Below the pieces are notes generated by a model. The model was not told the origin of the DNA and ran no database searches. It worked only from the letters and a program-made list of their open reading frames with translations. A program made the position numbers and the translations under genes. Below are positions 1-64,000 of a DNA stretch of 64,000 nt, one piece after another; within the stretch, counting starts at the first letter, position 1, and the number at the start of each line of letters is the position of its first letter. The DNA is from Longimicrobiaceae bacterium (GTDB taxonomy: Bacteria; Gemmatimonadota; Gemmatimonadetes; Longimicrobiales; Longimicrobiaceae), in assembly GCA_036375715.1 (NCBI GenBank), contig DASVBS010000079.1:62001-126000 (forward strand), written 5' to 3'.

Positions 1-1169
1 CTGGGGTTGTTGGGATCCTTCACGCGGAGCACCGGCGCCATCCTGAGCGCCTCGCGCAGCGGGTTGCCGGTCATGTCGGCAAGGACCGATCGCGAGAGCG
101 CGATGTTCTCGCCCACGGTCAGGATTCCTCGCCGGAGCTCCGTGTTGACCCTCAGGTTGCGCCGATCGAAGCCGGTTCCGATCACGGCCCCTTCCTGGTC
201 CAGATAGCCGGCGCTCACAAGGTAGTTGGCGCTCTGCGACGCACCCGAGAGGGTGACGTCGTGGCTCTGGATCATTCCGGTCTGGATCACCTCCTTCTGC
301 CAGTCGAGGTCCGGGTAGCCGGTGAAATCGGTGGCGGAGCCGTCCGGCATGAAGCCGTTCTGGTAGGCCTGGTTGATGATCTGCGCCCACTCGTCACGTC
401 CCGCGAGCGGGATCAGGCGCGGAACGCTCTGCGTGCCGACGTACGACTCCGCGGCGATCCGCATCTCGCCGCTTTGCCCTCGTTTGGTGGTGATGACGAT
501 CACCCCGTTCGCGCCGCGGGCGCCGTACTGGGAGGCAGCCGAGGCGTCCTTCAGCACCTCGATGGAGGCGATATCCGAAGGGTTCAGGTTCGGATTCGCC
601 TCCATGTACATGCCGTCGACCACGTAGAGCGGCTGTGTGTTGCCGCCCACGAAGTTCACCCCGCGAATCTGCACCCGTCCCGTCGAGCCGGGCATACCGG
701 ACGACTGGATGTTGACGCCGGCGATCTTCCCCTTCAGCGCCTCCTCGAGAGTGGCGGTCTGTGCGTTCGCGATTGCGGTCGAATCCACGCTCACCACCGA
801 CCCGGAGACGTCACGCTGTCGCTGGGTCGTATAGCCGACCACCACCAGCTCTTCCAGCTCGAGCGCCGAGGGCTGGAGCGCGACGTCGATGATCGAGCGA
901 CCGTTGATGTCGATCTCCTGGGTGGCGAAGCCGATCGAGGAGACGATGAGTTGCTGTGCACCTGCGGGAGCGGTGATCTGGTACGCGCCCTGGGCATCGG
1001 TAACGGTACCCTGGTCGAAGGCATCCACGCGCACCGTGGCGCCGGCGATGGGTTCCTGCGTTTCCGCGTTTGTCACGCGTCCGCGGATGGTTTCTTGGGC
1101 AGTCGCCGATGTCGCAAGGGCGAACAGGGCAATGCCCAGCATCGAGCTGACTCTAGCGGCTTTGCTCAT
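1..1169 (-). CDS. SusC/RagA-type TonB-dependent outer-membrane transporter, 3' part missing
   Basis: The visible 389 codons are the N-terminal part of a SusC-like beta-barrel importer that would move oligosaccharides across the outer membrane with a SusD partner and TonB energy. Reading from the ATG at 1169, there is a signal peptide ending near ATAQ, then a carboxypeptidase-regulatory-like beta-sandwich (ETIRGRVTNAET onward), then the plug domain with the typical LEELVVVGY, LEEALKGKIAGVNI, VDGMY and DASAASQYGARGANGV segments. The coding frame stays open to base 1, so the barrel lies outside the window, and a SusD gene is expected there. It follows the sulfatase gene by 30 bases on the same strand and is probably its operon partner. 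No purine-rich ribosome site precedes the start; a CTCCTCC tract lies there instead. Family assignment is firm; substrate is inferred from neighbours. Confidence 0.93.
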   Translation of the reverse strand, partial: MSKAARVSSMLGIALFALATSATAQETIRGRVTNAETQEPIAGATVRVDAFDQGTVTDAQGAYQITAPAGAQQLIVSSIGFATQEIDINGRSIIDVALQPSALELEELVVVGYTTQRQRDVSGSVVSVDSTAIANAQTATLEEALKGKIAGVNIQSSGMPGSTGRVQIRGVNFVGGNTQPLYVVDGMYMEANPNLNPSDIASIEVLKDASAASQYGARGANGVIVITTKRGQSGEMRIAAESYVGTQSVPRLIPLAGRDEWAQIINQAYQNGFMPDGSATDFTGYPDLDWQKEVIQTGMIQSHDVTLSGASQSANYLVSAGYLDQEGAVIGTGFDRRNLRVNTELRRGILTVGENIALSRSVLADMTGNPLREALRMAPVLRVKDPNNP

Positions 1170-1199
1170 AGGACTCGGAGGAGTGTTCTGGTTCGGGGC

Positions 1200-2942
1200 C
1201 TACGGCCTCGGCAGCACCTGACTGCTGCGTGCCCAGGCAGTCCACTTCGCTTCCAGCTCTCGCACCCGCTCGGGATGTTGCTCGGCGAGGTCGTGCAGCT
1301 CGGTCCGGTCGGTGGCGAGGTTGTAGAGCTCCCAGGGTTGGTCGGCGCCCGTGCTGACGAGCTTCCAGTCACCACTGCGGACCGCTCGCGCACCCATGTG
1401 CTCCCAGAAGTAGGCATCGTGCCCCTCCCGCTCCTCCCCGCGGAGGATCGGTAGGAGGCTCTTGCCGGCCAGGGGAGTGATCCGACGCCCCTGATAGGTG
1501 GCGGGGTAGTCCACTCCCGCCGCATCGAGCACCGTCGCCATGAGGTCGATGACGTGACCCGGCTGGTCCGTGATGCTGCTCGGCGGAACCTGCATCTCCA
1601 CCGGCCAGCGGATGATGAGCGGCGTGGCGATTCCGCCCTCGTGGGCGCGCGCCTTCCAGAAACGGAACGGAGTGTTGGCAACGTTGGCCCAGCGAGGGCC
1701 GATGCCCGCGTGCACCGTCTGCGGACCCGGCAGGACTTGCTTGTCGACGGGGAAGACGACGGGGCGACCATCACGGGTACTGCCCGGTCGGTCGAATCCC
1801 GGACCGAACTCGGAGGGTCGCTCGGGGCTCGCGCCGTTGTCGGAGAGGAAGAAGATGAGCGTGTTTTCCAACTCGCCGGTCCGTTCCAACGCGCCGATCA
1901 GCCGGCCGATCCCCTGATCCATGCGGTCGACCATGGCAGCGTGCACAGCCATCGCGCGCGCGTCGAACTCCCGGTGCGGGTTCTCTGCCCAGGTGAGCTC
2001 GGGGTCGATGCGGGGCGAAAGCGGCGCGGTCTCCGATGAGAGCAGACCCATCTCTACCTGGCGACGGTAACGCGCTTCCCGGATCGCCTCCCAGCCGATG
2101 TTATAAGTGTTCTCGTACCTGGCGATGTCTCCGGGGAGGGCGTGTAGCGGCCAATGCGGAGCCGTGTACGCCACGTAGAGGAAAAAGGGTGCGTCGTCCC
2201 GAGCGTAGCGCTCGACGTAGGCGACCGCGGAGTCGCTGATAGCGTCGGTGTGGTAATAGCCCTCAGGAACCGAGTCGACCGGCTCGAGCCCGTTGACCAG
2301 GCTGAAGGGGTCGAAGTAGTCGACCACACCCCAGATGTTGCCGTAGTAATCCTGGAAGCCGCGGTTGACCGGGTACTGCTCCAGTGGCGAGAAGGGGCCG
2401 TAGTCCGCCCGGTGCGCCAACCAGGCGAGTTGCTCCTCCTCGTTCTGCCGCCGCAGAGTGTTGGAGACGTGCCATTTTCCCACCATCCCCGTGCGATAGC
2501 CGGCGTCGCGCAGCACCTCCGCGATCGTGACGGTGTTTTCGGTGAGATGACCCCGGTAGCCGGGCAGACCGCGGTCGAAGGTCCCGGCACCGATTCCCGC
2601 CTGATGGGGATAGAGGCCGGTGAGCAGCGAGGCGCGTGTGGGATAGCAGCGAGCTGTGTTGTAGAACTGGGTGAAGCGCAGGCCTTCGGCCGCCAGGCGA
2701 TCCAGGTTAGGGGTGCGGATCTCTCCGCCGTAGCTGCCGATGTCGGAGAACCCAAGATCGTCCGCCAGGATGATCACCACGTTCGGCCTCTGACCGGCGG
2801 CTTCCCGCGATCGATCAGCCGTGCCTGGCGGCTTTGCCGCGCCGGCGCAGGCCGACAGCAGAATCGCTGCGGCACAGCCGGCGAGCGCCGTGGCAAACCG
2901 GAGTCGGCGGGGGAAAGATTTTTCCCAAAGGATGCGGGCCAT
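1200..2942 (-). CDS. S1-family sulfatase, predicted lipoprotein
   Basis: A 580-residue sulfatase that should hydrolyse sulfate esters, here probably on a polysaccharide fragment. The N terminus has a lipoprotein signal with lipobox LLSAC (Cys32), placing the enzyme in the periplasm or at the membrane. The metal-binding ILADDLG segment is near residue 58, and the maturation motif CYPTR (Cys99, to become formylglycine) sits in NTARCYPTRASLLTG. GKWH (about 157-160) and SDNGA further on are other active-site elements. Length is normal for S1 sulfatases. It lies between GH2 and SusC genes on the same strand and belongs to the left arm of the glycan locus. No maturase gene (FGE or anSME) is visible in the window. 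Exact S1 subfamily and sulfate position cannot be read by eye. Confidence 0.93.
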   Translation of the reverse strand: MARILWEKSFPRRLRFATALAGCAAAILLSACAGAAKPPGTADRSREAAGQRPNVVIILADDLGFSDIGSYGGEIRTPNLDRLAAEGLRFTQFYNTARCYPTRASLLTGLYPHQAGIGAGTFDRGLPGYRGHLTENTVTIAEVLRDAGYRTGMVGKWHVSNTLRRQNEEEQLAWLAHRADYGPFSPLEQYPVNRGFQDYYGNIWGVVDYFDPFSLVNGLEPVDSVPEGYYHTDAISDSAVAYVERYARDDAPFFLYVAYTAPHWPLHALPGDIARYENTYNIGWEAIREARYRRQVEMGLLSSETAPLSPRIDPELTWAENPHREFDARAMAVHAAMVDRMDQGIGRLIGALERTGELENTLIFFLSDNGASPERPSEFGPGFDRPGSTRDGRPVVFPVDKQVLPGPQTVHAGIGPRWANVANTPFRFWKARAHEGGIATPLIIRWPVEMQVPPSSITDQPGHVIDLMATVLDAAGVDYPATYQGRRITPLAGKSLLPILRGEEREGHDAYFWEHMGARAVRSGDWKLVSTGADQPWELYNLATDRTELHDLAEQHPERVRELEAKWTAWARSSQVLPRP

Positions 2943-2992
2943 CGCTCATCGACCAGGGTTGGAGGAGTCTTTTGCTGGGAAGCGGCCGTGGC

Positions 2993-3033
2993 CGGGCCTC
3001 CGCACCACGGTTGGAGGTGCGGCGGGAGGCCCG
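2993..3033. other. Long intercistronic hairpin between GH2 and sulfatase genes
   Basis: CGGGCCTC (2993-3000) pairs with GAGGCCCG (3026-3033), and CGCACC (3001-3006) pairs with GGTGCG (3016-3021), giving 14 base pairs with a 4-base bulge and a 9-base loop. It lies wholly between the two minus-strand genes. There is no U-tract, so it is more likely an RNA-processing, stabilising or attenuating element than a full terminator. Confidence 0.6.
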
Positions 3034-3042
3034 ACTACAGGA

Positions 3043-5064
3043 TCATCTGCCGGTTACGGGTTCGTATAGAGGAGCATGCAGCTCCTTCAGCACCGCCGGA
3101 TCGAGTTTGACCACCTCACGGTCGTACGTGAGCAGACCGTTCACCTCCCCTTCCACGTCGGTGGTCTGCGTGTAGACGGCCGCCCGGATGGCGTGGGTTC
3201 TCCGTCCCTCCTTGATCTGGTCGAACCTTGCGCGGTACTGGCGGAGGAGCTCGTCTGCGTCTTGGTAGGTCTGGTATCCCCAGTTTCGATCGCTCTGCCA
3301 GAGGTGTCCCTCGACGGGATAGCCGAGGCCGCCGAACTCATCCATCACCGCCACCCGCTTCTTGTCGAGGTCAGGCAGGAGGTTACGTCGGCCATCGCGC
3401 GTCCGATCCCAGATGTCGATGTCGTAGCTGTGCTGGGCGACGAAGTGGCCCGCGGGGACGTCTTTCCACCCGCTCGCGGCGTTCACCAGCCGTGACGGAT
3501 CGCGCTCCGCGACGGCCGCGGCAATGCGTCGGGTGTCGTACTGCCCCCATCCTTCGTTGAACACCACCCAGGTGACGATCGAAGGGAAGTGGTGCAGGCC
3601 GTCCATCATCCGCTGCAGCTCCCACTCGAACTGGGCGGCTGACTCGGCGCGCCGCAGCATCTCCCCCTCGTCCTCCTCCATGACGTGCTGCTCGCTGCTG
3701 CGCTCCTTGAAGCGCTCGTTGCCCATCATCATCCCGCTGGGCATGTCCTGCCAGACGAGGATGCCCAGGCGGTCGGTCCAGTAGTAGTAGCGAGCCGGCT
3801 CGACCTTGATGTGCTTCCGCAACATGTTGAAGCCCGCCTCCTTCAGGAACTCGAGGTCGTAGCGCATCGCCTCGTCGCTGGGCGGGGTCAGCACGCCGTC
3901 CGGCCAGTAGCCCTGGTCGAGTGTGCCGTACTGGAAGAGCGGCTGGTTGTTGAGCATCAGCTGCGGATAGCCGTCGGGGCCGGGGGCGACCGAGATCTTC
4001 CGCATGCCGAAGTAGCTGTCGACCCGATCGATGGGCGTGGCATCCGCGGGAATGGAGAAGAGCGCCTGCTCGGCGTCCCCCCGCCGAACGATACGGCGCG
4101 GCCCGGTCTCCACCTGGGGGAGCTCCACCGGATCAGGAATGCGGAAGAGCTCCACGCGCAGGTCGTAGAGGAAGGGGCTATCCGGCGACCATAGCTTCGC
4201 ATCCGGAATGGTGAGGGTATGCACTCGGTCGATGCGGTTGACCGACTGCGCCACCTCGCGATCTCCGTCGAGGGCGGTGACGCGCACGGCGAACTCGTCC
4301 GAGTTCATCGCCTCGTGTCCCAGCACGGCTACCGCCAGCACGCCGCGGTCGACATCGGGAGTGACCTTCAGCTCACCGATCGACGCCTCGCGCGGCACCG
4401 GCTCCAACCAGACGGTCTGCCAGATCCCGGTGGTCGGCGTGTACCAGATCCCCTGGGGCTGTAACCGCTGCTTGCCCCGGGGCTGGTCACCGGTGCTGGT
4501 GGGATCCCACACTGAAAGGGTAATCTCCTGCGGCTGTCCCGGGCGGACGTAGTCAGTGATGTCGATGGTGAACGGATCATAGCCGCCGCGGTGGATGCCG
4601 GCCGGAGCGTCGTTCACCCACACCGTGGTCTCCCAATCGACCGCGCCGAAATGAAGGAGGACCCTCTGGCCCTCCCAGCCGGCGGGAAGCTCGAAGGAGC
4701 GGCGGTACCAGAGGCGCTGATCCGGCAGCACCGGTTTTCCCACGCCGGAGAGCGCGGATTCGACCGTGAACGGCACCAGGATGGAGCCGTCGAACCGTGC
4801 GGGTTCGGACGCCGACTTCTCCGTGATCGCGTACTCCCAGAGGCCATTCAGGCTCATCCACTCTTCCCGTACCATCTGAGGGCGCGGGTATTCGGGCCAC
4901 ACGTTGTCGGGGGTCACGGCGCGGCCCCACCGGGTCATGAGCGGCGCTTCCGCGGGAGTCCATTGCGATGCCCCCGCCCCGCCCGTCACCTGAGCCCGGG
5001 TCGCAGCCGGTATCGAGCTCGCGAGCAGGACGGCGAGGAGTGTCTGCTTACGAAGTGAGATCAT
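3043..5064 (-). CDS. Glycoside hydrolase family 2 (beta-galactosidase/glucuronidase-like), secreted
   Basis: A retaining exo-glycosidase of family GH2, 673 residues from the chosen ATG. That start gives a clean signal peptide (MISLRKQTLLAVLLASSIPAATRAQ region, cleavage after about 25). A GTG 33 bases upstream at 5097 is in frame but adds only a polar, serine-rich stretch. Domain order is the sugar-binding jelly roll (about 50-220, LNGLWEYAITE to GIWQTVWLEPV), an immunoglobulin-like domain, then the TIM barrel. The acid/base is the Glu of FNEGWG (about 504) and the nucleophile the Glu of MDEFGG (about 576). Some GH2 enzymes carry long C-terminal additions; this one ends soon after the barrel. 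It lies between two sulfatase genes, consistent with trimming of a desulfated glycan. The sugar specificity is not readable by eye. Confidence 0.92.
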   Translation of the reverse strand: MISLRKQTLLAVLLASSIPAATRAQVTGGAGASQWTPAEAPLMTRWGRAVTPDNVWPEYPRPQMVREEWMSLNGLWEYAITEKSASEPARFDGSILVPFTVESALSGVGKPVLPDQRLWYRRSFELPAGWEGQRVLLHFGAVDWETTVWVNDAPAGIHRGGYDPFTIDITDYVRPGQPQEITLSVWDPTSTGDQPRGKQRLQPQGIWYTPTTGIWQTVWLEPVPREASIGELKVTPDVDRGVLAVAVLGHEAMNSDEFAVRVTALDGDREVAQSVNRIDRVHTLTIPDAKLWSPDSPFLYDLRVELFRIPDPVELPQVETGPRRIVRRGDAEQALFSIPADATPIDRVDSYFGMRKISVAPGPDGYPQLMLNNQPLFQYGTLDQGYWPDGVLTPPSDEAMRYDLEFLKEAGFNMLRKHIKVEPARYYYWTDRLGILVWQDMPSGMMMGNERFKERSSEQHVMEEDEGEMLRRAESAAQFEWELQRMMDGLHHFPSIVTWVVFNEGWGQYDTRRIAAAVAERDPSRLVNAASGWKDVPAGHFVAQHSYDIDIWDRTRDGRRNLLPDLDKKRVAVMDEFGGLGYPVEGHLWQSDRNWGYQTYQDADELLRQYRARFDQIKEGRRTHAIRAAVYTQTTDVEGEVNGLLTYDREVVKLDPAVLKELHAPLYEPVTGR

Positions 5065-5129
5065 CGATCGGTTCTCGGAGGAGGAGGTTCGGTTCACGGA
5101 TCAGGACTCACGCTCGGGATCGAACGGCC

Positions 5130-6680
5130 TCACGGGGCCGCCGAGCGAGGCGGCCCGGCGTTGTGCGCGAGTGATTGCCACCAGGAAAGCGTCTGTGCCG
5201 TCAGCCGCTCGACAACCTCCGGGTGGGCGGTTGCAAGGTCGGTTTGCTCGTAGGGGTCGCTCGAGAGGTCGTAGAGCTCCGCGCCGCTACCGTCCTGCTC
5301 GACCAGCAGCTTCCATCGCCCCTCCCGGACGGCCAGAGTGGGAGTAACGAATTCCGGGTTGCCGGGCTTGAGGTCGTTGGGGTAGTACCAGTAGATCGGC
5401 GAGGTCCGGTCGACCGTTTCGCCGAGCAGGGCTCGGCTCATGTCCTCGCCGTCGAGCTTCACTTCTTGCGGCAGGGAAGCGCCGGCAATCCGTGCGAGCG
5501 AGGGGAAGAGATCCATCGCCGCGATCACGGTGGTTTCATCCGCCCGCCCCGCGGGCACCCGGCCAGGCCAGCGGACGATCAGAGGCTCCCGGATACCCCC
5601 TTCGTAGAGGCTCCACTTCCTCCCCTTCAGGCCGGCGGTGCTGCCCGGCGGCTCCACTCCCGCGCGGTAGTAGCGCGGCCAGTCGGTCGGGCCGTTGTCG
5701 CCCGTGAGCAGGATGAGGGTCTCCTCTGCGAGCCCCAGCGAATCGATCGCGGCGAACAGACGGCCAAGCTGGCGGTCCATCTCGTCCAGCACGGCGAAGA
5801 AGGCCTGCTCGTACTCGTTGCGAGCGATGCCCGCGTACTTTTCAGCCAGCGCGGGATCGGGCAGGTGCTCGTCGTGGACGTCGTTCGGCCAGAGGTTGAT
5901 GTAGAAGGGCTGGTCGCGGTGCCGGCCCATGAAGTCGATGGCGCGATCCACGTAGTGGCGCGTCATCTCGTGTTTTTCCGTCCAGCGGATCTCCCCCCGG
6001 CCCAGGTCGGCGCTCTGCTGGTTGAGGCCGTTGGGAGCGTTGTCCGGCCAGAGATAGCGGTCACCCAGCCCCTCGAAGGAGGTGAGGGACTCGTCAAACC
6101 CGTATTCGGTGATCAGGGGCGCATCTCCGACGTCACGGCCACCCCCCATGTGCCACTTGCCGAAGTGGCCGGTGGCGTAGCCGGCGCTCTGCAGGGTGCG
6201 AGCGAGAGTGGGCGCGGAGAGGTCGAGCCAGTCGGCCATTCCGCGCGCGCGATTGCGCTCGCGGGAGTTCAGGAACGAATGGATCCCCCAACGGGAGGGA
6301 TAGGTGCCCGTGGTGATGGCCACGCGCGATGGGGAGCAGATGGGGGAGTTGACGTAGAAGCGCGAAAAGAGCGTTCCCTCGCGCGCGAGTCGATCGATGT
6401 TCGGCGTGGGGACCTGCGTGTTACCGGTTACGCCGAAATCGCCATAGCCGAGATCGTCTATGAAGATGAGGACGATGTTCGGCGGACGCTCACGGGCGGG
6501 AGCCTCTTCGGGAGCGCCTCCGCAAGCGCCCACCAGCAAGAGTAGCAGCACCGTGACCACCGCCCCCCATGGCCCCCACGGTGGCGGTCTCACTCGCCAG
6601 CGCCCGCCGCGCGCCGGCCGTCGTCGCTGCCCACCCCGCAACCGCACCTCTCCGCCCGAACTCACGCGCCCCACCCTCAC
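5130..6680 (-). CDS. S1-family sulfatase, predicted lipoprotein, translationally coupled to GH43
   Basis: A second sulfatase of 516 residues. The start is GTG at 6680, whose GTGA overlaps the stop of the upstream GH43 gene; GGGGAGG lies about 5 bases before it, so translational coupling is likely. The N terminus is unusually long and arginine-rich (about 40 residues) before a hydrophobic stretch and lipobox LLVGAC (Cys53). An internal GTG at 6593 would remove most of that tail. The metal site LIFIDDLGYGD, the maturation motif CSPSR (Cys115) and GKWHMGG are all present. It differs clearly from the other sulfatase in this locus (CSPSR versus CYPTR), which suggests two different sulfate positions or steps. 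The last 27 coding bases form a hairpin (5135-5156). Confidence 0.92.
   Translation of the reverse strand: MRVGRVSSGGEVRLRGGQRRRPARGGRWRVRPPPWGPWGAVVTVLLLLLVGACGGAPEEAPARERPPNIVLIFIDDLGYGDFGVTGNTQVPTPNIDRLAREGTLFSRFYVNSPICSPSRVAITTGTYPSRWGIHSFLNSRERNRARGMADWLDLSAPTLARTLQSAGYATGHFGKWHMGGGRDVGDAPLITEYGFDESLTSFEGLGDRYLWPDNAPNGLNQQSADLGRGEIRWTEKHEMTRHYVDRAIDFMGRHRDQPFYINLWPNDVHDEHLPDPALAEKYAGIARNEYEQAFFAVLDEMDRQLGRLFAAIDSLGLAEETLILLTGDNGPTDWPRYYRAGVEPPGSTAGLKGRKWSLYEGGIREPLIVRWPGRVPAGRADETTVIAAMDLFPSLARIAGASLPQEVKLDGEDMSRALLGETVDRTSPIYWYYPNDLKPGNPEFVTPTLAVREGRWKLLVEQDGSGAELYDLSSDPYEQTDLATAHPEVVERLTAQTLSWWQSLAHNAGPPRSAAP
5135..5156. other. Hairpin at the 3' end of the sulfatase gene
   Basis: GGGCCGCC (5135-5142) and GGCGGCCC (5149-5156) form a perfect 8-base-pair stem with a 6-base loop, ending three bases before the stop codon of the sulfatase. 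In the minus-strand transcript it precedes the GH2 gene by about 70 bases. No U-tract follows. Confidence 0.45.
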
Positions 6681-7756
6681 TCCGCCTCCCCCGACGGACG
6701 TGGGATCGGCTGCCCGATCGGCACGGGCGTCCCGAAATCGGGTGTGCCATCATCCCGCCATTCGATCCGCTGCATGCGGGGCGAGCGTCGTCCACTGCAG
6801 CCCATCCCCGGTTCCGGATTGGCGTGATAGATGATCCAGTCCTCAGTACCGTCCGGAGACACGAAGAACGAGTTGTGGCCGGGAGCGTAAGCGCCCGCCT
6901 CGGGCGATCCCTGGAAGACCGGTGTCGGCGACTTGGTCCACGAGGCAGGGTCGAGCAGGTCGCTGTCGGCATCCGCGCTCAGCATCCCCAGGGCGTAGCT
7001 GTCCGTCCAGCAGCCGCTCGCGGAATAGACGAGGAAGATGCGGTCGCCGCGCGCCAGGATCTGCGGTCCCTCGTTCACGTCCACGTGGGGCGGGCCGTTT
7101 GCCGGATTCTCCCGGTGGATGTCGCCCACCTTCTCCCAGTCGTAGGTCGGGGTGGAGAGGAGCACACGCTCGCCGGCCAGCGTCCAGGGGTTGCTCATGG
7201 GAGCGATGTAGATGTTCTGCACCCCGTTCTCCGCGCCTGGCCAGCCGGACCAGAGGAAGTAGCGCTGCCCTTGGTGCTCGAAGACCGTCCCGTCGATGGC
7301 CCAGCGGTCGGACGGATCCGAGACCTTCCCCCGCAACGTCCACTCTCCCTCGAAGGGATCGGCGGAGGGGTTCTCGATCACCCACATCCGGTGGTTGCGG
7401 TTCGCGCCATCGTCGGCCGCGAAGTAGATGTACCACTTCCCGTCCAGGAAATGGATCTCCGGAGCCCAGATGTTCTTCGAATTGGGCCCGCTCTCCGGCG
7501 GCGTCCATACCACCTTCTGCTCCGCCTCCGCGAGCCGGGAGAGATTGGTCGTCCGGCGGAGGGTGAGATTGTTCCCGGTGGTGTGCATGTAGTAGTAGAC
7601 GCCGTCCTTCTGCAGCACCCAAGGATCCGGACCGGAAGGGAGGAGCGGATTGGTGAAGGTGGCCTCGCCACTGCCGCTCCCCTCGTCGGCTGTGGTGGTG
7701 CCGCAGGCCGCGGCGACGAGTACCAGGAGCAGCAGCGGAACGGCTCTCGATCTCAT
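6677..7756 (-). CDS. Glycoside hydrolase family 43, lipoprotein
   Basis: A five-bladed beta-propeller glycosidase of family GH43 (arabinofuranosidase, xylosidase or related), 359 residues. The start at 7756 gives the lipoprotein signal MRSRAVPLLLLVLVAAACG; an in-frame start 90 bases upstream adds only a hydrophilic tail. The three GH43 acidic residues are recognisable: the base Asp in SGPDPWV, the pKa-modulating Asp in AIDGTVF, and the acid Glu in NEGPQIL. WAPEIHFLDGKWYIYF is another typical segment. It lies between the LacI regulator (86 bases upstream) and the sulfatase whose start it overlaps by 4 bases. It is a close relative in style of the GH43 at 14050. Substrate is inferred as an arabinose- or xylose-containing side chain. 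Confidence 0.92.
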   Translation of the reverse strand: MRSRAVPLLLLVLVAAACGTTTADEGSGSGEATFTNPLLPSGPDPWVLQKDGVYYYMHTTGNNLTLRRTTNLSRLAEAEQKVVWTPPESGPNSKNIWAPEIHFLDGKWYIYFAADDGANRNHRMWVIENPSADPFEGEWTLRGKVSDPSDRWAIDGTVFEHQGQRYFLWSGWPGAENGVQNIYIAPMSNPWTLAGERVLLSTPTYDWEKVGDIHRENPANGPPHVDVNEGPQILARGDRIFLVYSASGCWTDSYALGMLSADADSDLLDPASWTKSPTPVFQGSPEAGAYAPGHNSFFVSPDGTEDWIIYHANPEPGMGCSGRRSPRMQRIEWRDDGTPDFGTPVPIGQPIPRPSGEAE

Positions 7757-7842
7757 TGGGAATCGGGTCTGGTTGCGGTTGCGGTTCCTCTCAGAGGCCG
7801 GGAATCGCTCACCGGGTTCGTGGCGCGCCGGCGAAAGGATGG

Positions 7843-8874
7843 TCATCCGTTGAGCGCGCGGGTCGAATCGCGCACCACCAGGCTCGCGTCGAGGTGCACC
7901 TTCTCGAAGGTGGGGTCGGCGCGGCTGCTGATCTGCTGGATCAGCATTTCGGCGGCGCGCCTCCCCATCTCTTTCTTGGGGACGTGCACGGTGGTCAGCG
8001 CCAGCGGGAAGTAGTCGAGGATCGGCAGGTCGTCGAAGCCGATGACCGATACGTCCGCAGGGACGCAGATCCCCAGCTCCCGTAGCGCCCGCATCAGGCC
8101 AAGGGCGACGAGGTCGTTGTAGCAGGTGACCGCGGTTGGCCGCTCCTCGGCCGCCACCTGGCTGAAGTACTCGAGGCCGGCTCGGTAGCCATCCTCCAGC
8201 GAGTCTCCCGCGTTCACGACCATGCCGTGATCGAAGATCAGGTGGGACTCGCTGAACGCCCTGCGCACGCCCTCCGCTCGCTCCTCTGAGTGCTGGGAGT
8301 AGCTGGGCCCTGCGAGGTGGATGATGCGGGAGTGTCCCTGTCGGATCAGGTAACGGACTGCTTCGGCGGAGGCGCGGATGTTGTCGACATCCACCAGGTT
8401 CGCGCGGATCCCACGCACGTCCTCGAGGAGGACGAACGGGATCCTGGCGCGCTTCATCTCGAAGATGTGGGAGAGATCCGTATCGTCATTCAGGATCGGC
8501 GCGACGATCAGCCCGTCCAGGTGCTGCTCGGCGGCCTGCTCGACCAGCCGTCGTTCCACGTCGAACTGCCCCTCCGAGCTGCTGACGGAGACGAGATAGC
8601 CGTGCTCGTGCGCAACCTCCTGCACGCCTGTGAAGATCTCAGCGTAGTAGGGGTTCTGGATCTCCTTGACGATCAGGCTGATGGTGCGGCTTGCCGTGGG
8701 TCGGAAGCGGCGGCGAGCTGCGGGGCTGGGGCGATAGTTGAGCTGTTCGATCGCCTTCATGACGCTGCGCCGCGTCGATTCCCGGAGGGTGTCGCGGTTG
8801 TTGAGCACTGCGGACACAGTGGACTTGGACACCCCCGCCAGAGCCGCAACGTCCGAGATCGTCGGGTGCTTCAT
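7843..8874 (-). CDS. LacI/GalR-family transcriptional regulator
   Basis: A 343-residue LacI-type repressor. The start at 8874 places the helix-turn-helix at the very N terminus (MKHPTISDVAALAGVSKSTVSAVLNN), as usual in this family, followed by the hinge helix YRPSPAARRR and the periplasmic-binding-like effector domain. FDDLPILDYFPLALTTV is the characteristic C-terminal segment. An in-frame ATG at 8940 is preceded by a near-perfect Shine-Dalgarno match (CAGGAGGTG) only 2 bases away; starting there would add 22 residues. It heads the left arm and faces the SusC gene across a 389-base gap containing a palindrome over its own presumed promoter, so autoregulation plus control of both arms is likely. 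The effector is probably a sugar released by the locus. Confidence 0.93.
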   Translation of the reverse strand: MKHPTISDVAALAGVSKSTVSAVLNNRDTLRESTRRSVMKAIEQLNYRPSPAARRRFRPTASRTISLIVKEIQNPYYAEIFTGVQEVAHEHGYLVSVSSSEGQFDVERRLVEQAAEQHLDGLIVAPILNDDTDLSHIFEMKRARIPFVLLEDVRGIRANLVDVDNIRASAEAVRYLIRQGHSRIIHLAGPSYSQHSEERAEGVRRAFSESHLIFDHGMVVNAGDSLEDGYRAGLEYFSQVAAEERPTAVTCYNDLVALGLMRALRELGICVPADVSVIGFDDLPILDYFPLALTTVHVPKKEMGRRAAEMLIQQISSRADPTFEKVHLDASLVVRDSTRALNG

Positions 8875-8954
8875 GCTCGTCCGGGAAGGAGACGCCGCCT
8901 CGATGCCCGGGCTGGATCTCCCTCGTCGCCGCCCGGGCATCACCTCCTGGTTCC

Positions 8955-8969
8955 TTGAACCGGTTCGAA
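8955..8969. promoter_or_regulatory. Candidate LacI-family operator
   Basis: GAACCGGTTC (8957-8966) is a perfect 10-base palindrome with a central CG, the layout LacI-family proteins prefer. A further T/A pair lies two bases out. It abuts the presumed -10 of the LacI gene. The minus-strand 10-mer TCGAACCGGT recurs on the plus strand at 9122-9131. Confidence 0.6.
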
Positions 8970-8997
8970 TATCGGCCATGAACCGCGCGGAAGGCAA
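8968..8997 (-). promoter_or_regulatory. Candidate promoter of the LacI gene and left arm
   Basis: On the minus strand TTGCCT (8997-8992) and GATATT (8973-8968) are 18 bases apart. The palindrome at 8955-8969 would then cover the start of transcription, a position suited to repression. Confidence 0.4.
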
Positions 8998-9046
8998 GGT
9001 TCTTGTCTCGGCCGTCGAGACACGGTTTGGCTTTCACACAAGAATA

Positions 9047-9075
9047 TTGCGGCCTTCCGGGGCTACATTTATCGT
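9047..9075 (+). promoter_or_regulatory. Candidate promoter of susC-susD arm
   Basis: TTGCGG (9047-9052) and TATCGT (9070-9075) are separated by 17 bases in the most AT-rich part of the gap. Match to the consensus is partial. Confidence 0.35.
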
Positions 9076-9263
9076 GCAGAACACTCCAGGGGCACAACCA
9101 TCCGTGCCCGGGTGGTGGTTCTCGAACCGGTATTCTGACCGTCGCTTTCCCGTCCGGTCCGGGTCGTCGAACGCGCAGTCTGGCGCGGCGTATCCGCGCT
9201 GCCGGCTGTCATCCACAGGCCGGCCGAGCCGGCCCCGTCCCATCCCTTCGCAGGAGAGGATCT

Positions 9264-12200
9264 ATGCAAACGGATCCATCTGTTCGAGACCGGAGAAGGC
9301 CTCCACACCTCTTTCGCTGGCTGACCTCCGGTCGGTCCCTGTGGCTCGCGGCCCTCTTCTCGGCGCTTCCCACGCTGTCGTGGGCGCAGACCGAGGTGAG
9401 CGGGCGGGTGATCGACGCCCAGACGAGCGCTCCCCTTGCGGGGGCCCAGGTGACCGTGCAGGGCACGAATGTCGGAACGGTGACGAACGCGAGCGGCGAC
9501 TATTCGCTCACGATGCCAGCCGGGTCGTCGACCCTGGTCTTCTCGATGCTCGGCTACTCGTCGCAGGAGGTCGCCACCGAAGGCCGGTCGGTTGTGAACG
9601 TGGCGCTCATGCCCAGCGCCGTGAGCCTGGAGGGGTTGGTGGTGGTCGGATACACCACCCAGGAGCTGCGCGACATCTCCGGCGCGGTGGCCGCGGTGTC
9701 CGACACCGAGCTACAAGCGCGCAAGGTGGCGACCCTGGAAGAGGCGCTGAAAGGGCGGGTCGCCGGGGTGAACATCAAGACCTCCGGGGAGCCCGGCCAG
9801 GCGGCTGCGATCACGGTTCGCGGGCAGAACTTCCTCTACAACTCGTCCCCGCTCTATGTGGTGGACGGGTTCTACATGACTCAGAACCCCAATCTGAACC
9901 CTGCCGACATCGCCTCCATCCAGATCCTGAAGGACGCTTCGGCCGCGTCGCAGTACGGGGCCCAGGCGGCCAACGGCGTGGTGGTGATCACCACCAAGCG
10001 AGGGCAGGCGACCGGGCGTAACGGGCTCCGGATCAGCTCCTATTATGGCGTACAGGAGATGAACAACCGGATCGAGGTGATGAACGCCCGCGAGTGGGCC
10101 GAGTTCGCGAAGATGGCCTACGAGAACGCGCGGGCGCAGAACCCGAACGCCGATCCGGTCCCGGCGGGGGTGCTGGCGATCCTCGACGGTACCCACACGG
10201 TCGATACCGACTGGCAGGACGTGATCCTCCAGGACGGGGCCATCCAGGACCACAACGTGTCGATGTCCGGGGCCACCGAGGATGCGAACTACTTCCTGAG
10301 CGGCGGCTACACCCGGCAGGAAGGCACGATCAAGAAGACCGACTTCGAGCGCTTCTCCCTGCGGGTCAATTCGGAGCTTCGCCGCGGTCGGCTCACGCTG
10401 GGCGAGAACATCTCGCTGTCCCGCTCCAACCGTAACAACCTCGTCCTGAACGAGGGCTCTCCGCTGATCAATGCCATGCGCATGCCGCCGGGGATTCCCG
10501 TCTTCGACGAGGCCAACAACCCGCCATACGGCTATGGGAGCGCGTTCCTGCCCAACTTCGGTACCAACCCGCTGGGCCTCATCGAGCAGCGGGATGACCA
10601 GTTCCAACGGAACCAGGTCTTCGGAACGGTTTTCGGTGAGTACTCCCTGCTGGACGGGCTGAACTACCGGCTCAACATCGGCTTCAGCTACGACGACCTG
10701 GAGAACCGCTTCTTCCAGAAGGCCGGCGGTCTTCCGCGCCAGAACAACCCGCGTGACCCGGCCTTCCTGAACGTAGGTCGTGACGACTACACCTCGCTGC
10801 TCTTCGAGAACCTGCTCAGTTACAACCAAACCTTCGGCGGCCTCCACGATGTGAACGCGGTGGTTGGCTACACCGAGCAGAAGACCGAGCGCGACTGGCT
10901 GTGGGCCCATCGTCGCGGCTACGCGGACGAAAGCCTGCGGCAGATCGATGCGGGAACGGAGAACTTCGACAACCGGGGCTTCGCCATCGAGTCCCGCCTT
11001 CGCTCCTTCCTCGGTCGCATCAACTACTCTTACGACGGCCGCTACCTGCTGACCGCCAGCTTCCGCCGGGACGGCTCCAGTCGCTTCGGACCGGGCAATC
11101 GCTGGGGCAACTTCTGGTCGGGGTCGGCCGGCTGGGTGGTCAGTGAGGAGCCCTTCTTCAGCAGCATCCCGCTGCTCGGCGGCGCCAACTTCCTGAAGCT
11201 GCGGGCCAGCTACGGTGTGCTGGGGAACCAGGACTTCGCGGACTACCAGTTCGCCGGCCTGGTGGTGCAGAACCGCAGCTACCTGTTCGGTGAGTCGGTC
11301 GCTCCGGGAGCGATCCAGCTCGACCTGGCGAACCCGGACATCAAGTGGCAGGAGAACACGCAGCAGAACTACGGCTTCGACCTGAGCATGCTGGACAACC
11401 AGCTCTCGATCACGGCCGACTACTACATCTCTCGCTCCGACGACCTGTTGGTGCGCGCGCCGCTGCCGCCGACGCTCGGTTCCGGCACCGCGCCCTTCAT
11501 CAACGCGGGGTCCGTGCGCAACCGGGGCCTCGAGCTCTCCCTGACGCACCGGTACGGTCGGGGCAACTTCGAGCTCAACACCACCGCCAACCTCACCACC
11601 ATCGACAACGAGGTGCTGAGCCTGGGCAACGGTGCCCAGCCGATCATGGTCGCCGGCGTCGCGCGCACGGCGGTTGGCCATCCGATCGGGACGCTCTGGA
11701 CATACAAGATGGACGGGATCTTCCAGAGCGAAGAGGAGGTCCAGAACCACACCACCACCCTCGAGGACGGCACCGTGGTGGTGCTGCAGCCCAACGCTCA
11801 GCCGGGTGACGTGCGCTACGCCGACCTCAACAAGGACGGCGCGATCAACGATCAGGACAAGTACGCCGCGGGCGACGCGGTACCCGACCTCGAGGGCGGC
11901 CTCTTCTTCGACGGGCGCATCGGCCGCTTCGACTTCACGGCGGGTCTGAGGGGCAGCTTCGGCAACGAGATCTTCAACGAGGTCCGCTGGTGGATGCTGC
12001 GGATGGACGACAATTCCAATCTGCCCAAGGGAACGAAGCCCTGGACCCCGGAGAACCCCAGCGCCACCACGCCGCGTGCGCTGATCGGGGGACTGGCCGC
12101 GGACAACGCTCGCCGCGAGTCCGATCGCTGGGTGGAGGACGGGTCGTTCGTCCGCATCCAGAACCTCCAGATCGGCTATTCGCTCCCTGAGAGCCTGCTG

Positions 12201-12401
12201 AGTCGCGCGGGGCTCGATGCTCGTGACGCGCGGGTCTACGTGAACGTGCAGAACCTCTACACATTCACCGACTACACCGGCTTCGACCCGGAATTCGTGG
12301 GCTTCCTGAGCGACGTCTCGACTCTCGAGCGTGGGATCGACTTCGGGCGGGTGTATCCCAGCCCGCGCACGATCTCCGTCGGCTTCGATATCGGCCTGTA
12401 A
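9264..12401 (+). CDS. SusC/RagA-type TonB-dependent outer-membrane transporter
   Basis: A complete SusC-like importer of 1045 residues, a normal length. The ATG at 9264 has AGGAGAGGA about 5 bases upstream, and it is followed by a signal peptide ending at LSWAQ (about 40 residues). The order is carboxypeptidase-regulatory-like domain (VSGRVIDAQTSAPLAGAQV), plug domain (LEGLVVVGYTTQELRDISG, LEEALKGRVAGVNI, VDGFYM, DASAASQYGAQAANGVV), then a long beta-barrel ending in VGFDIGL, with the usual terminal hydrophobic residue replaced by Leu. It should work with the SusD protein 40 bases downstream to import glycan oligomers. It resembles the partial SusC at 1-1169 in its plug but is not a copy. Confidence 0.96.
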   Translation: MQTDPSVRDRRRPPHLFRWLTSGRSLWLAALFSALPTLSWAQTEVSGRVIDAQTSAPLAGAQVTVQGTNVGTVTNASGDYSLTMPAGSSTLVFSMLGYSSQEVATEGRSVVNVALMPSAVSLEGLVVVGYTTQELRDISGAVAAVSDTELQARKVATLEEALKGRVAGVNIKTSGEPGQAAAITVRGQNFLYNSSPLYVVDGFYMTQNPNLNPADIASIQILKDASAASQYGAQAANGVVVITTKRGQATGRNGLRISSYYGVQEMNNRIEVMNAREWAEFAKMAYENARAQNPNADPVPAGVLAILDGTHTVDTDWQDVILQDGAIQDHNVSMSGATEDANYFLSGGYTRQEGTIKKTDFERFSLRVNSELRRGRLTLGENISLSRSNRNNLVLNEGSPLINAMRMPPGIPVFDEANNPPYGYGSAFLPNFGTNPLGLIEQRDDQFQRNQVFGTVFGEYSLLDGLNYRLNIGFSYDDLENRFFQKAGGLPRQNNPRDPAFLNVGRDDYTSLLFENLLSYNQTFGGLHDVNAVVGYTEQKTERDWLWAHRRGYADESLRQIDAGTENFDNRGFAIESRLRSFLGRINYSYDGRYLLTASFRRDGSSRFGPGNRWGNFWSGSAGWVVSEEPFFSSIPLLGGANFLKLRASYGVLGNQDFADYQFAGLVVQNRSYLFGESVAPGAIQLDLANPDIKWQENTQQNYGFDLSMLDNQLSITADYYISRSDDLLVRAPLPPTLGSGTAPFINAGSVRNRGLELSLTHRYGRGNFELNTTANLTTIDNEVLSLGNGAQPIMVAGVARTAVGHPIGTLWTYKMDGIFQSEEEVQNHTTTLEDGTVVVLQPNAQPGDVRYADLNKDGAINDQDKYAAGDAVPDLEGGLFFDGRIGRFDFTAGLRGSFGNEIFNEVRWWMLRMDDNSNLPKGTKPWTPENPSATTPRALIGGLAADNARRESDRWVEDGSFVRIQNLQIGYSLPESLLSRAGLDARDARVYVNVQNLYTFTDYTGFDPEFVGFLSDVSTLERGIDFGRVYPSPRTISVGFDIGL

Positions 12402-12441
12402 GCGGAATCATCGCACCCGGACTCTCAAGAGAGACGATCCC

Positions 12442-13917
12442 ATGCGCATACATAGACTGATCGTACCTCTGGCGATCACCTGCCTGGCGGCAGCGTGCAC
12501 CGACCTGGAGGTCACGAACCCGAACCAACGCACCACGGACACTTTCTGGCGCTCCGAGGTGGACGCCATCGCCGCGCTGAACGCCGCCTACGGCGGACTT
12601 CAGGCCAATGGCGTGTACGGACGCTGGTATCACTTCGCCAGCGACGCCCGAACGGACGTGGCCACCAGCCGAAGCCCGTGGACCGACCTGCAGAACTGGA
12701 CCAAGACGGTGCTGGTGACCTCGAACTTCGAGGGAAACCGGGACACCTGGATCCACCACTACCAGGCGATCTACCGCGCCAACCAGGTCATCACCAACGT
12801 CCCCAACATCGAGATGGACGAGGGGCTGAAGCGGCGCATCATCGCGGAAGCCACCTTCCTGCGCGGGCTGCTCTATTACAACCTCGCCATTCTCTTCGGG
12901 AACGTGCCCATCCTCACCGAGCCGATGCAGGCGGGTGAGTTCCCCACGACCGCCCCATACGAGCAGGTCATCGCCCAGGTGGAGAGCGACGCAACCGCCG
13001 CCGCGGCCGATCTACCGCTCTCGTACACGGGCAACGACGTGGGCCGTGCCACCCGCGGCGCGGCGCTCGCGCTGAAGGCGCGCGTGCAGCTTCAGCAGCG
13101 GCGCTGGGACGAAGCGGCCGCGACCTTCCGGGAGGTGGTGGAGTCAGGGCAGTACGAGCTGGCCCCCACCTTCGACGAGAACTTCACCCTGGAAGGCGAC
13201 AACAACGTCGAGTCGGTGTTCGACGTGCAGTTCGGCGGACCGGAAGTGCTGGCCGCCGGAACACGCGGGCTCAACATCGCGAAGATGGCGGGTCCGCCGA
13301 CGATCGGCTTCACCGACCTGCAGCCCACGGAATGGTATTTCCAGCAGTTCTTCGCCGAGACCGGCACACCCGACCCGCGGCTGGACGCGACCATCTTCTG
13401 GAACAAGCCCGGCGGCATGGACGTTCACGGGCAGCCATTCGCGGAGCGATACCCCACGGGGTTCAAGGACACCCCCATCGACAAGACGTATTTCTGGAAG
13501 AAGTTCGGGGAGTACTGGCTGCCTCAGCAGGACTGGGACGCGGCGATCAACTACAAGGTGATCCGCTACGCCGACGTCCTGTTGATGTACGCGGAGGCGC
13601 TGAACGAATCGGGGAACACCTCCGAGGCGGCCACCTACCTGAACATGGTGCGGAACCGGGTGGGCCTCCCGGACGTGCCGAGCACGCTCAGCCAGGCCGA
13701 GATGCGTGCGCGCATCGAGCACGAGATGCTGATGGAGCTCGGCTGGGAGAACAAGCGGCTTCCCTACCTGAAGCGGCACGACAGGTTCAACCGGGCGACC
13801 ATGGAGCCGCACGACCCGGATTTCGCCTTCTTCGTGGACGGGAAGTCGGAGCTGCTGCCGATTCCGCAGTCCGAGATCGACGTGAACCCGAACGTGGTGC
13901 AGAATCCCGGTTGGTGA
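12442..13917 (+). CDS. SusD/RagB-family glycan-binding outer-membrane lipoprotein
   Basis: A 491-residue SusD homologue, the surface lid that captures oligosaccharides for SusC. The ATG at 12442 gives a short lipoprotein signal with lipobox LAAAC (MRIHRLIVPLAITCLAAAC), followed by TDLEVTNPNQRTTDTFWRSEVDA, the typical SusD beginning. The tetratricopeptide-like helices and C-terminal RYADVLLMYAEALNE and DPDF segments are also present. AAGAGAGA lies upstream of the start as a weak ribosome site. It follows susC by 40 bases and is separated from the downstream enzymes by a very stable hairpin, which may set higher transporter than enzyme levels. Confidence 0.96.
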   Translation: MRIHRLIVPLAITCLAAACTDLEVTNPNQRTTDTFWRSEVDAIAALNAAYGGLQANGVYGRWYHFASDARTDVATSRSPWTDLQNWTKTVLVTSNFEGNRDTWIHHYQAIYRANQVITNVPNIEMDEGLKRRIIAEATFLRGLLYYNLAILFGNVPILTEPMQAGEFPTTAPYEQVIAQVESDATAAAADLPLSYTGNDVGRATRGAALALKARVQLQQRRWDEAAATFREVVESGQYELAPTFDENFTLEGDNNVESVFDVQFGGPEVLAAGTRGLNIAKMAGPPTIGFTDLQPTEWYFQQFFAETGTPDPRLDATIFWNKPGGMDVHGQPFAERYPTGFKDTPIDKTYFWKKFGEYWLPQQDWDAAINYKVIRYADVLLMYAEALNESGNTSEAATYLNMVRNRVGLPDVPSTLSQAEMRARIEHEMLMELGWENKRLPYLKRHDRFNRATMEPHDPDFAFFVDGKSELLPIPQSEIDVNPNVVQNPGW

Positions 13918-13955
13918 GGCCGGCGAGATTCTCACCCTGAAGGTGCAGGATCAGG

Positions 13956-14007
13956 ACGGACGAGCCCGAGGAGCCGGGAAGCCCCGGCGACTCGGTGTCT
14001 CGTCCGT
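13956..14007 (+). terminator. Strong intercistronic hairpin, probable partial terminator/attenuator
   Basis: Three stacked stems: ACGGACGAG (13956-13964) with CTCGTCCGT (13999-14007), CCGAG (13966-13970) with CTCGG (13991-13995), and CCGGG (13974-13978) with CCCGG (13983-13987), loop 4 bases. It is followed by TTCCGTCCCC rather than a clear U-run. It lies between susD and the first GH43 gene, so it may reduce transcription into the enzymes or stabilise the susCD message. Confidence 0.6.
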
Positions 14008-14049
14008 TTCCGTCCCCGCTGACCGGCTCGAGAGAGGAGGTGGCAGACC

Positions 14050-15045
14050 GTGAGGTGGACGCTACTGCTCGCTGTGCTTCTCGCTCAGGGAACTGCCTCG
14101 CCGCTGGGCGCACAGACATTCACCAATCCATTGATCAGCACGCCGGCCGCCGACCCCTGGGTGATCCGGCACGACGGCTGGTACTATTTCACCTCGACGG
14201 GCGGGGACGAGATCTCCATCCGCCGCTCGCGCACGCTGACGGGACTGGATGACGCGGAGCCGGTGCAGGTGTGGCGCGCCCCGGCCTCGGGACCGCAGAG
14301 CAAGCAGGTGTGGGCGCCGGAGCTCCATTACCTGCAGGGGAAGTGGTACCTCTACTATACCGCCAGCGACGGCGAGGACCGGAACCATCGCCACTACGTC
14401 CTGGAGGCGGTCACGGATGATCCGTTGGGGAAGTACGTCGACCGCGGACGGGTGGATCCCGAGCTCGACTCCTACGCAATCGACGGCTCCGTTCTCCAGA
14501 TGCCCGACGGATCGCTCTACTGGGTCTACACGACCGGCCACCTGGAGATCGCGCCGATGACCAGCCCGACCCGGGTGGACGGCTCCCGGCGCGCGCGCAT
14601 CGCCAGCCCCACGCTCCCCTGGGAGCGGGGCTGGATCGAAGCTCCGCAGGCGCTCGTGCGCGAAGGCCGGGTCTTTCTGGTGTACTCTGCCGGACACAGC
14701 GCGACCCCGCATTACGTCCTGGGTCTGCTGACCCTCACCGGGAGCGATCCGCTCGACCCCGGCGCCTGGCGAAAGCACGACAGCCCCGTTTTCCAGCCTT
14801 ACATCGGACCGGAGGGCGCGGTTTACACCACCGGTCACTGCAGCTTCACCACCTCTCCCGACGGCAAGGAGGATTGGATCGTGTACCACGGCAAGGACTG
14901 GCGCGACGCAGCGCTGCAGGGCTTCGCCGGCCGGATGACCCGCGCGCAACGATTCGGCTGGCATGCGGACGGAACCCCTGACTTCGGCCACCCCATCCCC
15001 AGCGGGGTGGAGATTGCGGTCCCGTCGGGGGAGGGTGCGCCGTGA
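14050..15045 (+). CDS. Glycoside hydrolase family 43, secreted
   Basis: A 331-residue single-domain GH43 beta-propeller. The GTG at 14050 is preceded by GAGGAGGT with 8-base spacing and starts a signal peptide (MRWTLLLAVLLAQGTASPLGAQ). The base Asp is in AADPWVI, the modulating Asp in AIDGSVL and the acid Glu in IEAPQAL. WAPELHYLQGKWYLYYTAS is the conserved second-blade segment. Its last 4 bases overlap the start of the next GH43 gene (GTGA), so the two are translationally coupled. The product probably removes arabinose or xylose side groups from the imported glycan. Subfamily and linkage are not determined here. Confidence 0.92.
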   Translation: MRWTLLLAVLLAQGTASPLGAQTFTNPLISTPAADPWVIRHDGWYYFTSTGGDEISIRRSRTLTGLDDAEPVQVWRAPASGPQSKQVWAPELHYLQGKWYLYYTASDGEDRNHRHYVLEAVTDDPLGKYVDRGRVDPELDSYAIDGSVLQMPDGSLYWVYTTGHLEIAPMTSPTRVDGSRRARIASPTLPWERGWIEAPQALVREGRVFLVYSAGHSATPHYVLGLLTLTGSDPLDPGAWRKHDSPVFQPYIGPEGAVYTTGHCSFTTSPDGKEDWIVYHGKDWRDAALQGFAGRMTRAQRFGWHADGTPDFGHPIPSGVEIAVPSGEGAP

Positions 15046-17594
15046 AGGCTCACGGATTCTGCCGTGCGGATGCCAGGGCCGGGAGTGTGTTACGAAGCTG
15101 CGGGACGGGAGCGGTCGCGTTGCTGCTGTCGCTCGCTGCACCGCACTCGGCGCTGTTGGCGCAGACGACGATGGGCGACAGCGGGGCGCCCGCGGTGGTC
15201 TACACCAACCCCGTCCTGCCGCATGCCGACCCGTCGATTCTGAAGTGGAACGGGGAGTACTACCTGTACGCCACCGGAAACCCGATCCGGGCGTATCACT
15301 CCACCGACCTTGTGCACTGGACGGAGATCGGCCCGGTCCTCTGGGGCTCGGAGGAACCGTACGCCTGGAACCAGACCGATGTGTGGGCGCCGGAGGTGAT
15401 CTACCGCAACGGCACCTTCTACATGTACTACACGGCGTCGAAGGCCTCGCCCGACTGGCGTGTGGGTGAGATGGCCCGGCGCATCGGCGTGGCGACCAGC
15501 GAGAGTCCGGCCGGGCCCTTCGTGGACAGCGGCGAGCCGCTGACCCCGGGTTGGGGGATCGACGGGCACGTCTTCCGCGATCCTGACAGCGGCAAGGACT
15601 ATCTGTTCTACAGCTACCTCTACGATCCGCGGCTCCCCGGGGCGGGACTGGTGGTGGACTCCATGCCGGATCCGATGCGGGTCGGTGGGCGCCCATCGCA
15701 CGTGACGCGGGGCAGCGAATGGTGGGAGGACAAGGACGCCGATCCGCAGAACGGCAGCCTGCGCTACACCAACGAAGGCCCCACGGTGCTGAAGAAGGAC
15801 GGCACCTACTACCTGATCTACAGCGGCGGTTCCTGGGACCTTCCCACCTACGCCCTGGCGTATGCCGTCTCGGACCGGGTGATGGAGGGCGGTCTCGACG
15901 GACCCGGCTGGACGAAGGTGATGCCTCCCATCCTGCGGAGCACCCCGCTGGTCGAGGCTCCCGGCCACAACAGCGTGGTCAAGGCGCCTAACAACGTTGA
16001 CGACATCACCGCTTACCACGCGCGTGTGGTCCCCTTCACCGGCCCGGGAGACCGGCAGACCTTCGTGGATCGGCTGTACTGGAACCACGAACGGCTCTAC
16101 ATGCAGCCCCCCTCGACAGGTGGCCTTCCCACGCCGGACCTCCCGCTGTTCCGCGATCTCTTCGATCGCGAAGGCGGCCTGGGATCAGGGTGGGAGGTGG
16201 CGAATGGGTCCTGGCGGATCGAGTCAGCCGAGGCGAGTGGGTCCGGCACCGCGTTGATTGCTACGGAGCCGCTGCAGCATTACCTGCTGGAGGCCAACGT
16301 GCGCCTACCCGCCCGCGGGGGTGAGGCGGGCGTCGTTGCCTTCCGCAACGGCGACGACGTGGTGGAGGTCCTGCTAGACGCCGAACGGCGTGCGCTCAGA
16401 CTCGCGGGCCGCGTGGGGGGTGAGGCCGTTGAGGGCACCTCGGTTCCAGTGGAGGAGGGGTTCCGTTTCGACGTCTATCATCAGCTACTGGTCACCAAGA
16501 ACGCTCATCGGTTGCAGGTGGAGCTGGACGGGGTGCGAGTCGCCTCGCTCGAGCTGGAAGCCCTCGACGCCGCTGGCCGGGTCGGGCTGCTGGCGCGAGG
16601 GGGACGCGCCTACTTCGACGGCATTGCGCTCACCTCGTGGTTCCGTGACGCCTTCGACCAGCCGGACGACACCTGGGAGATCTCTGGCGGCAGCTGGATG
16701 GTGGACGAGGGTGCCCTGCACCAGGGGGCGGGAGGCGCCGACCGCTACGTTGCGCTCAAGGGAGAGCCGGCGGAGAACTATGAGTTCTCGGCGAGCGTGC
16801 GCTGGCGGGACGAGGAATCGTCACGGTCAACCGCCGGCATCGTGGCCGCGGCGACCGCCTCGGGCGACCTCGTCCTCGCCGGGTTCGACCACGAGATCTG
16901 GCCGTTCGGACGATTCCACGTTCGCCACGTAGTGAACGGGCAGGTGGTCCATTCCCTCAGCGTGGAGACTCCGCGTGGGTTCCTGTTCAATGTCTTCCAC
17001 ACGATCTCGGTCACCAAGCAGGGGGAGGCGTTCACCTTCACGCTGGATGGCCGGGAGATCGTGGCGGTACGCTTCCCGGTCGGGGAAGCACGGGCCGGCC
17101 TTTACACCGAAGGGGTGCGTGCGGCCTTCGACGACGCGTCGCTGAAACGGATCGTGGTTCCTCGCAACCGCGTGCTGAACGGCAGCTTCGAGGCGGAGCG
17201 CTGGCCGGAGGAGGGCAATGCGGCGGCGAATCCATGGCGCCTGACGGGTGGCGCGATGGTCAACTTCTGCTGCGCGCACAGCGGATTGTACCGGCTGCTC
17301 CTCCGTCAGCCGGAGAGCGTCGCCGAGCAGACCGTGCGCGGCCTGGAGCCGGGGTCCTATACGCTGTGGGCGTGGGTTACCACGCGGGATGCCGAGGGAG
17401 AAGTCGTCGTCTCGCCGGCCGGCGGCGCCCCGGTGCAGCAGAGCGTTGCGGGCGAGGGATGGCACCGCGTCTTGGTCGAGTTCGAGGTGCCGCCCGGCTC
17501 GGGCGAGGTGACGTTGCGGTTCTCGGGAAGGTTCGAGGGAAATGCGCCGCTGGTCGCGGTCGACGACGTCTACCTCTTCGAGCGGGGATCGTAG
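15042..17594 (+). CDS. Multidomain GH43 enzyme with three C-terminal beta-sandwich modules
   Basis: An 850-residue protein beginning with GTG at 15042, overlapping the previous stop. After a long signal region (cleavage near LLAQ, about residue 41) comes a GH43 propeller: base Asp in HADPSIL, modulating Asp in GIDGHVF, acid Glu in NEGPTVL. Two related modules follow, each opening with F-x-D-x-F-D and a SGGSW/ANGSW strand (about 362-525 and 528-690), resembling LamG or 3-keto-disaccharide-hydrolase folds. The C terminus (about 705-850, VLNGSFEAERWPEE to VAVDDVYLF) resembles a CBM4/9/22-type carbohydrate-binding module. The extra modules probably hold the enzyme on polymeric substrate. The gene ends the right arm of the locus. 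Confidence 0.85.
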   Translation: MKAHGFCRADARAGSVLRSCGTGAVALLLSLAAPHSALLAQTTMGDSGAPAVVYTNPVLPHADPSILKWNGEYYLYATGNPIRAYHSTDLVHWTEIGPVLWGSEEPYAWNQTDVWAPEVIYRNGTFYMYYTASKASPDWRVGEMARRIGVATSESPAGPFVDSGEPLTPGWGIDGHVFRDPDSGKDYLFYSYLYDPRLPGAGLVVDSMPDPMRVGGRPSHVTRGSEWWEDKDADPQNGSLRYTNEGPTVLKKDGTYYLIYSGGSWDLPTYALAYAVSDRVMEGGLDGPGWTKVMPPILRSTPLVEAPGHNSVVKAPNNVDDITAYHARVVPFTGPGDRQTFVDRLYWNHERLYMQPPSTGGLPTPDLPLFRDLFDREGGLGSGWEVANGSWRIESAEASGSGTALIATEPLQHYLLEANVRLPARGGEAGVVAFRNGDDVVEVLLDAERRALRLAGRVGGEAVEGTSVPVEEGFRFDVYHQLLVTKNAHRLQVELDGVRVASLELEALDAAGRVGLLARGGRAYFDGIALTSWFRDAFDQPDDTWEISGGSWMVDEGALHQGAGGADRYVALKGEPAENYEFSASVRWRDEESSRSTAGIVAAATASGDLVLAGFDHEIWPFGRFHVRHVVNGQVVHSLSVETPRGFLFNVFHTISVTKQGEAFTFTLDGREIVAVRFPVGEARAGLYTEGVRAAFDDASLKRIVVPRNRVLNGSFEAERWPEEGNAAANPWRLTGGAMVNFCCAHSGLYRLLLRQPESVAEQTVRGLEPGSYTLWAWVTTRDAEGEVVVSPAGGAPVQQSVAGEGWHRVLVEFEVPPGSGEVTLRFSGRFEGNAPLVAVDDVYLFERGS

Positions 17595-17705
17595 CGGCAG
17601 GTAGGGAGCCTGGTAGGCAGGGAGCCCGCTTACCTTTCAGGTGGGATCCGAGGGGGTGGGTGGGCGCAGGTCGCCCGTCCCCGCCCCCCGTTGTGCGGGA
17701 GCTCC
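17595..17705. other. Convergent intergenic region with inverted repeat
   Basis: GTAGGGAGC (17601-17609) and GCTCCCTAC (17701-17709) are perfect inverted copies flanking the gap between the converging GH43 and serine hydrolase genes. They could pair over a 91-base loop and may mark transcription ends from both sides. Confidence 0.35.
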
Positions 17706-18983
17706 CTACGGCTCCACGAGTGCCTGGTACACGGCGGTTTCGAAGGCGTCGCGGACGGCGTTGTTGGAGAACGGTACCACTTGGAGCATCAGCACTCGCA
17801 CCAGGCCGTACTGCGGGTCGACTTCGTAGGCTGTGCCGTAGGCGCCGCTCCAGCCGAAGCTGCCCACGGAGCTGAAGCCGCTCGCGCCCATCCGGTCGAT
17901 GGTCTCGAAGCCGAGACCGAAGCCGATCCCCTCCCCCCGCAGGTCACCGATCTGGTTCGTGGTCATGAGCGCCACTGTCTGGGGCGCCAGGATGCGCACG
18001 CCATCCAGCTCGCCGCCGCGGCGCATGGCCTCGAGAAAGCGCGCATAGTCGCGAGCGGTGGAGAGCAGGCCCGCTCCGCCAGCGAAGCTGACGCGCGGCC
18101 CGTCCACGTAGTGGCCCTGCCCGCGGGCATTGTCGGGCGCACGCAGCACCTTGCCATCCTCGCCCGGAGTATAGACCGTCGCCAGTCGGTCGCGCTTCTC
18201 GCGGGGCAGGTAGAAGTGCGTGTCGGTCATCCCCAGCGGCTCCGTGATCCGCTCACGGATGAACTGGTCCAGCGGCAGGCCGCTCGCCCGCTCCACTACG
18301 CACCCGAGGATGTCAGTGTTGTAACCGTAGACGAAGGCCTCGCCCGGTTGCCGGACGAACGGGAGCGTTCCCAGGCGGTCCATTTTCTGGCAGATCGGCT
18401 CCTCGTCGTCGGCGGTGTACCAGCCGTAGGCTTCGCCGTACCCCAGGTCATGACGCTGGTACGCCTCGGCGACGTGCGGTTCGCCTCCGTAGGAGATGCC
18501 CGCCGTGTGCGTCAGTAGATCCCGGATGGTGATCTTCCGTCGCGCGGGCTCGATCCTCACACCGCTGTCGGTGCGGACCGCCACCGTGGTGCTGTCGAAG
18601 GAGGGAAGCCACCGGCTGACCGGGTCATCCAGCGCGATCTTCCCCTCCTCCACCAGCATCATCACCGCCGTGCTGGTGATGGCCTTCGTCTGCGAGGCGA
18701 TGCGGAAGATGTCGTCGGTGCGCATGGGCCGCCGGGCCTCCCGGTCCGACCAGCCCACCGCCTCTTCGTAGACGACTTCGCCATCGCGCATCACCAGCGC
18801 GACTGCACCCGCGATCACCCCCTCGTCCACGTAGCGCTGGAGGGTGGATTCGATGCGCTCCAGACGAGCCGGGTCGAAGCCGTGAATGGTGGCGGGGGCA
18901 TCGGCCGCCTGCGCAGTTGCGACTGTCGGCAGGCTGGTCCCGACCAGAGCGGCGACCAGCAGGCAAAGCCACGTTTTCCTCAT
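17706..18983 (-). CDS. Serine hydrolase of the class C beta-lactamase fold
   Basis: A 425-residue secreted protein of the beta-lactamase/D-aminopeptidase/esterase (EstB-like) group. The ATG at 18983 has GGAG 7 bases upstream and a signal peptide ending at ATAQ. The catalytic SxxK is SQTK (Ser97, Lys100) in RIASQTKAITS. The conserved tyrosine is in FVYGYNTDILG (about 218-227), and the oxyanion-side motif is probably in HYVDGPRVSFAGGAGLLST. Such proteins may be esterases, peptidases or beta-lactamases, and sequence reading cannot decide. It lies 23 bases after the metallo-beta-lactamase gene on the same strand, probably in one operon with it. Confidence 0.88.
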   Translation of the reverse strand: MRKTWLCLLVAALVGTSLPTVATAQAADAPATIHGFDPARLERIESTLQRYVDEGVIAGAVALVMRDGEVVYEEAVGWSDREARRPMRTDDIFRIASQTKAITSTAVMMLVEEGKIALDDPVSRWLPSFDSTTVAVRTDSGVRIEPARRKITIRDLLTHTAGISYGGEPHVAEAYQRHDLGYGEAYGWYTADDEEPICQKMDRLGTLPFVRQPGEAFVYGYNTDILGCVVERASGLPLDQFIRERITEPLGMTDTHFYLPREKRDRLATVYTPGEDGKVLRAPDNARGQGHYVDGPRVSFAGGAGLLSTARDYARFLEAMRRGGELDGVRILAPQTVALMTTNQIGDLRGEGIGFGLGFETIDRMGASGFSSVGSFGWSGAYGTAYEVDPQYGLVRVLMLQVVPFSNNAVRDAFETAVYQALVEP

Positions 18984-19006
18984 CGGCATCTCCGGATCCG
19001 GGAAGG

Positions 19007-19918
19007 TCACGGCGTGGTTAGTTCGACTTGCTCCTGCGCGATGCGGCGTGCGAGCGCCTGACGGGCGTTTTCTGCGTACCGCTTGCATCCGTTACGGTCG
19101 ATCAGGCCGTCGGTCGCGTCACGTCCCCGCTCGAGGCGCTGCCAGAAATTGGACGCTCCCGGATGCGGGGTGATCAGAATATCGCAGCTGAGGCTGTCGA
19201 GCACCGCAAAGGAGCGCTCGAAGTCCTGAATTGCGTGCGGGTAGGTGTCGTTGCGGCTGAAGTAGAACCCGTCGGCCGAGACGGGAGTCTGACTGTCGCC
19301 GTAGACCAGGTCCACGCACCGGTCCTGTTCGCAAGCGCGCCAGGCCCAGGTGGTGCCCCCCGGCGTGTGCCCCGGAGTGAAGTGCGCAGTTACTGCAATG
19401 GGACCGACGCGCAGCACCTCGCCGTCCTCGACCGTGCGCACCTCCGGTACCGGATCGATCGGGAAGAGCGCGCCGTGCTGGGGATCATCCGCACTGGAGT
19501 AGCCGGTCTGCAGCACGGTCGCGCTCCAGGGGCTGGCGGCTACCTCGGCGCCGGACGCCTCCTGCAAGGCGGCGATGCCGCCCGCGTGATCATAGTGGAC
19601 GTGCGAGTTCAGGATCAGACGTACGTCGCGCAGATCGAATCCCAGGGCGTGAATGTTTTCCGCAATCGGTCTGGCGGATTCGGCGAGCCCGCCGTCGATG
19701 AGTACGTGTCCTTCGTCGGAAGTAATGAGGATAGCCCCCAGTCCCTCCGTTCCCACCCAGTAGCTGTTGCCGAAGATCCGGACCGGCTCGTGTGGCCGAT
19801 TCCATTCGACGCAGGGGTCGCATCCGGGTGTCGGCGGGGCCTGAGGTACATCGACCTGGCTACACCCCGCCAGGGCAAAGCCCGAGATCGTGGCGACAAA
19901 GATGGAACGAAGGTGCAT
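19007..19918 (-). CDS. Subclass B3-type metallo-beta-lactamase, predicted lipoprotein
   Basis: A 303-residue metallo-beta-lactamase-fold protein with all residues expected of a B3 enzyme: His106, His108, Asp110 and His111 in SHVHYDHAGG, His184 in GHTPGG and His252 in PHPGAS. The segment YGDSQTPVSADGFYF is typical of B3 lactamases. The N terminus is a lipoprotein signal with lipobox LAGC (Cys19). The start at 19918 is followed by that signal; an upstream in-frame start would read through a proline- and arginine-rich stretch. It is transcribed divergently from the RDD-SpoIIM gene. It probably hydrolyses beta-lactams, but promiscuous lactonase or other activity is possible. Downstream lies a serine beta-lactamase-fold gene. 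Confidence 0.88.
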   Translation of the reverse strand: MHLRSIFVATISGFALAGCSQVDVPQAPPTPGCDPCVEWNRPHEPVRIFGNSYWVGTEGLGAILITSDEGHVLIDGGLAESARPIAENIHALGFDLRDVRLILNSHVHYDHAGGIAALQEASGAEVAASPWSATVLQTGYSSADDPQHGALFPIDPVPEVRTVEDGEVLRVGPIAVTAHFTPGHTPGGTTWAWRACEQDRCVDLVYGDSQTPVSADGFYFSRNDTYPHAIQDFERSFAVLDSLSCDILITPHPGASNFWQRLERGRDATDGLIDRNGCKRYAENARQALARRIAQEQVELTTP

Positions 19919-20016
19919 ACCTTGACTGTAGTCTGTCGAGCGGGGTCCGCGCTCGCGGCGGCGGACATGAGGAGCGAGAATATATTGCGTCGAGCCGGAT
20001 GTTGAAGGTATGCACC
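19912..20016. repeat. 12-base inverted repeat over both divergent start codons
   Basis: AAGGTATGCACC occurs on the minus strand at 19923-19912 and on the plus strand at 20005-20016. Each copy contains the ATG chosen for the gene it faces. The copies are 81 bases apart, and no longer homology extends outward. Confidence 0.6.
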
Positions 20017-21842
20017 CGCCGCCTGTCTCCGCGATGATCCAGCAGTCTATCGGCACGTTCCAGCAGCATACTTCTCTCGAACGAGAAGTCCGGATCGAGA
20101 CACCGGAGCACGTCGCCGTCGACTACCGACTGGCTGACCTCGGCTCGCGCTTCACGGCGCTGTTGATCGACGGCGGAATCCTTGTCGCGGTGCTGCTGTT
20201 TCTGCTGGTCGGGGTGCCCGCGATCCTCAGCCGGATCGGGAGCGTGGCCGGCTCCTGGGTGACGGGTTGGGGGATGGGAGCGGTGATCCTCCTGTCCTTC
20301 GCCCTCAGCTGGGGATACTTCGTGGTCTTCGAGGCGGCCTGGCAGGGGCGTACCCCGGGCAAGAGGTGGATGGGCATCCGGGTGGTGCACGACGGAGGCT
20401 TCCCTCTGACCCTGCAGGGGGCGGCGATCCGCAATCTGCTCCGCGCCATCGATAGTCAGCCGATCTTCACCTGGCTGATCGGCGGAGTGACGATGCTCCT
20501 CAGCCCCCACACCAAGCGGCTCGGCGACCTGGCAGCGGGAACGATCGTGGTGCGTGAGCCGAAGGAGCTGGTGATCCCGGAGATCGTAGCCGCTGAGGCG
20601 GCGCACCAGGGTGCCCCGCTGCTGGACGAGCGGGAATTCACCGCCCTCGACACCTACGTCGGGCGGCGCGAGGGGCTGGCAGAGGGCGGGCGGCAGCGAC
20701 TGGCGGAAAAGCTCGCGGGGCGGCTGACCCGGAAGGCCGAATGGCGCGCCGAGGAGCTCACCGCTGACGAGTACCTCCTGAACCTCCACGCCGCCGAGCT
20801 GGCGCGTCGCAGTGGAGCCTCGGGTGCGGGTGCCTGGTCGCGCTCTACGGAGCTGGTGCGCCAGCAGCGAGAGCGCTGGCAGGAGCTGCAGCGGTTGGTG
20901 GAGCGCGCGGGTGCCTCGCGCCTCGCGTCGTTGTCCGAAGCCGAGCTGGCCGACTTTGCGGCTCTGTACCGCGAGGCGACGGCCGATCTGGCGAGAGCGC
21001 GGACGTACGGAGCCTCTCCGCAGCTCCTGATGTCGCTGGAGCGGCTGGTGGGATCGGCGCACAACCAGCTCTACCAGCCGCCCCGCCGCAGGCTGTCGGA
21101 CTTGCGCGTGTGGGTCTCCAGGGGCTTTCCGGCACTGGTCCGTCGGAGGTGGATCCCCATCGCTGTCTCCGCCACGCTCTTCGTGGTCCCGGCCGCGCTG
21201 GGGTTCGGAGTCGCACGGCTCGACCCCGGCTGGGCGCGAACCGCGCTTCCGGCCGAGATGGTCCGTCGCGCGGAGGAGGGGATCGATCGGGAGGCGCAGG
21301 GGCGCGGATACGTCGAGGTCCGGGACGTGGTCATGCCGGTGATGGCCAGCGGCCTGATCTCCAACAATGTGCAGGTCACCTTCTTCGCCTTCGCGGGAGG
21401 GATGATCGGCGGCCTCGGAACGGCGGCCATTCTGGTGCTCAACGGCCTCTTTCTGGGCGCTGTGGCTGGCCTCTTCGCCAACCACGGACTCAGCCTCTAT
21501 CTGTGGACCTTCGTCCTTCCCCACGGGGTCATCGAGCTCACGGCGATCGTGATCGCCGGTGGGGCCGGATTGTGGCTGGGCTCCGCGCTGCTTCTCCCTG
21601 GTCGCCTGACCCGCCGCGAGGCACTCGAGATCCGGGGACGCGAAGCCGTCTCACTCGTTGCCGGTACTACCCTGTTGCTGGTGGTGGCCGGTCTCATCGA
21701 GGGCTTCATCTCCCCCTCCTCCCTTCCCCGGGTGGCAAAGCTAGGGCTTGCGGCCCTATTCGCGCTCGGGCTGGTCGGGTACCTGGCAGGCAGCATGGCG
21801 GGCCGCTCCTATACCCTCCCGCGCCGCTTCACCTCGAGGTAG
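20010..21842 (+). CDS. RDD-family / SpoIIM (DUF95) fusion membrane protein
   Basis: A 610-residue fusion. The N-terminal half is an RDD domain (about 35-170: YRLADLGSRFTALLIDG, then membrane helices and WQGRTPGKRWMGIRVV, TKRLGDLAAGTIVV). A soluble helical linker (about 190-350) follows, and then a SpoIIM/DUF95 membrane domain (about 370-605: NVQVTFFAFAGGMIGG, LYLWTFVLPHGVIELTAIVIAGG). RDD and SpoIIM proteins are often separate genes beside MoxR and DUF58; here they are one polypeptide. The first ATG is used; a second at 20034 is also possible. Its 3' end overlaps the convergent DUF58 gene by 34 bases. The role is unknown; a channel or envelope-assembly partner of the MoxR system is a reasonable inference. 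Confidence 0.88.
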   Translation: MHPPPVSAMIQQSIGTFQQHTSLEREVRIETPEHVAVDYRLADLGSRFTALLIDGGILVAVLLFLLVGVPAILSRIGSVAGSWVTGWGMGAVILLSFALSWGYFVVFEAAWQGRTPGKRWMGIRVVHDGGFPLTLQGAAIRNLLRAIDSQPIFTWLIGGVTMLLSPHTKRLGDLAAGTIVVREPKELVIPEIVAAEAAHQGAPLLDEREFTALDTYVGRREGLAEGGRQRLAEKLAGRLTRKAEWRAEELTADEYLLNLHAAELARRSGASGAGAWSRSTELVRQQRERWQELQRLVERAGASRLASLSEAELADFAALYREATADLARARTYGASPQLLMSLERLVGSAHNQLYQPPRRRLSDLRVWVSRGFPALVRRRWIPIAVSATLFVVPAALGFGVARLDPGWARTALPAEMVRRAEEGIDREAQGRGYVEVRDVVMPVMASGLISNNVQVTFFAFAGGMIGGLGTAAILVLNGLFLGAVAGLFANHGLSLYLWTFVLPHGVIELTAIVIAGGAGLWLGSALLLPGRLTRREALEIRGREAVSLVAGTTLLLVVAGLIEGFISPSSLPRVAKLGLAALFALGLVGYLAGSMAGRSYTLPRRFTSR

Positions 21843-23155
21843 CGGTTCACCACGGTGGGTACTGCCCGTTCGGGTGTCGTGTCGGCCACGAGCACGCCCG
21901 CGCGGCGCATGGTGGCCAGCGCGACGTTGCGCAGCAGGAGGAGCTCCTCGGCGGCTGCCCGTCGGTAGGCGCCCGATTCGTCCTCGACCGGGGCGGTGGC
22001 GACGCGCTCCAGGGCGGGATTGCGGATTGCGACGGCCAGCGGGAGGTGCCGCCGGGTGGCCGCGGAGACATTGGCGAGAAGCGCGGACGAGGCTCGCGCG
22101 TCGATGACGTCGGTGAAGAGGACGATCAGGGAGCGCCGCCGCAACCTCCGCCCGAGGAAGGCGAAGGCACCCGGGTAATCCGGCTCCACGAGCCGAGCCT
22201 CGATCTCCGAGAGAGTGTCGACCAGGCGGCTGAGGGGAGCGCGAGCGGGAGGAAAGAAATGGTGGACCTGGTCGGAGAAGACGAACAGGCCGACGCGATC
22301 TCCGTGTTGCGCCGCGACCTCGGCGAGAAGCAGCGCCGCCGCCAGCGCACTGTCGATTCGTTCCCTTCGCACACCATTGCCGCCAGCCTCGGAGAGCTCC
22401 TCCGTCATCAGCCGTCCCGCGTCGATCGTCAGTAGGACGTTCTGGCTCCGCTCGGTCTCCGTCTGGCGAACGATCAGCGTGCCGTGCTTTCCGGAGGCTT
22501 TCCAGTCGAGCCGCCGGGGATCGTCGCCGCGGACGTACTCCCGGAGGCTCTCGAACGAGCTCCCCTCTCCCGGCTGGCGCATTGCCCGCAGTCCCATCTC
22601 GCTCAGCCGGTGCCTGTGAGCCAGCAGGCGATAGCGCCGAAGATCGCGCAGCCCGGGCTGCACTCGCACCTCGGCGGGAATCGACTCGCACCGCTGGTAC
22701 CAGACCAGTCCGAGGGGGCCCAGCAGCCGCAGATACACGTCTCCCAGATTTCCTCGGCCGCGCTCCACCGCCCTCACCCGGTAGGCGAAGCGTGCCTCGG
22801 CGCCGGGAGGGATCCAGGCGCTGTCCGCGTCTCGATGGGTGAGAGTGGGTTCGGCTCCGCCCTCGTCCCGTGCTCGCCTGAGCTGCGGCGTGAGGTCGTC
22901 TGTGACGCGAACGCGGACCGGGCGATGATCTATGTTCTCGACGGTGATCGTCACCTTGCCTTCCTCTCCGTGCGCCAGACGTGCGGGGGCGGTGCGACTC
23001 ACGCCGATGTGCGTGCGGCCTGCCCGCCGCGCGTCCACCGCAGCTGCGGCGAGCAGGAGCAGATCCGCGAGAAGGCCCGCCGTCCCTGACACCAGGAAGA
23101 GCGGAGCAACGGCTGTGAGCAGCAGGAGCAGCCTGCGGGCGGGGAGGAACGTCAC
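21809..23155 (-). CDS. DUF58 domain protein
   Basis: A 448-residue protein with two N-terminal membrane helices (about 8-45), a beta-rich middle, and the DUF58 signature YVRGDDPRRLDWKASGKHG around residue 205, followed by a von Willebrand A-like half (LLTIDAGRLM). GTG at 23155 starts the gene 3 bases after the MoxR stop. DUF58 proteins typically act with a MoxR ATPase, probably in assembly or activation of membrane or secreted complexes. It is the last gene of the DUF4129-DUF4350-MoxR-DUF58 operon and converges on the RDD-SpoIIM gene with a 34-base overlap. Confidence 0.92.
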   Translation of the reverse strand: MTFLPARRLLLLLTAVAPLFLVSGTAGLLADLLLLAAAAVDARRAGRTHIGVSRTAPARLAHGEEGKVTITVENIDHRPVRVRVTDDLTPQLRRARDEGGAEPTLTHRDADSAWIPPGAEARFAYRVRAVERGRGNLGDVYLRLLGPLGLVWYQRCESIPAEVRVQPGLRDLRRYRLLAHRHRLSEMGLRAMRQPGEGSSFESLREYVRGDDPRRLDWKASGKHGTLIVRQTETERSQNVLLTIDAGRLMTEELSEAGGNGVRRERIDSALAAALLLAEVAAQHGDRVGLFVFSDQVHHFFPPARAPLSRLVDTLSEIEARLVEPDYPGAFAFLGRRLRRRSLIVLFTDVIDARASSALLANVSAATRRHLPLAVAIRNPALERVATAPVEDESGAYRRAAAEELLLLRNVALATMRRAGVLVADTTPERAVPTVVNRYLEVKRRGRV

Positions 23156-23158
23156 CTT

Positions 23159-24121
23159 TCAGCCCGGCGCTTCGACGCGTTCCAGGGCGGTGAGTATGCG
23201 GCTGTCGGGGCGCTCTCCCTCGAGCTCGGCCTCGGGAGAGAGCAGGATGCGATGGCGCAGGACAGGAAGCGCGAGCGACTTCACGTCGTCCGGGGTGACG
23301 AAGTCGCGGCCCGCCAGGAGCGCCTCGGCTCGCGCCGCAAGGAAGAGGGACACGCCCGCGCGGGGGCTCGCGCCCAGCGCGAGTGCGGCGTCTTCCCGCG
23401 TCGACCTCACGATCGCGGTGATGTAGTCACGAATCGATGGCTCCACGTGCACGGCCGCCACTGCCGCTCGCAGCCGGAGGAGATCCTCCGCCGAGGCAAC
23501 CGGCTCGATCCCGAAGCTCTCCGTCCGATCCGAGCTGAAGCCGTCGGCGTACAGGTCCAGGATGGCCCGCTCCGCCTCGGCGTCGGGATACGGCACCACC
23601 ACCTTCAGCAGAAAGCGATCGAGCTGCGCCTCGGGAAGCGGGTACGTCCCTTCGTATTCGACCGGGTTCTGGGAGGCGAAGACGGTGAAGGACGGGGGCA
23701 GCGGCCGCGTTACCCCGTCGGTGGTGACCTGGCGCTCCTGCATCGCCTCCAGCAGCGCCGACTGCGTCTTGGCGGGGGCGCGGTTGATCTCGTCGGCGAG
23801 CAGGAGGTCGGTGAAGATCGGTCCCGGATGGAAAACGAACTCGCGCCGCAGCTCGTCCAGGATGCTCGTGCCCGTCAGGTCGATCGGCATCAGGTCGGGC
23901 GTGAACTGTACCCGTCCGAAGCGCACGTCGAGGGTGCGGGCCAGGGCACGGATGGCCAGCGTCTTGGCCACCCCGGGAACCCCTTCGAGCAGGACGTGCC
24001 CGCCCGCCAGCAGGGCGACCAGCAGCTGGTGAAGTACCTCCTCCTGCCCGAGCACCACGCGGCTGAGTTGGGCCTCCACCGCCCGCGCGCGCTCCGTCGC
24101 CTCCTCCATCATCGTCGTCAC
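23159..24121 (-). CDS. MoxR-family AAA+ ATPase
   Basis: A 320-residue cytoplasmic AAA+ ATPase. Walker A is GVPGVAKT (47-54), Walker B is LLLADEINR (about 105-113), and sensor-region ASQNPVEYEGTYPLPEAQLDRF is clear. The start is GTG at 24121, overlapping the stop of the DUF4350 gene (GTGA); ATGs 9 and 12 bases later are alternatives. MoxR ATPases are chaperone-like factors that remodel or insert cofactors into vWA-type partners, here most likely the DUF58 product. Coupled overlaps across the operon suggest fixed stoichiometry. Confidence 0.95.
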   Translation of the reverse strand: MTTMMEEATERARAVEAQLSRVVLGQEEVLHQLLVALLAGGHVLLEGVPGVAKTLAIRALARTLDVRFGRVQFTPDLMPIDLTGTSILDELRREFVFHPGPIFTDLLLADEINRAPAKTQSALLEAMQERQVTTDGVTRPLPPSFTVFASQNPVEYEGTYPLPEAQLDRFLLKVVVPYPDAEAERAILDLYADGFSSDRTESFGIEPVASAEDLLRLRAAVAAVHVEPSIRDYITAIVRSTREDAALALGASPRAGVSLFLAARAEALLAGRDFVTPDDVKSLALPVLRHRILLSPEAELEGERPDSRILTALERVEAPG

Positions 24122-25290
24122 GTTCGCCTCTTCTCCGCAATCAGCTCGTCCAGCCGAGCCGCCAGGGTGGTCAAGTTCTCTTCCTTCTGCGCCGAGTGGG
24201 TGCCCTTCCGGGAGCTCACGAGTCCGCTCGACAATTCGCTCGGCGCCTCCGAAGGGAGACTCCGTAGCACGCGCTCGACGTCAAGGGGTCCGGGGTGCGC
24301 GGCGCCGAGTCGGCGCGCCGCCCCGGCCAGCAGCAGGTGCCTCGCCCGGCCACGAGCTCCGCCGGCTTCGTAGGCCCGCGCGAGGGCGTGGAGATGCTCC
24401 AGCGGCGAGCGGCGACGCGGGGGTGCCGGCGCCTCCGCCGAGCCGAAGCGTGCGCCGAGCAGGAGCAGCAGCAGCCCGCCGACGAGCAGGAGCTGCACGG
24501 TCATCCAGCCCGCAGGTTGGCGGGCGAGGAAGGATATCAGCGCGCCGGCAGGGCTTCCGCCACCGCGGAAGCCGTGGTGATACTCGTCGAACTGCAGCTC
24601 CTGCCCTCCTGCCGTGAGCTCGCGGGCCAAGCGGGCGAAGAGCAGGGCAGCACCGCTCTCCCGCAGCGCCCGATTGGAGAGTGGCTCCGTATCGCTCCAG
24701 GCGAAAATTTCCCCATCCCTCCGCGTCATCCGCACTACGGCCACCCGTTCGGCGTCGATGCGGAGCAGCGCCTGCGCGCCCTCCCGGAACGCTTTTGCGC
24801 TGTCCGGGAAAGCGAAGCGGAAGCCGCGAACGCTGTCGATCCCTGCCGTCTGAGGTGCCGCGACCGTCACGGAAGCGGTGCGCAGTGTCGACAGCGGCAG
24901 AGTATCCGGGGAAGCTCTGCCGAGCGAAAGCCCCAGGGCCGCGAGCAGCGGGTCCCCTGGCGACGGGGCGTAGATCAAGCGGCCGCCGTCCTCGACCCAC
25001 GCGAGGAGAGCGCGGGCCTCGAGCGGCGTGAGCTCGTCGGTCGGCCGCAGGATGACCATCGCTTCCGGCAGCGGATCCCCCTCGACCAGGGGACTCAGCC
25101 TGCGCTCTGCGGGGATCCCGAGCTCCTGCAGCATCAGGAAGAGAGCGAGGGTCCCGCGAGGAGTGGCGCGAAAGCTGGTGGGACGGGGATCGAGATTGCT
25201 GCGGCCATCCCGGTCCGAGGTGAGGAGCGCCAGCACCAGCGCCGCCCCGAGCAACAGCGCCACGCCTCGCCAGCTCGAACGCTCACCCAT
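24118..25290 (-). CDS. DUF4350 domain membrane protein
   Basis: A 390-residue protein with an N-terminal membrane helix (GVALLLGAALVLALLTSDRDG), an extracytoplasmic DUF4350-like region (SFRATPRGTLALFLMLQELG, VILRPTDELTPLEARALLAWVEDGGRLIYAP), a second helix (about 275-295, VQLLLVGGLLLLLLGARFG) and a cytoplasmic tail. The ATG at 25290 overlaps the DUF4129 stop by 8 bases; in-frame starts at 25302 and 25323 lie further inside that gene. DUF4350 proteins have a GATase/IFT52-like fold with no settled reaction. Its place between DUF4129 and MoxR is the usual neighbourhood. Confidence 0.87.
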   Translation of the reverse strand: MGERSSWRGVALLLGAALVLALLTSDRDGRSNLDPRPTSFRATPRGTLALFLMLQELGIPAERRLSPLVEGDPLPEAMVILRPTDELTPLEARALLAWVEDGGRLIYAPSPGDPLLAALGLSLGRASPDTLPLSTLRTASVTVAAPQTAGIDSVRGFRFAFPDSAKAFREGAQALLRIDAERVAVVRMTRRDGEIFAWSDTEPLSNRALRESGAALLFARLARELTAGGQELQFDEYHHGFRGGGSPAGALISFLARQPAGWMTVQLLLVGGLLLLLLGARFGSAEAPAPPRRRSPLEHLHALARAYEAGGARGRARHLLLAGAARRLGAAHPGPLDVERVLRSLPSEAPSELSSGLVSSRKGTHSAQKEENLTTLAARLDELIAEKRRT

Positions 25291-25924
25291 GGTCGACTGC
25301 ATGCTCGGGCGCCGAGCTGGCAAGGTCGCGCAGCTTTCCGAAGTCGCTCTCGTCGGCCGGGCGGGCTCCGAAGGCCACCGGTTCGAACCCCCGCAGGAAC
25401 CGATCGAGTAGTCGGCCCGCCTGCGGGTCGCGTCGGCTCTCCCGGCGGTAGTCTCCGGGCGTCTTCGAAGGATCTAGATGGACTGTTCCGCGTGCGGCCA
25501 GTCTGCTCAGCAGGCCGTGATACAGCGCGAAGGCAGCGTCCCGCCATCGCCCCGCCGCGGCCAGGGAAGACGCGAGCGCCTCCCACTCCGCCGCGCTCGC
25601 CGGAGGGGCAGCCAGTTGGGATCGCGCTTCTTGCGGCCCGCGACCATCCTTCCGTGCCCCCGCGTGCGAAATCACCCGCAGCAGCAGATGCCCCGCCAGC
25701 GCTCCGAAGCCGACAGCGACGAGCACGAAGAGCGCCAGACCCTCGCCCTCGCGGAGTTGGAAGGAGGGGAGGAGGTCCCGCAGCAGGTCGACCAGCGAGC
25801 GCAGTGCGCGGCCGATCAGCTCCCGGAGCGGCGAGGCGGACCGTTCGGTGAACTCTGGACGGGAGAAGACCCGTTCCAGCGCCCCTTGAACTTCCTGCGG
25901 GGTCTGCCACCACACTGCCATCAT
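25283..25924 (-). CDS. DUF4129 domain membrane protein
   Basis: A 213-residue protein with one central membrane helix (about 62-83, LALFVLVAVGFGALAGHLLL) and a C-terminal DUF4129 domain (WRDAAFALYHGLLSRLAARGTVHLDPSKTPGDYRRE). Two adjacent ATGs occur at the start. It is the first gene of the MoxR operon. DUF4129 is commonly linked to MoxR/DUF58 systems and transglutaminase-like proteins, and no reaction is established. The gap to the upstream membrane-protein gene is 164 bases, so a promoter may lie there. Confidence 0.87.
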   Translation of the reverse strand: MMAVWWQTPQEVQGALERVFSRPEFTERSASPLRELIGRALRSLVDLLRDLLPSFQLREGEGLALFVLVAVGFGALAGHLLLRVISHAGARKDGRGPQEARSQLAAPPASAAEWEALASSLAAAGRWRDAAFALYHGLLSRLAARGTVHLDPSKTPGDYRRESRRDPQAGRLLDRFLRGFEPVAFGARPADESDFGKLRDLASSAPEHAVDHG

Positions 25925-26088
25925 CCGGTCACCGGTCAGGCCGCGGAACCGCGTTCGTTACTGCTGGCCGCCGCCCGAGCTCCGCTGCCGTCAGGCACCT
26001 GGCCATCCGGTCACCGCATCGAGCCACGACCGAGCAGCGGACGAGCGGGTAACACAAGGACAGGTAGCGCACAGCCACACCCCGTCGC

Positions 26089-26994
26089 TCAACTGAGGGC
26101 CGGCTCCGACGGCTGATCGAGCGCTTCTGCGACCAGATCGATGTCGTAGCCTTCCGTCCGGACCCGGCGGTCGAAGTAGAGCAGGGTGAAGCATCCGACC
26201 ATGAACGGCGTGGTCAACGCGGTGCAGACGACGGTGACCAGCTGCTGGAGGACCACCTGGCCGGGGCTCAAAGCGGCGGCCGACTCGACGTCCCACATCG
26301 CGCCCCCGATCCCGACCAGGAAGGAGATTCCAACCAGCGGAAGGATCGCGATGATGCTGCTCACGATCACCAGCCCGAGGATTCGAAGCCGCGCCCCGCG
26401 GGCGAGCCGATCGGAGCGCCGCAGCGAAGCCCACACCCCCAGGTCCTCCACCACCATGGCGGGAATAACCGCGAAGAAGCTGGCCAGGACCACCACCGCG
26501 ACCAGGAACGCCACCAGTGACAGGATCGCAAGGACGAACCCCGCAGCGGTGTCGCCCATGTTCATGCTCGCGAGCAGGAGCGCCGCCAGAGCGAGGACGA
26601 GCGCCACCGCTATCAGCAGGACGAGGCCGGCGAGCATGATGACCAGGCCTGCCCCGGCCATTCTGGGGAGGACGCGCAGCGACCGCGCGTAGCCGTCGCG
26701 GACCGAAGTTTCTTCGTCGCGAAGCTGCCGTGCGGTCTGCCGCGTCAGCGCACCCCATACCAGGCTCCAGAGCAGCGCGCTCAAAACGACCGCCGCCATC
26801 ATACTCCCCGCCGCGGAAGGGTCGGCCGCGGCTGAATCTTCCGAGATCACCGCTGCCTCCATCATCCGACCGGCCAGCGCCAGGGGAATGGCCGCCAGCA
26901 GCGAGGTCGTGAAGAGGGTGGTGAAGTCGCGCCGGTAGAGCGTGAACGCTCCGTCGAGCAACTCGCCGAACGCAAGGGGACGCAGTGATGGCAC
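26089..26994 (-). CDS. Multi-helix membrane protein (GDPD-type membrane domain)
   Basis: A 301-residue integral membrane protein opening with MPSLRPLAFGELLDGAFTLYRRDF, which resembles the membrane domain found N-terminal to some glycerophosphodiester phosphodiesterases. About six hydrophobic helices follow (for example LFTTSLLAAIPLALAG, AGLVIMLAGLVLLIAVALVLALAALLL in pieces, ILGLVIVSSIIAILPLVGI). No catalytic domain is attached. The start is GTG at 26994. It lies on the same strand upstream of the DUF4129 gene, at 164 bases, and may be functionally tied to that cluster. Function unknown. Confidence 0.75.
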   Translation of the reverse strand: MPSLRPLAFGELLDGAFTLYRRDFTTLFTTSLLAAIPLALAGRMMEAAVISEDSAAADPSAAGSMMAAVVLSALLWSLVWGALTRQTARQLRDEETSVRDGYARSLRVLPRMAGAGLVIMLAGLVLLIAVALVLALAALLLASMNMGDTAAGFVLAILSLVAFLVAVVVLASFFAVIPAMVVEDLGVWASLRRSDRLARGARLRILGLVIVSSIIAILPLVGISFLVGIGGAMWDVESAAALSPGQVVLQQLVTVVCTALTTPFMVGCFTLLYFDRRVRTEGYDIDLVAEALDQPSEPALS

Positions 26995-27067
26995 GGATTC
27001 AAGCTCCGTCGTACGGGGGAAACTGAAGGAGGGCTCCGACCGGCCTACCTCCCGCTGGGAACCGCGG

Positions 27068-27577
27068 TCAACGAGCCGGCGAGGCTTCCAGGTTCACCTT
27101 CACGCCGCCCTGAAGAGTCTGCAGAACCACGCAGTAGCGCTCCGTCAGCTTCAGCAGGGTCGCCAGCTGGGCCGCGTCGGCGGAGGTGTCGAGCTCGGCG
27201 CTCAATCGAATCGCAACGAAGCCCACCGGCGCATCGCGCGCTACGCCCAGCGTGCCGCGGAAGTCGAGGTCGCCCTCGGCTCGAATCGTCCCGGAGAGGA
27301 GGTCGACGCCGATGGCCGTCGCCACCGCCTTCATCGTCACGCCGGCGCACGCCACCAGCGCCTCCAGAAGCATATCGCCCGAGCAGGCCAGCTCGCCCGT
27401 GCCTCCTGTGGCCGGGTGCAAACCCGCTTCGACGAGCGACCGACCAGTCTCCACACGGCAGGAGAGGTTCTCGCCGAGGCGCCCCTCTGCGCGCAGCGTC
27501 ACCAGTCCTGCCGCCGGATCCTCCCGGTAGCGATCCTTCAGGGGCGCCTGGATGGCCCGGAGTTCTTCCGCGTCCAC
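27068..27577 (-). CDS. OsmC/Ohr-family protein
   Basis: A 169-residue OsmC-type protein. The two cysteines of the peroxide-reducing site are in ELACSGDMLLEALVACAGVTMKA, with the helix-forming spacing usual for the family. OsmC/Ohr proteins are homodimeric thiol peroxidases against organic hydroperoxides; some OsmC-like members act differently, and the subgroup is unclear here. The GTG start at 27577 lies one base after the pgm stop, so the two genes are co-transcribed. No functional link between phosphoglucomutase and peroxide defence is obvious beyond general stress. Confidence 0.88.
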   Translation of the reverse strand: MDAEELRAIQAPLKDRYREDPAAGLVTLRAEGRLGENLSCRVETGRSLVEAGLHPATGGTGELACSGDMLLEALVACAGVTMKAVATAIGVDLLSGTIRAEGDLDFRGTLGVARDAPVGFVAIRLSAELDTSADAAQLATLLKLTERYCVVLQTLQGGVKVNLEASPAR

Positions 27578-27578
27578 G

Positions 27579-29219
27579 TCAACCCCGCAGCGCGGCGCTC
27601 ACGATCTCCCTTGCTTCCTCCTGGATGCGCCTCAGGTGATCGGGTCCTCGGAAGCTCTCCGCGTAGATTTTGTACACGTCCTCCGTGCCGGAGGGGCGAG
27701 CGGCGAACCAGCCGTTGGCGGTCACCACCTTCAGCCCGCCGATCGGGGCGTTATTTCCCGATGCGCGGGTCAGCTTGGCCACGATCGGATCCCCCGCCAG
27801 CTCGTGGGCGGTGACCATCTCCGGCGAGAGCCGAGACAGCCGGGCTTTTTCTTCGCGCGTGGCGGGGGCGTCGATCCGCTCGTAGACGGGGGATCCGAAG
27901 CGCTCCTCCAGCGCGCGATAGTGCTCACCCGGGTGCCGGCCGGTAACGGCGGTGATCTCCGCGGCGAGCAAGGAGAGGAGAATGCCGTCCTTGTCGGTCG
28001 TCCAGACCGTGCCGTTGCGGCGGAGGAACGAAGCGCCGGCGCTCTCCTCTCCCCCAAAGCCGATGGAGCCATCGAGCAGGCCGGGAACGAACCACTTGAA
28101 TCCAACCGGAACCTCGTCCAGCCGGCGACCGAGATCCTCGGCTACCCGGTCGATCATGGAGCTGGAGACCAGGGTCTTGCCGACACCGGCCGACGCCGGC
28201 CAATCGGGGCGATTGCCGTAGAGATAGTGGATCGCTACGGCGAGGTAGTGGTTCGGGTTCAGGAGCCCGTCGGGCGTGACGATCCCGTGGCGGTCAGCGT
28301 CGGGGTCGTTCCCGAAGGCGATGTCGAAGCGATCCTTCAGGTCGATGAGGCCGGCCATGGCGTCGGGCGAGGAGCAGTCCATTCGGATCTTCCCGTCCCG
28401 ATCCACCCGCATGAAGGAGAAAGCCGGGTCGATGGCCCGGTTGGTTACCTCGATCTTCAGGCCGTAACGCTCGGCAATAGGGTCCCAGTACGACAGGCTG
28501 GAGCCGCCCAGCGGATCAGCCCCGATACGCAGTCCTTCCGCCGCCACCGCCTCCAGGTTCAGCACCTCGCCGAGCTCCGCGACGTAGGAGCCTACATAGT
28601 CGTGGCGGTGCGTGCGCGACGAGGCGAGCGCCTCCGACAAGCGAACCCGCTTCACCCCTCTGAGATCTGATTCGAGCAGCTCGTTCGCCCTCTTTTCGAT
28701 GACCGCCGTCGTGGAAGTATCGGCCGGACCGCCGGTCGGTGGATTGTACTTGATCCCCCCATCCTGAGGCGGATTGTGCGAGGGTGTGATCACCACCCCG
28801 TCCGCCCTTCCCCTATTGCCGCCGCGATTGTGGATCAGGATGGCGTGTGAGACGGCGGGAGTAGGCGTGTAACCGAGCTCCCGATCCACAACCAGGTCCA
28901 CGTCGTTCGCGGCGAAGACCTCGAGCGCCGTGGTGAACGCCGCTTCGGAGAGGGCGTGCGTGTCCATCGCCAGGTACAGGGGCCCGTCGATCCCCTCAGC
29001 CTTACGGTACTCGGCGATCGCCTGACAGGTGGCCAGGATGTGGTCCTCGTTGAAGCTGCTCTCCAGCGAGGTGCCGCGGTGTCCCGAGGTCCCGAAGGTC
29101 ACGCGCTGCCCGGGTTGCGAGGGGTCCGGCGGGCTCGTGTAATAGCGACTCAGCAGGCGCGGCACATTGATCAGGAGCTCCCGAGGAGCGGGCTTGCCCG
29201 CGAGCGGGTGACGGGACAT
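27579..29219 (-). CDS. pgm: Phosphoglucomutase (alpha-D-glucose phosphate-specific)
   Basis: A 546-residue phosphohexomutase interconverting glucose 1-phosphate and glucose 6-phosphate. [18 protein letters not shown] begins the first domain, [20 protein letters not shown] carries the phosphoserine loop, [12 protein letters not shown] is the magnesium loop, and [13 protein letters not shown] is the sugar-binding segment. Length matches the bacterial Pgm type (about 546). The ATG at 29219 gives the standard N terminus; although the frame stays open far upstream, that stretch overlaps the divergent GH2 gene and looks non-coding. No clear ribosome site precedes the start. It is followed by the OsmC gene at one base and faces a GH2 gene across 117 bases. 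Confidence 0.95.
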
Positions 29220-29224
29220 GGCTG

Positions 29225-29254
29225 TTGTAGCAGCAAGGTGGCGGGTTGTAGATT
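29225..29254 (+). promoter_or_regulatory. Candidate promoter of the second GH2 gene
   Basis: TTGTAG (29225-29230) and TAGATT (29249-29254) are 18 bases apart in the 117-base divergent gap between pgm and GH2. Transcription would start about 75 bases before the GH2 ATG. Confidence 0.35.
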
Positions 29255-29336
29255 CGCGCGAACGGCGGCCTGCATCGAAGCGCGCTCGACAACGCTCGCT
29301 CGGCGTAGACCCTACCACCCAACCTTTCTCCTGTCC

Positions 29337-32168
29337 ATGCGAAAGACAAGTCAGTGGATCGACCTGCGGCTGGCACGTGCCGCGTCTCTGGCAACCTTCG
29401 TCGCGCTGGCGGCGGTCGCGGGTCCGGCGGCGAGTCAGGACGCAAGCCAGGACATTCCTCTCCCGGAGCACCCGCGACCGGATCTCCAGCGACCGGACTG
29501 GGTGAACCTGAACGGCGCCTGGAACTTCCAGTTCGACCCGTCGGATGCCGGGCAGGACCAGGGATGGCCCTCCCGAGGTCTGCCGACACCGCGCCGGATC
29601 ACGGTTCCTTTCGGCTGGGGATCTCCGCTCTCGGGAGTGCCGGATAGCGCGGACATCGGGTGGTACGAGCGAACCATCCGCGTCCCGGAGGACTGGAGCG
29701 GGCAGCGCGTCTTCCTGGTGGTGGGTGCGGCGGACTGGCACACGACCGCCTGGCTCGACGGTGAGCTGCTGGGGACCCACCAGGGCGGCTATGTTCCCTT
29801 CGAGTTCGAGCTGACGCCCCACCTGCGACCCGGGGAGGAGCAGCGCCTCGTCCTCCGCATCGACGACGCGGCGCGCGAGTTCAAGCTCGAGGGGAAGCAG
29901 GGCTACGGCAACGTGCGCGGCATCTGGCAAACCCCCTACCTGGAAGCCCGCGGCAGCACCCCGATCCGCAGCATTCATTTCTCTCCTGACATCCACGAGA
30001 GCCGCGTACAGGTCGAGGCGACGCTGCTGGAGCCCGCCTCCGCGGCCGGTACTCTCACGCTCGAGTTCGCCGACTCGTCCGTTTCCTCGGTCACCCAGCG
30101 GGTTCGGGCCGGCGAGCAGGTCGTTCGCTTCTCCGTCCCCATCCCCGATGCGCACCTCTGGTCGCTCGACGACCCGTATCTCTACGAGGTGACCGCCCGG
30201 CTCGCCGCGGGGGGAGCGGAGGACGAGTTGCACACCTACTTCGGTATGCGCGAGATCTCGGTGGTCGACCTCCCCGGCACCGACTACCGCTACGTTGCCA
30301 TCAACGGCGAGCCCATCTACCTGCAGCTGACGCTGGACCAGGCCTACCACCCCGAGGGTTACTACACCTTCCCGAGCGACGAATTCGTGCGGAATGAGGT
30401 GTTGCGCGCCCGCCAGATCGGACTGAACGGCCTGCGTGTGCACATCAAGGTGCCGCTGACCCGGAAGCTCTACTGGGCGGATCGCCTGGGAATGCTGATC
30501 ATGGAGGACCTCCCTAACTCCTGGGGAGAGCCGGACGCCGATGCACGGACGGAGTCCGAGGCGACGCTGCGCGCGATGATCGAGCGCGACTACAACCATC
30601 CGTCCGTCTTCTCCTGGATTCTCTTCAACGAGACCTGGGGGCTCCGGCACCGGGACGGCGACCAGGAGGTCTACCGCCCGGAGACCAAGGAGTGGGTCGT
30701 CTCCATGGTCCGCCTCGCCAAGGATCTGGATCCCACGCGGCTGGTGGAGGACAACTCCGTCTGCTGCGGCGTCGGTCACACCGAGACAGACCTCAACACC
30801 TGGCACTCTTATCTCCCTGGTTGGGAGTGGGAGGAGCACCTGCGGATCATCAGCGACAGCACCTATCCGGGTTCAGGGTGGAACTTCGAGGATGGGTGGG
30901 AGCAGGCTCGCCAGCCCAACCTCAACAGCGAGTTCGGCAACGTCTGGGGATACGAGGGGTCCACCGGAGACGTGGATTACACCTGGGACTATCACCGGGC
31001 GATCGAGGCCTTCCGACGCCACCCGAAAGTCGCCGGGTGGCTCTACACCGAGCACCACGACGTCATCAACGAGTGGAACGGCTACTGGCGCTACGACCGC
31101 TCCGACAAGGTGACCGGACTCGACGAGCTGGTCCCGGGAATGTCGCTGCGCGACTTCCACTCGCCGATCTACGTCGCCATGGAGGGCCCGCTCAGCCGCG
31201 AAGTGCAGAGCGGGGAGACCGTGAGTGTACCGCTGCGTGCATCCTTCCTGACCGGCCACGACGGTTACGGGAATTCCCTCCGCCTCGTCACCGAGCTGTA
31301 TTGGTGGGACGCTCTGGGGCGCCGACAGACGCAGGGCGCACAGTCGCGGACCATCCCGTACCGGCCGTGGATGATCGATGACCTGGAGCCCCTCTCGATC
31401 ACCATGCCCGAGGGGCCTGCGGTGGCGGTGCTGACGCTGCGCATCGAGGACGCCGCCGGGGCGGTCCTGGGACGAAACTTTACCACCTTCGTGGTCAACG
31501 GTGAGACTCCCTCGACCATGCAGCTCGAGGGTGGACGAACCGGCCGTCTGGTCTCCTTCGAGCCAGCGAGCTTCACCGCGGCCGAATGGTCGCGCAAACA
31601 ATGGAACGTGCTGGACGGCCTGAAGGTGAACGGGGCCGGATCGGGATTCTTCGAGTACCGGATCCCGTGGCCTTCCGGCCTCAGCGCGGACGGACTGCAA
31701 TCGGTCACGTTCATCGCCGAGTTGGGGGCGAAGCAGCTGTTCGGCAAGGACCAGGAGGGCGCCGCCGCAATCGAGGGCGACTTCATGCGGGGCGAGGGGA
31801 CTCACGATCCTAGCCGCAACCCGAATTCCTATCCGATGACCGATGAGACCCCGTTCCCCAGCGCGGTGACGCTGCGGGTGAACGGGGTCGTAGCGGGGAC
31901 CGAAGAATTGCACGATGATGCCGCGGACCACCGCGGAATCCTCTCCTGGCATTCGCAGCTGCAGGACCGCAGGCTGCGGGAGGCGGGTTCCTACGGGCAA
32001 CTGGTGAGGATCGCCCTGCCGCAGGAGGCGTTGCGGCGGGCGCAGCAGGCGGGTGAGTTGGTGCTGCGCCTGGAGGTGGACGAGGCCCTGCCGGGTGGGC
32101 TCGCCATCTACGGGCAACGCTTCGGCCGCTTCCCGCTCGACCCGACCCTGGTCTTCGTGGAACGCTGA
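29337..32168 (+). CDS. Glycoside hydrolase family 2 with C-terminal extension, secreted
   Basis: A 943-residue GH2 enzyme. The ATG at 29337 starts a signal peptide (cleavage near AASQ, about 34). The sugar-binding jelly roll ([13 protein letters not shown] to [10 protein letters not shown]), Ig-like domain and TIM barrel follow. The acid/base is Glu432 in LFNETWG, and the nucleophile is probably Glu532 in NSEFGN. After the barrel (about residue 620) come over 300 residues of beta-rich sequence, including [23 protein letters not shown]-like segments cut here into Ig/galactose-binding-like folds. It is much longer than the other GH2 in the window and is not in the sulfatase locus. It is followed by a strong terminator, so it is probably a single-gene unit. 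Confidence 0.9.
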
Positions 32169-32190
32169 TTCCCTTTACCTCCTTCTTCCC

Positions 32191-32235
32191 GGCCGGGTGG
32201 GGCTCGACCTGGATCGACCCCACCCGGCCAGTTTA
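32191..32235. terminator. Very stable terminator hairpin after GH2
   Basis: GGCCGGGTGGGG plus TCGA (32191-32207, one bulged C at 32203) pairs with TCGACCCCACCCGGCC (32214-32229): 16 pairs and a 6-base loop. AGTTTACG follows, a short T-run. It lies 22 bases after the GH2 stop and directly before the promoter of the next gene. Confidence 0.75.
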
Positions 32236-32260
32236 CGTCGGAGGAGTGCAACCGTATCAT
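32232..32260 (+). promoter_or_regulatory. Candidate promoter of the 32323 gene
   Basis: TTTACG (32232-32237) and TATCAT (32255-32260) have an ideal 17-base spacing. The -35 is in the T-run of the preceding terminator. Transcription would start near 32267. Confidence 0.5.
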
Positions 32261-32322
32261 TCCGCTGCCGATAATTCCCTTGCAGTCGTGATCTGCGGAA
32301 CACCCAGGGTTTCCTTCTGCCC

Positions 32323-33135
32323 ATGCTCCTCCAGCACGGCGGGGAGTCCGATTCCTCCGCCACCTTCTTCGAGCTCAACGAGGAGTTGAGCGCCGCGCGC
32401 CGGGCCCTGCTCCACTTCGCAGAGGCGGAGGGAGTGCTGGAGTCGGTGCTGACCGATCCCTCCTTCCCCGAAAATCGCTACTCCAGCATCGCAGGCGTGA
32501 GGGCGTTCGTTACCGTGAGCGAGCTGCTCCGCGTCGTGGCGCGCGCCCCGGAGCCGGAAGACGAGCGGCAGGACGAGGAGGCGACGGCCGTATACGCCTC
32601 CCTCCTCCAACTGGCGGAGGTCTTCGATATCCTCATCGACCAGCACTCGCTCGTGTACGGCGATGCCGTTGCCCTGGCCGAGGGAATGCAGGACGGCTGG
32701 CTGGCGATGGGGGGATGCCCGACGAGGGGTGCCTGCTTGGAGGATGCGGCGGGGGTGTGTGGGCGCATGCGAGAGAACCTGGCGCCGACCGGTACCCTGG
32801 TCGAACAACTCGAATCGCTACCCGCGGCCAGCCGTGAGCAGGCGGTCGCGCGGCTTCGCGAAGTGGAGGGAGAGCCGTGGATGCGCGAGGCGCGCTACCT
32901 CGCTCTCCGCGCGGTCGACGCCTGTGTCCCCGCCGACGCCCTGGACGGAAGGGTGGCGCGGGCGCTGGAGGGGCTGCGGCGTCCACCCGAGCACCTGACG
33001 AACGTCAACGACCGCGAGGCACTGAGCGTGGCGATGGGCGACGCGGTGCTGGCGAGCCTGGTGCGCGGGTGCTCGCGTGCCTTCGTCTCGGCCGCATTGG
33101 AGCGTCCCTTCGCGGCGCTCGCCCCGGTGCACTGA
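32323..33135 (+). CDS. Conserved-looking protein of unknown function
   Basis: A 270-residue soluble, acidic, mostly alpha-helical protein that I do not recognise. No signal peptide or membrane helix is present. It has a cluster of cysteines in the middle (GGCPTRGACLEDAAGVCG, about 144-160) that is too irregular to call a metal site. Codon use and third-position GC match neighbouring real genes, and a good promoter precedes it. No purine-rich ribosome site is visible before the ATG at 32323. It converges on the histidine kinase gene with 16 bases between stops. Possible roles include a stand-alone regulatory or structural protein. Confidence 0.65.
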   Translation: MLLQHGGESDSSATFFELNEELSAARRALLHFAEAEGVLESVLTDPSFPENRYSSIAGVRAFVTVSELLRVVARAPEPEDERQDEEATAVYASLLQLAEVFDILIDQHSLVYGDAVALAEGMQDGWLAMGGCPTRGACLEDAAGVCGRMRENLAPTGTLVEQLESLPAASREQAVARLREVEGEPWMREARYLALRAVDACVPADALDGRVARALEGLRRPPEHLTNVNDREALSVAMGDAVLASLVRGCSRAFVSAALERPFAALAPVH

Positions 33136-33151
33136 TGTCTCAGCCCCCGGG

Positions 33152-35608
33152 TCACCTCTCCAGCGCGCTTCGCAGGGCGCGCTCCAGCTCCTCGGGAGCG
33201 AACGGCTTCGCCAGGAAGGCTTGCTGCTCCTTCTCGATCTCCCGCCGGAGGACCTGGTCGCTGTTGTAGCCCGAGGTGAAGAGCACGCAAAGACCCGGGA
33301 GAGCCGCCGACAGTCGCCGAGCCAGCTCTCGGCCGCTCATTCCCGGCAGTACCAGGTCCGTCACCAGAAGGTCGAAGCGCCGACCCTCCTCGAGGGCTTG
33401 CAGAGCCTCAGTCGGCGTCGAGGCGACGAATACCTCGTAGCCCAGCCGCCTCATCACCCGCTCGGCCAGCGTTCGCACGCCGCTGTCGTCCTCTACCAGG
33501 AGCACTCGTTCGGAGGGGGCGGCTATCGGCGGCGCCTCGCCTGCTACCACCACCGACCTGCTCGGCTTTCTGAGGCGGGGCAGGTAGATGCGGAAGACCG
33601 TTCCCTTCCCCGGCGTGCTCTCCACATCGATTCGGCCGCCCGAGCGCTTCACGATCCCGTAGACGACGGAGAGGCCGAGTCCGGTGCCCTTTCCGCCGGA
33701 TTTGGTGGTGAAGAAGGGGTCGAAGATCTTCTCGCGCACCTCGGGCGTCATCCCCTCCCCCGTATCCTCCACCGAGAGGCACACATATTCGTCCGGGGGG
33801 AGGTCGCCTAGCCGCCGGGCGGCTTCAGCCCCCAGCCGGACGGGCGTGGTGCGGACCGACAGCTTGCCGCCCTGCGGCATGGCGTCCCGGGCATTGACGG
33901 CCAGATTGACCATCACCTGCTCGAGCTCACGACGGTCGGCGCGGACGTAGGTGGGTTCCGCGTGGAGGTCCAGCTCCAGCTCTATATCCTCCCCGATGAG
34001 CTGGGCGAGCATACGCTGTGTGTCCGCCATCACGCTCCCGAGTTCGACGATCTCCGGCTGACTCGCCTCCTTACTGCTGAAGGCCATCAGGCGCCCCGCA
34101 ACCCCGGCGGCACGCCAGGCCGCCCGCGAGATCTCCTCGATGTCCGGGCGGAGAGGGTCGTGGGCCGGCAGCGTACGCAACGCGAGGTCGGCAAAGCCGG
34201 TGATCGTCGTCAGTGCGTTGTTGAACTCGTGCGCGACGCCGCCCGCCATGCGTCCCACGGCCTCCATCTTCTGCGCCCGGATGAGCTGCTCCTCCAGCGC
34301 CTTCCGGTCGGAGATATCCTGAATGACGGAGATGAGGTAGTCGGGTCGACCATCCTCCTTACGAACGACCGATCCGGTAACGCTCACCCAGATGACCCCG
34401 CCGGACTTGTGGACGTACCGCTTCTCAATCGTGTAGCTCTCGATCTCGCCGGCGAGTAGCCGCTGGGTCTGGGCTTCGTGCGCGTCGCGGTCGGCCGGGT
34501 AGGTGATGTCGCGGAAGGTGAGGCGTAGTAGCTCGTCTCTGGAGTACCCGACGATCTCGGCCAGCCGCCGGTTCACCCGCAGGAAGCGGCCCCCGAGCTC
34601 GATGTGTGAGATCCCCACGGCGGCCTGATCGAAAGTGGAGCGGAAGCGTCGCTCGCTCTCCGCAAGCGCTTCCTCGGCCACCTTTCGCGCGGTCACGTCG
34701 CGCACCAGCCATACCCCGCGATCATCCCCAATCGGCGAGACCGACCCCGCAAACCAGACCGTCCGCGGGCCGATCCGAAGTGGGTACTCGATGTCGACGC
34801 TGCAGCCCTCTCGCAGGGCGGTGGCGATCCAGCCCGCGAACCGGTCCGCTGTCTCAAGCGGAAAAACTTCGTGGATGGTTCGTCCGATGAGCTGGTCGCG
34901 AGCGAGGTAGTCCGCCGGGGCGGAGGTCTCCGCAATGCTGAGGAAGCGGCCCTCGGCATCGAACTCGACCATTACATAGTCGCTCGCCCGGACCAGCCTC
35001 TGCAGCGCCGCACTCGAAAGCTCCGCTTCCTCCCGCGCCCGCTCGGCGGTGGCGTAGCGAAGAGCGTGATCCAGGGCGGTGGCCGCTCGCGCCGCCAGCC
35101 CCAGCACGAGCTCGAAGTGACCCTGCTCGTAGGGCTCCTCACCTTGCGACCGGCCGATCAACATCGCTCCGATGACCCGGTCGCGGATGGAGAGCGGGGC
35201 AAAGATCAGCGAACGCGCGCCGGCGGCCCGAGCCAGTGGCAGGTATCCCGGCGGCAGCGCGGCCTCGTCCGCGAAATCGCTTCCCGGGGGGAGCAGGATC
35301 GGTTCGGGAGCGTCGATGATGTTCGCTTTGCCGGCTCGCGGCGGCGCGATCGGCGGGACGCGGCGGAGAGCGCGGTGCTTCTCCGGGTCGAGGTGCACGC
35401 TCTGCTCACGGCGAAGGCTGCCGTCCGGCTGCAGAAGATCGATCACCACGAAATCCGCCAGACCGGGCACGATCAGCTGGGCGACGGAAGTGAGCGTCTC
35501 TCTGAGATCCAGCGAGGAGGCGAGCAGGTCGCCCGCACTGAGCAGGAAGGCGAGCGTCTCCTCCCGGTGGTCGAGCCCGGGGAGCACCGCGGCGGGTCTG
35601 TCACTCAT
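33152..35608 (-). CDS. Cytosolic hybrid sensor histidine kinase (GAF-PAS-PAS-HisKA-HATPase-REC)
   Basis: An 818-residue hybrid kinase without membrane helices. Domain order: GAF-like (about 20-190), PAS (about 205-310), PAS (about 325-440, with a PAC region [16 protein letters not shown]), HisKA with phosphoacceptor His460 in [17 protein letters not shown], HATPase with N box [12 protein letters not shown]1 EDTGEGM and G2 GKGTGLGLS, then a receiver domain whose phosphorylated residue is Asp751 in [11 protein letters not shown]. It probably senses an intracellular signal and passes phosphate to its own receiver or a separate partner. No response regulator gene is adjacent, so it is an orphan. 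The start has no strong ribosome site. Confidence 0.95.
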
Positions 35609-35991
35609 GTCTGAGCGATCGTGGAGGAACTTGATCTGTCTCTATCCGCGCTTACGCAAAATGAACACCGTTTAAGACTCTTTCGACATTGTGGCAACCC
35701 GCGCCTAGCGAACATGCGGCAACCCCACGGAGGCTTGCAGGCAGTCTCTGCATCCCCACCTGATCCCGTGCGCTGGCGCGCAAGGCCCCTTTTCACCCGG
35801 TCCTTCGCGCTCGATTGCGTGACGAAAAGCATCTCTACCCGGGAAGCGGAAACGCTAACCGGGTGTGATCCGTAGTCCCAGAAGATGGCGAGGTGAGCAA
35901 CGCCGGCGTGCCGCACGGTATCGAATCGGGGTAGATGGGTTCAACCGTCGGGCGCGCCAGGCAATCGAACCCTCCCACCACCGACGACCCC
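35609..35991. other. 383-base gap upstream of the histidine kinase
   Basis: The stretch 35640-35690 is the most AT-rich part and is the likely place for the kinase promoter, but no confident hexamer pair was found. No hairpin terminator or convincing gene was seen in the rest. Confidence 0.4.
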
Positions 35992-36303
35992 ATGCAGGCC
36001 GCATCCTCGAGGCCCATCGCGGGGCTCCTGCTATTTGCATTCACCGCCTGCGGCCACGCTACCGCGGACGGCGGGTGGCGCGACGAAGCGGGAGCTCAGG
36101 TCCAACACTCCGAGCAAGCTCGGACCGCAAGTGTCGGGATGTGGGGAAACGACGACGGCTGGAGCGTCATCGATGCGGTTCACCTCGGCTCGGCCGCGCC
36201 CGCAAGCCCAGAGCCGAGTCCTGCCGTCGTCGGGGGCGAGTGCAACCAGCGCAAGCCACCAAGAGTCACGGCAGGGCCTCTGAGCGCCGGCGGAACGGGC
36301 TGA
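35992..36303 (+). CDS. Possible small lipoprotein
   Basis: A 103-residue reading frame beginning with a plausible lipoprotein signal (MQAASSRPIAGLLLFAFTAC, lipobox FTAC). The mature part is short, polar and without recognised domain, rich in Ala, Ser, Gly and Pro. No ribosome site precedes the ATG, and an overlapping frame of similar length exists on the other strand. The signal is the only real support. It ends just before the TolC operon promoter region. Confidence 0.3.
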   Translation: MQAASSRPIAGLLLFAFTACGHATADGGWRDEAGAQVQHSEQARTASVGMWGNDDGWSVIDAVHLGSAAPASPEPSPAVVGGECNQRKPPRVTAGPLSAGGTG

Positions 36304-36323
36304 GCGGGATCCAACCTTTTCCC

Positions 36324-36339
36324 GTGGCTTGACAGCCAC
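36324..36339. promoter_or_regulatory. Inverted repeat over a perfect -35 box upstream of the TolC operon
   Basis: GTGGCT (36324-36329) and AGCCAC (36334-36339) flank TGAC, and the run contains TTGACA (36329-36334), a consensus -35. CAATTT lies 17 bases downstream (36352-36357) as a weak -10. A second possible pair is TTGGAG (36356) with TGCATA (36379). The repeat could be an operator. Confidence 0.4.
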
Positions 36340-36404
36340 CGTCTCCCGCCGCAATTTGGAGGTTACTGCAAATTTTTGTGCATACCCCCCCAAAAAACAA
36401 TCCG

Positions 36405-37955
36405 ATGAATCAGACGGTGCGCTCTCCCTTCGTACCCTCCCCTGCGCGTATCGCCGGGCTTCTCGTAGTTCTCGGGCTTTTCGTCGGCGCGGCCCCGCTC
36501 ACCGCTCAGAGCGGAAAGAAGGTGAACCTCACGCTGGAGTCGGCGGTGCGGATGACGATCGACGACAGCTACCGCGTGCGGCGGCTGCGACTGGACGTGG
36601 AGCGCACGCGGAGCCTGCTCCAGGCGCAGCGCGCCGGCTTGAAGTCGCGGGTGTTCATGAACTTCCAGACGCCCGAATTCGAGCGCATCTCGGAGAGTAA
36701 GTGGAACTCGACCCTCGGGCGCAACGAGATCGTGCGTGAGCACTCACAGCGCTGGCAGTTCGATTTCTCCATCGAGCAGCCGGTCATCCTGTTCGGTTAT
36801 CCGACCAACGGCTATCTGTCGCTCAACAACCGGGTCTACCGCTACACCCAGTTTGCGGAGGACGAGGACCAGGACGACGTCCGCTATTACAACCGGTACT
36901 TCGTGCAGTACCGACAGCCGTTCTTTCAACCGAACTACCTCAAGAACAACCTGGAGGAGGCGGAGCTGGACCTGGAGAGCTCCGAGCTGGCCTTCCAGGC
37001 GGACGCCGTCAGCATCATCCAAGACGTCGCCGACGCCTATTATGATCTCTTTCGCGTCGGCTATCAGCGCCTGATTCTGGCAGACCTCGTCGAGAATCTC
37101 GAGAACGCGGCTGCCATGGCGCGGGAACGGGTGGCTCTCGATTCGTCACTGGTGATCGAGGCCAATCAGGTGCAGGTTGCGCTGGCGAATGCCCGGGCCG
37201 AGCTCGAGCAGACGCAGAGCAACTACCGGCTGGAGTCCTCGCAGATGAAGCAGCGGCTTCGCCTGCCAGAAGAAGACTCGCTGGTGATCGATCTCGACCT
37301 CTCGGTGGTCCCGCTCGAGGTGGATCTGCAGGAGGCGATCAGCTACGGATTGAACCTGCGTCCCCAGCTGCGCAGGCTCGGCATCGACGAGCGACGCAAC
37401 GAGATCTGGGCGCAGGAGGCCCGCGGCAACAACGGCTTCCGCCTCAACCTCGAGGTGACCTACGGTCGCGAGATGCAGGATCCCGTGCTGCGGGACCTCA
37501 TGGACGACCCCAGCAACAGCTACACGGTCGGTGTCTCCGGATACGTGCCGATCTGGGACTGGGGTGCGCGTAGTGCCCGCGTCCAGGCTCAGCGGCTCAG
37601 CCTGGAACGTGTGAGGCTGTCGATCGAGGAAACGGAGGAGGCCATCCGTCGCGAGATCGGCAACGTCGTGCGCAACCTGGAGGAATACCAGCAGCGAGCG
37701 ATCAACATGCAGGAGAACCTGGAGCTGGCTCGCCAGGTCTCGGCCATGAGCATGGCGCAGTACTCCGCCGGCCGCGGGACGATGCTAGACCTGGTCCAGG
37801 CCTTCGAGCGGCAGGCTGACACCGCCGAGAACTTCCTCGACGCTTTTCTTGGCTACCGGGAAGCGATCCTGGACCTGCAGGCGATCACCTACTATGACTT
37901 CGAGCACGACATGCCCGTGCTCGAACGTTTCCAGCTACAGGACAGCTCCACTTGA
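36405..37955 (+). CDS. TolC-family outer-membrane efflux protein
   Basis: A 516-residue TolC-like outer-membrane channel. The ATG at 36405 begins a signal peptide (about 1-35, ending LTAQ). Two long coiled-coil repeats are visible: ERTRSLLQAQRAGLKSRV to AELEQTQSNYRLESSQMKQ and ARSARVQAQRLSLERVRLSIEETEEAIRREIGN to the C terminus. TolC proteins trimerise and dock with an inner-membrane pump through a periplasmic adaptor. No pump or adaptor gene is nearby. The gene overlaps the BlaI-type repressor by 4 bases, so its operon carries its own regulation, with the M56 protein. Confidence 0.88.
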   Translation: MNQTVRSPFVPSPARIAGLLVVLGLFVGAAPLTAQSGKKVNLTLESAVRMTIDDSYRVRRLRLDVERTRSLLQAQRAGLKSRVFMNFQTPEFERISESKWNSTLGRNEIVREHSQRWQFDFSIEQPVILFGYPTNGYLSLNNRVYRYTQFAEDEDQDDVRYYNRYFVQYRQPFFQPNYLKNNLEEAELDLESSELAFQADAVSIIQDVADAYYDLFRVGYQRLILADLVENLENAAAMARERVALDSSLVIEANQVQVALANARAELEQTQSNYRLESSQMKQRLRLPEEDSLVIDLDLSVVPLEVDLQEAISYGLNLRPQLRRLGIDERRNEIWAQEARGNNGFRLNLEVTYGREMQDPVLRDLMDDPSNSYTVGVSGYVPIWDWGARSARVQAQRLSLERVRLSIEETEEAIRREIGNVVRNLEEYQQRAINMQENLELARQVSAMSMAQYSAGRGTMLDLVQAFERQADTAENFLDAFLGYREAILDLQAITYYDFEHDMPVLERFQLQDSST

Positions 37956-38368
37956 GCACGCCCCCTTCATCCGAATCGATGAGCGATCCGGTCCATCTCC
38001 ACCTGAGCCGCCGCGAGAGCCAGATCATGGACGTGATCTACCAGCTCGGTGAGGCGAGCGTGGCGGAGGTGGTGGAGCGCATCCCCGATCAGCCGGGCTA
38101 CAATACCGTCCGGAACACCATGGCGATCCTCGAGCGGAAGGGTCACTTGCGGCACCGGCGCGAAGGGCAGCGCTACCTGTACGCTCCGCGGGACCCGGTG
38201 GAGAACGCCAAGACCTCCGCCCTGCGTCACCTGCTGCACACCTTCTTTGACGGCTCCCTGCCGAAGGCCGTGGTCGCGCTGCTCAGCGCCTCCGATCAGA
38301 GGCTTACCGACAAGGAGCTGGACGAGATCGCCGAGTACATCGAGCGCGTTCGGCGGGGAGAGAAGTAG
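37952..38368 (+). CDS. BlaI/MecI/CopY-family winged-helix repressor
   Basis: A 138-residue dimeric repressor of the penicillinase-repressor family. The winged helix includes HLSRRESQIMDVIYQLGEASVAEVVERIPDQPGYNTVRNTMAILERKGHL in pieces, with the YNTVRNTM recognition helix, and the C-terminal dimerisation helices follow (TDKELDEIAEYIERVRRGE). The likely start is TTG at 37952, overlapping the TolC stop (TTGA); an ATG at 37979 would shorten it by 9 residues. It is followed by the M56 gene after one base. In BlaI/BlaR1 systems the M56 partner triggers cleavage of BlaI and derepression. Here it probably controls its own operon, including TolC. Confidence 0.93.
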   Translation: MSTPPSSESMSDPVHLHLSRRESQIMDVIYQLGEASVAEVVERIPDQPGYNTVRNTMAILERKGHLRHRREGQRYLYAPRDPVENAKTSALRHLLHTFFDGSLPKAVVALLSASDQRLTDKELDEIAEYIERVRRGEK

Positions 38369-38369
38369 G

Positions 38370-40856
38370 ATGGAGTGGGCGGGTACCCTGTTGACGGGCG
38401 CAGCGATCTACCTGCTCGTCGTGATGCTGAAGGCGACGGCCATCCTGGCAGTCGCCTGGCTGCTTGCAGCCTCCGCCCCGAAGAGCTCGGCGGCTGTCCG
38501 CCACGGCATCTGGGCGACGGCGCTGGTTCTCGTCGGCCTGCTCCCGCTCGCGACTTCCTCACTTCCGCCGCTGGCCGTCCATCTTCCCGCGTTCGTGCGC
38601 GAGGGAGCCCAGGGGTCGACGCCTCAACCGGCATCGGTTGCAACTTCTGGCGCGACTGCCACGGCGGACGTTGCTGTCTCCACCAGTGAGTCGGGGTCGA
38701 GCGTTCTTCCGAGCTCTGACGGCGCCGCGGCCTCCGACCCATCCCCGCTCAATCGCTGGCCTCTCCTGCTGCTCGTGCTCTGGGTGGCAGGGACGGCCGC
38801 ACGTGCGGCCTGGCTTGGCGTTCAGCTCCGGCGCGTCCGGCGGATGGTGGCCGAGGCCTCTCCGGTCACGCAGCTCTCGCCTCCAGCCAGGGCCGCCCGC
38901 CGAGCGGCGGCGACTCTCGGCGTGGGCGGGAGCTTCTCCTTGCGGGAAAGCGCTCGCGTTCCGACACCGGTCACCTGCGGCCTTTTCCGCCCGGTGATCC
39001 TCATCCCTGAACGGTCACGCACCTGGCCCGAAGAGCGCCTGCGTGTGGTGCTGCTCCACGAGCTCGCTCACGTCAGGCGCCGCGACTATCTCTCTTCCCT
39101 GCTCGCCGAGCTGGTGTGCACGGTCTACTGGCCGATTCCGCTCGTCTGGGCCGCCCGGGCTGCCATGCACGTCGAGCAGGAGCAGGCGAGTGACGACCTC
39201 GTGCTCGCCGCCGGTACGCCCCCGCTGGAGTATGCCGATCAGCTCCTCGCCGTCGCGAGGTCGTTGCGGCCTAGGGATGCCGCCCTCGCCGGTGTGCTCG
39301 AGATGGCGCGACCGGCCGGGCTCAGGTACCGGGTGAAGACGATCCTGGACACACGAACCCGTCGGGTGCCCCTGGTCTCCCTGCAGGGCCTTGCGACCCT
39401 CTCCGCTCTGTTGCTCTGCGCCGCTCCGCTGGCCGCCCTGCGACCCGCGGAGGACGGTGGTGTGAGCCTGGAGCCGGCCACCGCGCTGGAGACGGACGCC
39501 GTCGCTGCCGAGACTCCCACACAGGAGCTCTCGGTTTCCGCTCCGGCTGAGCCGGTCTACTTGTGGATCGAGGCGGAGCATGGAGTTCTGCTCGGAGGTC
39601 TCGCGACGGCAGAGGATCTCGAGGCATCCGCGGGACAGTTCGTCGAGCAGGCGCGGGAGCGCGGTGGCGGGGAGGTGCGTCTCTCGCTTCACCTGCCGCG
39701 TGCGGGCGACTACCGGCTGTGGATCCGGACCGCGTTGGCGGAAGAGGACTCGCCGCCTCGGCTGTCGCTCGACGGAGCGACGCGGCTCGCGCTGGACGGC
39801 GCCGAAGTCATCGACGCGTCTGGCTGGCGGTGGTCGCGGGCGGAGATGGCGGAAGATGGGCCCGTGCGGTTGGGAGCGGGCGTGCACACGCTCTCGATCC
39901 AGAGCGAGGCTCCCGGAGGTCGGATCGACCGCGTCCTTGTCACCACCGACGCGAGTTACCTCCCCTCCGGCACCGGAGCGGCGCCGCGCGATTTCGCCCC
40001 GATCTATCGCTGGGTAGAGATGGTTCCGGGTCCCCTGTCGGAGCCTCTCGAGCTGGAAGTGGAGGTCCCCGCCGCCGGGCAGTACGTCGTGTGGGGTCGA
40101 GTGAGGGGTGCGAGCGTCGATGCCAACTCGTTCTTCCTCTCCGTCGACGACGGCCCGGAGGTGATCTGGGACGCACCCCGACAGGTTCTCGACGAGGAGG
40201 AGGGGCGCTGGGTCTGGGATCCGGCCAGCGCACGGGACATGAACGGGCGCGAGGTGGACCCGCTCCTCTTCGACCTCGACGCGGGCAAGCATTCGATCCG
40301 CCTGACACCCAGGGAGCCGTCTACCGGGATCGGCGGATTGTTGGTCACCAACGACCTGGCGTTCCGTCCACAGGGTCGACCGCCGGGATCTCCGCCGGTC
40401 GACATCTGGCTGGAGCCCGAGAGTGCGAGCCCCGGAGACGCGCTGCGTGTTCAAGCCGCGGACGGAAGGCGCGAAGGATACCTGGAGGCGGTGCGCGATG
40501 GCCCCGACCGTAGCGAGCCGGACGGGCAGGTGCCCGCCACGCTCGTCTTCACGCTCCCCAGTCCGGGCATCTACACCCTCTGGGCTCGCACCGTGGCGCG
40601 ATCGCAAAGCGAGGACTCCTTCTGGATCCGGGTGAACGGCGGCCGATGGATGCGCTGGAACGGCATTCCTACCAGTTCCGAGTGGCGCTGGTCGGCCGTG
40701 CACGATGGCGACGAGGGAGAGGCTCCAATCCAGCTCGCCCTGCCGGCTGGGGAGAACCGGATCGAGATCGCGCGGAGGGAAGGGGGCGCCCGGATCGAGC
40801 GCCTGCTGGTCACTAACGACGAGCACGCGAGCCCGGTCGCCCGACTGGCCGAGTGA
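38370..40856 (+). CDS. M56-family (BlaR1-like) membrane metallopeptidase with three beta-sandwich sensor-like repeats
   Basis: An 828-residue protein. The N-terminal 360 residues are a BlaR1-type membrane protease: helices at about 13-35, 46-63, 130-150 and 340-357, zinc motif HELAH (230-234) and the downstream Glu271 in EQASDD. Instead of a penicillin-binding domain, the remaining 440 residues are three related extracytoplasmic repeats at about 397-530, 546-664 and 678-817. Each has an opening Y/I-x-W-x-E, a central Y-x-[LV]-W strand, a W-x-W strand, a G-x-[HN] turn and an ending LVT[TN]D. This pattern resembles malectin/CBM-like beta-sandwiches. GGGGAGAG lies before the ATG. It probably senses an envelope or extracellular ligand, perhaps a glycan, and inactivates the neighbouring BlaI-like repressor. 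Confidence 0.88.
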   Translation: MEWAGTLLTGAAIYLLVVMLKATAILAVAWLLAASAPKSSAAVRHGIWATALVLVGLLPLATSSLPPLAVHLPAFVREGAQGSTPQPASVATSGATATADVAVSTSESGSSVLPSSDGAAASDPSPLNRWPLLLLVLWVAGTAARAAWLGVQLRRVRRMVAEASPVTQLSPPARAARRAAATLGVGGSFSLRESARVPTPVTCGLFRPVILIPERSRTWPEERLRVVLLHELAHVRRRDYLSSLLAELVCTVYWPIPLVWAARAAMHVEQEQASDDLVLAAGTPPLEYADQLLAVARSLRPRDAALAGVLEMARPAGLRYRVKTILDTRTRRVPLVSLQGLATLSALLLCAAPLAALRPAEDGGVSLEPATALETDAVAAETPTQELSVSAPAEPVYLWIEAEHGVLLGGLATAEDLEASAGQFVEQARERGGGEVRLSLHLPRAGDYRLWIRTALAEEDSPPRLSLDGATRLALDGAEVIDASGWRWSRAEMAEDGPVRLGAGVHTLSIQSEAPGGRIDRVLVTTDASYLPSGTGAAPRDFAPIYRWVEMVPGPLSEPLELEVEVPAAGQYVVWGRVRGASVDANSFFLSVDDGPEVIWDAPRQVLDEEEGRWVWDPASARDMNGREVDPLLFDLDAGKHSIRLTPREPSTGIGGLLVTNDLAFRPQGRPPGSPPVDIWLEPESASPGDALRVQAADGRREGYLEAVRDGPDRSEPDGQVPATLVFTLPSPGIYTLWARTVARSQSEDSFWIRVNGGRWMRWNGIPTSSEWRWSAVHDGDEGEAPIQLALPAGENRIEIARREGGARIERLLVTNDEHASPVARLAE

Positions 40857-40928
40857 GCCCGCCGACGGAACGTCGTCCGGCCGCCCCGGTACAACGCCGT
40901 TACCGAACAACGTGAAGCAGGACCCTCT

Positions 40929-40977
40929 CTCCGGGCTCAGTCCTCCCGGAGCAGGGGGCGTGTTTTCTCCTTTTTTT
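40929..40977 (+). terminator. Possible terminator between M56 and FtsH genes
   Basis: CTCCGGG (40929-40935) and CCCGGAG (40945-40951) form a 7-base-pair stem with a 9-base loop. A T-rich tract (TGTTTTCTCCTTTTTTT) begins 9 bases later. The distance is longer than in a standard intrinsic terminator, so it may be partial. It suggests that the FtsH-like gene has its own transcription. Confidence 0.4.
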
Positions 40978-40982
40978 GCTGA

Positions 40983-42854
40983 GTGCCCGTAGTTGTGAAG
41001 CACCTGATTTCCCGCTCCAGAGAGCTGATTGCCACACCCCGTAGGCGCGTGGCGATTCTGCTGGGCATCCTTGTCTCCGCAGCGGTTCTGCTGGCGGGCC
41101 TACGGATCGTGGCGCAGAGCCCCCCGGAGGCACCGTACTCCGCTGTGGCGTCGGCGCTGACCGCCGGCACCGTCGAAGAGGTGGTGGTGGGCGAAAGCGG
41201 ATCGCGGCTCAGGGTCACTCTCTCCGAGCCCCTCGTGGTGGGCGAGCGAGAGGCAAGCGTGATCGACGTGCTGGTACCGGGTCGCGCGGTGACGCTGGAG
41301 GACATGGAGCGGTGGGCGGCTGCGGGTGCCCAGGTGCTGGTGCGTGGCGAATCGGTCGGAAGTCGGGTGGGGCGAGGCGTGGGGCTGGCGCTGATCATCG
41401 GTCTGGGTGTGTTTCTGCTGTTGAGAGTGCAGCGGGGGGCGTTGGCTTCGCGCCGCTTCCGGACCGCGCCTGAGGATCGGAGACTTACGCTGGCGCAGGT
41501 GGGAGGAGCGCGCGAGGCGCGAGCCGACCTGGCTGACGTCATTGCGTACCTCTCCGATCCGGCTCGCTTCCAGGCCATGGGTGCGCGCTGCCCGAAGGGT
41601 GTGCTCCTCGTCGGCCCGCCCGGCACGGGGAAGACCCTGCTGGCGCGCGCGGTGGCGGGGGAGTCGGGTCGGCCAGTGATCATCGCCTCCGGCTCGGAGT
41701 TCACCGAGATGTACGTCGGGGTGGGAGCGCGCCGGGTGCGTGATCTCATCAAGCAGGCGCGGGCCAAGGCGCCGTGCATCGTCTTCATCGACGAGTTCGA
41801 TTCGCTGGGTGGCCGCCGCGGCCGTCCGAATCGAAGCGGGGAGGAGGAGAACACGCTGAACCAGCTCCTCGTGGAGATGGATGGCCTGAGCGGGAACGAG
41901 GGGATCGTCTGGATGGCGGCGACCAACCGCGAGGACATGCTCGATCCCGCCGTGCGGCGGCCGGGCCGCTTCGACCGGGTGGTCGAGGTGGGGCTACCGG
42001 TTGCGTCGGACCGACTGGAGATCCTGCGGATCCATGCCGCCCGTCGCCCGATGGCGAAAGACGTGGATCTCGAGCGGCTGGCTGCCCTCACCGTGGGGTA
42101 TTCCGGGGCGGATCTGGAGAATCTCCTGAACGAAGCGGCCATCATCGCCGTGCAGAGGGGGAACACGGAGATCACCGCCGAGGATGTGGAGCAGGCGCGT
42201 GACAAGATCGCGCTCGGGCGGATCCGGGCGGGCGTGGAGGTGAGCGACGAGGAGCGCCGGCTGGTTGCGCTGCACGAGGCGGGGCACGTGGTCACTGGTG
42301 TGATCGCCTGCCCGCAGGACCGGCTGCACAAGGTGACGATCGAGGCACGGGGCCGCTCGCTTGGCGCGGCGCACTTCGCTCCGGACACCGACCGCCACCT
42401 CTACTCCCGCAGCTACCTGGAGGGTATCCTGGTGAAGGCGCTGGGTGGCCGTGCGGCGGAGAAGGTTTTCTTGGGAGAGGATGCCGTGACCTCCGGGGCC
42501 GGCGCCGACCTGGTGCACGCTACCCGGGTCGCGCGACAGATGGTCGCCGAGTTCGGGATGAGCGAAGAGGTGGGCCTGCTCAGTGCGTCGCCTGCGGCCT
42601 TCGATGGCGCCCCGAGCGGCGACCTCCAGGCCCGCATCGATGCGGCGGTCCGTTCGCTGCTGAGCCGGCAGATGGACCGAGCGGAAGCGATCGTGCGTGA
42701 GCACCGCCAGGCAGTGGACGCCCTGGCCCGGGCGCTGGTGCGTCGTCTCGTGCTGGAGGCGTGGGAGGCTTATTCGATCCTGGCCCTGCACGGGGTAGAG
42801 ATTCCGGGCACGGTCCTGAAAGCGGCCTCCAAGGAGGGTCGGGCGGCGGCCTGA
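40983..42854 (+). CDS. ftsH: FtsH-type ATP-dependent membrane zinc protease
   Basis: A 623-residue AAA+ metalloprotease that degrades misfolded or regulatory membrane and soluble proteins. Two N-terminal membrane helices (about 23-42 and 132-148) flank a short periplasmic part. The AAA module has Walker A GPPGTGKT (211-218), pore loop FTEMYVGVGARRV (240-252), Walker B FIDE (268-271) and the second region with RPGRFDR. The protease zinc site is HEAGH (431-435) with an acidic third ligand further down. The C terminus is short. The start is taken as GTG at 40983; GTG at 40995 is also possible, and neither has a good ribosome site. It follows the M56 gene but may be transcribed separately. It may be one of several FtsH copies in the genome. 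Confidence 0.93.
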   Translation: MPVVVKHLISRSRELIATPRRRVAILLGILVSAAVLLAGLRIVAQSPPEAPYSAVASALTAGTVEEVVVGESGSRLRVTLSEPLVVGEREASVIDVLVPGRAVTLEDMERWAAAGAQVLVRGESVGSRVGRGVGLALIIGLGVFLLLRVQRGALASRRFRTAPEDRRLTLAQVGGAREARADLADVIAYLSDPARFQAMGARCPKGVLLVGPPGTGKTLLARAVAGESGRPVIIASGSEFTEMYVGVGARRVRDLIKQARAKAPCIVFIDEFDSLGGRRGRPNRSGEEENTLNQLLVEMDGLSGNEGIVWMAATNREDMLDPAVRRPGRFDRVVEVGLPVASDRLEILRIHAARRPMAKDVDLERLAALTVGYSGADLENLLNEAAIIAVQRGNTEITAEDVEQARDKIALGRIRAGVEVSDEERRLVALHEAGHVVTGVIACPQDRLHKVTIEARGRSLGAAHFAPDTDRHLYSRSYLEGILVKALGGRAAEKVFLGEDAVTSGAGADLVHATRVARQMVAEFGMSEEVGLLSASPAAFDGAPSGDLQARIDAAVRSLLSRQMDRAEAIVREHRQAVDALARALVRRLVLEAWEAYSILALHGVEIPGTVLKAASKEGRAAA

Positions 42855-42900
42855 GTCCCCCTTCAGCCTGTCCCATCTTGCGGAAGAAGGAACGGGCATC

Positions 42901-43485
42901 GTGGCGACGGCGGAGCTGACGCAGCGCGCGCTACTGGAGGATTGTGCGCGCGAGCTGGAAAAGATCAGCGAGGAGGCGCGCCGTTTGGCCGGGTCGCTGA
43001 GCGAGGAGCAGCTGCGCTGGGTTCCGCCCGACGGTGGGTGGAGCGTGGCCCAGATCTTCGATCATCTGGCCAGGGCCAACGGCTCGTACCTGCCGGGGAT
43101 CCGCGCAGCGATCGCCCGCCAACGCGGCGATAACACCGCCCGCTCCGGCGCGCCGTGGAAGCCTACCCTATTCGGGCGGATGCTGGTCCGCTCGCTCGAT
43201 CCATCCTCCACCCGGGCACTTCCGGCGCCGCGCATCTGGCGCCCCTCCACCGAGGCCTCTCCGCGCGCCCTGGAGGCCTTCCTCGAGAGCCAGACCGCCA
43301 TTGCCGAGCTGGTACGCGACGCCGAGGCTATCGACCTCAATCGTGCTCGCCTTTCCTCCCCGGCCAGCCGGTTCATCCGCCTCAACGTCGGTGACGCTTT
43401 CCGCGTCTTTGTCGTGCACGACTGGCGACACCTGGGACAGGTCCGGCGCGTGATGACGCGCGCGGGGTTTCCGGCTACTGGCTAG
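42901..43485 (+). CDS. DinB/YfiT-family putative metalloenzyme
   Basis: A 194-residue four-helix-bundle protein of the DinB-like group. The conserved metal-binding histidines are probably those of IFDHLARANGSYL (about 58-64) and VVHDWRHLGQV (about 174-182). GAAGGAAC precedes the GTG start at 42901. DinB-like proteins include thiol-dependent transferases and hydrolases, and the reaction is unknown here. A second DinB-like gene lies 1.5 kb downstream, on the far side of an arginase-like gene. Confidence 0.85.
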   Translation: MATAELTQRALLEDCARELEKISEEARRLAGSLSEEQLRWVPPDGGWSVAQIFDHLARANGSYLPGIRAAIARQRGDNTARSGAPWKPTLFGRMLVRSLDPSSTRALPAPRIWRPSTEASPRALEAFLESQTAIAELVRDAEAIDLNRARLSSPASRFIRLNVGDAFRVFVVHDWRHLGQVRRVMTRAGFPATG

Positions 43486-43570
43486 TGCGGCTCAGTCGGG
43501 CAGCTCAATAGTAGAGTCCATATCCCACCGAGATATTCGGCCCCGGCCGGGGGCGAACCCACCAGCCGCA
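43486..43570 (+). other. tRNA-like sequence, degenerate
   Basis: TGCGGCT (43486-43492) and AGCCGCA (43564-43570) form a perfect 7-base-pair acceptor-like stem around 71 bases. Inside are a D-arm-like GCTCAATAGTAGAGT (43503-43517), a perfect 5-pair hairpin ATATC/GATAT with a 7-base loop (43520-43536), a GC-rich short hairpin (43541-43552), and CGAACCCACC resembling the 3' half of a T arm. The T stem does not close, the loop base before the would-be anticodon is C rather than T, and no CCA follows. It starts right after the DinB stop codon. It is probably a tRNA remnant or mimic rather than a working tRNA. Confidence 0.3.
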
Positions 43571-43830
43571 TCAAGGTGGCTTACCGGTGCACCTCGTCCT
43601 TGCAATCGTCTTCGAACCCGCTATTCAGCGCACGAAACGAAAATTTAGACGATACGGAATCTTTCGCGGCTACATTGTTCGACGGCGCCGTGAACGGCAG
43701 GGCTTGTGTGCTCGAGATAGGAGGGGGTAGGGGACGGAGGCACGCCTGGCGGGGGTGTTGAGGCGAGCACGGATCCTGCGCGGAAGGTCTTACCCCATGC
43801 TCGACATTCACCGGAGAGATCTCACCACCG
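43486..43830. other. 345-base gap after the DinB gene
   Basis: Apart from the tRNA-like element, an AT-rich patch at 43630-43680 (AAATTTAGACGATACGG, GGCTACATTG) is the likely promoter region for the following genes. No confident hexamer pair was identified, and no further gene was seen. Confidence 0.35.
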
Positions 43831-44184
43831 ATGGACTTGACCCGTACCGCGCAGATGCACAATCTCAGAGACTTTCGCCCCGACGTCCGACTCGCGATCG
43901 AGCAACTCCACCGAGCCGGTTTCGATGGCGAGGCTTACGTGCTCGCGTCGGCGCTGGAGGGGGCCTACAGCTCCGCGCTGGAGATGGTGCAGGCGATCGC
44001 GGGTGCCGTCCGACGAGTGGAGCGGACTCTGGGGGCCGACGCCCCGCGAGAGGTCCGTGCTTCCTTCCGGCGAGCGCTGGAGGAGGTGGCGCGGGTCGTT
44101 GTCGTCCTGGGTGCGAGCCAGCGCGACCCTGGTGACGCGGGGACGCTTGCCCCTCCCGACGCATCGCCGTGCTCATCCAGCTGA
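43831..44184 (+). CDS. Small hypothetical protein
   Basis: A 117-residue frame that I do not recognise. The first 100 residues look helical and amphipathic (DVRLAIEQLHRAGFDGEAYVLASALEGAYSSALEM in parts, then ASFRRALEEVARVVVVLG), with a disordered tail. It overlaps the start of the arginase-like gene by 16 bases. No ribosome site is obvious at the ATG. Codon use is normal for the region. It could be a partner of the downstream enzyme or a regulatory protein. Confidence 0.55.
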   Translation: MDLTRTAQMHNLRDFRPDVRLAIEQLHRAGFDGEAYVLASALEGAYSSALEMVQAIAGAVRRVERTLGADAPREVRASFRRALEEVARVVVVLGASQRDPGDAGTLAPPDASPCSSS

Positions 44185-45011
44185 TTCTGGTCGACAACGA
44201 TTCGGGTCGGACGGCAGCCCGCATGGGGCGCGGCCCTGAACAGATCCTGGGGGGTGGCGCGGCCGAGCGACTTCGCTCGGTCGGGCACCAGGTGGAGACG
44301 ATCCGCGTCGAGTCGCGCGATGCGTTTCCGCTCGAGATCGCCACCGGATTCGAGCTGGCGCGGAGCCTGGCCCGACAGGTCCGGATGGCGACGCGCCAGC
44401 GAAGGTTCCCGATCGTGCTGGCCGGCAACTGCCTGGCGTCGCTCGGGGTTGTCGCGGGATATCCTCCCGGGCGCACCGGGCTGGTCTGGCTGGACGCGCA
44501 CGCGGACCTGCAAACCCCTGAAACGACCGCGAGCGGCTTTCTGGACGGGATGGCGCTCGCCACGATCCTGGGCCTTTGCTGGACGCGCCTCGCGACCTCC
44601 CTTCAGGGATTTCGGCCAGTGTCCGCCCCGGACGTGCTCCTGCTCGGTGCTCGCGACCTCGAGGAGGCGGAACTGCGCAGAATCGAGGATCTGGGGATCT
44701 ACTGGCGGGATGCGCGCGGCTTGCGCGGCGACTATGCCGGCGTCAGGGCGGCCCTGGAGGAGCTCGGCAGCAGGGTCGATCACGTGCACCTGCACGTCGA
44801 CCTGGACGTGCTCGATCCGGAGGCCGTCGCTCCGGCGAACGCCTTCGCCGCGCCTGACGGTCTGCGGCTGGAGGAAGTGATCGGCTTGGTCGGGGACGTC
44901 CACGCCCTCGGGCTGGGTTCTGTGACCCTGTCGTCCTACGATCCCGCCGCCGATCCTGAGGGTCGCATCGTGGACGCAGCGATTTCGATTCTGGAAGCCA
45001 TCTGCCGGTGA
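44169..45011 (+). CDS. Arginase/agmatinase-fold protein with altered first metal motif
   Basis: A 280-residue ureohydrolase-fold protein, GTG start at 44169. The metal motifs DAHAD (109-113, in GLVWLDAHADLQTP) and DLDVLDP (in HLHVDLDVLDPEAV) are intact, as is a late SSYDPAADPEGR segment. The canonical first motif GGDH, whose His binds one manganese, is replaced by AGNC (85-88). Arginase, agmatinase, formiminoglutamase and guanidinase are all possible, and a one-metal or altered enzyme is also possible. It is flanked by two DinB-like genes. Family assignment is firm; the substrate is unknown. Confidence 0.87.
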   Translation: MLIQLILVDNDSGRTAARMGRGPEQILGGGAAERLRSVGHQVETIRVESRDAFPLEIATGFELARSLARQVRMATRQRRFPIVLAGNCLASLGVVAGYPPGRTGLVWLDAHADLQTPETTASGFLDGMALATILGLCWTRLATSLQGFRPVSAPDVLLLGARDLEEAELRRIEDLGIYWRDARGLRGDYAGVRAALEELGSRVDHVHLHVDLDVLDPEAVAPANAFAAPDGLRLEEVIGLVGDVHALGLGSVTLSSYDPAADPEGRIVDAAISILEAICR

Positions 45012-45056
45012 ACGCTCGCCGGCTCTTCGCACCGCTAACCACAAAGCGAACGGTCC

Positions 45057-45644
45057 ATGGCCATGCCCTTCGCGCTGACCCCTCCCGAAGCGGGCGAGTT
45101 CGCGCCATCCTTCGGCCGCTACATCGACATGGTTCGCGGCTCCGACCTGCGCGAGGTCCTGGCCTCGCAGCCCGACGCCCTGCGAGCGACGGGGGCCGGC
45201 CTGTCGGAAGGCGAAGCCCTCCGTCGCTACGCGGAGGGGAAGTGGAGCGTGAAAGAAGTAGTCGGTCACCTCAACGACACCGAGCGCGTCTTCTCCTACC
45301 GCGCCTTGCGCATCGCCCGGGGCGACGCCACTCCGCTGCCCGCCTTCGATGAGAACGCCTACGTGGAAATGGCCGGGTTCGACCGCCGCCCGCTGGGTGA
45401 CCTCATCGACGAGTTTGAGACGGTACGCCGGCAGACGCTGTCGCTCCTCGCCGGGCTCGACGAGGAGGGCTGGCGCCGCATCGGGGTCGCGAGCGGAAAG
45501 CCCATCAGCACCCGCGCGCTCTTCTACATCACCGCCGGGCACGCTCGCCATCACCTGCGCCTGCTCGAAAGCCGCTACGGGCTGCGAATTCCCGACAGCG
45601 AACGCGGAGTCACGGCGGATCCGCCCTACGAGACGGCCGGATAA
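45057..45644 (+). CDS. DinB-family protein
   Basis: A 195-residue DinB-like four-helix-bundle protein. Metal-binding His residues are probably those of KEVVGHLNDTERVF (about 68-75) and ITAGHARHHLRLL (about 160-170). The N-terminal WSVKEVVGHLNDTE segment is typical. The first ATG at 45057 is used, with a second at 45063. It is 45 bases after the arginase-like gene and may be in one operon with it. The reaction is unknown. It is not a close copy of the DinB protein at 42901. Confidence 0.88.
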   Translation: MAMPFALTPPEAGEFAPSFGRYIDMVRGSDLREVLASQPDALRATGAGLSEGEALRRYAEGKWSVKEVVGHLNDTERVFSYRALRIARGDATPLPAFDENAYVEMAGFDRRPLGDLIDEFETVRRQTLSLLAGLDEEGWRRIGVASGKPISTRALFYITAGHARHHLRLLESRYGLRIPDSERGVTADPPYETAG

Positions 45645-45704
45645 CGTAACCCGGATCAGGCCGGATGGCGTAGCGCAGTGCCGCGGCGGGAGTGGGAGTG
45701 CACC

Positions 45705-47198
45705 TCAGCCTTTGAGCACCCCCAGGGGCTTCAGGCGCGCGACTTTGCGGGCAATTCCGGCGCGGTGCACCACCTCTACCACCTCGGCTACGTCCTTGTA
45801 GGCCTCCGGTATCTCCTCGGCCACCGTGGCGAAGGAGGCGGCGCGCACTTCGACGCCGCGTTGGCGGAACTCGTCGCGCAGGTTGCGACCCCTCACGGCT
45901 TTCTTCGCCTGGTTACGGCTCATGCGGCGGCCGGCCCCGTGGCAGGTGGAGCCGAAGGTCTCTCGATAGCCCGTCTCGGTTCCCACCAGCACAAAGGAGT
46001 AGCGCGCCATATCGCCGGGGATCAGGACCGGCTGCCCCAGCTTGCGGTACGCCTCCGGGACCTCGAGGTGGCCCGGCGGGAAAGCCCGGGTGGCCCCCTT
46101 ACGGTGCACGCAGAGGCGGCGAGCCTGCCCGTCTACCTCGTGCGTCTCCCACTTGGCGATGTTGTGCGCCACGTCGTAGACCAGCGAGATCCCCAGCTCC
46201 TCCCACGGTCGCTCGAAGACGCGCGCGAAGGCCTCGCGGACGCGGTACGCCATCATCTGGCGGTTGCCGAAGGCGAAATTGGCGGCGGCGTTCATCGCCC
46301 CCAGGTAGCGCTGCGCCTCCGGGGAGTCCAGCGGCGCGCAGGCGAGCTGCCGGTCGGGAAGCTCGATCCCGTAGCGTACCGCCGCCTGCATCATCGTGTG
46401 GAGGAAGTCGTCGCAGACCTGGTAGCCGAGTCCTCGGGAGCCGGAATGGATCAGAACCGTGACTGTGCCGGGCTGCAGGCGGAGGCGCTCGGCGGCCGCC
46501 GCATCGTAGACCTCGTCCACGCACCCCACCTCGATGAAGTGGTTGCCCGATCCCACTGTCCCGAGTTGGTCGCGCCCCCGTTCCAGCGCGCGGGGGCTCA
46601 CCTGCTCGGGATCGGCGCCAGGAAGCGCACCGCCCCCTTCGATGTGGGCCAGGTCGTCCGTTGTGCCGAAGCCCCGCCTGACGGCCCAGCCGGCCCCCTC
46701 CACCAGTACCGCCCGCACCTCCGCGTCGCTCAGCTCGAATCCGCGGTAGTGGCTGCCCACGCCGGCCGGAACGTCGCGCATGATCTGGTTCATGAGCGCC
46801 TCTAGCCGGGGTCGCACCTCCTGCTCCGTGAGATCCGAGCGCAGCAAACGCACGCCGCAGTTGATGTCGTAGCCGACGCCGCCCGGGCTCACCACACCGC
46901 CCTGCTCCGGGTCGAAAGCCGCCACCCCGCCGATGGCGAAGCCGTACCCCCAGTGGATGTCCGGCATGGCGAGCGAGCGCCCCACGATGCCCGGCAGGCA
47001 GGCGACGTTGGCGACCTGCTGCACCGCCGGGTCGCGGCGGATGTCTTCGATGAGCACCCGATCGGCGTAGATCAACCCCTCCACCCGCATCTTCCCCTGC
47101 CGGGGGATCACCCACCGATACTCGTCGAGCTGCCGCAGGTCAGGCACCTCCGTGCCACGGGTGTGGACTTCCGCCGTCGGATCGCGAACCACGCTCAT
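45705..47198 (-). CDS. rtcB: RtcB-type RNA ligase
   Basis: A 497-residue GTP- and manganese-dependent ligase joining 2',3'-cyclic phosphate or 3'-phosphate RNA ends to 5'-OH ends. Metal ligands are in GVGYDINCGVR (about Asp111, Cys114), SGNHFIEVG (His220), HSGSRG (His251) and YDVAHNIAK (His345). The guanylylated His is in CHGAGRRMSR (about 420). GGGAGGT lies 5 bases before the ATG. It is 21 bases downstream of the tandem Usp gene and probably co-transcribed. An archease, the usual RtcB activator, is encoded about 4.7 kb away at 51396. The unit probably serves RNA repair under stress, since no split tRNA was seen. Confidence 0.97.
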   Translation of the reverse strand: MSVVRDPTAEVHTRGTEVPDLRQLDEYRWVIPRQGKMRVEGLIYADRVLIEDIRRDPAVQQVANVACLPGIVGRSLAMPDIHWGYGFAIGGVAAFDPEQGGVVSPGGVGYDINCGVRLLRSDLTEQEVRPRLEALMNQIMRDVPAGVGSHYRGFELSDAEVRAVLVEGAGWAVRRGFGTTDDLAHIEGGGALPGADPEQVSPRALERGRDQLGTVGSGNHFIEVGCVDEVYDAAAAERLRLQPGTVTVLIHSGSRGLGYQVCDDFLHTMMQAAVRYGIELPDRQLACAPLDSPEAQRYLGAMNAAANFAFGNRQMMAYRVREAFARVFERPWEELGISLVYDVAHNIAKWETHEVDGQARRLCVHRKGATRAFPPGHLEVPEAYRKLGQPVLIPGDMARYSFVLVGTETGYRETFGSTCHGAGRRMSRNQAKKAVRGRNLRDEFRQRGVEVRAASFATVAEEIPEAYKDVAEVVEVVHRAGIARKVARLKPLGVLKG

Positions 47199-47219
47199 GC
47201 TTACCTCCCTCTGCTCAGC

Positions 47220-48119
47220 CTACCCGCCCCTGTCTTCCTCCGCTCGGAGTCGCGGTGGCACGATCAGCACCGAGCACTCCGCACGGCGCACCAGCCGGGT
47301 GGAGACGCTGCCGATCAGCAGGCGCCCGAGGAATCCGCGGCCATGCCGGCCGGCGGTGATGAGCTCCACCTCGAGTCGCTGGGCCAAGCGCAGCAACTCG
47401 GGGGCCGGCTCTCCCTGCAGGGCGTGCGTCCAGATGGTTGCCCTGCCCGTGGCCGCGAGCTCCCGCCGACGCTCCTCCAGACTCGCCCGTACACTCTCCA
47501 GGGTGCGGTCCAGCCAGTCGCCCGTCATCAGCCCGGCATCCGTGGGAGGCATCCGCAGGACGTGCGCGAGGTGCAGCTCCCCGCCGGGCTCCAGCAGGTC
47601 GAGCGCCCAGATTCCTGCCTCACGGCTGAGCTCGCTGAAGTCCTCCGCAACCAGCGCCCGCTTCGGAAGGTTCCGTGCCTCGGGGTGCGCGGCGAGTACC
47701 GGGGCATGAGCGAGCTGCATCACCCGCAGCGCCGTCTCTCCGCCGGACCAGCGCTCGGCGCGACCATGTTGGCCCAACCCCAGCAGGATCAGTGCGGCGC
47801 CGTGCTCGCGCGCCGTGTCCGCGATCACCTCGGCGGGGGAGCCTACCTCCACCTTCACCCTCCAGCTCCGCGCCTTGCTCCCTAGTTCGGCAAGTTGAGC
47901 CTCCACGGCCTCCCGGAGCCGCTGCATGCCGAGCCGCTCGAGCTCGAGCTGGATTTCGGCCATCCTCTCTGGAGCCGCAACGTCGTAGAGCAGTAGCGGT
48001 TCCTGCACCGCGAGCACGAGCGGAGACCGCATGCCTCTTCTAACCAAGCCGAGCGCCAGGTGCAGCGCTCCCCTCGCCTCGTCGGTGCCGTCCGTCGCCA
48101 CCAGCAGATGTCTGTCCAT
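47220..48119 (-). CDS. Tandem universal stress protein (UspA)
   Basis: A 299-residue protein made of two Usp domains (about 1-145 and 152-290). The second keeps the nucleotide-binding signature G-x2-G-x9-G-S/T in GRHGRGFLGRLLIGSVSTRLV, so it probably binds ATP. The first has a degenerate version (LLGLGQHGRAERWSGGETALRV). GGAGGACGGCC precedes the ATG. It heads the Usp-RtcB operon, facing the hsp20 gene across 313 bases. Usp proteins help survive starvation, oxidants and envelope stress. Confidence 0.92.
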   Translation of the reverse strand: MDRHLLVATDGTDEARGALHLALGLVRRGMRSPLVLAVQEPLLLYDVAAPERMAEIQLELERLGMQRLREAVEAQLAELGSKARSWRVKVEVGSPAEVIADTAREHGAALILLGLGQHGRAERWSGGETALRVMQLAHAPVLAAHPEARNLPKRALVAEDFSELSREAGIWALDLLEPGGELHLAHVLRMPPTDAGLMTGDWLDRTLESVRASLEERRRELAATGRATIWTHALQGEPAPELLRLAQRLEVELITAGRHGRGFLGRLLIGSVSTRLVRRAECSVLIVPPRLRAEEDRGG

Positions 48120-48432
48120 GGCCGTCCTCCCGAGTGCACGCCACTACCGACCGATTCTGCTTCAACTTGCACATCGCTTGCGGTAGAGCCATCGGGGAGA
48201 TCCGGACTCCCCTGTCGGGGAGAGCCGCCTGAACTCCGCGGCTCGTCGGGCGCCACTCTACCCCGATTTCCATCTGCAACACCCGGGCTGAGAGGAGGCC
48301 TGTAAGCGATCGAAGATCTCCCCACATGAAGTGCCGGCCCTCCCCGACTGAAGTCGTTCTGTGCACACGGCAACTTGGGCTGTCGGGGGCAATGGCGCCC
48401 CCGGTATAGAGCACCTTTTCCAGGAGGTCAAA
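48120..48432. other. Divergent stress-gene control region
   Basis: This 313-base gap separates usp and hsp20 starts. It includes a hairpin at 48194-48212 (GGGGAG/CTCCCC, 7-base loop), another at 48385-48404 and a -10-like TATAGA at 48406-48411. No CIRCE element (TTAGCACTC-N9-GAGTGCTAA) and no clear sigma-32 site were recognised. No gene seen. Confidence 0.5.
48385..48404 (+). promoter_or_regulatory. Hairpin just upstream of the hsp20 -10/leader
   Basis: CGGGGGC (48385-48391) and GCCCCCG (48398-48404) form a perfect 7-base-pair stem with a 6-base loop. TATAGA (48406-48411) follows directly, and the AGGAGGT ribosome site is at 48422-48428. If TATAGA is the -10, the hairpin is in the spacer and would act at DNA level; otherwise it may lie in the leader. 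Confidence 0.45.
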
Positions 48433-48885
48433 ATGGCACTGGTGAAACGCAACGATTTCCCGCTACGTGGGCCTTTTCAGGAGTTGGCGGACCTGCGGCG
48501 GCGCATGTTCCAACTCTTCGAGGAGCCTTTTGCGCTACCGACGTTCCGCGAGCAGGTGGGCTGGATGCCCGACGTGGACATCGTTGAGACCGACGGGGAA
48601 ATCGTGGTCAAGGCGGAGCTGCCGGGCATGAACAAGGAGGACGTGGATGTCGAGATCGACGGAAATGTCCTCACCCTCAAAGGGGAGAAACGGGAAGAGA
48701 AGGAGGAGAAGGAGAAAGAGCGGTACCTCTACGAGTGCAACTACGGCGCTTTCCAGCGCTCCTTCACGCTGCCTACGGAGGTGAACGCCGACGCCGTGAA
48801 AGCCGAGTTCAAGAACGGAGTGTTGAAGATCACGCTCCCCAAGACCGGCGAGCCGCGCGGTAAGAAGATCAACATCGCCGGCTGA
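48433..48885 (+). CDS. Small heat shock protein (Hsp20/alpha-crystallin)
   Basis: A 150-residue Hsp20 chaperone that holds unfolding proteins in a refoldable state. The alpha-crystallin domain spans about 44-140 (VGWMPDVDIVETDGEIVVKAELPGMNKEDVDVEI in pieces, then GAFQRSFTLP, FKNGVLKITLPK with the core G-V-L motif). The C-terminal I-x-I-type segment is KKINIAG. AGGAGGT at 48422-48428 is 4 bases before the ATG, a strong site. The KREEKEEKEKER loop is a highly charged insertion common in this family. It lies opposite Usp-RtcB and is probably stress-induced. Confidence 0.96.
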   Translation: MALVKRNDFPLRGPFQELADLRRRMFQLFEEPFALPTFREQVGWMPDVDIVETDGEIVVKAELPGMNKEDVDVEIDGNVLTLKGEKREEKEEKEKERYLYECNYGAFQRSFTLPTEVNADAVKAEFKNGVLKITLPKTGEPRGKKINIAG

Positions 48886-48911
48886 TCTCGGCGCCGGCGA
48901 TTCGATCCGTA

Positions 48912-48953
48912 CCCGGTCGTTGCCGGGACGAAAGCGATCGCTGAGGCGATCGC
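48912..48953. repeat. Two hairpins after hsp20, including tandem GCGATCGC
   Basis: CCCGG/CCGGG (48912-48927) is followed by GCGATCGC-TGAG-GCGATCGC (48934-48953), each octamer itself a palindrome, together an 8-pair hairpin with a 4-base loop. No T-run follows. They may protect or end the hsp20 transcript. Confidence 0.45.
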
Positions 48954-49182
48954 GCGCCGTCACGAGGAGCTCCGGGCCATCACCCGGCGAGAGGGGATCC
49001 TCTGGCGGACACTCGAGCCCCGGCGTCCTGCCGGCTGATCCGGCGGACGGGGGCGGTTGGACGGAAACCCGGGCGTTTCACCGTTGAGCGGGTGGAGCGC
49101 CCTTTGCTCGTCCGCCCTTTGCAGGGCGAGGGTAGTAGAAGTTTGACGGCCCTGAATCGATACTGGCCGGCGCGGATTTCGC

Positions 49183-49211
49183 TTGATAAGGTTTGCTGCG
49201 AAGCGTAGGAA
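49183..49211 (+). promoter_or_regulatory. Candidate promoter of the CDP-alcohol transferase gene
   Basis: TTGATA (49183-49188) and TAGGAA (49206-49211) are 17 bases apart. Transcription would start near 49218, leaving a short leader with the AGGAGGT ribosome site. Confidence 0.4.
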
Positions 49212-49244
49212 AGTGTGCGCGGTACCCACGATCAGGAGGTTGTC

Positions 49245-49958
49245 ATGAGGACGGATTCCGGGACCTGCTCCCGGGAGCCGGAGGACCCGGTCCTTGACCG
49301 GATTGAGCCAGTGCCTGTGCCGCTCCGGCAGCAGGACGTCGAGCCTGTAGATCTTCCGCAGTCCTTCTGGAGCTCGCTCCCCAACGGGCTCACTCGCTTT
49401 CGCCTGGCAAGCGTTCCTTTCCTCTGGGTCCTCGCGCTGCTGCGCGAGACCACCTGGCTGGGCGTCGGCGTGGCGGTGGCCGCGCTCACCGACGTGTTGG
49501 ATGGGCCGCTAGCACGACGCCTTCGTCGGACCACCGCTGGCGGTAGCAGGCTCGATTCCATCGCCGACCACACCCTCACCGCCTCGCTGGTCCTGTGGCT
49601 CGTCTGGCTTCGTCCCGAGTTCTTCGTGCAGCAATACCCTCTGCTGGCCGCCTGGGCCGCGGTCGGGCTGACTGCACTCCTGGTGGGGTGGGTGCGGTTC
49701 CGGAGGATCGGGGACCTGCACCTCTACTCAGCCAAGGTCGCCGGAACCGTCGGCTATCTCTTCGCCATCTGGCTGTTGTTGTTCGGCACCTACAGCGTGA
49801 GGATCTTCTACCTCGTCATCGGGATCTGCATCCTAGCCTCGGCCGAAACCCTCCTCGTGGTGTCGACCCGCTCGAGAGTGAGCGAGCACCTCGGGTCGAT
49901 CTTCCTGCGGTCTCCGCGTACTCCCGCGGATGGGACGGCAAGCCCATCGCGCCATTGA
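49245..49958 (+). CDS. CDP-alcohol phosphatidyltransferase family membrane protein
   Basis: A 237-residue integral membrane enzyme that transfers a phosphatidyl or similar phospho-alcohol group from a CDP-linked donor. The signature DG-x2-AR-x8-G-x3-D-x3-D is exact: DGPLARRLRRTTAGGSRLD followed by SIAD. About five membrane helices follow. The ATG at 49245 has AGGAGGT 7 bases upstream. A soluble acidic N-terminal extension of about 45 residues precedes the first helix, longer than in PgsA. It might make phosphatidylglycerol phosphate, phosphatidylinositol phosphate or another lipid. It ends 7 bases before pncB. Confidence 0.9.
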   Translation: MRTDSGTCSREPEDPVLDRIEPVPVPLRQQDVEPVDLPQSFWSSLPNGLTRFRLASVPFLWVLALLRETTWLGVGVAVAALTDVLDGPLARRLRRTTAGGSRLDSIADHTLTASLVLWLVWLRPEFFVQQYPLLAAWAAVGLTALLVGWVRFRRIGDLHLYSAKVAGTVGYLFAIWLLLFGTYSVRIFYLVIGICILASAETLLVVSTRSRVSEHLGSIFLRSPRTPADGTASPSRH

Positions 49959-49965
49959 CGGGAAC

Positions 49966-51321
49966 ATGCGCGACTCCCTCTCCGATCGGATGTCGGTGAA
50001 CACCGCTCTCTTCACCGACCTGTACGAGCTCACCATGCTCCAGGCCTACTGGCGGGAGCAGATGATCGCGGAGGCCGTCTTCAGCCTGTCGGTGCGTCGG
50101 CTTCCGGAGGGGCGCAACTTCCTGCTCGCCTGCGGCCTGGACGACGTCCTGACGTACCTCGAATCGCTGCGCTTTACCGAAGAGGAGCTGGGCCACCTGC
50201 GCAGCCTCGGTCTCTTCGAAGAGGGTTTTCTGGAATGGCTGCGCGGCTTTCGCTTCACGGGCGATGTGTTCGCGGTGCCGGAGGGAACGCCGGTCTTCGC
50301 GGAGGAGCCCCTGCTAGAGGTGGTGGCCCCCATTGCGGAGGCGCAGCTGGTCGAGGCGTTCGTCATGAACCAGGTCCACCTGCAGACCGTGCTCGCTTCC
50401 AAGGCGGCGCGCGTGGTCCACGCCGCCGCCGGTCGCAGGGTGGTGGATTTCGGCATGCGGCGGATGCACGGCACGGACGCCGCGTTGAAGGCCGCGCGGG
50501 CCTTCCACGTGGCGGGGGTGGACGCAACGAGCAACGTGCTGGCGGGCGCGGTCTATGGCATTCCAGTCGCCGGCACGATGGCGCACAGCTTCGTGCAGGC
50601 CTATGAGCAGGAAATCGAAGCTTTCCGGACCTTTGCCAGGCTCTATCCCGAAACCACGCTGCTCGTAGACACCTATGACACTCTGGAGGGCGTGCGCCGG
50701 GTGGTGGAGCTCGCGCGCGAGCTAGGCGACGATTTCCGCGTGCGCGGGGTCCGACTGGACTCCGGCGACCTGGGGGACCTGGCCCGCGGAGCGCGAAAGA
50801 TCCTGGACGATGCCGGCCTGACGCAGGTGGAGATCTTCGCCAGCGGTGGCCTTGACGAATTCGAGATTGCGGAGCTGGTGCGGCAGGGCGCGCCCATCGA
50901 CGGCTTCGGCGTGGGGACGCGCATGGGGGTAGCCAGCGATGCCCCGGCGCTGGACATCGCCTACAAGCTCTCCTCCTACGCCGGGAAGAGTCGGCTCAAG
51001 TTCTCACCCGGCAAGCGGATCCTACCGGGGCAGAAGCAGGTCTTCCGCATGGAGGACGACGGGCGGGCGGTTCGGGATGTGATCGCCCGGTGGGGAGAGG
51101 ATCTCTCTGGCCGCCCGCTGCTGCGCCAGGTGATGCGCGGTGGGAATCGTCTGCCAGATCTGGGGGGTCTGGACGAGGCGCGGGCACGCGCCCGGGAGGA
51201 GATCACCCGACTGCCGGACACGGTGCGCGGACTGGATCCGGCCTCTCCGCCTTACCCTGTGGAGCTGAGTCCCCGGCTTCAGGCCCACCTGGAGGAGATC
51301 ACCCGGGCGTCGGGAGGGTAG
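49966..51321 (+). CDS. pncB: Nicotinate phosphoribosyltransferase
   Basis: A 451-residue enzyme making nicotinate mononucleotide from nicotinate and PRPP, the Preiss-Handler step of NAD synthesis. TALFTDLYELTMLQAY begins the fold, DFGMRRMHGTDAALKAAR and GTMAHSFVQAYEQE are typical, and VRLDSGDLGDLARGARKILDDAGL and FGVGTRMGVASDAP carry the PRPP/phosphate site. The ATG at 49966 is 7 bases after the previous stop; in-frame alternatives are at 49930 and 49990. It converges on the archease gene with 74 bases between. Confidence 0.95.
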   Translation: MRDSLSDRMSVNTALFTDLYELTMLQAYWREQMIAEAVFSLSVRRLPEGRNFLLACGLDDVLTYLESLRFTEEELGHLRSLGLFEEGFLEWLRGFRFTGDVFAVPEGTPVFAEEPLLEVVAPIAEAQLVEAFVMNQVHLQTVLASKAARVVHAAAGRRVVDFGMRRMHGTDAALKAARAFHVAGVDATSNVLAGAVYGIPVAGTMAHSFVQAYEQEIEAFRTFARLYPETTLLVDTYDTLEGVRRVVELARELGDDFRVRGVRLDSGDLGDLARGARKILDDAGLTQVEIFASGGLDEFEIAELVRQGAPIDGFGVGTRMGVASDAPALDIAYKLSSYAGKSRLKFSPGKRILPGQKQVFRMEDDGRAVRDVIARWGEDLSGRPLLRQVMRGGNRLPDLGGLDEARARAREEITRLPDTVRGLDPASPPYPVELSPRLQAHLEEITRASGG

Positions 51322-51395
51322 TGCCCGATTGGCGACGAGAGGTTGGCGTTGGCGAAGCGGCGTTCCACGGAGATGGATCGGCGGGCGCCACCCGG

Positions 51396-51851
51396 CTAGA
51401 CGTCGAAGACCACCCGCGCCCGCCACTCTCCCTCGGAGGACGTCACCTCGAGGTCGTGGTAGGTGACGCCCTTGATCTCACGGACCCCAGGCCCTGCGTC
51501 GCGGCAGCGGATCCGTCCTTCCAGCCGTTGCGGAGAGAGGTGGTCGAATTCCACACCGCTGTAGGCGCACCCGCCGACCTGATACAGGTACAACAACTCC
51601 CGCAGCCACTGGACTAGCAGCGTGTCCGCATCGACGGCCTCCAGCGAGATCGGCCGCGCTTCCGAGTCTTCCGAGCTCGACCCCGCTGGCGGCGAGGTGT
51701 CCTCCATCAGCGCCAGCATGCCGGCCGCGGCACGGCGGAAGAGCTCCTCCAGCGAGGGTGCGCGCACCAGGAGGCCGAGGTCGGCGGTGTGTTCCATCGC
51801 CTCGACCCCGACGGGAAGATCCGGGGCATGCTCGGGCGGCTGAGATTCCAT
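51396..51851 (-). CDS. Archease family protein
   Basis: A 151-residue archease, a small metal-binding protein that accelerates RtcB guanylylation and turnover. MEHTADLGLLVRAPSLEELFRRAAAGMLALM is the family opening, with the His and Asp of HTAD among conserved metal ligands; the C terminus ITGVTYHDLEV-like segment (here IKGVTYHDLEV) and Asp of VVFDV are also typical. AGGAG lies before the ATG at 51851. It follows the PEBP gene by 14 bases on the same strand. RtcB is in the same window, and the pair probably works in RNA repair. Confidence 0.93.
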   Translation of the reverse strand: MESQPPEHAPDLPVGVEAMEHTADLGLLVRAPSLEELFRRAAAGMLALMEDTSPPAGSSSEDSEARPISLEAVDADTLLVQWLRELLYLYQVGGCAYSGVEFDHLSPQRLEGRIRCRDAGPGVREIKGVTYHDLEVTSSEGEWRARVVFDV

Positions 51852-51865
51852 GCTCCTCTCCTGGC

Positions 51866-52327
51866 TCACCCCCGCTGATACGTGCCCACCAGCGTTGCCT
51901 GGGCGAGCACGTGTCCCTCCATCGCCCGTTCGATCGCCTGTTTGGTGGGCGTGCCCAGGTCGCCGAGGACCGTGTCCAGGGCGTACAGCTTGTGGAAGTA
52001 GCGATGTCGGCCGATGGGTGGACACGGGCCGCGATACCCGACCCTCTTCCAGTCGTTGAGACCCTCGCGTGCGCCGGCAGGGACGCTGTCCTCGGGCAGC
52101 TCATGCGTATCGGCCGGCACGTCGTAGAGCACCCAGTGCACCCAGGTCGTCTTGGGCGCGGCCGGATCGGGCGCATCCGGATCGTCGACGATGAGGACGA
52201 AGCTGCGCGTCCCTTCCGGGGCGCCGCTCCAGGCCAGCGGCGGCGAAATGTCCACGCCGTCACAGGTGTACTGCGACGGAATCGGCCCGTTCGGTGTGAA
52301 GGCGGACGAGGTCAACGTGAGGGACAT
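51866..52327 (-). CDS. PEBP family (YbhB/YbcL-type) protein
   Basis: A 153-residue phosphatidylethanolamine-binding-protein-fold protein. LTSSAFTPNGPIPSQYTCDGVDISPPLAWSGAP begins the fold (in parts), DDPDAP and TWVHWVLYDVP form the ligand pocket, and GYRGPCPPIGRHRYFHKLYALD is the second signature. GGAGGAAGTC precedes the ATG. Bacterial members are of unclear function, proposed kinase or protease modulators. The start lies 68 bases inside the 3' end of the upstream lipoprotein hydrolase gene. Confidence 0.94.
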   Translation of the reverse strand: MSLTLTSSAFTPNGPIPSQYTCDGVDISPPLAWSGAPEGTRSFVLIVDDPDAPDPAAPKTTWVHWVLYDVPADTHELPEDSVPAGAREGLNDWKRVGYRGPCPPIGRHRYFHKLYALDTVLGDLGTPTKQAIERAMEGHVLAQATLVGTYQRG

Positions 52328-53267
52328 GACTTCCTCCGGGTAAAGGATCCATCACGCCGGTGCGCGGGGCCTCCCGGCGAAGAAAGGGAAAGTGGCTCAA
52401 CGTGCTGTCAGCCAGCTCCCGCATCACCTCCAGCTCGTCGGGCATGAGGTGGTCTTCCGGGAGCCAGATCTGGCGCACCGGTGGACCGGCTGCCCGAGCC
52501 AGCCGCAGGGCCGCCTCCCGCGGCACCTGTTGGTCGTACAGGCCGTTGATCAGCAGGAGCGGGGTGGGTGAAATCCTGCCCACGTGCCGCGCAGGCTCCA
52601 ATTCGCGGAAGTACCAGGCGAGAAAGCCCGCGGTCAGTCCGCGCAGGAGACGATTGCGCACCGGCAGGTTGGTGCGGAAGAGGAGGGGGAGCCCGCCGCC
52701 GCCGAAATGCAGCGCAACGCCCCGGAAGATGCTATCCGCGCCCGCGGGTGTGGCGAAGGGCACCCCGAAGCTGACCCCGACGAGCGCGATACGCGCGGAA
52801 TCCACCTCCGGCATTCCGGCCAGGAAGCGGGCCGCCCCCCTCAGGATCCCGGGCATGGCGGAGGCTGATCGACGGATCCCGGGCAGGCGCTGCAGCAGGG
52901 TTCCGAGATCGAGACCTTCCGGGAAGACCTCCGGGTACTCCACTGCCAGCACCGCCACCTCGAGCGGACCGGGGATTACCGAGGCTGCTTGCCTGCCTGT
53001 CTCTCGACCCGCCACCAGGACCACGCCGGGCACCTTCCCGCCAGCCATCCGCTCGCCCGTCGGCAGACGCAGATAGGCCTGGACCGTATCTCCCCGCGTG
53101 TTGGCAAAGACCACGCTGAAGAGCCGCTCGCTCGAGTCGGCCTGGACGAGCTCCTGTCGCACGGGCTGCAGGACCTCGAGCCGGGTCACTGGAGGCGTGC
53201 ATCCGCCCGCGAGCCCGATTGGCAGCAGAAGCCCCGTCCAGCTTCGTAGTCGTTGGTACCTGGGCAC
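52260..53267 (-). CDS. Alpha/beta-hydrolase-fold lipoprotein
   Basis: A 335-residue putative hydrolase. The GTG at 53267 has AAGGAGA about 5 bases upstream and a lipoprotein signal (VPRYQRLRSWTGLLLPIGLAGGC). The nucleophile elbow is probably GVSFG in ALVGVSFGVPFA; PTPLLLINGLYDQQVP and LPEDHLMPDELEV carry the late Asp and His of an alpha/beta-hydrolase triad. The elbow Ser makes an esterase or peptidase possible. The C-terminal tail (about 30 residues) reads into the PEBP gene by 68 bases, an unusually long same-strand overlap, so the real stop context could be checked. Substrate unknown. Confidence 0.7.
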   Translation of the reverse strand: MPRYQRLRSWTGLLLPIGLAGGCTPPVTRLEVLQPVRQELVQADSSERLFSVVFANTRGDTVQAYLRLPTGERMAGGKVPGVVLVAGRETGRQAASVIPGPLEVAVLAVEYPEVFPEGLDLGTLLQRLPGIRRSASAMPGILRGAARFLAGMPEVDSARIALVGVSFGVPFATPAGADSIFRGVALHFGGGGLPLLFRTNLPVRNRLLRGLTAGFLAWYFRELEPARHVGRISPTPLLLINGLYDQQVPREAALRLARAAGPPVRQIWLPEDHLMPDELEVMRELADSTLSHFPFLRREAPRTGVMDPLPGGSHVPHVDLVRLHTERADSVAVHL

Positions 53268-53322
53268 CGTCGTCTCCTTGCTTCCGCAGCCGGCGCAGGT
53301 TCCAGACCGGTGGGTGCGGGGA

Positions 53323-53500
53323 GGCAGGGGGTCGCGGGGAGACAGGGAGACAAGGAGGTGACAAGGTGACGCTGGTGGCTTAAGCCGAGATACCTTCCCG
53401 CTCAGGCAGCCTCCCCGCGGCCGGTTCACCGCAGCCGCCCTTCACCCGTTCACCTTGTCACCTTGTCACTGCTTGTCTCCGGTCCCCACCTCCCGCCCCC
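53323..53500. repeat. Inverted GTGACAAG/CTTGTCAC repeat array
   Basis: GGAGACAAGGAGGTGACAAG and following bases on the left (53335-53370) are matched in inverse orientation on the right (53445-53490) by CACCTTGTCACCTTGTCAC with CTTGTCTCC. G-rich and C-rich flanks (GGGGAGGCAGGGGG; CCCCACCTCCCGCC) continue the symmetry. The arms enclose about 75 bases between the hydrolase and CBS genes. The pattern looks like a dispersed intergenic element rather than CRISPR, as the units are irregular. Confidence 0.55.
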
Positions 53501-53580
53501 CACCTCCCCGGCGCACCTCATGCTGGACATTCCACTACACCCGTCACCCCACCTGGGACCGCTTTCGGAGGAGGAGCAAC

Positions 53581-54129
53581 ATGTCTGGAATCGAGACGCT
53601 CGAAGCTCTTCGGGTTCGCGATCTGATGCAGACGGAGGTCGTCACCATCGGCCCCGACGCCACTGCTCGCGAGCTGATGGAGCTGTTGGACTACTACGAG
53701 ATCGGCGGGGTACCGGTAGTAGACGCGGAGGGACGGGTGCTCGGGGTGGTCTCGGGGCGCGACCTGATCCGGTTCGCCGCCGAGCGGAACGAAGCGCCGG
53801 CCTGGTATCTGCCCGAGGAGCCGGAGCCGAAACTGGGCGGCTACTTCCATCCCGATCGGGTGAGCACGACGCTTCTGCGCCGCCTGGAAGGCATTCTGGA
53901 AGGAATCCTCGTGCGCGACATCATGACCCCGGCGGTCTTCAGCGTGCGCGAGGGAGCCACGATTCCCGAGCTTGCGCGTTTCCTCCTGCAGAGCGGCGCG
54001 CATCGCGCCCTCGTGCTGGACGACGGACAGCTGCGGGGGATCGTGACCACGACGGATATCCTGCGCGCCCTCGCGGGTGAGGTGGAGAGGCGCGACGCTT
54101 CTCCTCCCGAGGCGCTGCAGTCGCCCTGA
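53581..54129 (+). CDS. Tandem CBS domain protein
   Basis: A 182-residue protein of two CBS domains (about 11-68 and 115-175), a Bateman module that binds adenosyl ligands. First: VRDLMQTEVVTIGPDATARELMELL and VVSGRDLIRFA; second: VRDIMTPAVFSVREGATIPELARFLL and IVTTTDILRAL. GGAGGAG is 6 bases before the ATG. A 40-residue linker separates the domains. Without an attached effector domain it probably regulates another protein or senses energy charge. Confidence 0.92.
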   Translation: MSGIETLEALRVRDLMQTEVVTIGPDATARELMELLDYYEIGGVPVVDAEGRVLGVVSGRDLIRFAAERNEAPAWYLPEEPEPKLGGYFHPDRVSTTLLRRLEGILEGILVRDIMTPAVFSVREGATIPELARFLLQSGAHRALVLDDGQLRGIVTTTDILRALAGEVERRDASPPEALQSP

Positions 54130-54313
54130 GGAGATACCTTGAGAAGGAACAAAGCTGATACCCGCAGGCGCTCAACGCCGAAAGTCCCAAAGAGGCAGCT
54201 TCTGTCGGGGAAGCGGGGCTTTCCAGCCGGCGTGCGCGCCGCCGCGATCTTCCCCGGCTACCGAGGAAGAGTGCAGGACGCAGCGGTAGACCAGCATGCC
54301 GGATGGAGGCTCG

Positions 54314-56455
54314 ATGATGCAGTATAAGCCGTACCGGATCTTACTCGTCGGAGTCTGGACCGTCCTCGCCGCTTGCAGCGACAGCGTCGGGCCGGAGCCG
54401 GAGCCGACTATCTCGCTATCTCCAGCCACCCGATCAATCGAGGTGGGCGAGTCCTATCAGGCCTCCGCCACGGTCGACGATCCTTCGGGCAAGCTGGATT
54501 CTACCGCTGTGGTCTGGGAGAGCCTGGATACAGCCATCGCCAGCGTGACCGCCACGGGAGTGGTATCGGGGCGCAAGCCGGGCAAGGCGCGCATCGTCGG
54601 GTCCGTCTCGAGCGCGTCGGACACCATTCAGGTGGAGGTCCTGCAGACACCGGCGTCGATCGAGATCAAAGAGGTGCCCACGCTCGGCCAGGGGGACACC
54701 GTCCGGCTGGAGGCGACGGTAATCGACACGGAGGGCGACGAGATCTCGCCTCCGATTGGTTGGAAGGCGATGCCCTCCAGCGTCGTGCGCGTCGACTCCG
54801 CGGGCCTCCTGATCGCCGTGGGGGTGGGCCGCGCGGTTGTGACGGCGAGTGCGGGCAAGGTCTCCGCGACTATTGCCGTCGAGGTGCGCGCCGCCTCCAA
54901 GCCTGTTGAGTGCGAGAGCGGCGGCATCAGCATGTCCGTCGGGGAAGTGCGCAACTTCGAGGGCGCTGGCATCCTGACGCTCTGCCTCTCGGGCGGCGCG
55001 CAGTATGTGCTCCAGGCAGTCAATGCGGATAGCCTGGGCGCGACAGCGGCAATCAGCGGGGAACGGCTTGCGACGCCAAGCGTGAGCGGGCAGGAGCAGG
55101 TTTTCGGCGCCCGCACGCTCTCGGCCGCGGCGCGCCAGGCGCTGCCCATCGACCGGGAATTCGAGAGCCGACTGCGGAGGAAGGAACGTGAGCGCCTGTC
55201 CCCTGTCGGCGCGCGGGCGGGCGGGTTGGGCCTGACCCGCCAGCGCGCCCTTCCGTCGCTCGAGGTGGGAGACCTTCTCGACCTCAGCACGTCCACCGAC
55301 TGCGAGGCGCCGTCCGTGCGCATCGGGCGCGTCGAATTCGTGGGCGAAAGGTCGATCGTGGTGGCGGACACCTCCAACCCGGGGGACTTCAGCCGGGAGG
55401 TCTATGCCCGCTTCGGAGTACTCTACGATACCCTCCTGCACCCCGTCGTCACGAGCCACTTCGGCGAGCCGGCGGGGATGAACGGCGAGACCCGCGTGGT
55501 GATCTTCTACACCCGCGCGGTCAACGAGCTGACCCCGGAGGGGAGTGAAGGGTTCGTGGGAGGGTTCTTCTGGGCCGGAGACCTGTTCCCGCGGGAGACC
55601 TGCGCCGGCAGCAACGAGCGGGAGATGTTCTATATGCTTGCGCCGGATCCCGAGGGCACCATCAACGGGAACGCTCGCAGCATCGATTTCGTCGAGCAGG
55701 TAACCGCCGGCACGATCGCCCATGAGCTTCAGCACCTCATCAATGCCTCCCGACGAATCTTCGTCAACGAGGCGACGGTGTGGGAGGAGCCTTGGCTGAA
55801 CGAGGGGCTCTCCCACATCGCTGAGGAGGTAGTATTCTACCACGCTTCCGGGCTCACGCCCGAGCGGAACCTGGACTCCTCCGATCTGAGGGCCAGCGAG
55901 CGTACGGTCGATGCGGCGAACCGATACGCCCTTGCCAACCTGCTCCGCCTCGACGTCTATCTGCGCGACGTCGAAGCGGAGGGGCCGTTCCAGTCGGATG
56001 AGGACCTGGCGACCCGCGGCGCGAGCTGGCACTTCCTGCGCTATGCGCTCGATAGACACGGCGGCGACGTGCAGACTCTGCTCTCCGAGCTGGTGGATTC
56101 TCCCACCGCCGGTCTCGAGAACCTCGCCAACGTGTTCGGTGTCGATCCGCGGGATTGGTTCGCGGACAATGCGCTGAGTGTCTTCACGGACGACCACGTG
56201 ATCGGTGTAGACAGCAGGTATACGCACCCCAGTTGGAACGTCCGCGACGTGCTGAATCTGCTGAACCCCGACGGCTACCAGCTCCAGAGTCGTGAGCTCG
56301 GGCCAGACGATGCCATGACGTTGCAGCTCGCCCCGTGGGGGAGCGCGTTCGTCCGGGTGGAGGTGCCTACTGGGGAGGTGGGGAATGTCCAGATCGGAGA
56401 CGAGGACTCGCCCCTTCCGAGTCGGCTGAGGCTTCAGCTCGTGCGCACTCGCTGA
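54314..56455 (+). CDS. Lipoprotein with Ig-like (BIG2) domains and M30-like metallopeptidase
   Basis: A 713-residue surface protein. The ATG at 54314 has GGAGG 6 bases upstream and a lipoprotein signal (ILLVGVWTVLAACSD). Two bacterial Ig-like BIG2 domains follow (about 28-110, SLSPATRSIEVGESYQASA; about 115-200, SIEIKEVPTLGQGDTV). The C-terminal half has a zinc peptidase site HELQH (470-474) with downstream Glu497 in WLNEGLSHIAEE, resembling peptidase M30/hyicolysin. It is probably a secreted protease. No partner gene is evident. Confidence 0.8.
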   Translation: MMQYKPYRILLVGVWTVLAACSDSVGPEPEPTISLSPATRSIEVGESYQASATVDDPSGKLDSTAVVWESLDTAIASVTATGVVSGRKPGKARIVGSVSSASDTIQVEVLQTPASIEIKEVPTLGQGDTVRLEATVIDTEGDEISPPIGWKAMPSSVVRVDSAGLLIAVGVGRAVVTASAGKVSATIAVEVRAASKPVECESGGISMSVGEVRNFEGAGILTLCLSGGAQYVLQAVNADSLGATAAISGERLATPSVSGQEQVFGARTLSAAARQALPIDREFESRLRRKERERLSPVGARAGGLGLTRQRALPSLEVGDLLDLSTSTDCEAPSVRIGRVEFVGERSIVVADTSNPGDFSREVYARFGVLYDTLLHPVVTSHFGEPAGMNGETRVVIFYTRAVNELTPEGSEGFVGGFFWAGDLFPRETCAGSNEREMFYMLAPDPEGTINGNARSIDFVEQVTAGTIAHELQHLINASRRIFVNEATVWEEPWLNEGLSHIAEEVVFYHASGLTPERNLDSSDLRASERTVDAANRYALANLLRLDVYLRDVEAEGPFQSDEDLATRGASWHFLRYALDRHGGDVQTLLSELVDSPTAGLENLANVFGVDPRDWFADNALSVFTDDHVIGVDSRYTHPSWNVRDVLNLLNPDGYQLQSRELGPDDAMTLQLAPWGSAFVRVEVPTGEVGNVQIGDEDSPLPSRLRLQLVRTR

Positions 56456-56518
56456 CGGCAGGGAGCGAGTGCGAAACGAATATCGCAGGGCGGCTGCACT
56501 CGGCCGCGGGATACGCCT

Positions 56519-57493
56519 ATGAGCCGCCCTGCGCGTGGCCGGGGCCGTTCCTCAGAACGAGGACGGAAAGGGGACGTCTGGATTCGCCACATCGTGTCGG
56601 AAGCGGAGGCGGGGCGCCCTCTCCAGGAGGTTCTGATCAGGAGTGTGGGGATCTCGCGGCGGATGCTCCAGCGCTTGACGCGCACCGGTGGACTTCTGGT
56701 GAACGGACGGGCGTCCTATCTGAAGGGTCCGGTTCGCGCCGGGGACGTCGTGGCCGTTCGCATTGCGGGGGAGGAGGATCCCGGCCTCTCGCCGGTGCCG
56801 ATGGAGCTGGCGATTGCCTTCGAGGACGAGCATCTGCTGGTCGTGGACAAGCCGGCCGGTCTGCTCGTCCATCCCGTCCGGGTGCAGAGCGAGCCAACTC
56901 TGGCGCACGGCATCATCCATCATCTGCTCAGCGGCGGCGTGCGCAGGCGTGTTCGACCTGTCCACCGACTGGACAGAGGAACGTCCGGCCTGCTGCTGGT
57001 GGCTAAGCACGCGTTCGCGCATCAGGCGCTCGACCGTCAGCTACGAAAGCGACGACTCAGGCGCGAGTACCTGGCGCTGGTCCACGGGGCCACCCTGCCG
57101 AGCGAAGGGGAGATCGACGCGCCCATCGGTCCGCACCCTGAGGACCCGAACCTGAGGGCGGTGGCAGTGAAGGGAGGAGATCCCGCCCTCACCCGCTTCC
57201 GCGTGCTCGAGCGCTACACCGACGCGGCGCTCCTCCGGCTACAGCTCGAGACCGGCCGGACTCACCAGATCCGGGTGCACCTGTCTCACCTGGGGCACCC
57301 GGTCATCGGGGACGCACGCTACGGCGGAAGGCGGCTGCCATCGGGCCGGCAGGCGCTCCACGCGGCCTACCTTTCCTTTCGACACCCCATTTCGGGCAAC
57401 AGCATCGAGCTGCACGCACCGCTGCCGCGCGAGCTGGAGGACCTGAAGAGACAATTGCGGGAAGGCTCGGCGGAGGCCGAGTCTCAGGGGTGA
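56519..57493 (+). CDS. RluA-family 23S rRNA pseudouridine synthase
   Basis: A 324-residue pseudouridine synthase with an N-terminal S4-like RNA-binding domain (SVGISRRMLQRLTRTGGLLVNG) and the catalytic domain, whose Asp is in HRLDRGTSG. TGRTHQIRVHLSHLGHPVIGD is the late signature. The length and S4 domain point toward RluD/RluC type (large-subunit rRNA), but tRNA specificity (TruC-like) is not excluded. It overlaps the zinc-ribbon gene by 10 bases, convergently. Confidence 0.93.
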   Translation: MSRPARGRGRSSERGRKGDVWIRHIVSEAEAGRPLQEVLIRSVGISRRMLQRLTRTGGLLVNGRASYLKGPVRAGDVVAVRIAGEEDPGLSPVPMELAIAFEDEHLLVVDKPAGLLVHPVRVQSEPTLAHGIIHHLLSGGVRRRVRPVHRLDRGTSGLLLVAKHAFAHQALDRQLRKRRLRREYLALVHGATLPSEGEIDAPIGPHPEDPNLRAVAVKGGDPALTRFRVLERYTDAALLRLQLETGRTHQIRVHLSHLGHPVIGDARYGGRRLPSGRQALHAAYLSFRHPISGNSIELHAPLPRELEDLKRQLREGSAEAESQG

Positions 57494-57690
57494 GCGAAGT
57501 CGATTCCTTCCGAGGGACGTCGCCGCTGGGGTCCGCGATCAGACCAGGTGTAGCCGCACAGCCGGCAGGTCCACACCTCCGCCCGAATGTCGCGGCGCGA
57601 GCTGGAATCCGCGCGGGTCGCGGCTCGAGCGGCTCGACAGATCCCTTCGTGGCCGCAGGCGGGGCACTCGCTGGGGCGGATCGAGGGCAT
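57484..57690 (-). CDS. Small zinc-ribbon protein
   Basis: A 68-residue protein with CPACG (9-13) and CRLCG (about 44-48) pairs, a typical four-cysteine zinc ribbon. GGAGGAC is 3-4 bases before the ATG at 57690, a good start. It probably binds one zinc and may bind nucleic acid or a ribosomal partner. It is at the end of a minus-strand run after the NAPE-PLD-like gene, and overlaps the RluA gene at its 3' end. Confidence 0.7.
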   Translation of the reverse strand: MPSIRPSECPACGHEGICRAARAATRADSSSRRDIRAEVWTCRLCGYTWSDRGPQRRRPSEGIDFAHP

Positions 57691-57752
57691 GGCGTCCTCC
57701 GGGCTGTATGGCGGGGTGTCAATCAGCAGTGTACCCACGCCGCCAAGCTCGA

Positions 57753-58787
57753 TCAAGGATCAAGGCGCCTCGGCCCCCCCGCGAGTCCCTCCAGGCTCCA
57801 ATCAGCGCGGTTCGTCCACGTGTCCCCATGCCGCGCAATCCACAGGTCGGCTTCCTTCTGACCGGCTGAGATCCAGGCCTCACGCAGGCGTCGGGGCGGT
57901 TCGAGCGGATCTTCGTCGGTGAGTCGGAAGGTGCCCCAGTGCATGGCCCCCAGAACTCCCCGACCCCCCAGTTCGAGGTATGCTCGGACGGCCTCCTCCG
58001 GGTTCATATGCGCCTGGCGCATGAACCAGCGCGGTTCGTACGCTCCGATCGGCATCAGCACCAGGTCGAAAGGTCCTGTGCTCTGCCCGATCTGTTCGTA
58101 CCCGGGGAACCAGCCGCTGTCTCCTCCGAAGTAGACGGCGAACCCATCGTTCGCGCGCAGGGACCAGGATCCCCAGAGGCGCTGGAAGCGGACAAAGGGT
58201 GAGCGAGAGCTCCAGTGCTGCGCGGGGAGGCAGCGAACCTCGAGCTCACCGAGGGTCGCCGTCTGCCACCAGTCCAGCTCCACCAGCCGCCGCACGCCGC
58301 GTCGCCCGAACCAATCCGCGTAGCCGAGCGGGGTGAACCAGGTGATCTCGTCGCCATACCGCCTGACGAGTGCCCGGACTGTGGGATCGTCCAGATGGTC
58401 GTAGTGGTCGTGTGAGAGCAGAACCGCGTCGATCGGGGGAAGGTCCTCGAAAGGCACGCCCGGCGGTGTGAATCGCTTCGGCCCGGCGGCACGGAACGGG
58501 GAGGCGCGCTCACTCCACACCGGGTCGGTGAGGACGTTGAGCGGCCCCACCTGCAGCAGAAAGGTGGAGTGACCGACCCAGGTGGCGGTCAGCGTGCCGG
58601 GCCGCGCCCGCGGGTACTCGATGCGAGGGCGCCCTCGCGGGAACGCATCGGGCGCGGGGTCGGGCGGGAGCTCCTGGCGTCGCCGCTCCCACCACCAGCG
58701 CAGGACGCTCGGCTGTCGGTCACCGTTGGCCGTGGGCCACGGATTGCGGAAACCGCCCCCGGGGCGGTGGTGCGCGGGCGCTCCCAC
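57753..58787 (-). CDS. Metallo-beta-lactamase-fold hydrolase, NAPE-PLD-like
   Basis: A 344-residue cytosolic-looking MBL-fold enzyme. The zinc motif is HDHYDHLD, with further ligands in LPAQHWSSR, GGDSGWF and HWGTFRLTDEDP. ATWVGHSTFLLQVGPLNVLTDPVWSERASP matches N-acyl-phosphatidylethanolamine phospholipase D-type proteins. The start is GTG at 58787, with AAGG upstream. Bacterial homologues have mixed activities (phospholipase D-like, phosphodiesterase, lactonase). It lies 29 bases after the M13 gene in the same transcript direction. Confidence 0.87.
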   Translation of the reverse strand: MGAPAHHRPGGGFRNPWPTANGDRQPSVLRWWWERRRQELPPDPAPDAFPRGRPRIEYPRARPGTLTATWVGHSTFLLQVGPLNVLTDPVWSERASPFRAAGPKRFTPPGVPFEDLPPIDAVLLSHDHYDHLDDPTVRALVRRYGDEITWFTPLGYADWFGRRGVRRLVELDWWQTATLGELEVRCLPAQHWSSRSPFVRFQRLWGSWSLRANDGFAVYFGGDSGWFPGYEQIGQSTGPFDLVLMPIGAYEPRWFMRQAHMNPEEAVRAYLELGGRGVLGAMHWGTFRLTDEDPLEPPRRLREAWISAGQKEADLWIARHGDTWTNRADWSLEGLAGGPRRLDP

Positions 58788-58816
58788 CGCCTTCTCGGGA
58801 CGAACAGGTGCGTGGA

Positions 58817-60871
58817 CTACCAGATTTTTACCCGCTCTTCGGGCGGCAAGTACATCCCGTCGCCGGGCTGGACGTTGAATGCCGCATGGAATTCGTCGAG
58901 ATTGCGGAGCACACCGTTGACCCGGAACTCGCCGGGCGAATGCGGATCCGTCAACAAGCGCTGCCGCAACGCTTCGTCACGGTAAAGGGTCCTCCAGATC
59001 TGCGCCCAGCCGAGGAAGAAGCGCTGATCGCCGGTGAGACCGTTGATGACGGGGGGCTCCTTCCCCCCGAGTGAGCGCTGATACGCGTCATAGGCCACCG
59101 CGAGCCCGCTGAGGTCGCCGATGTTCTCCCCGAGGGTCAGGCGTCCGTTGATGCGCATCCCGTCGAGCGGCTCGTAGGCGGAGTACTGCTCCGCCAGCCG
59201 GTTCGCCCGCGCCTCGAAGGCCGCGGCGTCCTCGGGAGTCCACCAGTCGCGCAGGTTGCCGTCTCCGTCCGATCGGCGACCCTGGTCGTCGAAGCCGTGA
59301 CTGATCTCGTGCCCGATCACGGCCCCGATGGCGCCGTAGTTCACGGCGTCGTCAGCCTCCACATCGAAGAAGGGGGGCTGCAGAATCGCCGCGGGGAAGA
59401 CGATCTCGTTGAGGGTGGGGTGGTAGTACGCGTTGACCGTCTGAGGCGTCATCGCCCACTTGTGCTCGTCGATGGGCTGGCCCAGGTCGCTGATCATGTC
59501 CTCGAACTGGAAGCGCCTCGCCCGCATCACGTTGCCGACCAGGTCGCCGCGGCGGACCTCCAGCCCTTCGTGCTCGGGCCACACCTCCGGGTAACCGATC
59601 TTCACCCTGATCTTGGCCAGCTTCTGCTGGGCCTCCTCGCGGGTGGCCGGGCTCATCCACTCGAGCTGGTCGATGCCGTCACGGAACGCAGCCAGGAGGT
59701 TCCGGACCAACTCGTCCATTCGCTCCTTCGCTTCCGCCCGGAAGTGGCGTTCCACGTAGAGTTGGCCCAACTGCATGCCGAGAGCGGTCTCCGTAGCCTG
59801 CACCCCGCGACGCCAGCGCGGCATCTGCTCGGCCAACCCCTGGAGCGTCCGCCCGCGATACTCGAAGCGCGCTCTGTCGAATTCGCTGCTCAGATACTCC
59901 GCGTAGGCGTCGAGGAGCTTGACCGTCAGGTAGTCCCTCCAGGTCTCCAACGGGGTCGTGGCGACCAGGCTGTCCAGCGCCTGGAAGTAGTCGGGCTGAC
60001 GCACGACCAGGATCGGGGTCCTGTCCGCCTGAAGGTCGGTCAAGAAGGTTGACCAGGAGAAGTGCTCTGCGTTCCTGTCCAGCTGCTCCAATGTGAAGGC
60101 GTTGTAGGTTGCCTCGCGGTCTCGGTTACGGGTCCGATCCCAGTGCCGCTCCGCTAGCGCCGTCTCGAAGGTGAGCACTCGCTCCGCCCCGCCTGCGGGG
60201 TCGCTCGACCCCACCAGCCGCAGCAACGTCTCCGCGTAGGCCTGGTAAGCCTTTTGCGCCGCGATCAGCTTCTCGTCCTCGCGCAGGTAGTAGTCGCGAT
60301 CGGGAAGCCCCAGACCCGACTGGCTCAGGTATACCACGTAGCGTGTGGCCTGCCGCGCGTCGAGGCTCACGTACAGGCTGATCGGACTCTGCACGCCGAT
60401 CTCGGCCAGATGAGCCAGCAGCTCCGGCAGCTCCGCGTGATCCCGCAGCGCTTCGATGCGCTCCAGCTCGGACCGAAGCGGCTGGATTCCGAGCCGCTCG
60501 ACCGCCGCGGAGTCCATGAAGCTGGCGTAGAAGTCCCCCACCTTCTGCGGAATCGAGCCGGCGGGGTGGCCGGCAGCCGCCGACTCCTCGAGGATGGCAC
60601 GGAGTGCCTCGCGGCTCCGGTCATCCAGCTCGACGAAGGCGCCGTAGGTGGCGCGGTCGTTCGGGATCTTGGCGGTCTGCAGCCAGCGGCCGTTGGCGAA
60701 GCGGAAGAAGTCGTCCTGCGGGCGGATTGACCGGTCGAAAGTCGTCGTGTCGATGCCGTGGAGGCGTGGCGGAGCGTTGACGCTGCTCTGTGCGCTCACC
60801 GTCGAGACCGTGGCCCCGAGGAGCAGGCTGGCGAGAAGGGCGCGCCCTGCGCGCCCCATGCGGTCCTTCAT
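58817..60871 (-). CDS. M13 (neprilysin-like) zinc endopeptidase, secreted
   Basis: A 684-residue oligopeptidase of the neprilysin/PepO type. The signal peptide ends near VSAQS; the zinc motif is HEISH in VIGHEISHGFDDQG and the third ligand is Glu of GENIGDLSG. The C-terminal CRVW-type motif is replaced by VKIW. AGGGGGC precedes the ATG. It follows the HtrA-like gene by 38 bases, separated by a perfect hairpin. It probably degrades peptides in the periplasm or outside the cell. Confidence 0.95.
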   Translation of the reverse strand: MKDRMGRAGRALLASLLLGATVSTVSAQSSVNAPPRLHGIDTTTFDRSIRPQDDFFRFANGRWLQTAKIPNDRATYGAFVELDDRSREALRAILEESAAAGHPAGSIPQKVGDFYASFMDSAAVERLGIQPLRSELERIEALRDHAELPELLAHLAEIGVQSPISLYVSLDARQATRYVVYLSQSGLGLPDRDYYLREDEKLIAAQKAYQAYAETLLRLVGSSDPAGGAERVLTFETALAERHWDRTRNRDREATYNAFTLEQLDRNAEHFSWSTFLTDLQADRTPILVVRQPDYFQALDSLVATTPLETWRDYLTVKLLDAYAEYLSSEFDRARFEYRGRTLQGLAEQMPRWRRGVQATETALGMQLGQLYVERHFRAEAKERMDELVRNLLAAFRDGIDQLEWMSPATREEAQQKLAKIRVKIGYPEVWPEHEGLEVRRGDLVGNVMRARRFQFEDMISDLGQPIDEHKWAMTPQTVNAYYHPTLNEIVFPAAILQPPFFDVEADDAVNYGAIGAVIGHEISHGFDDQGRRSDGDGNLRDWWTPEDAAAFEARANRLAEQYSAYEPLDGMRINGRLTLGENIGDLSGLAVAYDAYQRSLGGKEPPVINGLTGDQRFFLGWAQIWRTLYRDEALRQRLLTDPHSPGEFRVNGVLRNLDEFHAAFNVQPGDGMYLPPEERVKIW

Positions 60872-60888
60872 CGATGCCCCCTGAAGTG

Positions 60889-60911
60889 GATCACGGCTTC
60901 TCGCCGTGATC
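60889..60911. other. Intercistronic hairpin between HtrA-like and M13 genes
   Basis: GATCACGGC (60889-60897) and GCCGTGATC (60903-60911) form a perfect 9-base-pair stem with a 5-base loop, beginning at the HtrA stop codon. No U-run follows. It may modulate expression of the downstream peptidase or protect the message end. Confidence 0.55.
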
Positions 60912-62385
60912 AGCGAATGAGGAACTGGGCCGAGCCCAGCTGGCCGTTACGCTCGAAGTACATGATGACGGCGCCGCGCCCCACGCTCTGCAGCGCGGCC
61001 GCCGCCTCTTCCGCCGAGCGTATCCGCATGCGGTTGATCTGTAGAATGACGTCTCCCTCACGCAGCCCCAATCCCTGTGCGTTTTCCGGCAGATCGACGA
61101 TCAGTGCTCCCTGGTCGCTCCGCACTCCACGCTCCGCCTGAATCGCCGGCGTCACAGTGATCAGCTGGAAGCCGTTCAGGGCCTGAATTCGCTCGGCACT
61201 GACCGAGGGAAGGTCGGCCGGGACCACCCGGAAGGTAGCGCTCCGCGGCTCGGAGACCACGATCTCCATCGGTTCTCCCACCCGGCTCCGCAGCATCGCC
61301 GCCTGCCAGTCCAGCGGAGTGCGGATCTCTCGGCCGGCGGCGCTCGATACCACCATTCCCACGCGCAGGCCGGCTCGGTCCGCGGGTGAGCCCGGCACCA
61401 CCCGCGCGATACGGACGTCGCTCCGGCGGCGAATCTGGCGATTCATCGGCTCCACGTCGGCACCGATCCACGCGTGCCGCACTGCTCCGTTTTCGACCAG
61501 ATCGCGAACCACCCGCCGGACCCGGTCGATGGGGATCGCGAAGCCGAGTCCCTCACTTCCACCCCCCTGGGAAATGATCGACGAGTTCACGCCGATCACC
61601 TGTCCGAGCCCGTTCACCAGCGGCCCGCCGGAGTTGCCCGGGTTGATGGACGCGTCGGTCTGGATCATGTCGAGGTAGTAGCCCCGCGAGTCGCCGTTGG
61701 GAATGATGTTGCGCCCCACGGCGCTCACCACCCCCACCGTGACGGTCGGCTCGGTGTTGGCCAGCAGGAACCCGAGCGGATTCCCGATCGCCACCACCCA
61801 CTCACCGATGAGCAGGTCTTCGCTGGTCCCCAGGGGAGCGACTGGAAGCGGGCCACTCTGGTTCGTGCTCAGGTCGAGCTGCAGCACCGCCAGATCGGTC
61901 GTCTCGTCCACCCCGACGATGGTCGCGTCGAAGTCGCGTCCATCGGGAAGGGTGACGAAGATCTCGGTCGCGCCCCGCACGACGTGCTCATTCGTGACCA
62001 CCAGCCCGCTCTCGTGGATGATGAACCCGGAGCCCATCCCCGCGCTTTGTTGCTCGTAGCCGTGCGGGATCAAAAGCTGCTCGAAAATGGAGCGGGGCAT
62101 CACCCGCTCGCGCCGGACAGTGTTCACACTGACGACGGCGGGGCCCACCCGCTCGGCCGCGAGCACGATGGCGTTGCGACGGGAGCCATCCAGCTCCTGT
62201 TGGAGCTGGGTGATGCGGAGCGTATCAGTCGCCGGCTCGAGGTCGTCGACGACGCTCTGGACGCGCTCCGTCGGCTCCGCCTGGACCGCGGGGCTGGCGC
62301 GGCAGGCCCCGAGGGTCAGGAGAAGGATCAGCGGGAGAGTTCCACCCGCCCGGAGGCTCGTCCTCAGTTCGTGTGCTCTCTTCAC
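60910..62385 (-). CDS. HtrA/DegP-type trypsin-like serine protease with two PDZ domains
   Basis: A 491-residue periplasmic quality-control protease. The lipoprotein-like signal ends at Cys28 (TLGAC). The catalytic triad is His134 (TNEHVV), Asp164 (ETTDLAVLQL) and Ser252 (NPGNSGGPL). Two PDZ domains follow (about 300-385 and 400-485). The start is GTG at 62385, 21 bases after the idi stop. Lipid anchoring would be unusual for DegP. It fits with a general envelope-stress role and precedes the M13 peptidase. Confidence 0.94.
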   Translation of the reverse strand: MKRAHELRTSLRAGGTLPLILLLTLGACRASPAVQAEPTERVQSVVDDLEPATDTLRITQLQQELDGSRRNAIVLAAERVGPAVVSVNTVRRERVMPRSIFEQLLIPHGYEQQSAGMGSGFIIHESGLVVTNEHVVRGATEIFVTLPDGRDFDATIVGVDETTDLAVLQLDLSTNQSGPLPVAPLGTSEDLLIGEWVVAIGNPLGFLLANTEPTVTVGVVSAVGRNIIPNGDSRGYYLDMIQTDASINPGNSGGPLVNGLGQVIGVNSSIISQGGGSEGLGFAIPIDRVRRVVRDLVENGAVRHAWIGADVEPMNRQIRRRSDVRIARVVPGSPADRAGLRVGMVVSSAAGREIRTPLDWQAAMLRSRVGEPMEIVVSEPRSATFRVVPADLPSVSAERIQALNGFQLITVTPAIQAERGVRSDQGALIVDLPENAQGLGLREGDVILQINRMRIRSAEEAAAALQSVGRGAVIMYFERNGQLGSAQFLIR

Positions 62386-62406
62386 GTTGGTGTCCGCGGT
62401 TGGCGC

Positions 62407-62961
62407 TCAGTTGCGCAGTGTGCGCGCGCGGCGGGGTCGCTGTTCGAATCCCTCGAAGGCGGCACGAAACCAGGGGGTGAACGAGTCAGGCGAGGAACGT
62501 AGCTCCGCACGGATCTGGTGGGGTGTGACCCAGCGCCACTCGCTCACCTCCGCCGGGTCCGGATCGGGATCCTGATCGATCTCGCCCACGAAGACGTGGT
62601 CGATCTCGTGTTCGATCAATCCGCCCTCCATCTCGGCCCGATAGGTGAAGACGAACACCGGCTCGAGCTCGGCATCGACGCGGAGCTCCTCACGCAGGCG
62701 GCGGCCGGCGGCGGCGAGCGTCGCCTCTCCCGGCCGCGGGTGTCCGCAGCAGCTGTTCGACCAGAGACCTCCTCCGTGGTACTTCCCCTCGGCTCGGCGC
62801 TGCAGCAGGATCTCGCCTCGCGGGTTCACTGCGAAGACCGAGAAGGCGCGATGCAGCGCGCCCTCTCGGTGCGCCTCCATCTTGCCGGCGGCACCGATCG
62901 GTTGGTCCGCTGCATCCACCAGGATGACCTGCTCCTCCCTTTCGTTCATCTTCGCCGTCAT
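62407..62961 (-). CDS. idi: Isopentenyl-diphosphate delta-isomerase, type 1
   Basis: A 184-residue Nudix-fold isomerase interconverting IPP and DMAPP, feeding isoprenoid and quinone synthesis. The active-site Cys is in SNSCCGHP and the Glu in TYRAEMEGGLIEHEIDHVF; LLQRRAEGKYHGGGLW is the substrate loop. The start is ambiguous: ATGs at 62961 and 62949 both lack a strong ribosome site, and an upstream frame is open to 63024. It heads the idi-HtrA-M13 run. Confidence 0.93.
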   Translation of the reverse strand: MTAKMNEREEQVILVDAADQPIGAAGKMEAHREGALHRAFSVFAVNPRGEILLQRRAEGKYHGGGLWSNSCCGHPRPGEATLAAAGRRLREELRVDAELEPVFVFTYRAEMEGGLIEHEIDHVFVGEIDQDPDPDPAEVSEWRWVTPHQIRAELRSSPDSFTPWFRAAFEGFEQRPRRARTLRN

Positions 62962-63033
62962 CGGGTTGCTCGCCAGGATCCTCAGACCCATGTGTACCAT
63001 CAGGCCAAGACGAAGGTGCCGCACGCGCCCGAC

Positions 63034-63062
63034 TTGCGCTTCGGTGTTTATTCGGGTATCTT
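63034..63062 (+). promoter_or_regulatory. Probable leaderless promoter of the radical SAM gene
   Basis: TTGCGC (63034-63039) and TATCTT (63057-63062) are 17 bases apart. The A of the ATG at 63069 is 7 bases after the -10, the expected +1, so the mRNA would begin at the start codon. Confidence 0.55.
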
Positions 63063-63068
63063 CAGCGC

Positions 63069-64000
63069 ATGCAGTACCTCCCGATTCATGGGCGCGGGGC
63101 GAGCTTCAATCCTCCCAATCGCTTCGAGCGGCTCTCGTACGAGCCGGATCCGGAGTGGCAAGATCCGGATGAGCCCGATCCGTGGCGGACTACGCAGTAT
63201 TTCCGCGATGCCGCCCGCACCGTTCTCACGCGGAACAACAGCCCCGACGTTCCCTTCGATGTGGGGTTGAATCCCTACCGTGGGTGCAGTCACGGCTGCG
63301 CGTACTGCTTTGCCCGACCGAACCATGAGTATCTCGGCCTCTCCGCCGGTCTGGACTTCGAGTCGAAGATCTTCGTCAAGCTGGAAGCTCCCGAGCTGCT
63401 GAGGGCGGAGCTCTCTTCGCCGCGCTGGAATCCGGAGCCGATCATCATGAGCGGGGTGACCGACCCGTACCAGCCGGCGGAGCGGCGCTTCCGTATTACC
63501 CGCGGGTGTCTCGAGGTGCTGGCGGAGTTTCGTAATCCGATCGCGATCATCACCAAGAACCACCTGGTGACCCGCGACGTCGACCTGCTAGCGGAACTCG
63601 CGTCTCACCAGGCCGCGATCGTCAACATCTCTATCACCAGTCTGGACCCCAAGCTCCAGCGGGTCATGGAGCCGCGTACATCCATTCCCAAGCGGCGGCT
63701 GGCCGCAGTGGAAACGCTCTCCAGGGCGGGAGTCCCGGTGAACGTGATGGTGGCTCCGGTCATTCCCGGGCTCAACGACCATGAGGTTCCCTCGATTCTC
63801 TCCGCCGCGGCGGCGGCCGGTGCCCGCTCTGCGGGGTTCATCCCTCTGCGCTTGCCAGGCGCCGTTGCCGAGATCTTCCAGCGCTGGCTCTCGGATCACT
63901 TTCCCGAGCGCAAGGAGCGGGTGCTCAACCGGATCCGGGAGATCAGAGGGGGGCGGCTGAACGACCCACGCTTCGGATCGCGCATGCGAGGATCCGGACC
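63069..64000 (+). CDS. Radical SAM protein of the PA0069/Rv2578c type, 3' end missing
   Basis: The first 310 codons of a radical SAM enzyme. The 4Fe-4S motif CSHGCAYC (Cys73, Cys77, Cys80) lies in DVGLNPYRGCSHGCAYCFARP. SGVTDPYQPAERRFRITRGCLEVL and NISITSLDPKLQRVMEPRTSIPKRRLAAV are typical of the spore-photoproduct-lyase-like PA0069 group. The substrate is unknown. There is no ribosome site before the ATG, which matches the leaderless promoter. The frame runs to the end of the window, and the C terminus is not seen. It is divergent from idi. Confidence 0.9.
   Translation, partial: MQYLPIHGRGASFNPPNRFERLSYEPDPEWQDPDEPDPWRTTQYFRDAARTVLTRNNSPDVPFDVGLNPYRGCSHGCAYCFARPNHEYLGLSAGLDFESKIFVKLEAPELLRAELSSPRWNPEPIIMSGVTDPYQPAERRFRITRGCLEVLAEFRNPIAIITKNHLVTRDVDLLAELASHQAAIVNISITSLDPKLQRVMEPRTSIPKRRLAAVETLSRAGVPVNVMVAPVIPGLNDHEVPSILSAAAAAGARSAGFIPLRLPGAVAEIFQRWLSDHFPERKERVLNRIREIRGGRLNDPRFGSRMRGSG

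Follow-up and report, generated by a model that had tools for sequence, protein, structure and literature searches.

A BlaI-linked M56 membrane protease with three CBM6/CBM35-like modules in a Longimicrobiaceae genome, a candidate glycan-sensing switch

BlaR1 and MecR1 are known mainly as penicillin sensors, and the question raised by this locus is what a membrane protease of their type might sense when its outer part is of another kind. In the window (the whole stretch of 64,000 nucleotides that was analysed), a gene for an M56 protease lies next to a gene for a BlaI-type repressor. A sequence-only reading had proposed that the protease ends in three glycan-binding-like repeats, that it responds to a new input, and that it controls an operon containing tolC. 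The features of the locus are as follows.

36405..37955, + strand: TolC-family outer-membrane protein, its gene directly before blaI (PF02321, E 1e-27)
37979..38368, + strand: BlaI/MecI-family repressor, ATG start (PF03965, E 1.8e-24)
38370..40856, + strand: M56 (BlaR1-type) membrane zinc protease with three CBM6/CBM35-like modules, 828 aa (PF05569, predicted module fold)
38412..38822, + strand: predicted TM1 (residues 15-33), TM2 (47-65) and TM3 (133-151) (hydropathy and charge)
39057..39071, + strand: HELAH zinc motif, residues 230-234 (alignment)
39366..39422, + strand: predicted TM4, residues 333-351 (hydropathy)
39555..39971, + strand: CBM-like module 1, without the DSFW/RE core of the family (sequence only)
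40002..40373, + strand: CBM-like module 2, with shortened N-terminal strands (pLDDT 82.8, top PDB match CBM35)
40398..40829, + strand: CBM-like module 3, the best preserved (pLDDT 92.7, top PDB matches CBM6 and CBM35)
40940..40972, + strand: terminator-like hairpins with a T run, behind the M56 gene (9 sites in the region, 3.3 expected; weak)

Both members of the gene pair were recognized by profiles above their cut-offs. Thus, Peptidase_M56 (PF05569) spans residues 18-325 of the protease (E 1.5e-27; 97 bits, with the cut-off at 31), and the repressor matched PF03965 in Pfam with 86.7 bits against 22.6. A single base separates the end of blaI (38368) from the start of the M56 gene (38370), so that the description of a BlaR1-type protease directly after a BlaI-type repressor held. 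The M56 reading frame is unbroken, GC by codon position is similar in its two halves, and the gene is interior to a 149-kb contig, which together leave no obvious frameshift or assembly join. In the regions fetched for the closest M56 relatives, blaI was directly upstream of the M56 gene in 20 out of 20 cases; the pair thus works as a unit, and its adjacency, the conservation of which had been set as a test, is general among the relatives examined.

The protease part closely resembles that of BlaR1. The residues shown to be important in S. aureus BlaR1 are H201ExxH, D210, E242xxxD246 and Y261 (PMC9834060), and in the alignment the HELAH motif is followed, as in BlaR1, by D239, E271xxxD275 and Y288, columns that are conserved across the 20 M56 relatives. 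Hydropathy revealed four hydrophobic segments, three before the protease part and one behind it, with an acidic loop of ∼60 residues between TM2 and TM3. With 28 K+R against 17 D+E the protease part is basic, and with 43 against 76 the tail is acidic. These charges are consistent with a protease in the cytoplasm and a tail outside it, the N-out, C-out arrangement of BlaR1 (PMC9834060). The chain beyond TM4 is therefore predicted to be periplasmic.

This tail is composed of three repeats of about 120 to 145 residues, located at residues ∼396-534, ∼545-668 and ∼677-820 and ending in LVTTD, LVTND and LVTND, respectively. In pairwise alignments they scored 9.7, 12.6 and 13.3 s.d. higher than 1000 shuffled versions, no shuffle equalling the real score, so that the repeats noticed in the sequence-only reading are not due to chance. 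No transpeptidase or penicillin-binding-protein family matched the tail in the Pfam profile search, nor did any Pfam family exceed its cut-off there, the best being GH115_C with 16.2 bits versus 24.1. Preservation differed among the modules: of 33 columns conserved in 70% or more of the outside module relatives, module 3 retains 22, module 2 retains 16 and module 1 retains 15. The DSFW, W-x-W and RE motifs are all present in module 3, and DSFW and RE are missing from module 1. Homologues aligned to module 3 alone of the three, which is probably the likeliest ligand binder among them.

As for the fold of the modules, a PDB profile search with the three modules alone ranked the CBM35 of the exo-chitosanase CsxA first (E 0.005). 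Extended profiles also placed CBM35/CBM6-type proteins on top, although these profiles contain outside relatives and are thus not independent of them. When the tail was compared with plasmids by tblastn, the matches included a Persicobacter GH9 enzyme, whose matching parts are GH115_C, a Catenovulum protein beside a GH43 gene, and a solute-binding protein within a Paenibacillus sugar-transport cluster. A scan of GTDB contigs rendered 70 other loci with the module, using an alignment that included two constructed consensus-like rows to widen the patterns, the matches then being verified by tblastn with the natural sequence of module 3. The module-bearing proteins at these loci carry GH28, pectate-lyase-like, PKD, Kelch, CBM_35 and similar domains, and no M56 fusion was found among the 70. 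Of 51 module relatives, 17 matched GH115_C in Pfam at E<=0.01, two CBM_35 and one CBM_6.

Modules 3 and 2 were modelled singly, and the class of module 1 rests on its sequence. The AlphaFold2 model of module 3, built on 51 sequences, had a pLDDT of 92.7; its top Foldseek match was an agarase CBM6 (E 2.6e-7), and the best 50 PDB matches were all carbohydrate-active or carbohydrate-binding proteins. Module 2 (pLDDT 82.8) matched a CBM35 best (E 8.5e-5), with lower TM-scores. Profile searches, sequence relatives and predicted fold thus support a CBM6/CBM35-type beta-sandwich for the tail modules, in agreement with the earlier guess, and the ligand part is not transpeptidase-like, as that reading had stated. 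With CBM6/CBM35 and GH115_C (PF17829) the modules share the fold, an ExE start and the G-x-Y, DSFW, W-x-W and RE motifs. However, those domains usually occur in secreted, often carbohydrate-active proteins, whereas the window modules are part of a regulatory protease and score under the Pfam cut-offs.

Proteins matching the M56 part were present in 45 of the 61 related genomes, the protease domain being about 35 to 46% identical in the best matches. Among the tails of 20 such relatives, five exceeded the HEAT_2 cut-off (two more were just under it) and three contained DUF4097, while the remainder matched no Pfam family and none of the 20 contained a penicillin-binding domain. Exchangeable tails are thus normal in this group, and the contrast with penicillin sensors, implied at the outset as the norm for M56 proteins, proved too narrow. 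No CBM-like tail was detected by protein search in the other 60 related genomes, and the module was found in no other of about 395 sampled genomes of the phylum, in a scan that scored the best few candidates per genome and that divergent copies could escape. Similarly, the scan of the genome contig collection yielded no relatives of the whole protein, there were no matches in phages or viral contigs, and two further M56 proteins of the same genome have different tails. Homologues combining the M56 part with this tail, a search for which had been suggested, were thus found in no other genome searched, and a single known occurrence does not allow selection on the arrangement to be demonstrated. 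The system itself, a BlaR1/BlaI-type pair with a CBM-like tail, is real and well formed in that one genome of the data searched.

Two further matches were set aside. The multicopper oxidase at L036, a weak match in the phylum (E 6.6e-4), was judged to be due to chance and was not recovered with a better profile. In Catalimonadaceae (L121), a gene for a module-bearing protein precedes a BlaI-M56 pair by ∼250 bases; as one case, it was treated as coincidence.

The other tails are of interest in themselves. HEAT-tailed M56 proteins are encoded beside BlaI at L055 (1873-4605), L062 (3822-7148), L063 (2710-5856), L057 (5192-6841) and L050 (5221-6951), with up to 11 HEAT_2 stretches, and they possibly represent a class of non-beta-lactam BlaR1 proteins more widespread than the CBM case. 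DUF4097 (toastrack) tails are found beside BlaI at L047 (4017-6155), L049 (1841-3955) and L052 (5151-7823). In the genome of the window itself, contig 31 (L002, 277-2313) encodes a further M56 protein, 678 aa long, in which two repeats resemble by eye the plug motif VIVDGKR...YGPEAKDGVI of TonB-dependent receptors; a BlaI-family gene lies close by. No description of a CBM-tailed M56/BlaR1 or of a HEAT-tailed BlaR1 was found in the open-licence papers searched. Together, the CBM-tailed member and its HEAT- and DUF4097-tailed relatives point to M56/BlaI as a general receptor chassis whose sensors can be exchanged; if so, the control of an inner protease by an outer domain becomes approachable with different, non-covalent ligands.

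The window pair shares with BlaR1/BlaI and MecR1/MecI of S. aureus and B. licheniformis a BlaI-family repressor beside an M56 protease, the HExxH...ExxxD residues and the same predicted topology, but their sensor is a class D beta-lactamase-like domain and that of the window consists of the three CBM6/35-like modules. We propose a BlaI/M56 switch in which these modules, in tandem and in the periplasm, replace the penicillin sensor and a glycan is the trigger, a reading to which we give about an even chance. In BlaR1, binding of the ligand outside sends a signal through the membrane that makes the zinc protease cut BlaI (PMC9834060). On this model, which is plausible by analogy, the modules would recognize a polysaccharide or a fragment of a glycan, with module 3 as the most probable binding site, and this binding outside would move both TM4 and the zinc protease on the cytoplasmic side. 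The activated protease would cut the adjacent repressor, and the loss of BlaI would derepress the operon in which it is encoded, tolC upstream possibly among the genes released. The fuller version, a one-protein polysaccharide receptor-protease that destroys BlaI and is one of many M56/BlaI switches with freely exchanged sensors (HEAT, DUF4097, CBM), falls a little short of an even chance.

RsgI anti-sigma factors provide a precedent for a regulator that is controlled by proteolysis and uses a CBM as its outer sensor (PMC4711584, PMC12203970), and sensing of a glycan by the window protein is plausible on that comparison. RsgI of Clostridium thermocellum is alike in its working, with an outer CBM sensor, a membrane protein and transcription controlled through proteolysis. 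However, it is an unrelated protein, an anti-sigma factor cut by other proteases, whereas in the window the sensor protein would itself be the protease and its target a repressor.

The position of tolC bears on what the switch might control. Its reading frame opens at a GTG at 36378, and, were blaI to begin at a TTG at 37952 instead, that start would share bases with the tolC stop codon, so that the two genes abut or overlap depending on the blaI start. From this spacing, tolC, blaI and the M56 gene are likely transcribed jointly here, and tolC is a possible target of the switch. Orthologues of the window TolC (44 to 53% identity) occur in other families of the order and phylum, but a BlaI-M56 pair was beside none of the 16 loci fetched, some of whose contigs end soon after tolC, and TolC was adjacent in none of the 20 closest M56 relatives. 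A conserved partnership of TolC with BlaI-M56 was therefore rejected, and the proposed TolC-containing operon finds no support as a target conserved beyond this locus, though the genes abut here. No obvious gene for glycan degradation or another CAZyme is present in the operon.

The same switch might instead monitor the cell's own envelope, the modules sensing peptidoglycan, an outer-membrane or exopolysaccharide glycan or a protein partner, in an envelope-stress response that raises TolC. The predicted periplasmic location of the C-terminal tail, the abutting tolC and the operon devoid of a visible CAZyme gene agree with this, and in B. licheniformis peptidoglycan fragments are reported to trigger the BlaR/BlaI response (PMC3305447). 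We nevertheless consider it unlikely, if by no means negligible, given that the adjacency of TolC is not conserved and that module relatives with a known partner often lie within polysaccharide-degrading enzymes, which favours an external polysaccharide.

CBM-like folds serve also as structural or protein-binding modules. The modules could thus be passive, acquired by fusion and acting as a spacer or in oligomerisation or attachment, the M56/BlaI pair answering another signal, for example via the TM2-TM3 loop, or none. The degraded cores of modules 1 and 2, the high variability of M56 tails across the family and the occurrence of the fusion in one genome only among those searched would suit such a role, but all three modules are in frame and keep their fold-determining residues, module 3 keeps two-thirds of the conserved columns with all three motifs, and the sensor occupies the same position in BlaR1 (PMC9834060); we regard this explanation as rather improbable. 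An ordinary beta-lactam-sensing BlaR1 is hardly credible: beyond the presence of a BlaI-M56 pair, what speaks for it is a match to NCBIfam blaR1_generic (NF000326), which reached 69 bits against a cut-off of 400 and covered only residues 132-355, in the protease part. The tail has no penicillin-binding match and its predicted fold is CBM-like, which excludes the beta-lactam-sensor fold for the repeats. The glycan-triggered switch is thus the reading that we prefer, although the degraded cores of modules 1 and 2, the other roles of CBM-like folds, the single genome and an operon devoid of obvious glycan-degradation genes count against it.

Against the proposed cleavage of BlaI, no Phe was obvious at the position equivalent to the S. 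aureus BlaI cleavage site (Asn101-Phe102), either in the window BlaI or in its relatives, in contrast to BlaR1/BlaI. The other BlaI-M56 pairs of the family and order have the protease domain and the adjacent BlaI (20/20) in common with the window pair, but their tails are HEAT, DUF4097 or unassigned, none with the window modules. Furthermore, 11 of the 20 contain, up to 200 bases upstream of blaI, a dyad of the type TGnTnA-N4-TnAnCA or GACA/AGCA-N3-TGTC/TGCT, versus 0.11 expected from resampled sequence, a contrast that is overstated since the patterns were picked after looking. Neither type is present upstream of the window tolC or blaI. The presumed recognition helix of the window BlaI (YNTVRNTMAIL) also differs from that of the relatives (YSAVRAxLRxL), which makes a different operator plausible. 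Upstream of tolC, near 36324-36340, GTGGCTtgacAGCCAC forms a dyad that occurs once in the genome; it was not taken as an operator, since 6-base dyads are expected there by chance.

Among the relatives, operator-like dyads, TGCTAAnnnnTTAGCA or GACAnnnTGTC, were observed upstream of blaI at L047-L053, L060, L062, L064 and L065, the last with three overlapping half-sites, TGCTAAtttaTTAGCAtagTGCTAA. In the window, a hybrid PAS/GAF histidine kinase with a receiver domain is encoded upstream of tolC on the opposite strand (33152-35608, -), and an FtsH-like AAA/M41 protease (40983-42854, +) directly downstream of the M56 gene, beyond the terminator-like hairpins.
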